Source of the DNA: Allomuricauda sp.
GTDB taxonomy: Bacteria; Bacteroidota; Bacteroidia; Flavobacteriales; Flavobacteriaceae
Direction of reading: 5' to 3'
DNA length: 36,690 nucleotides
NCBI GenBank assembly: GCA_028284725.1
Contig: JANQRD010000223.1
Span: forward strand, 1 to 36,690
This document shows, piece by piece, positions 1-36,690 of the stretch. A model generated the notes under the pieces. It was given only the letters and a program-made list of their open reading frames with translations. It searched no databases and had not been told where the DNA came from. How positions within the stretch are numbered: position 1 is the first letter of the stretch; each line of letters opens with the position of its first letter. The position numbers were made by a program, and so were the translations under genes.

Positions 1-429
1 AAAAAGGTGGAGGAGGATATCGAAAACTTCTCTTTCAATACTTCCGTGTCCACCTTTATGATCTGTGTGAACGAGTTGACAGCTCAAAAATGCAACAGCA
101 AGGCCATTTTGGAACCTTTGGCGATTTTGGTGTCGCCCTATGCGCCCCATATTGCAGAGGAACTTTGGGAGAAGTTGGGTCATGCTGAGTTCATTGCTGA
201 GGCAGCGTTTCCGGTCTTCAATCCAAAATATCTGGTTGAAAGTAGCAAAGAGTACCCAATTTCTTTCAATGGTAAAATGCGCTTCAAGATCGAATTACCG
301 GTCGATATGACCAAGGATGCGATTGAAGAAGCCGTATTGGCCCATGAGAAGACCCAGGCGCAATTGCAGGGACGTACGCCAAAAAAGGTTATTGTGGTAC
401 CGGGTAAGATTGTAAATATTGTGGGGTAA
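1..429 (+). CDS. leuS: Leucine--tRNA ligase, C-terminal fragment
   Basis: This is the 3' end of a gene that begins before the window; the reading frame is open from base 1, so the GTG at base 7 in the ORF track is not a real start. The product would charge tRNA-Leu in the cytoplasm. The visible part is the end of the anticodon-binding domain and the small C-terminal domain of class Ia LeuRS. Supporting segments are 'LVSPYAPHIAEELW', typical of the helical anticodon-binding region, and the ending 'VIVVPGKIVNIVG', typical of bacterial LeuRS. The catalytic HIGH and KMSKS motifs lie outside the window. No terminator is evident in the 97 bases before the next gene. Confidence 0.95.
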   Translation, partial: KKVEEDIENFSFNTSVSTFMICVNELTAQKCNSKAILEPLAILVSPYAPHIAEELWEKLGHAEFIAEAAFPVFNPKYLVESSKEYPISFNGKMRFKIELPVDMTKDAIEEAVLAHEKTQAQLQGRTPKKVIVVPGKIVNIVG

Positions 430-526
430 ACCGAATTGCATTAATCGCTTCTTTTTTCCAAGAGGATAATTGCTATATTGTCTAATACTTCAATAAGCTA
501 AGTGTAACCGTATAGTAAGCATTGCT

Positions 527-781
527 ATGGATTTCATGGAAATTATCGGTCTTGTCGCCGCAAGTTTGACGACCAGCGCATTTGTGCCCCAAGTCTACAA
601 GGCACTTAGGGATAAGTCCACCGCAGATATATCACTTACCATGTACATTGTGTTATTGGCAGGCCTTTTGTTGTGGATCATCTATGGCGTTTACTTGAAT
701 AGCTTGGCGATTATTCTGGCCAATGTGATTACGGGAATCCTGGCACTCATCATGCTTATTTTAAAATTAAAACACAAATAA
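527..781 (+). CDS. SemiSWEET-type (PQ-loop) sugar transporter
   Basis: An 84-residue membrane protein with three hydrophobic helices (about residues 4-22, 38-56 and 60-80). Helix 1 carries the PQ motif in 'SAFVPQVYKALRDKS', and the following polar segment is typical of the MtN3/SemiSWEET family. Characterised bacterial SemiSWEETs are three-helix units that dimerise to pass sugars down a gradient; the length here matches a single unit. The ATG at 527 leaves only 'MDFMEI' before helix 1, and the alternative ATG at 536 would also fit. It stands alone between leuS and ald. The substrate cannot be read from the sequence. Confidence 0.88.
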   Translation: MDFMEIIGLVAASLTTSAFVPQVYKALRDKSTADISLTMYIVLLAGLLLWIIYGVYLNSLAIILANVITGILALIMLILKLKHK

Positions 782-812
782 CCCCTAAAAAGATAGGGTT
801 AAAATTATTTTT
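780..812 (+). terminator. Possible terminator after the SemiSWEET gene (overlaps the ACCC/GGGT element)
   Basis: AACCCCTA and TAGGGTT can pair with one bulged C, with an AT-rich, T-containing run after the stem. It begins in the stop codon of the SemiSWEET gene. The stem is short, and the same bases form the first of two ACCC-N11-GGGT palindromes upstream of ald, so this could be an operator instead. Confidence 0.35.
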
Positions 813-891
813 TAATAAAAATATACAAGTATACCCCATAAATTGAAGGGTAAATTATTGAAAAAGTAGTTTTTTTGACATCATACCCCTA
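781..891. promoter_or_regulatory. Two ACCC-N11-GGGT palindromes 52 bp apart plus a half-site, upstream of ald
   Basis: ACCC-N11-GGGT occurs at 781-799 and again at 833-851, with starts exactly 52 bp apart. A third ACCCC half-site follows at 885, another 52 bp on. The flanks are also similar: GGGT is followed by TAAAATTATT in the first copy and AAATTATT in the second. The spacing is about five helical turns, so bound proteins would lie on one face of the DNA. Position is 82-186 bp before the ald start. I infer a regulator-binding region; an Lrp/AsnC-type protein is one candidate because alanine dehydrogenase genes are often under such control. Confidence 0.4.
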
Positions 892-966
892 CTTTTTATC
901 GATTTTATTTTCTGGTTTGTGCTTTTTATAACAATTTTGAAGTATTAACCATAAAACAATAACAAA

Positions 967-2067
967 ATGATCGTTGGGGTTCCTAAAGAAATCAAGAATA
1001 ATGAAAATCGGGTCGGTATGACACCGGCCGGAGTTTTTGAATTGGTAAAGCAAGACCATACGGTTTATGTGCAATCCAGTGCCGGGGAAGGCAGTGGTTT
1101 TTTCGATAGGGATTACCAGCAGGTGGGGGCAACTGTTTTGAATACCATGGAAGAGGTGTATGCCGCTAGCGATATGATTGTAAAAGTGAAAGAGCCCATA
1201 GCCAAAGAGTATGGCCTGATCAAGGAAGGTCAGATTGTGTTTACCTATTTTCATTTTGCCTCAAGCGAAGCGCTGACCAAAGCCATGATTGACAGTAAAG
1301 CCATTTGTATAGCCTATGAAACTGTGGAAGATGAGGAGGGTACATTACCCCTTCTGACGCCCATGTCGGAGGTAGCTGGTCGTATGGCAATTCAGCAGGG
1401 GGCCAAGTATTTGGAAAAACCTGTGAAGGGAAGAGGGGTTCTGTTGGGCGGAGTTCCTGGTGTTGCTCCTGGTCGTGTTTTGGTCTTGGGTGCTGGAACC
1501 GTGGGCATTCAAGCTGCAAAAATGGCAGCTGGGTTGGGTGCACATGTTACCATTTTGGATGTCAACATGAAACGACTTCGCTATGTGAACGACATTATGC
1601 CCAGCCATGTGGTGACCGAATTTTCAAATGAATTCAACATCAGAAAATATATCAAAACCCATGACTTGATTGTTGGTGGAGTCTTATTGAAGGGGGCTAA
1701 AGCTCCGAATTTGATTACCCGTGATATGCTAAAGGAAATGAGGCCTGGAACCGTAATCGTGGATGTGGCCGTGGATCAGGGGGGCTGTGTGGAGACTACC
1801 AAACCCACAACCCACGAGGACCCAGTATACATCGTGGATGACGTGGTGCACTACTGTGTGGCCAATATGCCAGGCGCTGTGCCCTACACTTCCACCATGG
1901 CCTTGACCAATGTCACATTGCCTTATGTGTTGAAATTGGCGAATAAGGGCTGGAGAAGTGCGTGCAACTTGGACAGAAACTTGGCAAAAGGTCTAAATAT
2001 TGTGGAGGGTGAAGTGGTTTATGAAGAAATTACTGAGGCTTTCAATTGGGAGCCCATATTGGCGTAA
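967..2067 (+). CDS. ald: Alanine dehydrogenase
   Basis: A 366-residue protein of the usual length for NAD-dependent L-alanine dehydrogenase, which interconverts L-alanine and pyruvate plus ammonia. The N-terminus 'MIVGVPKEIKNNENRVG' is the standard AlaDH/PNT N-terminal signature. The substrate-binding region includes 'ETVEDEEGTLPLLTPMSEVAGRMA', and the Rossmann NAD-binding motif is 'VLVLGAGTVGIQAA' at about residues 171-184. The segment 'VANMPGAVPYTST' near residue 300 is also typical. The ATG at 967 is the only start consistent with family length. A strong terminator follows. The long AT-rich leader with paired palindromes suggests transcriptional control. The protein is cytoplasmic and probably serves alanine catabolism. 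Confidence 0.96.
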   Translation: MIVGVPKEIKNNENRVGMTPAGVFELVKQDHTVYVQSSAGEGSGFFDRDYQQVGATVLNTMEEVYAASDMIVKVKEPIAKEYGLIKEGQIVFTYFHFASSEALTKAMIDSKAICIAYETVEDEEGTLPLLTPMSEVAGRMAIQQGAKYLEKPVKGRGVLLGGVPGVAPGRVLVLGAGTVGIQAAKMAAGLGAHVTILDVNMKRLRYVNDIMPSHVVTEFSNEFNIRKYIKTHDLIVGGVLLKGAKAPNLITRDMLKEMRPGTVIVDVAVDQGGCVETTKPTTHEDPVYIVDDVVHYCVANMPGAVPYTSTMALTNVTLPYVLKLANKGWRSACNLDRNLAKGLNIVEGEVVYEEITEAFNWEPILA

Positions 2068-2090
2068 CATACATTTTGTCAGTATAAATG

Positions 2091-2116
2091 CCCCGTCCGT
2101 TCTTGGCGGGGTTTTT
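2091..2116 (+). terminator. Rho-independent terminator of ald
   Basis: CCCCGTC pairs with GGCGGGG (one G-T wobble) around a 7-base loop, followed by TTTTTG. It lies 24 bases after the ald stop codon. Confidence 0.8.
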
Positions 2117-2158
2117 GCTTTATAGTTGGTATCTTTATAAGAATTAAAAGCGAAAGTT

Positions 2159-2854
2159 ATGATGACATATTATATATTGATTGGCGCCGTTGCACTGATC
2201 AGCTGGTTGGTGAGCAGCCGATTGAAAAGCAAATTCAAGCATTATTCCAAGGTTCATTTGCGAAATGGGATGAGCGGTGCGGAAATTGCTCAAAAAATGT
2301 TGGACGATCATGGAATTCGGGATGTGAAAGTGATTTCTACACCAGGAATGCTTACAGATCATTACAATCCAAAGAATAAAACCGTGCATTTGAGCCAAGG
2401 GGTCTATGGCCAACGCAATGCCGCTGCTGCAGCTGTTGCCGCCCACGAAGTGGGACATGCTGTACAACATGCTCAGGCGTATGAATGGTTGACCATGCGA
2501 TCCAAATTGGTGCCCGTGGTAAGTGTTACCTCAGGAATGTCAACTTGGATTGTTTTTGGTGGTTTGGCTTTGGGAGCCGCCGCCGGGGTCGGTCTCGGGT
2601 TTTATATTGCCGTAGCGGGATTGGTTATGATGGGGCTCGCCACCTTATTTAGTTTTATCACACTTCCCGTGGAGTACGATGCAAGTAATCGCGCCCTGGC
2701 GTGGTTGAAGCAAAAGAATATGGTGAGTCAACAAGAGTACGCAGGAGCAGAAGATGCGTTAAAATGGGCTGCAAGAACTTATCTAGTGGCCGCTTTGGGC
2801 GCTTTGGCCTCATTAGTATATTGGGCCTTTCAGGTTTTCGGCGGACGGGATTAA
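2159..2854 (+). CDS. Membrane-bound neutral zinc metallopeptidase (YugP-like)
   Basis: A 231-residue protein matching the size and layout of the YugP/Zn_peptidase_2 family. An N-terminal membrane helix (about residues 4-20) is followed by a soluble segment with 'GMSGAEIAQKMLDDHGI'. The zinc-binding HExxH motif is 'AAHEVGHAVQHA' near residue 97. Two more hydrophobic stretches around residues 120-165 and one near the C-terminus anchor the protein. The conserved 'PVEYDASNRALAWL' segment is present. Family members are membrane-associated proteases without well-defined substrates. Either ATG at 2159 or the next codon could be the start. It is a single-gene unit with terminators on both sides. Confidence 0.88.
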   Translation: MMTYYILIGAVALISWLVSSRLKSKFKHYSKVHLRNGMSGAEIAQKMLDDHGIRDVKVISTPGMLTDHYNPKNKTVHLSQGVYGQRNAAAAAVAAHEVGHAVQHAQAYEWLTMRSKLVPVVSVTSGMSTWIVFGGLALGAAAGVGLGFYIAVAGLVMMGLATLFSFITLPVEYDASNRALAWLKQKNMVSQQEYAGAEDALKWAARTYLVAALGALASLVYWAFQVFGGRD

Positions 2855-2873
2855 AGAAATTTTACGGCGACAT

Positions 2874-2902
2874 AAAGGCCTGCTCATTGAGCGGGCTTTT
2901 TT
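2874..2902. terminator. Bidirectional-looking terminator between the zinc peptidase and the lrp-type gene
   Basis: GCCTGCTC pairs with GAGCGGGC across a three-base ATT loop, preceded by an A-run and followed by TTTTTT. It terminates the zinc-peptidase gene on the plus strand. Its distal edge overlaps the stop codon of the minus-strand regulator gene. Confidence 0.8.
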
Positions 2903-3371
2903 ATATGGAAATCTGCCGATCGATCTGCTGGTTGAGGGAGATAAAGGTTTCTGTACGGGAGACCCCTTCTATCTGTTGTATTTTTTTGTTCAGTACGATC
3001 ATCAGATGCTCATTGTCCCGACAAAGCACTTTGATCAATATGGACCAATTACCCGTGGTGTAATGGCATTCCAATACTTCCGGAATTTTTTCCAATTCCT
3101 TTACGGCTCTTGGATTTGCCATGGCCTTGTCCAAAAATATCCCTATGTAGGCCATTGTGGTATAGCCCAACACCTTGGGGTTGATAATAAATTTCGATCC
3201 AGCCAGTAATCCCGAGTTTTCCAACTTGCGCAGCCGTTGGTGAATGGCCGCTCCCGAAATGCCGATGTTCCGTGCTATTTCCAAAATAGGCCTTCGGGCA
3301 TCTTCCATGAGATACCTTAGGATTTTTTTATCGATACCGTCAATCTTGACCGAACTGTTAGTCGATTTCAT
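2901..3371 (-). CDS. Lrp/AsnC family transcriptional regulator
   Basis: A 156-residue protein with the standard two-domain Lrp/AsnC layout. The N-terminal winged helix-turn-helix begins 'KIDGIDKKILRYLMEDARR' and includes 'IARNIGISGAAIHQRLRKLE' at about residues 35-54. The C-terminal RAM/AsnC ligand-binding domain contains 'GYTTMAYIGIF' and 'VLECHYTTGNWSILIKV'. It lies 48 bases downstream of the saccharopine dehydrogenase-type gene on the same strand, so the two are probably co-transcribed. Family members bind amino acids, and I infer that it senses lysine or a related amino acid and controls its neighbour. Alanine dehydrogenase 0.8 kb away is another plausible target. Confidence 0.93.
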   Translation of the reverse strand: MKSTNSSVKIDGIDKKILRYLMEDARRPILEIARNIGISGAAIHQRLRKLENSGLLAGSKFIINPKVLGYTTMAYIGIFLDKAMANPRAVKELEKIPEVLECHYTTGNWSILIKVLCRDNEHLMIVLNKKIQQIEGVSRTETFISLNQQIDRQISI

Positions 3372-3419
3372 ACAAAAGATTCAAAACTGAAGTTAAAGAT
3401 ACCTAAAAACAATAAAAGT

Positions 3420-4793
3420 TTAATTTGCTATGGTATCAGGGTTGTAACCGAGGTAGGGCACTTCATATTCGTTAAAGATGATGCCATAGGATTTAAGTTC
3501 GGAAAGAATGGGACTATAGACCTCACTTTTAATGGGGATTTGAACCCCTGGAGTGGTAATTTTCCCGTTTAGAATTTGCAAAGTGGCCATGGCAACCGGC
3601 AATCCCACTGTCTTGGACATTGCAGTAAACGTTCGGTTTTCACCCAATACTACCATGTTGGCATCAATTTGTTTCTTTTCTCCATTGATTTCATAGCCAA
3701 ATTTGTGGTACATCACGATCATATCCTTTTCATCGTCTTTCAAGGTCCAACTATCTTCAAGGATGTACTGCAACATTTTTGCGGGAGTGGCATCCTTCAA
3801 TGGTATTTTTTTGGAGTCGTCAAATAGGTTGAGTTCCATAAGTTTTCCCCAACGGATGTCATCCTGATCGATTTTGAGGTAATGACGTAATTTCAACTCA
3901 ACAGAATCCGTGGGGGAGTAGGGCAAAAATAAATTCACAAAATCGCGATAGGACATGCCTTCGGAGTTTTCAATAATATAGCTATCGTCTGTCATCCCTA
4001 GCATCACAAAAACTTGCCAGGCCTTTGAAAATCCAACGCGTCGCATAGTACCCCTATATAAGGTCAGTGCATCCTCCAGCCCATATGCCTCCCGGTATTT
4101 TAATGAATCCCTATTGGGATAAACCTCAAAAGTCCCGTAGCCATCGATTTCCACAAGTTCGGTTCTGCGAAACAGTTTTTGATAGGGAATGTACTTATAA
4201 GTGCCCTCTTGGATAAATTTAGCGGCACCACCCTGGCCGGCAAGCACCACATTTCGAGGATTCCAAGTGAACTTATAGTTCCACAAATTCGTATCGTGGT
4301 CGGGAGCCACAAGTCCGCCTGTGAACGATTCAAAAAGGAGCATTTTTCCACCATTACTGCGAATGCGATCGATCACTTCCATGGCACTCATATGGTCGAT
4401 GCCAGGATCCAGTCCGATTTCGTTCATAAACACAAGACCACTTTTTCGTGCCTCTACATCCAATGCCATGATTTCCTTGCTCACGTATGAGGCAGTGACC
4501 AAGTGTTTTTTAAACTGGATGCAGTCCTCGGCTATTTTGATGTGCAATCTAGGAGGCAACATGGAAACCACAATGGATGCTGAAGCTATCGCTTTTTGCC
4601 GTTCCTTATCCTTAAAAATGTCCAGACCAAAAACACTACAATTCGGATGGGAGGAAAATTCTTGTGGAATATTTTCGGGATGAAGGTCACCTATTCGTAA
4701 ATGAAGGTCTTCTTCCCCTGATTTTTTAAGAAAGTAATCCAGAAGGTAAGCTGTAGATTTTCCTGCGCCGAGAACCAAAATCGTGCGGGCCAT
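3420..4793 (-). CDS. Saccharopine dehydrogenase family protein (Lys9-like)
   Basis: A 457-residue cytoplasmic oxidoreductase. It opens with a Rossmann motif, 'ILVLGAGKSTAYLLDYFL', followed by the saccharopine dehydrogenase N-terminal domain. The signature segment 'NEIGLDPGIDHMSAMEVID' lies near residues 124-142, and 'TFTAMSKTVGLPVAMA' sits in the C-terminal catalytic domain. Saccharopine dehydrogenases of this class release glutamate and alpha-aminoadipate semialdehyde from saccharopine, most likely in lysine breakdown. No lysine-ketoglutarate reductase gene is in the window, so the rest of the pathway would be elsewhere. The adjacent Lrp-type regulator supports an amino-acid catabolic role. 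The exact substrate is inferred from family membership. Confidence 0.88.
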   Translation of the reverse strand: MARTILVLGAGKSTAYLLDYFLKKSGEEDLHLRIGDLHPENIPQEFSSHPNCSVFGLDIFKDKERQKAIASASIVVSMLPPRLHIKIAEDCIQFKKHLVTASYVSKEIMALDVEARKSGLVFMNEIGLDPGIDHMSAMEVIDRIRSNGGKMLLFESFTGGLVAPDHDTNLWNYKFTWNPRNVVLAGQGGAAKFIQEGTYKYIPYQKLFRRTELVEIDGYGTFEVYPNRDSLKYREAYGLEDALTLYRGTMRRVGFSKAWQVFVMLGMTDDSYIIENSEGMSYRDFVNLFLPYSPTDSVELKLRHYLKIDQDDIRWGKLMELNLFDDSKKIPLKDATPAKMLQYILEDSWTLKDDEKDMIVMYHKFGYEINGEKKQIDANMVVLGENRTFTAMSKTVGLPVAMATLQILNGKITTPGVQIPIKSEVYSPILSELKSYGIIFNEYEVPYLGYNPDTIAN

Positions 4794-4872
4794 AGGTTTT
4801 CTTTACTTTTGATTAAAACGGGTACTAAGGTATCAAATTGTTATATTCCTAAAAAAATACTCTTTTCAAGTT

Positions 4873-5265
4873 ATGAACAAAACAATTTTGGTGACAGGAG
4901 CTGTATTTGGACTGTTGGCGATTCTTTTCGGTGCTTTCGGAGCCCACGGTCTGGAAAAATTGGTGGATGCCGACGCCGTGGAAACTTTCGAAACTGGGAT
5001 ACGCTATCAAATGTACCATGCACTATTTTTATTGGTATTGGGAATTTGGGATGGTTTAAGCAATAAACAGAAAAGGATAATTTTTTGGTTGGTCACCTTC
5101 GGTGTACTCTTGTTTTCATTTTCCATCTATTTACTTGCTCTTGATAGTTTGATGGCCATAAACGTTAAAAGAATTGGATTTTTAACCCCAATTGGGGGAA
5201 TTTTTTTGGTTTTTGGATGGTTTCTGTTCGGTTTTTACGTTTTGACTAAAAAATCAAATAAATAA
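4873..5265 (+). CDS. DUF423 family inner-membrane protein
   Basis: A 130-residue protein with four predicted membrane helices (roughly residues 4-24, 46-62, 70-88 and 100-122). It contains the DUF423 hallmark 'GAFGAHGL' followed by 'ETGIRYQMYHALFLL'. Family members (YgdD in Escherichia coli, TMEM256 in animals) have no firmly established function. The ATG at 4873 is preferred because the family starts directly with the first helix; the overlapping ORF at 4809 in another frame is a shadow. It sits alone between the divergent saccharopine dehydrogenase gene and pckA. Confidence 0.9.
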   Translation: MNKTILVTGAVFGLLAILFGAFGAHGLEKLVDADAVETFETGIRYQMYHALFLLVLGIWDGLSNKQKRIIFWLVTFGVLLFSFSIYLLALDSLMAINVKRIGFLTPIGGIFLVFGWFLFGFYVLTKKSNK

Positions 5266-5298
5266 ACCAATTTGAGGGTGGTACTTGTACTAATTTTC

Positions 5299-5306
5299 TA
5301 GTTTTG
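5299..5306 (+). promoter_or_regulatory. Probable -7 element of the pckA promoter (TAGTTTTG)
   Basis: TAGTTTTG matches the Bacteroidota -7 consensus TAnnTTTG and lies 22 bases before the pckA ATG. I did not find a well-spaced TTTG -33 element, so regulation by an activator is possible. Confidence 0.5.
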
Positions 5307-5328
5307 CACCAACGTTAAAAACATTTAA

Positions 5329-6945
5329 ATGAGCACGTTTATCCCGACTACGAAAACGATTTCGTTACAACAACATGGAATTAACCATGATCGGATTCAT
5401 TATCAACTTTCGTCTGACGAACTACATGCCAAAACCATTGAGAAGAAGATGGGAAAAGAGGCTTCGTCCGGAGCACTGGCCGTAAACACGGGTGAGTTTA
5501 CCGGAAGATCACCCATGGACCGTTTTATTGTGAAGGATGACATCACCAAGGATAGGATTTGGTGGGGTAATATCAACATCCCCTTTGAGCGTGAGGATTT
5601 CAACAAGCTTTACGACAAAGTCATCGCTTATCTTAATGAAAAGGAACTTTTTGTCAGGGATTGTTATGCTTGTGCAGATCCAGCGTACAAACTCAATATT
5701 AGGGTCATAAATGAGTACCCGTGGTCGAATATGTTTGCCCACAATATGTTTTTAAGACCTACTGAGGAGGAATTGGTGAATTTTGATCCAGAATGGACGG
5801 TAATCAACGCACCTGGATTCAAGGCGGATGCAAAGGTAGATGGTACTCGGCAGCATAATTTTGCCATTCTCAACTTTTCGAAGAAGATAGCGTTAATTGG
5901 CGGAACCGGGTATACAGGTGAAATCAAAAAAGGAATTTTTTCCTCACTGAATTTTGTCCTGCCTGTCTTTAAAAATACACTGCCGATGCACTGTTCGGCC
6001 AATGTTGGTGAAAAAGGTGATACCGCATTGTTCTTTGGACTTTCAGGAACTGGAAAAACCACATTGTCGACAGATCCCCAGCGCAAATTGGTCGGGGATG
6101 ATGAGCACGGATGGACAGCGGACAACACTGTTTTCAATTTTGAAGGCGGTTGTTACGCCAAGGTCATCGATCTTTCCAAAGAAAACGAACCTGAAATCTA
6201 TGGCGCCATCAAAAAGGGGGCAATTTTGGAAAATGTTATCTTGGACGATCAAGGTGCGGTAGATTTTGGTGATACCACAATAACCCAAAATACTCGAGTA
6301 AGCTATCCCATTCACCATATTGAAAATATCCAACATCCGTCCATAGGAGAGAATGTGAAGAACATTTTCTTCCTTACAGCGGATGCTTTTGGGGTGCTGC
6401 CTCCCATTTCAAAATTAACTCCAGCCCAGGCCGCGTATCATTTCATTTCAGGTTATACCGCCAAGGTAGCTGGAACTGAAGCAGGTGTCGTGGAGCCCCA
6501 ACCATCTTTTTCAGCTTGTTTTGGAGCACCTTTTATGCCGTTGCACCCAACGGTTTATGCGGAAATGTTGAGTAAGAAGATGCAGGAGTCCGGTGTAGAT
6601 GTTTGGTTAATCAATACAGGATGGACTGGCGGACCGTATGGCGTTGGTACGCGAATGAAATTGAAATATACCAGGGCTATGATCAGTGCAGCGTTGAGCG
6701 GGGAACTGGGGTTGTACAATTACGACAAATACCACATCCATTCCGTTTTTGGAGTGGCCCAACCCAGGGAATGTCCTGGAGTGCCCACTAGTGTATTGAG
6801 TCCGAGAGTGACTTGGAACAATGATGAGGCTTACTACAAAACAGCCTTTAAGTTGACCAATGCGTTTCGGGAAAACTTTAAAAAGTATGAGGCCTATGCC
6901 AGCGAGGAAATCCGAAGGGGAGGTCCGCAGCGATATGCTTTCTAA
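5329..6945 (+). CDS. pckA: Phosphoenolpyruvate carboxykinase (ATP)
   Basis: A 538-residue protein, the normal length for the ATP-dependent enzyme. It converts oxaloacetate and ATP to phosphoenolpyruvate, CO2 and ADP, the first committed step of gluconeogenesis. Visible motifs are the P-loop 'GLSGTGKTTLS' near residues 239-249, the metal-binding 'GDDEHGW' that follows, the 'TGEFTGRSPMDRFIV' substrate-binding region near residue 55, and 'INTGWTGGPYGVG' towards the C-terminus. The ATG at 5329 gives the expected N-terminus. The gene is monocistronic, with a TAGTTTTG element upstream and a strong terminator immediately downstream. Confidence 0.98.
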   Translation: MSTFIPTTKTISLQQHGINHDRIHYQLSSDELHAKTIEKKMGKEASSGALAVNTGEFTGRSPMDRFIVKDDITKDRIWWGNINIPFEREDFNKLYDKVIAYLNEKELFVRDCYACADPAYKLNIRVINEYPWSNMFAHNMFLRPTEEELVNFDPEWTVINAPGFKADAKVDGTRQHNFAILNFSKKIALIGGTGYTGEIKKGIFSSLNFVLPVFKNTLPMHCSANVGEKGDTALFFGLSGTGKTTLSTDPQRKLVGDDEHGWTADNTVFNFEGGCYAKVIDLSKENEPEIYGAIKKGAILENVILDDQGAVDFGDTTITQNTRVSYPIHHIENIQHPSIGENVKNIFFLTADAFGVLPPISKLTPAQAAYHFISGYTAKVAGTEAGVVEPQPSFSACFGAPFMPLHPTVYAEMLSKKMQESGVDVWLINTGWTGGPYGVGTRMKLKYTRAMISAALSGELGLYNYDKYHIHSVFGVAQPRECPGVPTSVLSPRVTWNNDEAYYKTAFKLTNAFRENFKKYEAYASEEIRRGGPQRYAF

Positions 6946-6949
6946 AATA

Positions 6950-6981
6950 AAAAGGCCCGATTTAAAATCGGGCCTTTTTTT
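6950..6981. terminator. Strong terminator between pckA and hemD (works on both strands)
   Basis: GGCCCGAT and ATCGGGCC form a perfect 8-bp stem. A-runs on the left and TTTTTTT on the right make it functional in both directions. It terminates pckA and the convergent hemD operon. Confidence 0.9.
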
Positions 6982-6999
6982 ATATATTTCGGTAAAACC

Positions 7000-7743
7000 T
7001 TATTTGTTCACACTGGTGATGTACTTCTGTAGCGCCATGGTCATCGACGGCGTTTCAGGAGTAGGGGCTTGAATATCGATACGAAGTCCGGCATCGGTAG
7101 CAGCCTTAACCGTACTGTTACCAAATACCGCAATTCGGGTGTCGTTTTGCTCAAAGTCGGGAAAATTCTTTAGCAAGGATTCAATTCCCGATGGGCTGAA
7201 GAAAACCAAAACATCGTAGTATACATTTCGTAAATCGGATAGATCACTGATTACCGTCTTGTAAAAGATGCCTCTCGTCCAATCCACGCCGAGCTCATCG
7301 AGAGCTTGTGGAACGGCTGCCTTAAGGGTATCTGAAGATGGGAGAAGGAATTTTTCGTCCTTGTATTTTTTGATAAGCGGAACCAATTCATTAAAAGTTC
7401 GCTTGCCGACATAAATTTTTCGCTTTCTGTACACTACATATTTTTGTAGATAGTAGGCTACCGCCTCAGATTGACAAAAATATTTCATGGTGTCCGGAAC
7501 TTTGAATCGCATTTCTTCAGCAATTCTAAAGAAGTGGTCTACAGAGTTTCTGCTGGTTAGAACAATGGCCGTAAAATTGTTCAAATCAATTTTTTGTTGC
7601 CTTACACTTTTGGCTTGTACTCCCTCTACGTGAATGAAAGGTCTAAAATCTACCTTTACTTTCTCTTTTTCAATCAATCGTGAATAAGGGGAATTTTCGA
7701 TTTTGGGTTCAGGTTGGGAAACCAAAATTGTCTTTACTTTCAT
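7000..7743 (-). CDS. hemD: Uroporphyrinogen-III synthase
   Basis: A 247-residue protein of the HemD family, which cyclises hydroxymethylbilane to uroporphyrinogen III in heme and tetrapyrrole synthesis. Supporting segments are the N-terminal 'KTILVSQPEP', 'AIVLTSRNSVDHFFRIAEE' at about residues 58-76, 'DVLVFFSPSGIESLLKNF' at about 178-195, and 'RIAVFGNSTVKAATDAGL', all typical of the family's two alternating domains. HemD sequences diverge greatly, so the call rests on these patterns and on length. It is the last gene of a three-gene minus-strand operon, six bases after the DUF4271 gene. Confidence 0.9.
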   Translation of the reverse strand: MKVKTILVSQPEPKIENSPYSRLIEKEKVKVDFRPFIHVEGVQAKSVRQQKIDLNNFTAIVLTSRNSVDHFFRIAEEMRFKVPDTMKYFCQSEAVAYYLQKYVVYRKRKIYVGKRTFNELVPLIKKYKDEKFLLPSSDTLKAAVPQALDELGVDWTRGIFYKTVISDLSDLRNVYYDVLVFFSPSGIESLLKNFPDFEQNDTRIAVFGNSTVKAATDAGLRIDIQAPTPETPSMTMALQKYITSVNK

Positions 7744-7749
7744 AAGCTT

Positions 7750-8409
7750 TCAATCTTTTAGATAGGTTCCAACTATCACTAGGGGTGCAATTTCGAGTGC
7801 GCAAAGGTACAAAATAAAATAGAAAAAATAGGGGATTATGGCTTTTTGATGGTTCTTCAACAGCTTTGCCAGTCCAATGGCATTAATGAAAACAATTAAG
7901 ATAAACGCCGTATAAAACACAATTTTAGCATCCTTCGCGATGTAAACCAGAATTACATTGCTCACAAACATTACCAGACTGCTATGGTTGAAGTAGGATA
8001 ATTTGGAGAACAATACTTCAGAAATCAGCTCTTGAGTGTTAAAAACAAATCCCTTGGTGAACTGTAGCAGAAGTTTAACCAATTGGAAAAGTATTACACC
8101 TATCAAAATGATTACAAATGGCGTAAGAATAAAATTTTCCAATGTATTTGCGAAAAAAGTCTTTTGGATGAGAAAAAGGAAGAGGGATAGATTGATAAGC
8201 TGGAACAATGTCAGTAAGATATGAAACCAATTCAGGAGACGTCCTTTTTTATTGTAGAGCACGACATACTTATTGTTGAAGGGCAGGATGATAAAATTGA
8301 GAAACCTACTTTGGAACAAATATTTTCCCAAGGCAAGTACCACCAGACTGACAAAGAGCAGTATGGTAATCCAATCGAGGGAATCAACTGTTTTATAAAC
8401 TGGGTTCAT
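7750..8409 (-). CDS. DUF4271 integral membrane protein
   Basis: A 219-residue hydrophobic protein with about six predicted membrane helices and little soluble sequence. The spacing and the 'FKD...NTQELISEVLFSKLSYFNHSS'-like central loop resemble the DUF4271 family, which in Bacteroidota is usually found beside hemD. Its function is unknown. The start ATG overlaps the upstream glycosyltransferase stop in an ATGA arrangement, which indicates translational coupling. The hemD gene begins six bases after its stop. The conserved pairing with hemD suggests, but does not show, a link to tetrapyrrole metabolism or membrane biogenesis. Confidence 0.75.
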   Translation of the reverse strand: MNPVYKTVDSLDWITILLFVSLVVLALGKYLFQSRFLNFIILPFNNKYVVLYNKKGRLLNWFHILLTLFQLINLSLFLFLIQKTFFANTLENFILTPFVIILIGVILFQLVKLLLQFTKGFVFNTQELISEVLFSKLSYFNHSSLVMFVSNVILVYIAKDAKIVFYTAFILIVFINAIGLAKLLKNHQKAIIPYFFYFILYLCALEIAPLVIVGTYLKD

Positions 8410-10064
8410 TCTTCAATTTTTATCGGCTTTCCGTTGAGTCCTGGCAACAATCCATTTTCGGAAATTCCAATTCTGAAATAATACGGGTTCTCCATTTTTG
8501 ATGTTGGTAATTGAAAGGAATAAAACAAAGTATCCTTGGATTTCAAAATTGCCTTCTCGCCCAAATCATCCTGGACCTTTAACGGCAACATTTGCTTTAC
8601 TTGCTTGTGCTTGTTTGAAAATGAGACCGTATATTTTAATTGTTCAGAAGGAATGTCAAAAGGATAGGGATTGTAGACCTTCAGTTTGTAATCACTGGAG
8701 TCTTTTAATTTTTCAACGATGCATTGCAATTGTCGATAGGGCTGAAAGCCATCGATGAAAATCCCAAAGAAGACAGTTCCATCAAGATGTGCATAACTAA
8801 TGTCCCCACTTTTTCTGTATTTGGAAACATAGAGTATCTTTTTGTTTCTTATCCGCTCCTCAGAACCGTCAATAGTGTATTGATTCTTTCGGTACATAAA
8901 GTTATTCAATGAAAAAGTGGGCTTGCCCGAGTAGTATTCATACATAGGTGCACGTCGATATGAATTTTCGAAAACAATTGGGAGATCACCTGCTTTCGAA
9001 TTCAAAGTCGAAACCCATTCCTTATTCCCATGTGTCTCAAAATGCAAAGGCAGGAGAGGTTGATAAATCAACCAAACACGAGCATATATCAAAATTAATA
9101 AGCTTACAATGCCAATACGATATACCCATTTTCTCGTGTTGGAGTGTTCCAACAGATAATTAAAGGTGATGACCGCCATAGGAATGGAAATTATAATGAT
9201 CCATTGCGTTTGTACCCTGCGATTAAAACTGGATATAAAAAAGAAAATGAGAACACCATAGGTTAGGTACAAAAGTGCTTTGGTAAATTTATCGGTAGCC
9301 TTGGTCTTGATCAACGACAAATAGACCCAATAAAAGAGCAGACCAAAAATGGCAATCAGGTTTACAAAATACCCCAGTGTAAATTTTTCAAACGAATAGG
9401 GTTGATTGGGGCGCTCGGACAAATGATATTTTATGGAGATAAAGTCGTTTTGATAGAGCCATAAAAAATGGGGGAAATAACACGCAAGTGCAATGAGGAC
9501 AGCCACCCAAGCCTTTCCATTTTTAATCAATTTGATGTTGGAAAGGAAAACAAACAGAATCACCAGAACTGCGTGGTACTTGCTGTACATCAATGCAGCC
9601 ATGACCACTCCTAAAGCAATCGATATCCCAATCGTGGGATTTTTCAAAAATCGTTTGTACAGCAACAAAAACAGAGCAGTAAAAAACAACAAAGGAGTAT
9701 CGGGCAGGGTAAAGAATCCGTAGGCATTCATTAGCGTCATGGAAAACACCAAAAGAAAAAAGTGCACCACATAGTCCTTCTTTTTCGGATTGTCTATGAG
9801 TAGCCAAAGCAATATATATGTTCCAATAGATAACACGCAGCTCATGAATCGGACTCCCAACTCACCATCAAAAAGAAAGCTGCTGAGCTTGATCAAAAAT
9901 GCCACCATGGGCGGATGATCAAAATATCCCCAGTCCAAGTTTTGGGCATAGTACCAATAGTAGGCCTCATCGTAAATAAGCTCCGTGAAATAACTCTGAA
10001 GAAGATTGAGAACAAAAAGAAAGGCCAACAGGACAAGAAAAAGCCTGGGAAACTTTTGGGTCAT
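8406..10064 (-). CDS. PMT/ArnT-type membrane glycosyltransferase (GT39-like)
   Basis: About 552 residues from the ATG at 10064; the ORF-track start at 10106 adds 14 residues upstream that overlap the predicted promoter. The N-terminal half has many membrane helices. The first periplasmic loop reads 'ELIYDEAYYWYYAQNLDWGYFDHPP', the acidic loop typical of protein O-mannosyltransferase and ArnT enzymes. The C-terminal third is a soluble periplasmic domain. Such enzymes transfer a sugar from a polyprenyl-phosphate donor to lipid, protein or glycan acceptors. The divergent neighbour at 10182 makes such donors, so the two may act in sequence. The acceptor is unknown. Confidence 0.85.
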   Translation of the reverse strand: MTQKFPRLFLVLLAFLFVLNLLQSYFTELIYDEAYYWYYAQNLDWGYFDHPPMVAFLIKLSSFLFDGELGVRFMSCVLSIGTYILLWLLIDNPKKKDYVVHFFLLVFSMTLMNAYGFFTLPDTPLLFFTALFLLLYKRFLKNPTIGISIALGVVMAALMYSKYHAVLVILFVFLSNIKLIKNGKAWVAVLIALACYFPHFLWLYQNDFISIKYHLSERPNQPYSFEKFTLGYFVNLIAIFGLLFYWVYLSLIKTKATDKFTKALLYLTYGVLIFFFISSFNRRVQTQWIIIISIPMAVITFNYLLEHSNTRKWVYRIGIVSLLILIYARVWLIYQPLLPLHFETHGNKEWVSTLNSKAGDLPIVFENSYRRAPMYEYYSGKPTFSLNNFMYRKNQYTIDGSEERIRNKKILYVSKYRKSGDISYAHLDGTVFFGIFIDGFQPYRQLQCIVEKLKDSSDYKLKVYNPYPFDIPSEQLKYTVSFSNKHKQVKQMLPLKVQDDLGEKAILKSKDTLFYSFQLPTSKMENPYYFRIGISENGLLPGLNGKPIKIEE

Positions 10065-10084
10065 TAACTGAAGTTTAAGCGCCT

Positions 10085-10092
10085 CAAAGTTA
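10085..10092 (-). promoter_or_regulatory. Probable -7 element for the GT39 - DUF4271 - hemD operon
   Basis: On the minus strand TAACTTTG matches TAnnTTTG and ends 20 bases before the ATG at 10064. It supports the shorter start over the ORF-track start at 10106. Confidence 0.45.
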
Positions 10093-10155
10093 CAAATATT
10101 GCACAAGTCAGATTAGGAATGTGGAAAGCACTTACAGCCGCAAACCAGAAAACCT

Positions 10156-10176
10156 TATTTTTGCATTCTAATTTTG
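10156..10176 (+). promoter_or_regulatory. Probable -7 elements for the dpm1-like - pyrC operon
   Basis: Two overlapping-range matches to TAnnTTTG occur on the plus strand: TATTTTTG at 10156-10163 and TAATTTTG at 10169-10176. Both are just upstream of the ATG at 10182 and inside the extended ORF, so a start at 10119 would lie outside the transcript. Confidence 0.45.
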
Positions 10177-10181
10177 CACTA

Positions 10182-10910
10182 ATGGCAGACGGTTTAGTGA
10201 TAATACCCACATTCAATGAAATTGAAAACATTGAAGCCATTATAAAAACAGTTTTTGACCTTAAAAAAGACTACCACATCCTTGTGGTCGATGACAATTC
10301 TCCCGATGGAACCGCCGCCAATGTTAGGGAACTCCAGGAACAATTTCCGAACCGTCTTTTTCTTGAAGTGAGGAAAGAAAAATCAGGACTGGGGACTGCC
10401 TATATCCATGGTTTTAAATGGGCTTTGGAGCGGGATTACGAGTATATTTTTGAGATGGATGCCGATTTTTCGCATCGTCCTGCAGATCTTTTGCGATTGC
10501 ATCGGGCCTGCCTTAACGATGCCGATGTTGCGGTGGGATCCCGCTATAAAAAAGGGGTGAATGTGGTTAACTGGCCATTGTTCAGAATCTTGCTTTCCTA
10601 CGGGGCATCATTTTATGTAAAGATCATCACCGGTATGAAGGTTCACGATCCAACCGCAGGGTTTGTGTGCTATCGGAGGGAGGTCCTTCAGAATATCGAT
10701 TTGGATGCCGTCCGATTTATAGGGTATGCCTTTCAAATAGAAATGAAATATCGAGCCTATCTCAAGGGATATAAAATTGAGGAGGTTTCCATAATTTTTA
10801 CCGATAGGGTGAATGGGAAATCCAAAATGAACTCAGCCATAGTACGGGAAGCTGTTTTTGGTGTGATTGCCATGAAGTTCAGAAGCTTATTTTTCAAAAA
10901 GCGTTTTTAA
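10182..10910 (+). CDS. Polyprenol monophosphomannose (dolichyl-phosphate sugar) synthase, GT2
   Basis: A 242-residue glycosyltransferase from the ATG at 10182 ('MADGLVIIPTFNE'); the longer ORF has a non-homologous-looking 21-residue extension. The GT-A fold motifs are the nucleotide-binding 'LVVDDNSPDGTA', the metal-binding 'EMDADFSH' and 'GSRYKKG'. 'DPTAGFVCYRREVL' and 'EVSIIFTDRVNGKSKMN' are signatures of DPM1-like synthases. These enzymes move mannose (or a related sugar) from a nucleotide sugar to a polyprenyl phosphate at the inner membrane. There are no C-terminal membrane helices, as in the DPM1 type. Dihydroorotase begins two bases downstream. Confidence 0.92.
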   Translation: MADGLVIIPTFNEIENIEAIIKTVFDLKKDYHILVVDDNSPDGTAANVRELQEQFPNRLFLEVRKEKSGLGTAYIHGFKWALERDYEYIFEMDADFSHRPADLLRLHRACLNDADVAVGSRYKKGVNVVNWPLFRILLSYGASFYVKIITGMKVHDPTAGFVCYRREVLQNIDLDAVRFIGYAFQIEMKYRAYLKGYKIEEVSIIFTDRVNGKSKMNSAIVREAVFGVIAMKFRSLFFKKRF

Positions 10911-10912
10911 AA

Positions 10913-12247
10913 ATGTCAAGAATCCTATTAAAAAATGCCAAACTTGTCAATGAAGGGCAGGTCGTAGAATCCGATATACTTTTAAATGGGGATTTCGTTG
11001 AACGTATCGATTCCGATGTATCAGATGCGAAAGCCGAGGTGATTGATGTGAATGGCGATTATGTTTTGCCGGGCGTTATCGATGATCAGGTACATTTTCG
11101 GGAACCTGGCCTTACCCATAAAGGAACTATTGCCACCGAAAGTAAAGCGGCCATTGCAGGTGGGATTACCACCTTTATGGAGCAACCTAATACCAATCCC
11201 CAGACGACCACCATTGAAAAACTGGAAGAGAAGTTTGCCATCGGTGCAAGGGATTCTTACGCCAATTACTCCTTTCTGTTCGGCGGCACCAATGATAACT
11301 TGGAAGAATTAAAACGATTGGATAAAAATGCCTGTTCGGGTGTGAAATTGTTTTTGGGATCTTCCACGGGAAACATGCTGGTGGACGATGAAGCGGTACT
11401 GGAAAGTATTTTCAGCAATACGGAAATGGTCATTTCCACCCATTGTGAGGACGAAGGAACCATACGCGAGAATTTGGCCAAATATCAGGAAATGTACGGG
11501 GATAATATTCCCATTGCGATGCACCCCATCATTCGAAGCGAGGAGGCCTGTTATCTTTCCTCTTCAAAGGCCATTGCACTCGCCAAAAAAACAGGGGCGC
11601 GCTTACATGTGTTCCATCTTTCCACGGGCATAGAGACGGATTTGTTTACCAATGAAATTCCACTGGAGGAAAAAAAGATTACTTCCGAAGTCTGTATACA
11701 CCATCTTTGGTTTTCTGATGAGGACTACGCCGAAAAGGGAACGTTGACCAAATGGACCCCGGCGGTAAAGACAAAGCAGGATCGGGAAAAACTTTGGGAA
11801 GCGCTTTTGAATGATAAAATTGATGTGGTGGCCACAGATCATGCCCCCCATACCTTGGAAGAAAAGAATAATCCCTATGCCAAAGCACCTTCTGGTGGGC
11901 CTTTGGTACAGCATGCGCTTTTGGCCATGTTACAAGAGGAACGGGAAGGAAGGATCAGTTTGGAGAGGATTGTGGAGAAGATGTGCCATAACCCCGCAAA
12001 ACTATTTGATATTGATCGACGAGGTTATATCAGGGAAGGTTATTATGCCGATTTGGTACAGGTAAACCGGAATACCCAAAATGAGGTTAAAACCTCTAAT
12101 ATTTTATATAAATGTGGCTGGTCGCCGTTTGAAGGCACTACCTTTGATTCAAAAGTGGTGCGTACTTTTGTGAACGGGCATTTGGCGTATGATCAAGGAG
12201 TTTTTTCAGAGAAGAAAAATGCAAAACGACTTACATTTAATCGATAA
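10913..12247 (+). CDS. pyrC: Dihydroorotase (Bacteroidota type)
   Basis: A 444-residue amidohydrolase of the class I dihydroorotase/allantoinase group, which closes carbamoyl-aspartate to dihydroorotate in pyrimidine synthesis. Visible motifs are 'DDQVHFREPG' (metal site, residues 57-66), 'GVKLFLGSSTG' with the carboxylated lysine, 'STHCEDEGT', 'LHVFHLSTG' and 'VATDHAPHTLEEK' with the catalytic aspartate. The first histidine of the usual HxH pair is glutamine (Q59). I recall this as usual in Bacteroidota dihydroorotases, so loss of activity is not implied. It lies in an operon with the upstream sugar synthase (2-base gap) and the downstream lipoprotein (1-base gap). Confidence 0.92.
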   Translation: MSRILLKNAKLVNEGQVVESDILLNGDFVERIDSDVSDAKAEVIDVNGDYVLPGVIDDQVHFREPGLTHKGTIATESKAAIAGGITTFMEQPNTNPQTTTIEKLEEKFAIGARDSYANYSFLFGGTNDNLEELKRLDKNACSGVKLFLGSSTGNMLVDDEAVLESIFSNTEMVISTHCEDEGTIRENLAKYQEMYGDNIPIAMHPIIRSEEACYLSSSKAIALAKKTGARLHVFHLSTGIETDLFTNEIPLEEKKITSEVCIHHLWFSDEDYAEKGTLTKWTPAVKTKQDREKLWEALLNDKIDVVATDHAPHTLEEKNNPYAKAPSGGPLVQHALLAMLQEEREGRISLERIVEKMCHNPAKLFDIDRRGYIREGYYADLVQVNRNTQNEVKTSNILYKCGWSPFEGTTFDSKVVRTFVNGHLAYDQGVFSEKKNAKRLTFNR

Positions 12248-12248
12248 C

Positions 12249-12674
12249 ATGCGAAAAGTAATTTTGCTCTTTGTTGGGATTTTATTGTTTTCCTGCGGTG
12301 AAAAAGTAGTGGAGAAACCAGAAAATCTTATTCCAAAGGAAAAAATGGTGTTAATACTTCATGATTTGGCGATTCTTAATGCAGCTAAGTCTTCTGCAAG
12401 GCTGGAGCTGGAAAAAAGAGAGATTGATGTCATGGAGTTTCTGTACAGGGAACATAAGATAGACAGTGCGCAATTTTCCCAAAGCGACCTTTATTACGCT
12501 TCCATACCCTCGGAGTACCAATCCATTTATGAAAAAGTGGAAGCCTTACTGGAAAAAAAATCTACAGAAATCGAAGACCTTTCAAAAAAAAGAAAGGACA
12601 GCTTAAAAGAAGTTAGGGAAAAACCACAGGAAGAAAAAATAACAAAAGTTGATACCACCAAAACGGACAACTAG
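12249..12674 (+). CDS. DUF4296 lipoprotein
   Basis: A 141-residue protein from the ATG at 12249, one base after the pyrC stop. The ORF-track start at 12189 lies inside pyrC and is rejected. The N-terminus 'MRKVILLFVGILLFSCGE' is a lipoprotein signal peptide with the lipobox cysteine at residue 17. The DUF4296 region follows with 'MVLILHDLAILNAAKSS' and 'SDLYYASIPSEYQSIYEKVE'. The C-terminal 40 residues are lysine/glutamate-rich and probably disordered or coiled. DUF4296 proteins are small Bacteroidota lipoproteins of unknown function. Its stop codon shares the CTAG tetranucleotide with the convergent SDR gene. Confidence 0.85.
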   Translation: MRKVILLFVGILLFSCGEKVVEKPENLIPKEKMVLILHDLAILNAAKSSARLELEKREIDVMEFLYREHKIDSAQFSQSDLYYASIPSEYQSIYEKVEALLEKKSTEIEDLSKKRKDSLKEVREKPQEEKITKVDTTKTDN

Positions 12675-13669
12675 CTTTTAAACTTCTTACAGCAAAATTC
12701 AATGACCTCATCCAAATCTTCGAATTGAAATCCGAGCGCATTTTTAAGCTTTTCTGAACTGTATTGTTCTTGGATGCGCAACCCTTTGGCCATATTCTTG
12801 CTCAATCTCCTTCTTTTTCCCAAGAGGTTACTACGTAACCAGTCAATTCGCCAGAAAAATTCCAGCATCCAAAATGGAATTGGTTTTTGGGGAGGTTCTA
12901 CACCTAGGGAAGTGGCTATTTTTCCGAGCACCGCTCCATAGCTTAGATTTTCACTGACAAGAATGAACCTTTCATGCACTATCGCTGATTCCATTAATTG
13001 AAGCATTGCATTGGTTACGTCGGTCACACTTACAAAACCCGTACCCCCGGGCAGATAGTTTTTTTTGCCTTTGGAGGCGTAGGTGAAAAAGGTGCCACTT
13101 CCCGACTTCCAAAAACCAGGGCCAAGAACCACACCTGGATTAACGATGACAATTGACAAGCCTTCTTGGGAACCCCGCCATACTTCAAGTTCGGCATCGT
13201 GCTTGGTCAGTCCATAAACCGATACGTTTTGGTCGTTCCATTCATTGTCTTCCGTAATAATAGCTCCTTTTACACTAGGTCCGATGGCCGCAATGGAACT
13301 TACGTAGCACAATTTTTTAACAGCATGTTCCAAACAAAGGTTGACAACGTTCGCAGTGCCCTCACTATTGTTTTTCACCAAGGACTTGTAATTTGCTGGA
13401 TCAAAGGAAATGAGCGCAGCACAGTGGTAGACATATTCAACATTCTCAAAAAGGATACGAAGCGACTCAATGTCGACAATATCAGCTTTCGACCAGCTTA
13501 TTTTATCAAAAATCGCGGATGGATTATCAGAATAATACCCAAAAACTTTTATGACCTTTTCCAAAGAGGCCTCATTTCGGTAACTGGCCTTTACTTTTTT
13601 TCCATTTTTGACCAAATGGAAAAGTAGATGCGAACCGATCAGACCAGTACCCCCCGTGACTAGAATCAT
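12671..13669 (-). CDS. NAD-dependent epimerase/dehydratase family protein (extended SDR)
   Basis: A 332-residue protein with the Rossmann start '[19 protein letters not shown]' and the catalytic tyrosine-lysine pair in '[11 protein letters not shown]' near residues 151-161. '[11 protein letters not shown]' and '[11 protein letters not shown]' are also typical of the extended short-chain dehydrogenase group that includes dihydroflavonol reductase-like enzymes. The substrate cannot be assigned. It is a single-gene unit convergent with the DUF4296 gene, and the two stop codons share CTAG with no terminator between them. A TACTTTTG element lies five bases upstream of the ATG, so the transcript may be nearly leaderless. 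Confidence 0.88.
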
Positions 13670-13673
13670 TGGG

Positions 13674-13681
13674 CAAAAGTA
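13674..13681 (-). promoter_or_regulatory. Probable -7 element of the SDR gene
   Basis: TACTTTTG on the minus strand matches TAnnTTTG and ends 4 bases before the ATG at 13669. If functional it would give a very short or absent 5' leader. Confidence 0.4.
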
Positions 13682-13724
13682 CCCAATTGTGGTGGATTTA
13701 TTCAGCGATATGGGAACTTCATTT

Positions 13725-13732
13725 TATATTTG
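13725..13732 (+). promoter_or_regulatory. Probable -7 element of tyrS (TATATTTG)
   Basis: TATATTTG matches TAnnTTTG and lies 24 bases before the GTG chosen as the tyrS start. The ORF-track TTG start at 13730 falls inside this element, which argues against it. Confidence 0.5.
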
Positions 13733-13756
13733 CAGCTATTCCAAAAGATTACAATA

Positions 13757-15049
13757 GTGAAGAATTTTGTAGAGGAATTGCAATGGCGTGGAATGGTGCA
13801 TGATATTATGCCCGGTGCTGAGGAGCATTTAATGGAAGGAATGCAGGCCGCTTATGTAGGGATAGATCCCACGGCGGATTCGTTGCACATAGGCCATTTA
13901 GTGAGTGTGATGATGCTCAGGCATTTTCAATTGGCAGGACATAAACCCTTTGCGCTGGTTGGAGGTGCTACAGGGATGATAGGAGATCCTTCTGGGAAAT
14001 CCGCAGAGCGCAATCTTTTGGATGAAAAAACGCTTCGGCACAACCAGGAGGCCATCAAAAGACAACTGGCGCGGTTTTTGGATTTTGAGAGCGATGAACC
14101 AAATGCGGCAGTTTTGGTCAACAATTATGACTGGATGAAGGACTTCTCGTTTCTCGATTTTATCCGGGATGTGGGGAAGCGCATAACTGTCAACTATATG
14201 ATGGCGAAGGATTCCGTAAAAAAACGTCTTTCGTCCGATGCCAAGGAAGGTATGTCGTTTACCGAGTTCACGTATCAATTGGTGCAGGGTTATGATTTTT
14301 TATACCTCTACCAAAACCATAACTGTACGTTGCAAATGGGTGGTAGCGATCAATGGGGAAATATTACTACTGGAACAGAGTTGATTCGAAGGATCGGTGG
14401 AGGAAAGGGCTTTGCGCTAACCTGCCCGTTGATAACCAAGGCCGATGGAACGAAATTTGGAAAGACCGAAGGTGGTAATGTATGGCTGGATGCGGAAAGA
14501 ACTTCTCCTTACAAATTTTACCAATATTGGCTGAACACTTCTGATGAAGATGCCGAGAAGTACATTAAGATATTTACTTTCCTGACGCGAGAAGAGATTG
14601 ATAGCTTGGTATCGTCGCATAAAGAAGAACCACACCTGCGATTGTTGCAGAAACGGTTGGCCGAGGAAATCACCACACTTGTACACTCTAAAGCTGATTT
14701 GGAAAATGCCATCAAGGCCAGTAACATTCTTTTTGGAAAATCAACTTCCGATGATCTAAAGCAGTTGGATGAAAAAACGTTCTTGGATGTTTTTGAGGGT
14801 GTGCCCCAAGCGAAGCTTTCAAAAGGGGAACTTGAGAAAGGCTTGGACATGATTGGCGCTTTGGCCGCCAAAACGGGCTTTTTGGCTTCCAATGGTGAAG
14901 CCCGAAGGGAACTGAAGCAAAATTCCATTTCTGTCAACAAACAAAAGGTCAAAGAAGACTATAGCATTACCGATACCGATCTTATCAACGGCAAATTTGT
15001 ACTCCTTCAACGAGGGAAAAAGAACTATTTTGTTCTTGTTGTGGATTAG
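13757..15049 (+). CDS. tyrS: Tyrosine--tRNA ligase
   Basis: A 430-residue protein from a GTG at 13757 ([13 protein letters not shown]), matching the usual N-terminus of flavobacterial TyrRS. The enzyme charges tRNA-Tyr. Visible motifs are '[19 protein letters not shown]' containing the class I HIGH signature, '[15 protein letters not shown]' for tyrosine binding, and '[13 protein letters not shown]', the bacterial TyrRS version of KMSKS. The C-terminal 80 residues ('[20 protein letters not shown]') form the S4-like RNA-binding domain. It stands alone with its own TATATTTG promoter element. No T-box or other leader is visible. Confidence 0.97.
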
Positions 15050-15109
15050 ATTCTTCTTTGGAAAAACGCAACCAAAAAATGGGAATTGACTCTTGGGGTT
15101 ATAAAACCT

Positions 15110-15547
15110 ATGTCAATGAGAATGTTAACAGCCCTTTTATTTTTAGTACTACTTAGTGCATGCAATTCCAACACTAGTTCAGAAGAAGAGATACCATTAC
15201 AGAGCAAAGTGCAAAAGTGGAAATTGGTAAGAATGACGGGTAGTTTTATCAATTCAGAGACTACTGGAGACAATATGGCGTGGCAGGAATACTATCTTTT
15301 GAACCCCAATGGAAATTTCTTTAAATCCAGAACGCAGAATGGCACCATTTCACAGGCTACCGGTACCTATACGTTTGTTGAGCATGAGAATGAACAGTAT
15401 TTTGAGTTAAGCTACACCACTGGGAAAGAACTTATTGCCAGTTGTTTCGGTAACGGGAAGGAAATTTTGATGTTCAACGAGGGAGTGCTGTTTGGGTCAT
15501 GGAACGCTTGCGACGGCCCGGGGCTGGAGTACCAGTTGGTTGAATGA
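15110..15547 (+). CDS. Small putative lipoprotein of unknown function
   Basis: About 145 residues from the ATG at 15110 (or 143 from 15116). The N-terminus 'MRMLTALLFLVLLSACNS' is a lipoprotein signal with lipobox LSAC. After the cysteine comes a Ser/Glu-rich stretch that could act as a surface-export signal. The rest looks like a small beta-rich domain: 'VQKWKLVRMTGSF', 'QEYYLLNPNGNFFKSR', 'ATGTYTFVEHENEQYFELSY'. This pattern resembles lipocalin-like stress or copper-resistance domains, but I do not recognise a specific family. It lies 60 bases after tyrS and six bases before the convergent LuxE-like gene. Confidence 0.7.
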   Translation: MSMRMLTALLFLVLLSACNSNTSSEEEIPLQSKVQKWKLVRMTGSFINSETTGDNMAWQEYYLLNPNGNFFKSRTQNGTISQATGTYTFVEHENEQYFELSYTTGKELIASCFGNGKEILMFNEGVLFGSWNACDGPGLEYQLVE

Positions 15548-15552
15548 TGGTA

Positions 15553-16539
15553 TTACAACGCCATTAAATTGCAACCTCTCACATCGGAATGATCGAATCG
15601 GCCCAAGACTTCAAAAGTTCCATCAGGGAAAGTTTTTCCCAGATCTTGGGTAGCTATAAAAGCACAGGAGTAAATATTTGCCAAATCGATGACATTGACA
15701 CCCCCAGTTTTTCCATAAGCTTGCAAGGTGAGGGGGTCTTCGGTATCACGAGTGATAATTTTCATCCAAGGAGGACATTTAAAAAGTCCTTCGCCTTGCG
15801 AATAGCCTTGCGATAACAATTCAGTCATCCCGTATTCCGAATGGATTTTGGATATCCCAAAGGCTTTTTTTAGAATACTGTGCAACTCTTCACGGATCAA
15901 TTCTTTTCGTCGACCTTTCATTCCCCCCGTTTCCATGATAATGGTATGTTCCAACGGCATGGGAAACTGCTCCGCCAAATCCAGAAGAGCAAAGGATACC
16001 CCGATGAGCAAAGTTTTGGTTTTTTGCGTTTCGAGTATGAGGAGGGTTTCCTGTAGCACCTTTAAATTGTTCAGGTAAAAACCGCTTTTGGGATGCTTTG
16101 ATTGGCTGATCAGGTCATTTACCATATACACCAATGAAGAACCTTCACGTTCCAAATAGGAAGGTAGCAAGGCTAAAATACAGTAGTCCGAAATAGCACC
16201 ATAAATGGAAGCAAACCCTTTGCGAAAACTTTGCTGGTAGATGTCAAGCTCGGTAACAAAATGCCTGCTGGTGGTATTGGAGGTGGTACCACTGCTTTCA
16301 AAAATGGCCTCTGGCTTTTTTTGGGATGAAACTACCTGATGTGTCTTAAAGAAGGATATCGGCAAAAAAGGAATTTCCGTAACATTGGAAACATTGGCTG
16401 GAGTCTTGTTCAGGTGTTGGCAATAGCTTTGATAAACAGCATTGAAATCGAACTGAAATTGGAAAATGCGTAAAGCCAATTCCTCAAATTCAGCTTGGCT
16501 TGTAATTGAAAAAATGTGTTGAATATCGACGCTGTCCAT
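15553..16539 (-). CDS. Stand-alone LuxE-like acyl-activating protein
   Basis: About 328 residues from the ATG at 16539 ('MDSVDIQHIFSI'); the ORF-track start at 16599 runs into the upstream terminator. The segment 'AIFESSGTTSNTTSRHFV' is the Ser/Thr/Gly-rich adenylate-binding motif of the ANL superfamily as seen in LuxE acyl-protein synthetases. 'HSEYGMTELLSQGY' matches the later ANL 'YGxTE' motif, and 'EVLGRFDHSDVRGCNLM' is a family-typical ending. LuxE activates fatty acids for luciferase, but no other lux gene is near. In Bacteroidota such proteins are common alone and probably activate an unknown carboxylic acid. Confidence 0.85.
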   Translation of the reverse strand: MDSVDIQHIFSITSQAEFEELALRIFQFQFDFNAVYQSYCQHLNKTPANVSNVTEIPFLPISFFKTHQVVSSQKKPEAIFESSGTTSNTTSRHFVTELDIYQQSFRKGFASIYGAISDYCILALLPSYLEREGSSLVYMVNDLISQSKHPKSGFYLNNLKVLQETLLILETQKTKTLLIGVSFALLDLAEQFPMPLEHTIIMETGGMKGRRKELIREELHSILKKAFGISKIHSEYGMTELLSQGYSQGEGLFKCPPWMKIITRDTEDPLTLQAYGKTGGVNVIDLANIYSCAFIATQDLGKTFPDGTFEVLGRFDHSDVRGCNLMAL

Positions 16540-16556
16540 TGGGGATATAAAAGTAC

Positions 16557-16590
16557 CCAAAAAATAAAGGCCTTTCGATTGAAAGGCCCT
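16557..16590 (-). terminator. Terminator after the first mini-T9SS gene
   Basis: GGCCTTTC and GAAAGGCC form a perfect 8-bp stem around GATT. Read on the minus strand it is followed by a T-rich run (TTTATTTTTT). It separates the T9SS gene at 16603 from the LuxE-like gene. Confidence 0.8.
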
Positions 16591-16602
16591 GTACAGCAAT
16601 TT

Positions 16603-16926
16603 TTATTTAACGACCAGTTTCCTGGTCATGGTTTTGTCCTGCTCGGTCACTTGGAGTACATATACTCCAGGCACCAATCTGGAAATATTTAAGGTATTGG
16701 TTGAAATTCTATCGGTAAGGACAATCTCACCAAAAACGTCATAAATCTTAATTTGTTTGCTTCCATTGGTGGCGGTGATCACATAGACTTCATCGCCATA
16801 AGCCGGATTTGGGTACATTTTAAAACCCTGTAGTTCCTGTACTTGCTCAGTATTAACACTGACCAGTTCTTGACCAAAAGTGGAAAGAGGTAAAGCCATA
16901 ATGAGTACGAAGTAGATTTTCTTCAT
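16603..16926 (-). CDS. Mini-protein: signal peptide plus T9SS type A sorting domain
   Basis: A 107-residue secreted protein that is almost only a type IX secretion C-terminal domain. A signal peptide 'MKKIYFVLIMALPLSTFGQ' (about 19 residues) is followed by a linker of about 15 residues. The sorting domain then runs from 'GFKMYPNPAYGDEVYV' to the end, with 'KQIKIYDVFGEIV', 'LNISRLVPGVYVLQV' and the terminal 'TRKLVVK'. No cargo domain exists. A paralogue of the same layout lies 143 bases upstream at 17070-17378. T9SS domains normally direct a cargo through the outer membrane and are then cleaved, so the role of a free domain is unclear. Confidence 0.93.
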   Translation of the reverse strand: MKKIYFVLIMALPLSTFGQELVSVNTEQVQELQGFKMYPNPAYGDEVYVITATNGSKQIKIYDVFGEIVLTDRISTNTLNISRLVPGVYVLQVTEQDKTMTRKLVVK

Positions 16927-17041
16927 AAATGCTGATTTGGGATATAAGCAATGTAAAAGTAGTTAAACCCTATATGTTGGGCCATAAAATGTTGTGAAAC
17001 AAAGATTTATGTAGGTAAAGCGGAAAAAGTTGATGTTTGTA

Positions 17042-17064
17042 CGATAAAATGCGCGTTTTTATCG
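17042..17064 (-). terminator. Possible AT-rich hairpin after the second mini-T9SS gene
   Basis: CGATAAAA and TTTTATCG form an 8-bp stem around TGCGCGT, six bases downstream of the stop codon on the minus strand. There is no clear T-run after it, so termination is uncertain. Confidence 0.35.
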
Positions 17065-17069
17065 ACGAA

Positions 17070-17378
17070 CTACTTGACAATGAGCTTTCTAGTAGCAACC
17101 TTGTTTTGCTCGAGCACCCTAAGAATATAAACTCCTTTATCTAAATTGGAAACGTTGAGCTCTTTACCCAAAATGGTGGTTTGCAACACTTGTGTGCCGA
17201 GGACATCAAAAATCAGGATTTGTTTGGGTGCATTCAGGGAAGTCTCAATATATACCTTGCCTTGTGTAACGGGGTTAGGGTAAAGTTTGAACCCATCTAT
17301 TTCGGCATTCGCTCGGGCATCCTGAGAATATCCCAACGAACAAACGAAAAAGAATAATACAAGGTAAAGGTGCTTCAT
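17070..17378 (-). CDS. Mini-protein: signal peptide plus T9SS type A sorting domain (paralogue)
   Basis: About 102 residues from the ATG at 17378 ('MKHLYLVLFFFVCSLGYSQ'), giving a clean signal peptide; the ORF-track start at 17408 overlaps the predicted promoter. A short linker (about 12 residues) leads into the sorting domain 'GFKLYPNPVTQGKVYI', 'KQILIFDVLGTQVL', 'LNVSNLDKGVYILRV' and the terminal 'TRKLIVK'. It aligns end to end with its neighbour at 16603, consistent with tandem duplication. It lies downstream of the TonB receptor and lipoprotein genes but is separated from them by a strong terminator, and it has its own TATATTTG element. Confidence 0.92.
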   Translation of the reverse strand: MKHLYLVLFFFVCSLGYSQDARANAEIDGFKLYPNPVTQGKVYIETSLNAPKQILIFDVLGTQVLQTTILGKELNVSNLDKGVYILRVLEQNKVATRKLIVK

Positions 17379-17405
17379 AAAGATTTGGTTACAAAGGCTA
17401 TGCCA

Positions 17406-17413
17406 CAAATATA
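17406..17413 (-). promoter_or_regulatory. Probable -7 element of the mini-T9SS gene at 17070
   Basis: TATATTTG on the minus strand matches TAnnTTTG and lies 27 bases before the ATG at 17378. It indicates independent transcription of the mini-T9SS genes. Confidence 0.5.
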
Positions 17414-17421
17414 AATAATTT

Positions 17422-17442
17422 AACCGCTGAAAGTGAGCGGTT
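17422..17442. repeat. Inverted repeat AACCGCT-N7-AGCGGTT
   Basis: A perfect 7-bp inverted repeat with a 7-base spacer, located just upstream of the -7 element at 17406-17413 on the minus strand. It could be an operator for the mini-T9SS gene or a weak hairpin; the sequence does not decide. Confidence 0.45.
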
Positions 17443-17480
17443 TGTCGAAAACAGGTTGCTTTTTCGATGAAGTGTATAAG

Positions 17481-17507
17481 AAAAGCCCCGCATTGCGGGG
17501 CTTTTTT
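17481..17507. terminator. Terminator after the TonB receptor - surface lipoprotein operon
   Basis: AAAAGCCCCGC and GCGGGGCTTTT pair around ATT, with T-runs on both strands. It lies 22 bases after the lipoprotein stop codon. Confidence 0.9.
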
Positions 17508-17528
17508 ATTGTAAAATCAGTACAGTTT

Positions 17529-18725
17529 TTAGTTGATTCCAACAGTCCATCCGGCACCCCATGTAGCAACATCGGTACCCGTACCATTACCTACACCAGA
17601 GATTACATCTGCTTCATCGAATACAGCTCCAGTATCATTTTTTAGGTTGGTAGTGACATTGTTAAAAGTAACGTCAATAATATTGGAGTCGTCATCCACG
17701 ACACCTACACCTGTATCAGCGTCGTCCAAATCAAAACCTTCAAAAAAGTCGGTAATTACTACATTATTAAAGACAAAGCGGGTACCAGCTCTTAGTCTAA
17801 TAGCCTCGCTTTCGTCAGCAATATCGTCAGGATTTCCAATAACAGTTACGTTGGTTACTGTTGGCGCGGAAAAATATCCACCTTCATTACTAAAGTCTGT
17901 ATTGAATCCATCACATTCAAAAGCCTTGTCATGGTTTTCTCCATGTTGCACGTAAACATCTGTAAGACTTCCGATAAAACCTTCGGTCCAGTCGATGGAA
18001 TCATCCTCGGAGTTTACTACTACCAAGTGGCTTGCGTTTACGGTTCCACCAAAGAACTCGAAACCGTCATCCGATCCTTCGAAAACTTGAACAAAGTCAA
18101 TAGTTGTACCTGTACCAACACCGTAGATTGAAACTCCGTTAAGCTCAGCGTTACCATCAATTGCACCACCAGCGTATTCAACACGTACGTACTCCAAAAT
18201 TCCAGAATTATCATCAGGAGTGTTCCCTCCAAAGGAAAGACCTCCTACTTCAGTGGTAGCGGTATCAGTTGAACCATCTGGAGTAGAGTTGATAGGAGCT
18301 CTTCCACAAATCACCAGACCACCCCAATCTCCTGCTGAAGGGGTTGCTGAATTGGATGTGAATACTATAGGATTGCTTGCTGATCCATCGGCAACGATTC
18401 TAGCACCTTGCTGTATAGCTATGTAGGCATTTACACCTACGGGCTCAGCTCTTACCGTCATTCCTTCAGGAACAGTCAACGTGGTTCCATCAGCCATCAA
18501 AACAGGACCGGTAATGGTATATTCAATGTCTGGATCCAGTGTAAGATCTTCAGTGTAGACACCACTTAGATTTATAGCGGTTATGGGATCGCTTCCACCG
18601 CCTCCTTGATTGGTGGTATTGTTCGTGACACTGTTATCATTGATAACAACATCAGAGGTATCGTCGCTTTCACAAGCAATGAACAAAGCAGCGGCTATAC
18701 CTAAAAATAAAAACTTGTTTTTCAT
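17529..18725 (-). CDS. Predicted surface lipoprotein with beta-helix-like repeats (TonB receptor partner)
   Basis: A 398-residue lipoprotein of a type often found beside TonB receptors in Flavobacteriaceae; I do not know a proven function. The signal 'MKNKFLFLGIAAALFIACES' has its lipobox cysteine at residue 18. It is followed by 'ESDDTSD', an acidic stretch like the Bacteroidota lipoprotein surface-export signal. A low-complexity Asn/Gly linker leads to a mature domain rich in short beta-strand repeats: 'ADGTTLTVPEGMTVRAEPV', 'GDWGGLVICGRAPIN', 'LEYVRVEYAGGAID', 'VSIYGVGTGTTIDFVQV', 'FNNVVITDFFEGFDL'. These suggest a right-handed beta-helix. Only 20 bases separate it from the receptor gene, so it is co-transcribed. 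It occupies the position SusD holds in SusC/SusD pairs but shows no SusD features. Confidence 0.75.
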   Translation of the reverse strand: MKNKFLFLGIAAALFIACESDDTSDVVINDNSVTNNTTNQGGGGSDPITAINLSGVYTEDLTLDPDIEYTITGPVLMADGTTLTVPEGMTVRAEPVGVNAYIAIQQGARIVADGSASNPIVFTSNSATPSAGDWGGLVICGRAPINSTPDGSTDTATTEVGGLSFGGNTPDDNSGILEYVRVEYAGGAIDGNAELNGVSIYGVGTGTTIDFVQVFEGSDDGFEFFGGTVNASHLVVVNSEDDSIDWTEGFIGSLTDVYVQHGENHDKAFECDGFNTDFSNEGGYFSAPTVTNVTVIGNPDDIADESEAIRLRAGTRFVFNNVVITDFFEGFDLDDADTGVGVVDDDSNIIDVTFNNVTTNLKNDTGAVFDEADVISGVGNGTGTDVATWGAGWTVGIN

Positions 18726-18745
18726 CTGTTTGAATTTAAAAAAAA

Positions 18746-21574
18746 TTAAAATTTATATTTAAGGGTTAGCCCAACGTTAACCCCAAGGTTATACTCTCGT
18801 ATTACAATATCTCCCAAATCTGTTCCTTCACGTATAAATGAGATATCCGGATCTAAAATGTTCCTAGCTGTTAGATTGGCTTCGAAATGCTCTCCGAAGG
18901 AATTTTGCCAAACAAAATTCAAAGTAGGTACTGCTTTTTCCACAATGTTCCCCAAGCTACCCGCACCCAACGAGAAAATACGGTCGGAGAAATAGGAGAA
19001 AGCAACAGTGGCCTTAGGCTTATAGTTTCCAAAGTTGGTAGGGCTATAATTAAGGTCAGCATTAATGATAAAAGGAGATGCGCCTTCAAGTTCATCCGAA
19101 TCTCGGTCGAAACTAGTACCAAAGGTATTCTCTTCACCTCCTGGGATGTCCCTTAGGTCCTGATCTGTATGTGTATAAGCGGCGTTGACACCTACCGATA
19201 CTACGGCATTATCTTCGGCATCTGTGTACAGATTTTTTCTTACCTCCAATTCGACACCAAAAATGTCGGCTTGTTCACCTGTTCTAAAATAACGTTGTGT
19301 ACCTGTAGCATCGGCTGCAACAACACGGTTCACCGGATCCTTTATCGTCTTGGCGAAGGCTGCAAGCGAAATAATTTCCCCTCGTTCCAGGAACCACTCA
19401 TACTTGAGGTCGTAATTATAGATTTCAGAGTACGTGGCACCAGTTCCATCCAATCCGCCAAGCAAGTCTGGGTTACCACCATATCTAATGGTTACCGCTT
19501 CATATACAAAAGGGGCTACTTCCTTGAATTCCGGGAAGGAGGCAGTTTTACTGGCACCAAACCTCAAATTGGAATTATCGTTCAATGCATAGCGCACATT
19601 TAAACTTGGAAGGAATATATTTTCATACACATTCCTGAAACCAGGATCCGCTGGGTTTATGTTAATTACGTCATACACAATATCCTGATCGAAGGTTTCA
19701 ACACGTAACCCAGGAACCAAAGTAAGCTTATCGCCAATCTCTATATCAGCTGCACCATACACACCATGAACATTCAAATTACCTTTGTAGGTGTTCTCAG
19801 GAAGCCCCGGACGATTTCGATTACCAATGTCATTGTTGATGGGATTTAGCACAATAAGATCCCATAACCCTTCACCTCGAGGAATGTTGATGTTGCTTAC
19901 ATCGAAAATAGCATTGAAATTGTTCAAGTCCGTGATTGGGGTATTGTCCCTATCCTGGATTTCATATCCATAACGAATACTGTTGAACCTTCTTTCTTTC
20001 CTTCTTCCGTTATAGCCAAAGTTCAATTTTACTTTTTCAGACAGTTGATGTCCTAGATGTATGAAGCTGTTCAATTCATCATCTTCGATACTCTGCCAAA
20101 AGCGTTGGTTGTCAAAAGGAATATTAATGTAAAATACCGGATTGGTCGCTGGATCATTGTCCAGAGACAATTGGTAATTTTCAAGGGTTATCCTTTTTCG
20201 GTCCGGCTCATCAGAAAACACCTTGTTAAAACCGACGCCCCAATCCATATCCCATTTTTCATCAAAGATGTGTTGTCCAGTCAATTGATTTACGAAAATC
20301 ATGTCTTGGTTAAACTGTACGTTCTGAACGAAGAAACCCTCATCTGTGGTAATCAATGCGTCGCGGTTGGTACCTTGCCCATTAATGCCGTAGAAACCTA
20401 CAGCATCGGTTGAACTATTTATGAACAACGAACTGAACTTCACCTTGTGCTCATCATTTATGCGGTAGAGTACGTTTCCAAGTGCGGTTGTGTTGGTTTT
20501 GTAAGCAAATTCACGTACGTTGGGGAAATCTACCTTCAATACATTGGTGAAATCTCTTGCCGGTCCTTCCCAAATCTCGTAGCCATTATTAAAGCTGGCC
20601 GCTCCAAAGAAACTTAACCTTGATTTGTCATTGTTGAAATTGAAGGAATATCCTCCTTCCATTGCCGCGGAAAGATTGATGGGACTCCATGCATCCTGCG
20701 GATCTACACCGTGCGACAGAATAACCGCAAAAGGGTCATTGTCGTACCTATTATAGAATCCAAAATCACTAGGCCCCTCACTTCTTACAAAATCCTCACC
20801 AGAGGCATTGGTGTTGAGTCCAGATCCCAAAGAAACTTCAAAGTATCCGCCTCCCGTATATTCTTTCGAATCGATATTTACGTTACCTGCAGCATAATCT
20901 CCAAAGAAAGTGGAATTGTAAGCTTTGCTAACGGCAACATTTTCTATAATGCTTGACGCGAACAAATCGAGATTGATATTCTTTTTGTTAACATCATTGG
21001 AGGGAAGGGACAATCCGTTCATGGTGGTGTTCTGGTAGCGATCCCCAAGCCCTCTTACATATACGTTGCTGGATCCTTGTTGTTTGGATATCCCGGAGAT
21101 TTGTGCTACCGCGGCGGCGGCATCATCAATTCCCTTGAGGGTCAATGCCTCCGCGCTGATCGCTTCCTGGATCACCAAGGCGTTCTTCTGTTGAAGTAAC
21201 AGGGCTACTTCCGAGTCTTTCCGTGCTGTGGTGGTCACTACCACCTCGTCTAAACCCACGCTGCTCGCCCCCAACCCTGCGTTTATTTCGGTGACTTTTC
21301 CTGGCTCAACAACCACATTTGGCACTTCCAAGGTCTCATAGCCCAAAAAGCTGATGACAAGGGAATATGTTCCTGGTTCAACATTTTCGATTGCAAACAA
21401 CCCATCAAAATCAGAGGTGGTTCCAATAGTGGTACCCTTGATTAATACGTTTGCGAAGGGAAGTGGGTCATCGTTAAGTTCTTTGTCCGTCAATTTACCT
21501 ACAATTGTTCCGTTTTCTTGGGCGAAACCGGTAAAAGTGAGCAGGGAAAAGATAAATATCAGATAAGTTTTCAT
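18746..21574 (-). CDS. TonB-dependent outer-membrane receptor
   Basis: About 942 residues from the ATG at 21574 ('MKTYLIFIFSLLTFTGFAQ'), which gives a clean signal peptide; the ORF-track start is four codons earlier. The signal is followed by a carboxypeptidase-regulatory-like domain ('GTIVGKLTDKELNDDPLPFA' to 'VEPGKVTEINAGL', about residues 23-105). A plug domain follows with 'DEVVVTTTARKDSEVALLLQ', 'ISGISKQQGSSNVYVRGLGD' and 'GAASF'-type strands, then a 22-strand-size barrel ending in the aromatic 'LGVNVGLTLKYKF'. It imports a ligand using TonB energy. The partner is the co-transcribed beta-helix lipoprotein, not SusD. It diverges from a PhoB/PhoR-like system across a Pho-box-like repeat array, so phosphate or a phosphorus compound is the inferred ligand. 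Confidence 0.93.
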   Translation of the reverse strand: MKTYLIFIFSLLTFTGFAQENGTIVGKLTDKELNDDPLPFANVLIKGTTIGTTSDFDGLFAIENVEPGTYSLVISFLGYETLEVPNVVVEPGKVTEINAGLGASSVGLDEVVVTTTARKDSEVALLLQQKNALVIQEAISAEALTLKGIDDAAAAVAQISGISKQQGSSNVYVRGLGDRYQNTTMNGLSLPSNDVNKKNINLDLFASSIIENVAVSKAYNSTFFGDYAAGNVNIDSKEYTGGGYFEVSLGSGLNTNASGEDFVRSEGPSDFGFYNRYDNDPFAVILSHGVDPQDAWSPINLSAAMEGGYSFNFNNDKSRLSFFGAASFNNGYEIWEGPARDFTNVLKVDFPNVREFAYKTNTTALGNVLYRINDEHKVKFSSLFINSSTDAVGFYGINGQGTNRDALITTDEGFFVQNVQFNQDMIFVNQLTGQHIFDEKWDMDWGVGFNKVFSDEPDRKRITLENYQLSLDNDPATNPVFYINIPFDNQRFWQSIEDDELNSFIHLGHQLSEKVKLNFGYNGRRKERRFNSIRYGYEIQDRDNTPITDLNNFNAIFDVSNINIPRGEGLWDLIVLNPINNDIGNRNRPGLPENTYKGNLNVHGVYGAADIEIGDKLTLVPGLRVETFDQDIVYDVININPADPGFRNVYENIFLPSLNVRYALNDNSNLRFGASKTASFPEFKEVAPFVYEAVTIRYGGNPDLLGGLDGTGATYSEIYNYDLKYEWFLERGEIISLAAFAKTIKDPVNRVVAADATGTQRYFRTGEQADIFGVELEVRKNLYTDAEDNAVVSVGVNAAYTHTDQDLRDIPGGEENTFGTSFDRDSDELEGASPFIINADLNYSPTNFGNYKPKATVAFSYFSDRIFSLGAGSLGNIVEKAVPTLNFVWQNSFGEHFEANLTARNILDPDISFIREGTDLGDIVIREYNLGVNVGLTLKYKF

Positions 21575-21622
21575 TTGGCGTTCCATTGGATTTAGAATTC
21601 GCAGGCAAAGAACGCGATGGGT

Positions 21623-21701
21623 TGTAAAAGCGATGTTAGGCGTTTGTTAAGAGTTTATTTGAGAACTGTTACAATAATGTTATGACATTAAATGAATGTT
21701 A
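21623..21701. promoter_or_regulatory. Pho-box-like array: TGTTA repeats in 11-bp register
   Basis: Successive 11-base units begin at 21623 (TGTAA), 21634 (TGTTA), 21645 (TGTTA), 21656 (TATTT, degenerate), 21667 (TGTTA) and 21678 (TGTTA). A further TGTTA at 21697 is out of register. Read on the minus strand the core is TAACA, close to the TTAACA-type direct repeats with 11-bp spacing bound by PhoP/PhoB regulators. The array lies between the receptor gene and the PhoB-like regulator. Its receptor-proximal edge is about 10 bp upstream of a weak -7-like GTTCTTTG on the minus strand, a geometry suited to activation. Confidence 0.65.
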
Positions 21702-21729
21702 AGCATTTATGCTGTTTTGGTATTATCTT

Positions 21730-21737
21730 TACATTTG
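21730..21737 (+). promoter_or_regulatory. Probable -7 element of the PhoB-like regulator gene (TACATTTG)
   Basis: TACATTTG matches TAnnTTTG and lies 27 bases before the ATG at 21765. The last TGTTA repeat lies about 28 bases upstream, close to the -33 region, so autoregulation is plausible. Confidence 0.5.
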
Positions 21738-21764
21738 GGCGATCAACATAAAAAATACCATCCC

Positions 21765-22451
21765 ATGAAAACTAAGGACATTAAGATTCTTCTTGTTGAT
21801 GATGAACCTGACATTTTGGAAATTGTAAGCTATAATCTTTCTTCTGAGGGTTATGAAGTTTTTACGGCCAAGAACGGAGTGGAGGCCATCGCCAAAGCGA
21901 AAAAAAAGAATCCCCATCTTATTATTTTGGATGTGATGATGCCCGAAATGGACGGTATCGAGGCCTGTGAAGTAATCCGGAAAACCCCAGGATTGGAAAA
22001 CACCATTATCACCTTCCTTACCGCACGTGGCGAGGACTATTCCCAAGTGGCCGGGTTCGATGCAGGAGCCGATGACTATATCACCAAGCCCATTAAACCG
22101 AAGGTTTTAGTGAGCAAGGTTAAGGCGTTGCTCCGAAGGTTGAAAGAGGAAAAAGCCGATGTTGAAGATATTGTAAAGGTGGGCAACATTGTAATCAATA
22201 GGGAAGAATACAAAATCGTCAATGATGGGAAGGAAATTGTACTTCCACGAAAAGAATTTGAACTACTTTCTTTATTGACTTCCAAACCCAGCAAAGTGTT
22301 TAAACGGGAAGTGATTTTGGACAAGGTTTGGGGTAATGAAGTTGTGGTCGGCGGCCGAACCATCGATGTCCATATTAGGAAACTACGCGAAAAAATTGGT
22401 GATCATCACTTTAAAACCGTCAAGGGCGTAGGGTATAAGTTCGTCCTGTAA
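21765..22451 (+). CDS. PhoB/OmpR-family response regulator
   Basis: A 228-residue regulator from the ATG at 21765 ('MKTKDIKILLVDDEPD'); the ORF-track start at 21696 lies upstream of the predicted promoter element. The receiver domain has the acidic pair D12/D13, the phosphoacceptor D56 in 'LIILDVMMPEMDG', T86 in 'FLTARG' and K108 in 'DDYITKPIKP'. The C-terminal winged helix contains 'LPRKEFELLSLLTSKPSKVF', 'VVGGRTIDVHIRKLREKIG' and 'VKGVGYKFV'. Its stop codon overlaps the kinase start (TAATG), so the pair is translationally coupled. It most resembles the PhoB/PhoP type, and the 11-bp repeat array next to it supports a phosphate-starvation role. Confidence 0.9.
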   Translation: MKTKDIKILLVDDEPDILEIVSYNLSSEGYEVFTAKNGVEAIAKAKKKNPHLIILDVMMPEMDGIEACEVIRKTPGLENTIITFLTARGEDYSQVAGFDAGADDYITKPIKPKVLVSKVKALLRRLKEEKADVEDIVKVGNIVINREEYKIVNDGKEIVLPRKEFELLSLLTSKPSKVFKREVILDKVWGNEVVVGGRTIDVHIRKLREKIGDHHFKTVKGVGYKFVL

Positions 22452-23506
22452 TGGCCATAAAACTAAGGAAATCCTACAAATTTGCCTTAAGGTCATCTTT
22501 ACTGATCACCACTTTTCTTACTGGTTTGTTTTCGACCTTTCTGCTGTATAAAGGTCAGATGGACTGGCTTTTCACGTTGCTGTTCGCGATACTCTGTTTC
22601 GGGGCTGCATTTTTGGTCATTCAGATTCGCGTGGAGCGATTTATCTACAGAAGGGTCAAAAAGATTTATGATGATGTGTCTCTTTTAGAATCTTCAACCT
22701 TTTCCTCCAAACCCGTCACCACGGATATGAAAACCCTGACACAGGAAATCGAAAAGTTTGCCGAGGGGAAGAAAATCGAAATAGATACCTTAAAAATCCG
22801 GGAGGAATATCGCAAGGATTTCTTGGGAAATGTATCGCACGAACTCAAAACGCCCCTTTTTACGGTGCAAGGCTACATTCTCACCTTGCTTGATGGCGCC
22901 ATGAACGACAAAAAGATTCGTGAAAAATACCTGAACAGAGCGAACAAAGGAGTTGAGCGTTTGATTTATATTGTTCGTGATCTGGATTTGATCACCAAAC
23001 TCGAAGTCGGTGGATTGAAACTGGAGCGCGAAGATTTCGACATTATCGAGTTGATTGGAAACGTGTTCGAACTTCTGGAGATGAGAGCGGCCGAAAAGGA
23101 AATTACCCTTACGTTCGATATGGAATATGAAAACCCCATTTATGTGAATGCGGATCGCGAGAAAATACAGCAAGTGGTCAGCAATCTTCTGGTGAATGCC
23201 ATTAAATACGGCTCTAAAAATGGAACCACGGAGGTCAGTGTGGAAAATCTTATCAAAAACAAAGTGATCATACGGGTGACTGATAACGGGGAAGGTATTC
23301 CCAAGCAGCATATTCCCAGATTATTTGAACGTTTTTATCGAGTGGATCAAAGTGGAAGCCGCAAAGAAGGTGGTTCGGGTCTTGGCCTGTCCATTGTGAA
23401 ACACATCATCGAGGCGCACGATGAAAAAATCTACGTGGAAAGTGAGGAGGATGTAGGCTCCGAATTCTCCTTCACCTTGGAGAAAGCCTCAAAAAGTGCT
23501 TCATAA
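22451..23506 (+). CDS. PhoR-like sensor histidine kinase
   Basis: A 351-residue membrane kinase. Two helices (about residues 14-33 and 39-57) are separated by a very short loop, leaving no periplasmic sensor domain. A linker leads to the dimerisation domain with 'FLGNVSHELKTPLFTVQGY' (phosphoacceptor H130). The ATPase domain has 'LLVNAIKYG' (N box), 'VTDNGEGIP' (G1), 'LFERFYRVD' (F box) and 'GGSGLGLSIVKHII' (G2). The absence of a large sensor domain resembles PhoR, which in other bacteria senses phosphate through the Pst transporter and PhoU; none of those genes is in the window. The last 76 bases overlap the convergent glycosyltransferase gene. Confidence 0.9.
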   Translation: MAIKLRKSYKFALRSSLLITTFLTGLFSTFLLYKGQMDWLFTLLFAILCFGAAFLVIQIRVERFIYRRVKKIYDDVSLLESSTFSSKPVTTDMKTLTQEIEKFAEGKKIEIDTLKIREEYRKDFLGNVSHELKTPLFTVQGYILTLLDGAMNDKKIREKYLNRANKGVERLIYIVRDLDLITKLEVGGLKLEREDFDIIELIGNVFELLEMRAAEKEITLTFDMEYENPIYVNADREKIQQVVSNLLVNAIKYGSKNGTTEVSVENLIKNKVIIRVTDNGEGIPKQHIPRLFERFYRVDQSGSRKEGGSGLGLSIVKHIIEAHDEKIYVESEEDVGSEFSFTLEKASKSAS

Positions 23507-24543
23507 TCGATTTTGGAATCAAATTGGGTCAACCCTTCGAAGGATTCAATGCGGTTAAGGTTTTCCAGGGTAAAATCATCTTGTTTCGCATAGGGAATCA
23601 ATCCTTGTTTTTGTAGACGCTTTGCCAAATATTCTTGTTCGTATTGTCCTGGGGTGGGGATAAAGAAGGCCTTTTTTTCAAGCTTTGCCAAATCCATTAC
23701 CGTGGTATAGCCCGATCGGCACAACACCTTAGCACTTTGGTTCAAAGCTTTCTGCAGTTCTTGCGATTGCATAAAATTAACTAGAGTGATACTCCCTTCC
23801 TGTATTTCTATTTCCGTTTTGGTCTGCTCCTCCTCAATTTTCCCTTTAATAAAAAGCACATTGCCCTTAAAAAGTTGAAGCTCCTCCAAAAGCTTTTCTT
23901 CCAGCAATGTTCGTTGTGGCTCAGGGCCAGAGATGAGCACCATCAGATCATATACTTCAGGAACATCCATTTTTTCAAATCGGCTTAAGGGGCCCAAATA
24001 TTTTATGTTGATGCTGGACTTTTTCAAATGACCCAGTTTTCCAGTAAGGTTAGGTTTCCCGTCAACATCGGGGACCCAACATGCCGTAAATTTTTTAATG
24101 ATTTTTTGGTGCGCTTTCGAACTCATCCACGTCGTATTTCCAGAAAGTACATTCAGCTGGTGTGTTATAAAAACACACGGCACCTTTTTGTAAAAGACCC
24201 CAAGTCTGTTATCGGAGATGATTCCATCCAATTCATGTTCTTTGACCAGTTGCTTTACGGCTTTTTTTTCTTTCGCCATTGCCTTTAGCACTTTGGGAGA
24301 ATCCCATATCATTTTTATTTTGAAATTCTTTCCTTTTTCCGCATAGGTGATTTTGTAAGAAGGCAATTCAAAGGAAGGCAGATTCGGAAATTCTTTCTGC
24401 AAAAGCGCAAGCGCAACCCCATCTGAGGCAATAAAGGGTTGGTGCCCGTGAGCTAAAAGGGCATTGATAATGGGGATACATCGCGTGGCATGTCCGAGTC
24501 CCCAATTAAGGGGTGCGACCAAGATGCGTTTCGAATTTTGCAT
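23431..24543 (-). CDS. GT-B glycosyltransferase (MurG-like superfamily)
   Basis: A 370-residue protein with the two-lobed GT-B layout. The N-terminal lobe starts 'RILVAPLNWGLGHATRCIP', a donor/acceptor loop typical of the MurG-like group. The C-terminal lobe has 'VLCRSGYTTVMDLAKLEKK' and 'FFIPTPGQYEQEYLAKRLQ', which bind the nucleotide sugar. There is no signal peptide or membrane helix, so it acts at the cytoplasmic face. Donor and acceptor are unknown. The last roughly 25 codons ('FSKVKENSEPTSSSLST') lie antisense to the kinase gene and look like a run-on tail, probably from loss of an earlier stop codon. Confidence 0.85.
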   Translation of the reverse strand: MQNSKRILVAPLNWGLGHATRCIPIINALLAHGHQPFIASDGVALALLQKEFPNLPSFELPSYKITYAEKGKNFKIKMIWDSPKVLKAMAKEKKAVKQLVKEHELDGIISDNRLGVFYKKVPCVFITHQLNVLSGNTTWMSSKAHQKIIKKFTACWVPDVDGKPNLTGKLGHLKKSSINIKYLGPLSRFEKMDVPEVYDLMVLISGPEPQRTLLEEKLLEELQLFKGNVLFIKGKIEEEQTKTEIEIQEGSITLVNFMQSQELQKALNQSAKVLCRSGYTTVMDLAKLEKKAFFIPTPGQYEQEYLAKRLQKQGLIPYAKQDDFTLENLNRIESFEGLTQFDSKIDYEALFEAFSKVKENSEPTSSSLST

Positions 24544-24626
24544 AACTACAAAAAAACAAAACCAAGATTGCTTTTGGATTTCCTTAGCTTTGCCAAAACA
24601 TTAAATTTTGCCAATTCGAACAGCCA

Positions 24627-25301
24627 GTGGGGAGCAAAAACAAACTAAAACGCTTTAAAGAAAATGAGACTTTCTCAAATGTCATTCAACCCACTCGGGA
24701 GGAGATTTTGGATGGGTTCGAATGGAAAGGAAACTGGACATCCTTTTTCAAAAATACAAAACCGATTGTGCTGGAATTGGGCTGTGGCAAAGGCGAATAT
24801 ACGGTAGGACTTGCGCAAAAGAATCCCAACAAAAATTACATCGGCATTGACATTAAGGGCGCACGGTTTTGGCGAGGGGCCAAAACGGCTTTGGAGCAGA
24901 ACTTCAACAATGTTGCTTTTCTGCGCACCCAAATCGAATTGATCGATCATCTTTTTGGTGAAAATGAAGTGGATGAGATTTGGATTACTTTCCCCGACCC
25001 CCAAATCAAATACAAGCGTACCAAACACCGTTTGACCAATCCCATATTTCTCAAAAAATATCAGCATATTTTAAAATCCGAAGGCGTGGTCAATCTTAAG
25101 ACCGACAGTGAGTTTATGCATGGCTATACCCTGGGGCTTTTGCAGGGTTTGGGCTACGAAATTTTATATGCAAACCACGATGTATACCGGAACGAAGGCA
25201 GCCCCTCCGATGTCCTCGAAATACAGACCTTTTATGAAAATCAGTATCTTGACGAAGGAAAACCTATTACCTACATTCAGTTTAGGATAACCGACCAATG
25301 A
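24627..25301 (+). CDS. trmB: tRNA (guanine-N7-)-methyltransferase
   Basis: A 224-residue protein with a GTG start at 24627 giving 'M-GSKNKLKRFKENETFSNV', the usual flavobacterial TrmB N-terminus. It methylates G46 in the variable loop of tRNAs using S-adenosylmethionine. Motifs are the SAM-binding 'VLELGCGKGEYTVGLAQ', 'YIGIDIKGARFWRGAKTA', and the TrmB signature 'IWITFPDPQIKYKRTKHRLT' near residues 113-132. The stop overlaps the next start in an ATGA arrangement, so it heads an operon with the LysE-type exporter and the ATL protein. Confidence 0.96.
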   Translation: MGSKNKLKRFKENETFSNVIQPTREEILDGFEWKGNWTSFFKNTKPIVLELGCGKGEYTVGLAQKNPNKNYIGIDIKGARFWRGAKTALEQNFNNVAFLRTQIELIDHLFGENEVDEIWITFPDPQIKYKRTKHRLTNPIFLKKYQHILKSEGVVNLKTDSEFMHGYTLGLLQGLGYEILYANHDVYRNEGSPSDVLEIQTFYENQYLDEGKPITYIQFRITDQ

Positions 25302-25927
25302 CGCATATACTAATACTCTTTTTTGCCACATTTTCAGCAGCTTTTATGGCAACCGTTCCTCCCGGATTGCTCAATATGAATGCGGCCAAGACCAGTGTGG
25401 AAAAGGGAAAATTGAATGGGGTGATTTTTAGTTTTGGGGTGTCCTCCATGATTATGGCTCAGGCCTACGTCGCGGTGATGATCTCGAAATTTTTGTATCG
25501 GAATCCTGAGGTGATTGATCTCTTACTAAAGATTGCCTTGGGAGTATTTGCTTTTTTTGCAGTGTATTTTTTTATCACGGCAAAACGAAAGAAAGCGGAA
25601 AAAATAAAGGTAGCACGACCTAGTAAAAAGAACAGTTTTTTCAAAGGGATGGGCCTGGCGGCGGTAAACCTGTTGACCATACCGTACTATAGTGGTTTGA
25701 ATGCCATGTGGAACGAGGCAGGATGGATCAAATTTGAGCTGAACGATACCATCACTTTTGTATTGGCAGCCGGCATGGGAACGTTCTCTGTGCTATACCT
25801 GTACACATTTTATTTCAATAAGCTGGAGACCAAGACAAATCGATTTTCAAAAAACTCCAACTATATTTTAAGCGCGTTAATGCTGATTTTGTTGATCATT
25901 ACCTTGATTCGAATCCTGTATCGTTAA
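25298..25927 (+). CDS. LysE-family amino-acid exporter
   Basis: A 209-residue inner-membrane protein with about six helices. The N-terminal 'FSAAFMATVPPGLLNMNAA' is the proline/glycine motif characteristic of LysE/RhtB exporters, followed by 'GVIFSFGVSSMIMAQAYVAV'. A basic cytoplasmic loop ('AKRKKAEKIKVARPSKKN') separates the two halves. It starts within the trmB stop codon (ATGA) and ends one base before the start of the ATL gene. The substrate is not predictable; family members export lysine, threonine or similar amino acids. Confidence 0.88.
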   Translation: MTHILILFFATFSAAFMATVPPGLLNMNAAKTSVEKGKLNGVIFSFGVSSMIMAQAYVAVMISKFLYRNPEVIDLLLKIALGVFAFFAVYFFITAKRKKAEKIKVARPSKKNSFFKGMGLAAVNLLTIPYYSGLNAMWNEAGWIKFELNDTITFVLAAGMGTFSVLYLYTFYFNKLETKTNRFSKNSNYILSALMLILLIITLIRILYR

Positions 25928-25928
25928 T

Positions 25929-26255
25929 ATGGAAGAGCAAAACTTTTTCGATAAGGTCTATGAAGTGGCCAAACAAATTCCTTATGGCAGGGTGACCTCT
26001 TATGGAGCGATTGCTAAATATTTGGGTGCAGCACGAAGTGCACGTATGGTTGGGTGGGCCATGAACAATTCCCTGGCAAAAGATGTACCTGCCCACCGGG
26101 TGGTCAATCGTGTTGGAGTACTCACTGGAAAACACCATTTCGATGGCACGAACCTCATGCAACAGCTTTTGGAAAACGAAGGCATCGAAGTACAGGATAA
26201 CCAAATCGTGGATTTCCAAAAACACTTTTGGGATCCAGCCAAAGAACTCCTGTAA
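25929..26255 (+). CDS. Alkyltransferase-like protein (ATL, MGMT family without catalytic cysteine)
   Basis: A 108-residue protein corresponding to the DNA-binding domain of O6-alkylguanine-DNA alkyltransferases. 'VAKQIPYGRVTSYGAIAKYLG' is the helix-turn-helix region and 'ARMVGWAMNNSL' follows it. The active-site PCHR motif is 'VPAHRVVNRVG', with alanine at residue 55, and the whole protein has no cysteine. It therefore cannot accept an alkyl group and should act as an ATL, which binds O6-alkylguanine and hands the lesion to nucleotide excision repair. It is the last gene of the trmB operon. Confidence 0.92.
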   Translation: MEEQNFFDKVYEVAKQIPYGRVTSYGAIAKYLGAARSARMVGWAMNNSLAKDVPAHRVVNRVGVLTGKHHFDGTNLMQQLLENEGIEVQDNQIVDFQKHFWDPAKELL

Positions 26256-26393
26256 GAATAGTCCTTTATGATACTATTGTATATCCCAAGTGTTACACCC
26301 AGTGTAGTAGTTATTGGTGCAAATTCGTGCCATTCGTGTCAAGCAATTGCTTTAAAGTAAAATTTAGAGCAATATTCATGAAGCACTGATTGA
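26256..26393. repeat. Intergenic stretch with hairpin and TTCGTG direct repeat
   Basis: TACAC-CCA-GTGTA at 26293-26305 is a small perfect hairpin. ATTCGTG is repeated at 26322-26328 and 26331-26337 (AAATTCGTGCCATTCGTGTC). The second pattern resembles an intergenic repeat I recall from Bacteroidota genomes, but I cannot confirm copy number here. No gene is visible. Confidence 0.35.
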
Positions 26394-26435
26394 GGAGATG
26401 CGTATAACGCACTTCTATCCCACCATCTCCTTTTT
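26394..26435 (+). terminator. Possible terminator of the trmB - LysE - ATL operon
   Basis: GGAGATG pairs with CATCTCC across a 23-base loop, followed by TTTTT. Inside the loop GCGT-ATA-ACGC can form a second small hairpin. The long loop makes it atypical. Confidence 0.4.
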
Positions 26436-26470
26436 CAATGCCCAAACTTCTAATTTTAAGGGGCAAGCCG

Positions 26471-26478
26471 TATCTTTG
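26471..26478 (+). promoter_or_regulatory. Probable -7 element of the Mrp/NifU operon (TATCTTTG)
   Basis: TATCTTTG matches TAnnTTTG and lies 43 bases before the ATG at 26522. No clear TTTG was found at the -33 spacing. Confidence 0.5.
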
Positions 26479-26521
26479 TAATTTAGAATGAGTTTAAACG
26501 ACTCTGATCAAAATAGGATTC

Positions 26522-27661
26522 ATGAAGCTGAAAAAAGCAGATATACTCAAAGCCCTTGAAAAGATTTCCGCTCCTGGCGAAGGACAGAACATTGTGGAGA
26601 GCGGAGGGGTCACCAACGTTCAAGTATTTGGTGATGAGGTTGAGGTTGACGTAACCATAAAAAACCCAAGCCTACAGGCCAAGAAGAAAACCGAAGTGGA
26701 GATTTTAAAAATCATCCACCGGGAGGTGTACGAAAAGGCAAAAATCAAGGTCAATCTTACTGTAGATGCCCCGGCAAAACCTAAGGTGAACCAGATTAAG
26801 GGGAAACCCATTCCTGGCATCCAAAATATTATTGCCGTGGCTTCCGGTAAAGGGGGTGTGGGCAAGTCTACTGTAACAGCAAATTTAGCGGTGACTTTGG
26901 CCAAAATGGGCTTTAAGGTGGGATTGTTGGATACTGATATTTATGGTCCGTCCATGCCCATTATGTTCGATGTGGCGTTGGAAAAACCGTTATCGGTCAA
27001 TGTGGACGGAAAGGCCAAAATGAAACCCGTTGAAAACTACGGGGTAAAGCTGTTGTCCATTGGATTCTTTACCCAACCGAACCAAGCGGTGATTTGGAGA
27101 GGGCCCATGGCCTCAAAAGCACTGAACCAAATGATTTTTGATGCCCATTGGGGAGAGCTGGATTTCCTTTTGTTGGATTTGCCACCAGGAACAGGGGATA
27201 TTCACTTGAGCATTATGCAATCCTTGCCTGTTACAGGAGCCGTTGTAGTGAGTACACCTCAGGAAATTGCTTTGGCCGATGCCCGTAAAGGAGTTGCAAT
27301 GTTCAAGCAAGAGGCTATCAATGTTCCGGTTTTGGGGATTGTGGAGAATATGGCCTACTTCACTCCCGCTGAGCTTCCTAACAACAAATATCATATCTTT
27401 GGAAAGAATGGCGCGAAAAATCTTGCAGAAGATCTGGATGTTCCGTTTTTAGGTGAAATTCCATTGGTACAGAGCATCCGTGAGGCAGGTGATGTGGGAA
27501 GACCCGCTGCTTTGCAAACAGCCACCCCGACCGAAGAGGCGTTTGAGGAACTGACCAAGAACGTGGTACAGGAACTGGTGAGAAGAAACACCGATCTACC
27601 ACCTACCGAAGCAATAAAGATTACAACAATGGCAGGTTGTGCTGCCGTTAAAAAGAAATGA
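26522..27661 (+). CDS. Mrp/ApbC-family P-loop ATPase (Fe-S cluster carrier)
   Basis: A 379-residue cytoplasmic protein. The N-terminal MIP18/DUF59 domain spans about residues 1-85. The ATPase domain has the deviant Walker A 'ASGKGGVGKSTVTANLA', 'LLDTDIYGPSMPIMF' and 'LLDLPPGTGDIHLS', all signatures of Mrp/NBP35. The segment that carries the cluster-binding CxxC in Escherichia coli Mrp reads 'VENMAYFTPAELPNNKYHIFG', with no cysteine. The only cysteine in the whole protein is in the C-terminal 'TMAGCAAVKKK'. Cluster transfer, if it occurs, must work differently. The stop overlaps the start of the NifU-type gene (ATGA), and the context supports an Fe-S role. Confidence 0.93.
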   Translation: MKLKKADILKALEKISAPGEGQNIVESGGVTNVQVFGDEVEVDVTIKNPSLQAKKKTEVEILKIIHREVYEKAKIKVNLTVDAPAKPKVNQIKGKPIPGIQNIIAVASGKGGVGKSTVTANLAVTLAKMGFKVGLLDTDIYGPSMPIMFDVALEKPLSVNVDGKAKMKPVENYGVKLLSIGFFTQPNQAVIWRGPMASKALNQMIFDAHWGELDFLLLDLPPGTGDIHLSIMQSLPVTGAVVVSTPQEIALADARKGVAMFKQEAINVPVLGIVENMAYFTPAELPNNKYHIFGKNGAKNLAEDLDVPFLGEIPLVQSIREAGDVGRPAALQTATPTEEAFEELTKNVVQELVRRNTDLPPTEAIKITTMAGCAAVKKK

Positions 27662-27903
27662 GCATGACATCAGAAGAGATAAAAAGCAACGTGGAAAAGG
27701 CTTTGGATGAGATTCGACCTTTTTTACAAAGTGATGGAGGAGATATTTCGTTGGTCTCTATTGATAATGACACATCCGTGAAGGTGAAGTTGGAAGGGAA
27801 CTGTATTGGATGCAGTGTCAACCAAATGACCTTGAAAAGTGGGGTGGAAATGACCATTAAAAAATATGCGCCCCAGATTGAGGAGGTTGTCAATATCTCA
27901 TAG
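27658..27903 (+). CDS. NifU C-terminal-domain Fe-S scaffold protein
   Basis: An 81-residue protein equal to a single NifU C-terminal (Nfu) domain. It starts with 'VEKALDEIRPFLQSDGGDISLV' and carries the cluster-binding CxxC in 'EGNCIGCSVNQMTLKSGVE' near residues 48-51. Nfu proteins hold a [4Fe-4S] or [2Fe-2S] cluster between two monomers and deliver it to target proteins. The ATG overlaps the mrp stop, and a second ATG two codons later is an equally good start. Coupling to the cysteine-poor Mrp suggests that the two work together. Confidence 0.94.
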   Translation: MSMTSEEIKSNVEKALDEIRPFLQSDGGDISLVSIDNDTSVKVKLEGNCIGCSVNQMTLKSGVEMTIKKYAPQIEEVVNIS

Positions 27904-27972
27904 TCTGACAAAAATCATAAGCCCTTCCCGATACATATCCTAAGTTGCACAGATTTTCAAATACAACACTGA

Positions 27973-29031
27973 ATGATTAAAACCGACATATTGATCATTG
28001 GAGCGGGACCTACGGGTCTTTTTGCTGTTTTTGAAGCAGGTTTATTGCAACTTAAATGTCATTTGATCGATGCGTTACCCCAAGCAGGGGGACAATGCTC
28101 AGAAATCTATCCAAAAAAACCCATTTACGACATTCCTGGCTTTCCCGAAGTATTGGCAGGTGAACTGGTCGACAATTTAATGGAACAAATAAAACCGTTC
28201 CAACCTGGTTTTACCTTAGGTGAAAGAGCAGAGACCATCGAAAAGTTGAAGGATGATACTTTTTTGGTTACCACCAACAGAGGAACACAACACAATGCAC
28301 CTGTGGTTGCCATTGCAGGTGGATTGGGCAGTTTTGAACCCAGAAAACCACTGTTGGAGAACCTGTCCAAATATGAGGACAGAGGAGTGGCCTACATGAT
28401 TAAGGAACCCGAGATTTATCGAGACAAAAAAGTATTGATAGCGGGAGGTGGAGATTCCGCCCTGGATTGGTCCATCTTTTTAGCCGATGTTGCTTCTGAA
28501 GTCACCCTGGTACACCGTCGAAATGAATTTCGAGGCGCCCTGGATTCCGTCGAAAAAGTGCAACAGTTAAAAAACCAAGGTAAAATCAATTTAATTACCC
28601 CATCAGAGGTTGTTGGGCTTCATGGAGATGAAAAACTTGAAAAAGTGACCATCAGGAAGACAGATACTTCCGAAGAAATGGATTTGGAAGTGGACAATTT
28701 TATTCCCTTGTTTGGACTGTCACCCAAACTGGGTCCCATAGCCGATTGGGGCTTGGAAATCGAAAAAAATGCCATTAAGGTGGACAATACCCTGGACTAT
28801 CAGACCAATATTTCGGGAATCTATGCCATTGGGGACGTGAACACCTATCCTGGAAAACTGAAATTGATTTTATGCGGATTCCATGAAGCGACTTTGATGT
28901 GCCAAAGCGCGTACCAACGTATCCATCCAGATAAAAAGTACGTAATGAAATATACCACCGTAGGAGGTGTGACTGGTTTTGATGGAACCAAAAAAGAGGC
29001 TCCAAAAGCTGTAGTAAAGACAATCGATTAA
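27973..29031 (+). CDS. Ferredoxin--NADP reductase (thioredoxin-reductase-like type)
   Basis: A 352-residue flavoprotein. The FAD-binding motif is 'ILIIGAGPTGLFAVFEAG' at residues 5-22, and the NAD(P)-binding motif is 'VLIAGGGDSALDWSIFLAD' near residues 156-174. 'GIYAIGDVNTYPGKLKLILCGFHEA' is the second FAD motif. It lacks the CxxC redox pair of thioredoxin reductase, which places it with the TrxR-like ferredoxin-NADP reductases. It moves electrons between NAD(P)H and ferredoxin. The 2Fe-2S ferredoxin 56 bases downstream is the natural partner. Confidence 0.92.
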   Translation: MIKTDILIIGAGPTGLFAVFEAGLLQLKCHLIDALPQAGGQCSEIYPKKPIYDIPGFPEVLAGELVDNLMEQIKPFQPGFTLGERAETIEKLKDDTFLVTTNRGTQHNAPVVAIAGGLGSFEPRKPLLENLSKYEDRGVAYMIKEPEIYRDKKVLIAGGGDSALDWSIFLADVASEVTLVHRRNEFRGALDSVEKVQQLKNQGKINLITPSEVVGLHGDEKLEKVTIRKTDTSEEMDLEVDNFIPLFGLSPKLGPIADWGLEIEKNAIKVDNTLDYQTNISGIYAIGDVNTYPGKLKLILCGFHEATLMCQSAYQRIHPDKKYVMKYTTVGGVTGFDGTKKEAPKAVVKTID

Positions 29032-29038
29032 AATATTG

Positions 29039-29078
29039 GGGTTGGGTCATGCTGAGCCTGTCGAAGCATATCGAACCC
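29039..29078. repeat. Hairpin-forming interspersed repeat (TGCTGAGCCTGTCGAAGCA type)
   Basis: The element reads GGGTT...AACCC at its ends with an inner inverted repeat ATGCT...AGCAT around the core GAGCCTGTCGA. The core CTGAGCCTGTCGAAG is a sequence I recall as an abundant interspersed intergenic repeat in Bacteroidota and other bacteria. It lies between the reductase and ferredoxin genes. It also explains the spurious N-terminal extension 'GHAEPVEAY' of the ORF-track entry at 29036. Confidence 0.7.
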
Positions 29079-29086
29079 GTTTAGGT

Positions 29087-29419
29087 ATGAGCGATATTAA
29101 AATTAAAATAACCGACCGCGAAGGCGTACTCCACGAAGTGGACGCCCCTACCGATATGAACATGAATCTTATGGAAGTGGTACGCTCCTATGAGTTGGCC
29201 CCTGAAGGTACTATTGGGATTTGCGGAGGTATGGCCATGTGCGCTTCTTGCCAATGCTATGTAAAGTCCGATCATTCCCTTCCTGAAAAATCGGATGATG
29301 AAGAAGCGATGCTCGCTGAGGCCTTTTACGTGGAAGACAACAGTAGACTGGGATGCCAAATCCATATGACAGAGGATTTGGACGGACTTGAAGTGGAGTT
29401 GGCCCCTGAAGAAGCTTAG
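29087..29419 (+). CDS. 2Fe-2S ferredoxin (adrenodoxin type)
   Basis: About 110 residues from the ATG at 29087 ('MSDIKIKITDREGVLHEVDA'); the upstream extension in the ORF track is translated repeat. The cluster ligands are the C-x5-C-x2-C pattern in 'ICGGMAMCASCQCYV' and a final cysteine in 'RLGCQIHMTEDLDG'. 'NLMEVVRSYEL' and the acidic stretch 'PEKSDDEEAMLAEA' are typical of adrenodoxin/Isc-type ferredoxins, which interact with a flavoprotein reductase. It is probably reduced by the upstream enzyme and may supply electrons for Fe-S assembly. Its stop codon overlaps the stop codon of the convergent ABC transporter gene. Confidence 0.93.
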   Translation: MSDIKIKITDREGVLHEVDAPTDMNMNLMEVVRSYELAPEGTIGICGGMAMCASCQCYVKSDHSLPEKSDDEEAMLAEAFYVEDNSRLGCQIHMTEDLDGLEVELAPEEA

Positions 29420-31152
29420 ATTCTGGCTTGATAGGTAAACAGATTGAAATACCTTCCTTCGGAAGCAATCAATTCATCATGGGTGCCCTGTTCGGCAATC
29501 CTCCCGTTTTCAATCACCAATATTTGATCTGCTTTTCGAATAGTGCTCAAACGGTGGGCGATGACGAAAGTGGTCCTCCCCTTGGTCAATTCTGCCAAAC
29601 TTTTTTGAATCAATGCCTCGGATTCAGTATCCAGACTTGAGGTAGCCTCATCCAATATGAGGATCCTAGGGTCTGCCAGGACTGCTCGTGCAATGGCGAT
29701 ACGTTGTCGTTGCCCTCCAGAAAGTTTAACCCCACGTTCCCCGATCAAGGTATCCAAACCATCATCAAACCTATCCGTGAACTCATCCACGTAGGCAGCT
29801 TTTACGGCCTTTTGTAATTGTTCTTCCGAAGCATTGGGTCGTGGGAACAGAATGTTTTCCCGAATGGTGCCTTCAAACAGAAAATCATCTTGTAACACCA
29901 CTCCCAAATGTTGTCTGAAACTATTCAAATCTACTTTGGATAAGTCCCTCCCGTCGATGGTTATGGTTCCCGAATCCGGGGTCAAGAAACTTGCTGCAAG
30001 CCCCGCAATGGTTGATTTTCCTGATCCCGAACTACCTACAAGCGCTATCACCTGTCCCGATTTTACTTTAAAACTGATGTTGTGAAGTACCTCCTTATCC
30101 TCTTCATAAGCGAAGGAAACATTGGTAAACATCATGTCCCCATGAATGGATTCCAGCAAAGTGGTGCGCTCCGTGGCATTCGCCTCAGGAGACATGTTCA
30201 TCAACTCTTCCGTGCGATCCAATCCGGCCAGAGCTTCGGTCAATTGACTTCCGATATTGCTCATTTGCACAATCGGGGCGATCATTAAACCAAGTAGCAC
30301 CGTAAACTCCACAAATTCCCCTACAGTAAGGTCACCCCCTATGATCATATAGCCCCCAAAACCCATGACACTGGTGGTGGCCACTCCCAATAAAAAAGTA
30401 GAGGAACTGGTCATGAAAGCGGTCGTGGTCAAGCTTTTTTTTACATTTTGATAGAGTCGATCTACCCCGACCTCAAACACTTCCTGTTCTTGGGGTTCGG
30501 CATTAAAACCTTTGATGACCCGGATACCACCTAGTGTTTCGGTCAACCTTCCTTTTACCTCTGCGTTGATTTTCCCCCGATCTCTAAAAATGGGGCGTAT
30601 AATTTTGAATGCCTTTAAGGCAATTACCGCAAAGATAATCAATGGGATGAAGGTGAAGAGGGTCATAAAAACGCTGATGTCCAGTAACAAGATCAGGGAG
30701 ACCACAGCTGTGATAACTCCTCCAACCAATTGCACCAATCCCGTTCCCACAAGGTTTCGAACCCCCTCAACATCGGACATGATTCGGGATACCAGGGCTC
30801 CTGATTTAGTATTATCAAAAAAATGGATGGGCAGCGAAAGTACTTTTTTTTGCACCTGAGCCCGCAATTCTGAAATCAAGTATTGCGCCTGAACACTCAA
30901 TATTCGGGTCAATAGAAAAGAAGTGACTGCTTGTACAAAAATGGCAAGCATTACTCCGCCAACCAAGTACTTCAACATATCGATATCCTTGTTGACGATA
31001 ACATCATCAATAAGATATTTTGAGGCAATGGGAGCCACAAAACTCGCTGCTTTGCTAATGGCGATAAGAAGTAGCCCAATGATCACCAGCTTTCTTTTGG
31101 GCCAAATGATGGTTTTAAAAGCGGTTAAAATGCTTACTTTTTTTTCTGACAT
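29416..31152 (-). CDS. MsbA-type ABC exporter (fused permease and ATPase)
   Basis: A 578-residue half-transporter, the usual length for the type. The N-terminal 310 residues hold six membrane helices with the typical 'DNTKSGALVSRIMSDVEGVRNLV' cytoplasmic segment. The ATPase domain has Walker A 'ALVGSSGSGKSTIAGLAA', the Q-loop 'GVVLQDDFLFEGTIRENI', the signature 'KLSGGQRQRIAIARA', Walker B 'ILILDEATSSLD' and the H-loop 'VIAHRLSTI'. It works as a homodimer in the inner membrane. It is closest to MsbA and multidrug exporters; a lipid or a drug are both possible substrates. It is a single-gene unit. Confidence 0.93.
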   Translation of the reverse strand: MSEKKVSILTAFKTIIWPKRKLVIIGLLLIAISKAASFVAPIASKYLIDDVIVNKDIDMLKYLVGGVMLAIFVQAVTSFLLTRILSVQAQYLISELRAQVQKKVLSLPIHFFDNTKSGALVSRIMSDVEGVRNLVGTGLVQLVGGVITAVVSLILLLDISVFMTLFTFIPLIIFAVIALKAFKIIRPIFRDRGKINAEVKGRLTETLGGIRVIKGFNAEPQEQEVFEVGVDRLYQNVKKSLTTTAFMTSSSTFLLGVATTSVMGFGGYMIIGGDLTVGEFVEFTVLLGLMIAPIVQMSNIGSQLTEALAGLDRTEELMNMSPEANATERTTLLESIHGDMMFTNVSFAYEEDKEVLHNISFKVKSGQVIALVGSSGSGKSTIAGLAASFLTPDSGTITIDGRDLSKVDLNSFRQHLGVVLQDDFLFEGTIRENILFPRPNASEEQLQKAVKAAYVDEFTDRFDDGLDTLIGERGVKLSGGQRQRIAIARAVLADPRILILDEATSSLDTESEALIQKSLAELTKGRTTFVIAHRLSTIRKADQILVIENGRIAEQGTHDELIASEGRYFNLFTYQARI

Positions 31153-31282
31153 AGAATTTTCAAAAGAACCTGCAAGTTACTATGTAAATGCTTAGGATAT
31201 GAATCCAGATACTGAAAGAATCAATTTGCGGGAGCCAACAATTGAACTTGTAGTATATTTAATGAGCTTGGTTTCGATAAAT

Positions 31283-32332
31283 ATGAAAAAAAGGATTCTT
31301 ATTTTATTGGCGTCGATTTCTTTCCTGGCCCACGGACAGCAGGATTACTTGCAATTAAGGCAAATTGTTACGGACAGCGCCAAGATTTTCACTGCACCCC
31401 AGTTGGAAAGCCTTAAGACCAAACTCACCCATTTTGAAACGGAAACTACCAACCAATTGGTGGTGCTCACAATCACCGAGTTGGGAAACACGACCATCGA
31501 GGAATACGCCAATGGAACATTCCAAAAGAACAAGTTGGGACAAAAAGGTAAGGACAATGGAATTCTGATTGTTTTTGCCAAGAATGATCGTAAAGTCCGA
31601 ATAGAAGTGGGGTACGGGCTTGAACCTTATATTACCGATGCGGTCGCTTCACGTATCATTCATAATACCATGATTCCCAATTTTAAGGAAGAGCAAAATT
31701 TTGTGGGAATTGATCTGGCCGTTGATCAAATCATACTTTTTCTGAACGACCCTGAAGCTTTGGAGGAATTCAAGCAAGAAATTGAGTCAGAAGGGGAAAT
31801 GGGCTTGGGCATCAAGATTTTTGTACTGTTGTTTCTGTCCATTTTTGTTGCGGCCGGTGGATTTCTCTTTTACAAGACCTATCGAAACCTTATCGAAGTT
31901 TTTAGAGGGATGCTCATTGGCAAATTAGGGGTAGTGCAAGGGCTTTTGATGACCATTTTTGTGACAATTCCCATTTTTATGTCCCTAGTTTTTGTGTTGA
32001 TGCCGTTGTTTTTTGCCACTATATTCCTCGATTTAGGGATTGATCTTGACAATTTCGAAGATTTGTTTGATAACGTTTCATGGATTTATTACCTGTTGGG
32101 TGGTTTCTTTCTACTTACCATAATGTTAGCGGTGGTAAAGATTTTGATCAAAGGGAAGGAAGATTACAAAGTGTCATTTTTCAAAAGTGATAAAACCTAT
32201 ATGAGCCAAACGTTTTCCTCCTCGGGAACCCATTCCTTTGGCTCAGGGTCGAGCTCTTCGGGAAGCAGTTCCAGTAGTTTTTCAGGAGGAGGTGGAAGTT
32301 CAGGTGGCGGCGGAGCCAGTGGGAGTTGGTAA
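31283..32332 (+). CDS. TPM-domain membrane protein with Gly/Ser-rich tail
   Basis: About 349 residues from the ATG at 31283, which starts a signal peptide 'MKKRILILLASISFLAHGQ'; the ORF-track start is 28 codons upstream. The TPM (TLP18.3/Psb32/MOLO-1) domain spans about residues 25-150 with 'SAKIFTAPQLESLKTKLTHFE', 'KGKDNGILIVFAKNDRKVRIE' and 'GYGLEPYITDAVASRII'. Three membrane helices follow (about 175-195, 210-255 and 275-295), and the tail ends in a long Gly/Ser run finishing 'GGGGASGSW'. TPM proteins have been tied to photosystem repair and receptor assembly elsewhere, but the bacterial role is unclear. No LemA gene, a frequent partner, is adjacent. Confidence 0.88.
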   Translation: MKKRILILLASISFLAHGQQDYLQLRQIVTDSAKIFTAPQLESLKTKLTHFETETTNQLVVLTITELGNTTIEEYANGTFQKNKLGQKGKDNGILIVFAKNDRKVRIEVGYGLEPYITDAVASRIIHNTMIPNFKEEQNFVGIDLAVDQIILFLNDPEALEEFKQEIESEGEMGLGIKIFVLLFLSIFVAAGGFLFYKTYRNLIEVFRGMLIGKLGVVQGLLMTIFVTIPIFMSLVFVLMPLFFATIFLDLGIDLDNFEDLFDNVSWIYYLLGGFFLLTIMLAVVKILIKGKEDYKVSFFKSDKTYMSQTFSSSGTHSFGSGSSSSGSSSSSFSGGGGSSGGGGASGSW

Positions 32333-32412
32333 CACACTTCGATATCGATCGAGACATTGGTAATTCCGAAGGAATTGCAGTATTTTCACCTAGCTAATTC
32401 AATAAATTTCCG

Positions 32413-34575
32413 ATGAGAGCAGCATTTTTGATTTCCCTATGTTTTTTGATTTCCTGCGGGCAAAAGCCCACCACCGAAGTAGAAAAATGGCAAGCCCAGG
32501 CTGAGAACGTGACCATTATTCGGGACGATTTCGGAGTACCGCATATTTATGGAAAAACCGATGCCGATGCCGTATTTGGATTGTTGTATGCGCAGTGTGA
32601 GGATGATTTCAATCGGGTGGAACAGAATTATATCTGGGCCACGGGACGATTGGCCGAAGTGGAGGGGGAAGATGCGTTGTACAGTGATTTGCGCGCCCGT
32701 CTTTTTATGACAGAGGAAGAGGCCAAGGCCAATTATGAGAAAAGCCCAGCGTGGTTAAAACAATTATGCGATGCCTTTGCAGATGGCATCAATTACTATT
32801 TACACACTCATCCTGAGGTAAAACCTCGACTTTTGACTCGATTTGAACCCTGGATGCCCATGTATTTTAGTGAGGGATCTATTGGTGGGGACATCGAACG
32901 GATTTCCATTGAAAAGATCAAGGCTTTTTATGAAAGTGGAATGGAGCTTCCCAAAATGGAGAAATTAAAGCTCAAAAAGGAAAAGGAAATGGCCGAACCT
33001 CAAGGTTCCAATGGGATTGCCATTTTGGGAGAATTGACCGAATCGGGCAATGCCATGCTGTTGATCAATCCACATACCTCATTCTATTTTAGAGGGGAGG
33101 TGCATGTGGTCAGCGAGGAAGGATTGAATGCTTATGGTGCGGTGACTTGGGGCCAGTTTTTTGTCTATCAGGGATTCAATAAAAAGACAGGATGGATGCA
33201 TACATCGACCTATACGGATGTGATGGACGAGTATATGGAGACCGTTGTGCAAAACGACGGGAATTTGTTTTACCAATATGGAGAAGAATTGCGTCCAGTG
33301 GAAGCTTCGGAGGTCACATTAAAATATAAGGAAGGAAATTCCATTAAAACCAAAACCTTTCCAATGTACCATACACACCATGGGCCCATTACACATGCTG
33401 TGGATGGCCAATGGGCCGCATCAGCCATGATGTGGGAACCTGTGAAGGCTTTGGAGCAATCCTATATTCGATCCAAACAGGACAACTATAAAGGATTCCT
33501 TGAAATGATGGACATCCGCACCAATTCTTCCAACAATACGGTGTATGCAGATGCTGAGGGGAACATTGCCTATTTTCACGGGAACTTCATTCCGAAAAGG
33601 GATACAATTTACGATTTCACAAAACCTGTAGATGGCAGTAATCCCAAAACAGATTGGCAGGGCCTGCATACGGTCGATGAAAACATCTTGATTCTGAATC
33701 CGGATAATGGCTGGATACAAAACTGTAACTCCACTCCCTATACGGCTGCGTTGGAAAACAGTCCAAAAAGGGAAGATTATCCCAAATACATGTCGCGCGA
33801 CCAAGAAAACTTTAGGGGAGTACATGCGATAGGCTTATTGACGGGAAAAAGCGGTTATACCCTGGACGGTTTGATCGAGTTGGCCCATGACCCCTATTTG
33901 CCGGCATTTGAAGCTTTGATTCCGGGCTTGGTCAGGGCTTATGATAAGAATCCCAGTTCCAAGCTTAAAGAACCGATTGAGATATTGCGAACATGGGATT
34001 TTAAAACCTCGACGGAATCCGTGGCCATGACCCTGGCCCATTATTACGGGACTATCTGTTACCAAAAGGCGCAACGACCTGAAGGTATGTATGCCATGCA
34101 ATTGGTGGAATATTGGGGGGATGCATCTCCAGATTCGGAAAAATTACAACTATTTGAAGAAGTTGTTGAAACGCTTGAGGCGGATTTTGGTACTTGGCAG
34201 ATGCCCTGGGGTGAGGTAAATCGCTACCAGCGCCTCAATGGGGATATCCGTCAAGCTTTTGATGATGCCAAACCTAGTATTTCCATTGGATTAGCCAGCG
34301 GAAGATGGGGAGCCTTAGCTGCGTATGGAGCACGATATCATAACAACACCAAAAAGATTTACGGTACACGTGGGAACAGCTTTGTGGGCGTTGTGGAATT
34401 TGGTGAAAAGGTAAAGGCCAAGACAATATTGGCCGGGGGTCAAAGTGGTGACCCAGAATCACCACACTTTGATGATCAGGCACAGCGATATGCCGATATG
34501 CAATTTAAAGATGTCGCGTATTATAAGGAAGATGTGCTAAAAAGAGCGATAAAAACTTACAAGCCAGGGGAATGA
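32413..34575 (+). CDS. Penicillin-acylase-family Ntn-hydrolase, lipoprotein
   Basis: A 720-residue exported hydrolase. The signal 'MRAAFLISLCFLISCGQ' has a lipobox cysteine at residue 15, so it is membrane-anchored. The N-terminal chain begins 'VTIIRDDFGVPHIYGKTDADA', the usual start of the family. The autocatalytic Gly-Ser site is 'EPQGSNGIAILGELTESG', with S199 as the predicted new N-terminal nucleophile of the beta chain. 'YHTHHGPITHAVDGQWA' and 'NSSNNTVYADAEGNIAYFHG' carry further conserved active-site residues. Relatives cleave amides such as acyl-homoserine lactones, penicillins or aculeacin; the substrate here is unknown. Confidence 0.93.
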   Translation: MRAAFLISLCFLISCGQKPTTEVEKWQAQAENVTIIRDDFGVPHIYGKTDADAVFGLLYAQCEDDFNRVEQNYIWATGRLAEVEGEDALYSDLRARLFMTEEEAKANYEKSPAWLKQLCDAFADGINYYLHTHPEVKPRLLTRFEPWMPMYFSEGSIGGDIERISIEKIKAFYESGMELPKMEKLKLKKEKEMAEPQGSNGIAILGELTESGNAMLLINPHTSFYFRGEVHVVSEEGLNAYGAVTWGQFFVYQGFNKKTGWMHTSTYTDVMDEYMETVVQNDGNLFYQYGEELRPVEASEVTLKYKEGNSIKTKTFPMYHTHHGPITHAVDGQWAASAMMWEPVKALEQSYIRSKQDNYKGFLEMMDIRTNSSNNTVYADAEGNIAYFHGNFIPKRDTIYDFTKPVDGSNPKTDWQGLHTVDENILILNPDNGWIQNCNSTPYTAALENSPKREDYPKYMSRDQENFRGVHAIGLLTGKSGYTLDGLIELAHDPYLPAFEALIPGLVRAYDKNPSSKLKEPIEILRTWDFKTSTESVAMTLAHYYGTICYQKAQRPEGMYAMQLVEYWGDASPDSEKLQLFEEVVETLEADFGTWQMPWGEVNRYQRLNGDIRQAFDDAKPSISIGLASGRWGALAAYGARYHNNTKKIYGTRGNSFVGVVEFGEKVKAKTILAGGQSGDPESPHFDDQAQRYADMQFKDVAYYKEDVLKRAIKTYKPGE

Positions 34576-35217
34576 TCATTCCTCTTCTTTGATTACTATC
34601 AAGCTGGCTTTGGAACCGGTGGAAAGATTCCAGCGATTGTTGTGGATAACTTGGCCCTTATCGTCAGCAATAACTACTTGAGCCGTATTCGGACCGGATG
34701 ATCCCTGATTCAAAGCTTCGAAATCCAACCGGTTGAAACCTTGGATCAAATCAATATTAATGCCCTTAAAAGAGCCTGTAAGCAAGATGTTATGTTCCAC
34801 AACCTCGCCATTAAGGTATATTTTTACCCGATCTCCATCGACATATTCATGATCGCGACATACGATACCCACAAATTTGGCCGATGTCTTCACATCACCT
34901 AAATACTGGTCGCCGTAATGCTCTTTGGAACCCTTTTTTTCTTTTTCTCCGACTTTAGGGTCGATGACCAAATCGTGACCTGCTTGTAACAATTCGCGAT
35001 CTGGAAGCATTTTTACGCCGGGCTCGTTGTTTTTTGGAACCAGATTTTCGTCAATTACAGAGGGTATACGCAGGGAAGTACCTTGATTGCTGGGCTTTAT
35101 ATCCAAGTTGTTGCGATCACCGATCTTCAAAGGTTTGGTAGTAGGAATATCACCCTGGGCCCATGTCAGACTGGAGCTCAAAACAAAGCAGAAAAGCAGA
35201 AGAACCAGTTTTTTCAT
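34576..35217 (-). CDS. Secreted protein of unknown function
   Basis: A 213-residue protein with the signal peptide 'MKKLVLLLFCFVLSSSLTWAQ'. I do not recognise a family. The N-terminal half is polar with several prolines ('TKPLKIGDRNNLDIKPSNQG'). The C-terminal half looks like one beta-sandwich-like domain: 'SAKFVGIVCRDHEYVDGDRVKIYLNGEVV', 'LLTGSFKGINIDLIQGFNRLDFEA', 'NTAQVVIADDKGQVI'. There is no C-terminal T9SS signal and no lipobox, so the protein is probably periplasmic. The stop codon abuts that of the penicillin-acylase gene in the palindrome TGATCA. Confidence 0.75.
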   Translation of the reverse strand: MKKLVLLLFCFVLSSSLTWAQGDIPTTKPLKIGDRNNLDIKPSNQGTSLRIPSVIDENLVPKNNEPGVKMLPDRELLQAGHDLVIDPKVGEKEKKGSKEHYGDQYLGDVKTSAKFVGIVCRDHEYVDGDRVKIYLNGEVVEHNILLTGSFKGINIDLIQGFNRLDFEALNQGSSGPNTAQVVIADDKGQVIHNNRWNLSTGSKASLIVIKEEE

Positions 35218-35369
35218 AGCAACTTGGTCGATTTGTTATTCTAAAGTTAACAAATACCTTGCCATCCACCTGATAAAGAGACGTTAAATCGATAATCGGA
35301 GCCTACTCTTTTTAATTTTAACTTGTTGGGGCAGGGGACTGATATTCATACTCTAATACCATCTATGGA

Positions 35370-36266
35370 TCAATTTTCGATATAATCGGCCAACTTTTCG
35401 GGTCCTTCAAGTAATATTCGCACTATCTGCAAAGTACCATCCGGCTTGGTGGCAATTTGCCATTTGATTAAGGAAATCTTGCCATTTTCAATCTCAATTC
35501 CTGTAATACTTCTTGGGTGTACACAGCTACCATCGTTAAAAAAAGGGATTTGCCCCGGTTCGGGAAATCGGGGTCGATGGGTGTGTCCGGCAATGGTTAT
35601 TCGCAAATCGTTCCTTAGAATCCAACGTTTGATCCTTTTTTCGATTCTGATGAGTTCCTTATAATTTTTGGCAGGACTTGTTGGATCTGCTATGCCCACA
35701 ACTTGAAGTGGCTTCCAGAGAATCCGTACCAAGAACCGCCCTATGCGCCAGCATACATAGTTCCACCAGTCTGCTTGGTGACCATGGGTGCAGAAAAGCT
35801 CCTGTTTTGTCTCATTGTGTTTTAAGATTAAAGCTTCATGGTAGCTTATCCCCTGGAAGAGTTCTTTGTCGGAATCATCAATGGGCTCAAAATAACTCGA
35901 TAAGTGCTTGTCCACATAAGAGGAATCCCGGTAGACCATATCGTGGTTGCCCCAGACCATGTGCAGCCGGTTTTCCAAATGAAATTGACGCAATAACTGG
36001 TACACGTTCTTATGAGCTTCGAATATCGACTCGAAGCTTAAATTTTCCCAAAGTTCGTCCCCATCACCAAGCTCGCAATATTGGAAGCCCTCTCGATAAT
36101 AATGGTTCAGCGCATGGAAATAGATATTCCGGTTGTTGGCAAAGTCGTCAGCAAAACTATTGTCCCCGCGATGGCAATCACTGAAGAAAATGAACTTCGA
36201 TTGGTCATCAAAAGGAATGATTTTGGCTTTTTTATAGGCCCGATCCAGGCGCTTGGTCGATGACAT
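35370..36266 (-). CDS. Calcineurin-like metallophosphoesterase
   Basis: A 298-residue protein with the full dimetal phosphoesterase motif series: 'FFSDCHRGD' (D30, H32), 'ELGDGDELWE' (D68), 'VWGNHDMVYR' (N107, H108), 'CTHGHQADWW' and 'IAGHTHRPRFPEP'. The order and spacing fit a cytoplasmic or membrane-associated calcineurin-like enzyme, broadly like UDP-2,3-diacylglucosamine pyrophosphatases. A short hydrophobic patch 'WRIGRFLVRILWKPLQVVGI' near residues 172-191 could touch the membrane. The physiological substrate is unknown. The 168-residue ORF on the other strand at 35678 is a shadow of this gene. Confidence 0.88.
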   Translation of the reverse strand: MSSTKRLDRAYKKAKIIPFDDQSKFIFFSDCHRGDNSFADDFANNRNIYFHALNHYYREGFQYCELGDGDELWENLSFESIFEAHKNVYQLLRQFHLENRLHMVWGNHDMVYRDSSYVDKHLSSYFEPIDDSDKELFQGISYHEALILKHNETKQELFCTHGHQADWWNYVCWRIGRFLVRILWKPLQVVGIADPTSPAKNYKELIRIEKRIKRWILRNDLRITIAGHTHRPRFPEPGQIPFFNDGSCVHPRSITGIEIENGKISLIKWQIATKPDGTLQIVRILLEGPEKLADYIEN

Positions 36267-36381
36267 GCAACAAATTTTCTTAAATATCCTAAAAATGATG
36301 GCAAATCCATAAAGATTCCCTTAACAACTGCGCATTTTTACTTTTTGTAACTTTACAGGCTGAACCTCGACTAATAAACGT

Positions 36382-36690
36382 ATGGACCAGAATCCACAGG
36401 CAGAAAGTCCGATGCTGCAGTTCATGAGCTTTAACAAGCTTTTAGAACATTATGATGAGCAGTTGAAAAGCAAGGACAAACATTTGGCGGAAAGAGCCAA
36501 ATATGTGCTCGACGCCCAAGCTCCATATTCCGAACTTCGTGAAGGTTTCAATGATTTGTCGTTATTGGAGAAACATAAGGATGTCATCAGTATTATTCTG
36601 GCGGACACTTTTTCTTCCGTGCTTACCAAAAATGAGATTAAGACTGCTTCTACTCCATTCGAGAATTTGGTCTTCAACTCTTCCGAACGT
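36382..36690 (+). CDS. Unidentified protein, 5' part (runs off the window)
   Basis: An open frame of 103 codons from ATG 36382 to the window end, absent from the ORF track because it has no stop. It begins 'MDQNPQAESPMLQFMSFNKLLE' and has 'LSLLEKHKDVISIILADTF' and 'NEIKTASTPFENLVFNSSER'. The start is leucine- and charge-rich without a signal peptide. I recall similar N-termini on long flavobacterial GAF-domain proteins, but the fragment does not show a GAF domain, so this is only a hint. The 75-residue minus-strand ORF at 36450-36677 is its shadow. Confidence 0.65.
   Translation, partial: MDQNPQAESPMLQFMSFNKLLEHYDEQLKSKDKHLAERAKYVLDAQAPYSELREGFNDLSLLEKHKDVISIILADTFSSVLTKNEIKTASTPFENLVFNSSER

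Follow-up and report, generated by a model that had tools for sequence, protein, structure and literature searches.

What is the run of short direct repeats that separates a TonB-dependent receptor gene from a divergently transcribed phoB-like regulator gene, and which of the two genes does it serve? The question arises from a contig of 36,690 nucleotides from an Allomuricauda genome (3.98 Mb in 270 contigs), the whole of which is called the window here. The initial annotation had interpreted the repeats as a Pho box. This interpretation is supported by the conservation of the repeat register and by enrichment of the array at phosphate genes, from which binding by the PhoB-like regulator is inferred.

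The array and the genes around it

Direct reading placed the six units at 21623 (TGTAA), 21634 (TGTTA), 21645 (TGTTA), 21656 (TATTT), 21667 (TGTTA) and 21678 (TGTTA), with a spacing of 11 bp throughout. The positions and the exact register given by the initial annotation were borne out by this reading and by the shuffle test below, and so was its count of four TGTTA units, one TGTAA unit and one degenerate TATTT unit. On the minus strand, in the direction of the receptor, the units read TAACA, TAACA, the degenerate AAATA, TAACA, TAACA and TTACA. The array matches a TGTTA ladder at 27 of 30 positions, a score reached in 0 of 2000 dinucleotide shuffles of 21587-21764 (shuffle maximum 22). When the 5-mer was left floating and the spacing was allowed to range from 7 to 15, none of 100 shuffles matched the array score (maximum 24). 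It is also the top TGTTA ladder of the whole window, the runner-up elsewhere scoring 19. Tandem Repeats Finder detected only the 21634-21656 core of the array (score 32). An Rfam search of the array region gave no match, indicating that no known riboswitch or sRNA is located there.

Features of the receptor-phoB region (window coordinates)
Feature	Position	Strand	Basis or remark
Lipoprotein-like partner	17529..18725	-	No Pfam match; position of lipoprotein FII (Fjoh_0546), synteny with PMC8115612
TonB-dependent receptor	18746..21586	-	Pfam: CarbopepD_reg_2, Plug, beta-barrel; start may be ATG at 21574
-7-like element GTTCTTTG of the receptor promoter	21606..21613	-	TTTG at +18, counted from the start of the last unit
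Six-unit 11-bp array	21623..21682	-	Direct reading, 80-promoter footprint, unit counts
Second two-unit ladder (TAAC/TAAT, 11 bp apart)	21687..21701	-	8 bp off the main register
TACATTTG, putative phoB promoter	21730..21737	+	Matches the Bacteroidota -7 consensus TAnnTTTG
PhoB-like OmpR-family response regulator	21765..22451	+	Best NCBIfam models: PhoB (TIGR02154), Bacteroides-type PhoB (NF053854)
PhoR/PnpS-like histidine kinase	22451..23506	+	NCBIfam NF046044, TIGR02966, below cut-off
Glycosyltransferase	23431..24543	-	PF04101; counterpart of Fjoh_0541 by position and Pfam (PMC8115612)

The two PhoB models are the regulator's best NCBIfam matches despite scores under the curated cut-offs (217.8 versus 296.2 for TIGR02154 and 211.2 versus 270 for NF053854), which leaves the protein PhoB-like, short of the PhoB equivalog level. 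The gene order of glycosyltransferase, PhoR, PhoB, divergent receptor and FII lipoprotein is that of the F. johnsoniae PhoBR cluster Fjoh_0541-0546, which differs in having OprP inside it (PMC8115612). phoR and the glycosyltransferase gene converge and have 76 bases in common at their 3' ends (23431-23506). Beyond the lipoprotein gene, at 15553-16926, a gene with a LuxE-like acyl-protein synthetase domain lies beside one for a 107-aa protein that bears a type IX secretion tail.

Attachment of the array to the receptor promoter

One scan provided 80 receptor orthologs, of which 79 had a usable upstream region; with the window these made an alignment of 80 rows. The closest orthologs were those of Flagellimonas/Allomuricauda. 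Of the five good units, four or more were retained in 78 of the 80 promoters, and the expectation that the register would hold in orthologous loci was therefore realized. In the footprint the TAAC columns carry about 1.0-2.0 bits and the bases between the last units about 0.05-0.4 bits; across the 79 orthologous promoters the inter-unit bases drift while the units stay. Aligned towards the receptor, TAAC occurs at units 1, 2, 4 and 5 and TTAC at unit 6, with a poor third unit, giving a consensus half-site of TTAACA/TTTACA. Direct repeats of a 5-7 bp half-site with an 11-bp period, as present here, are the arrangement of a Pho box.

The weak -7-like element that had been proposed for the receptor about 10 bp from the array was found as GTTCTTTG (minus strand, 21613-21606), 9 bp past the last unit. 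Orthologous receptor promoters keep a -7-like TTTCTTTG/GTTCTTTG at this same distance. Counted from the start of unit 6, TTTG falls at exactly +18 in 75 of the 80 promoters, including 30/30 that are adjacent to phoB and 45/50 at other loci.

The divergent neighbour of the receptor gene is phoB in 29 orthologous loci and dgt, a dGTPase-like gene with an HD domain, in 48. The array is present in both arrangements and persists at about 50 loci without an adjacent phoB. The array is thus an element of the TonB receptor promoter more than a phoB autoregulatory element, because it stays with the receptor when phoB is elsewhere and because the unit orientation and the fixed -7 spacing face the receptor, phoB having its own conserved TACATTTG. 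The initial annotation had assigned the array to the divergent promoter region of the regulator gene; the location was correct, but the dgt-adjacent loci, the orientation and the -7 spacing give ownership to the receptor. On the phoB side, TAnnTTTG is kept at a constant offset from the array in phoB-adjacent loci. This side also holds a second ladder, overlooked in the initial annotation and composed of ATTA at 21687 and GTTA at 21698. Its TAAC is conserved in 30/30 and its TAAT in 28/30 phoB-adjacent loci, with partial retention in other loci, and this pair of units may provide autoregulation of phoB.

Sharing with phosphate-uptake genes

The dgt-type loci hold additional ladders downstream of the receptor and lipoprotein genes. 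Some precede a Porin_O_P gene that has a PHO4/PitA gene after it, and others precede the gene for a small CarbopepD_reg_2 protein. With cluster genes assigned by blastp, the array with TTTG at exactly +18 was found not only at the receptors but at 33/37 Porin_O_P, 15/19 small CarbopepD_reg_2 and 15/41 PHO4/PitA genes. The same combination was found at 0/344 other genes of the receptor clusters, 0/30 phoB genes and 0/76 FII lipoprotein orthologs. Because the unit matrix came from receptor promoters, the porin and transporter matches are not circular, although receptor, porin and transporter genes share clusters and perhaps promoter ancestry. Outside the receptor promoter, 3-unit ladders scoring at least 18 numbered 93 at 11 bp, whereas no other spacing between 7 and 15 gave more than six (range 0-6); overlapping matches within one array were tallied separately.

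Within the genus, six Porin_O_P genes carry the array and the -7. No porin gene was found in the window's own genome; its PitA gene adjoins dgt and has a two-unit box upstream that is conserved in three other genomes. The receptor-trained profile gave only one strong site per genus genome, the remaining genus sites being weaker or shorter. In a class-wide scan of 198 genomes with this profile and strict filters, five genomes matched. In four of them, the window's own and three from a second genus whose PhoB is 78% identical to the window's, the site was a receptor promoter that faces phoB; in the fifth it was a Na+/Pi cotransporter promoter. Since only these five matched, the receptor-type layout is family-level and not phylum-wide at that scan sensitivity. 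The array thus recurs at phosphate-acquisition genes (porin, PitA and Na+/Pi cotransporter), and the enrichment near phosphate genes foreseen in the initial annotation was observed. In a genome of another family (L251), the array and -7 lie upstream of a Na+/Pi cotransporter gene with a C-terminal PhoU domain.

Counts of TGTTA pairs across the whole genome were set aside as too degenerate. The exact pattern of three units plus TTTG had two matches in the own genome, one of them the array, with no excess over reversed-pattern controls.

The Pho-box reading, phosphate sensing and other ladders

We put the probability at about 0.8 that the array is a flavobacterial-type Pho box, the operator through which the phosphorylated PhoB-like regulator would activate the receptor-lipoprotein operon under phosphate scarcity. 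The half-sites, about six in number, TTAACA-like and spaced by one turn (11 bp), would hold head-to-tail dimers of the phosphorylated regulator, possibly loaded cooperatively as the initial annotation proposed. The array ends 9 bp upstream of the -7, where a -33 element would lie, and no obvious -33 is present, which suggests that the bound regulator probably replaces the -33 contact. RNA polymerase may in this way be recruited to the receptor-lipoprotein operon at low phosphate, in a class-II-like manner as at E. coli pho boxes.

The E. coli PhoB pho box consists of CTGTCAT direct repeats with an 11-bp period. The array shares with it the 11-bp direct repeats, the tandem copies and the location at the site expected of the upstream promoter element, but its half-site is TTAACA-like and not TGTCA, it is coupled to a Bacteroidota -7, and it has five good units plus a degenerate one, often with two more out of register. 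The Bacillus PhoP box is built of TTAACA repeats. Here the TTAACA/TTTACA half-site, the 11-bp period and the placement on the coding strand of the activated gene agree, whereas the phylum and promoter type differ, the present array is longer, and the teichoic-acid link is not seen. Pho boxes had been described as poorly known in Bacteroidota. This is partly right, but a DAP-seq motif for Riemerella anatipestifer PhoP, TTTAACA, was published in 2022 together with an EMSA on the phoPR promoter (PMC9603813). Its core is the reverse complement of TGTTAAA, and that regulator binds its own upstream region; it differs in being described as a core motif whose broad regulon does not centre on phosphate, and the accessible part of the report gives no -7 coupling. 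In B. fragilis the pstC promoter is a binding target of PhoB (PMC3547664), and the words 'Pho box' and 'promoter' are absent from the main text of the F. johnsoniae study (PMC8115612). As far as these papers show, what is new is the fixed -7 coupling, the attribution of the array to the receptor promoter, and the promoter code common to receptor, porin, mini-protein and PitA. The array is most likely an operator of a known type, and its flavobacterial layout is clearly resolved. It would define the Pho box of Flavobacteriaceae at base resolution, together with its position with respect to the unusual Bacteroidota promoter, and so allow the phosphate regulon to be predicted from sequence in these abundant marine bacteria.

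Since 11-bp direct repeats are common to OmpR-family operators, another member of the family, for example a redox or envelope-stress regulator, might bind the array, with the proximity of phoB incidental. The receptor is not adjacent to phoB in about 50 loci, and the TTTAACA motif of Riemerella PhoP, a putative counterpart of this PhoB, was likened to that of ArcA (PMC9603813). Further points against a Pho box are the wide regulon of that PhoP and the raised pstS in the double mutant (PMC9603813), the lack of induction of Fjoh_0542 (OprP) in phosphate depletion (PMC8115612), the scores of PhoB and PhoR under the curated cut-offs and the single strong site per genus genome. The genes that share the array are nevertheless those of phosphate uptake (Porin_O_P, PHO4, Na+/Pi cotransporter). 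In F. johnsoniae, the counterparts of the receptor and lipoprotein genes responded strongly to phosphate depletion, Fjoh_0545 rising 8.0 log2 and Fjoh_0546 9.9 log2 (PMC8115612). We therefore consider a different OmpR-family regulator unlikely.

It is still less probable, and in our judgement very improbable, that the array chiefly autoregulates phoB and that the receptor is a bystander of a divergent promoter. The array does sit in the phoB upstream region, the phoB-side ladder is kept at almost all of the 30 loci next to phoB, and phoB rose 3.1 log2 in starved F. johnsoniae (PMC8115612); but dgt-neighboured receptors keep the array and its spacing, the units and the fixed -7 are directed at the receptor, and the porin is preceded by an identical array/-7 layout. 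Chance repeats or phased A/T DNA with no protein-binding role might be suspected in AT-rich intergenic DNA with such short units. A chance origin is contradicted by the shuffle test, by the 79-ortholog footprint with its drifting inter-unit bases and by the spacing control, and we give it almost no weight.

A puzzle also emerges: the genus has a PhoB-PhoR pair, yet the searches found neither PhoU nor Pst, which form the classical phosphate sensor complex. Among 16 genus genomes, some of them drafts, PhoU was found in 0/16, and PstB and PstS-type proteins over cut-off in 0/16 each, which leaves no pst promoter in which to look for the array, as the initial annotation had suggested; identical PhoU/Pst searches were positive in nearly all control genomes. 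From this genome content, the classical phosphate-sensing route of PhoR seems to be absent in the genus. Plant-associated Bacteroidetes had already been stated to lack PstSABC (PMC8115612). We regard as evenly balanced the proposal that the genus has a Pho regulon without Pst or PhoU, in which receptor, lipoprotein, porin and low-affinity transporter are controlled via the long TTAACA array fused to the -7. PhoR would then have to detect phosphate in some way that does not involve the Pst-PhoU complex.

A three-unit profile gave mostly weak E-values, and only recurrent sites were considered. The PhoX promoter of one genome has an upstream ladder in the opposite orientation, and the weak PstS-like matches have no ladder upstream. 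At the porin loci L151-L155 and L157, a second 3-unit ladder lies about 160-170 bp farther upstream (6/6 loci). Ladders on both strands were seen between aspS and the gene for a 116-aa YwqK/MORN-like secreted protein (L216, G000:C219:20000-25000; 3362-3400 on the plus and 3540-3500 on the minus strand). They recur in most genus genomes, without TTTG at +18, and receptor-porin clusters of other genera contain a gene related to that of the 116-aa protein. A reverse-oriented two-unit TTAAC ladder, conserved genus-wide, lies just upstream of a dnaB-like (replicative helicase) gene (L252, L256-L260).
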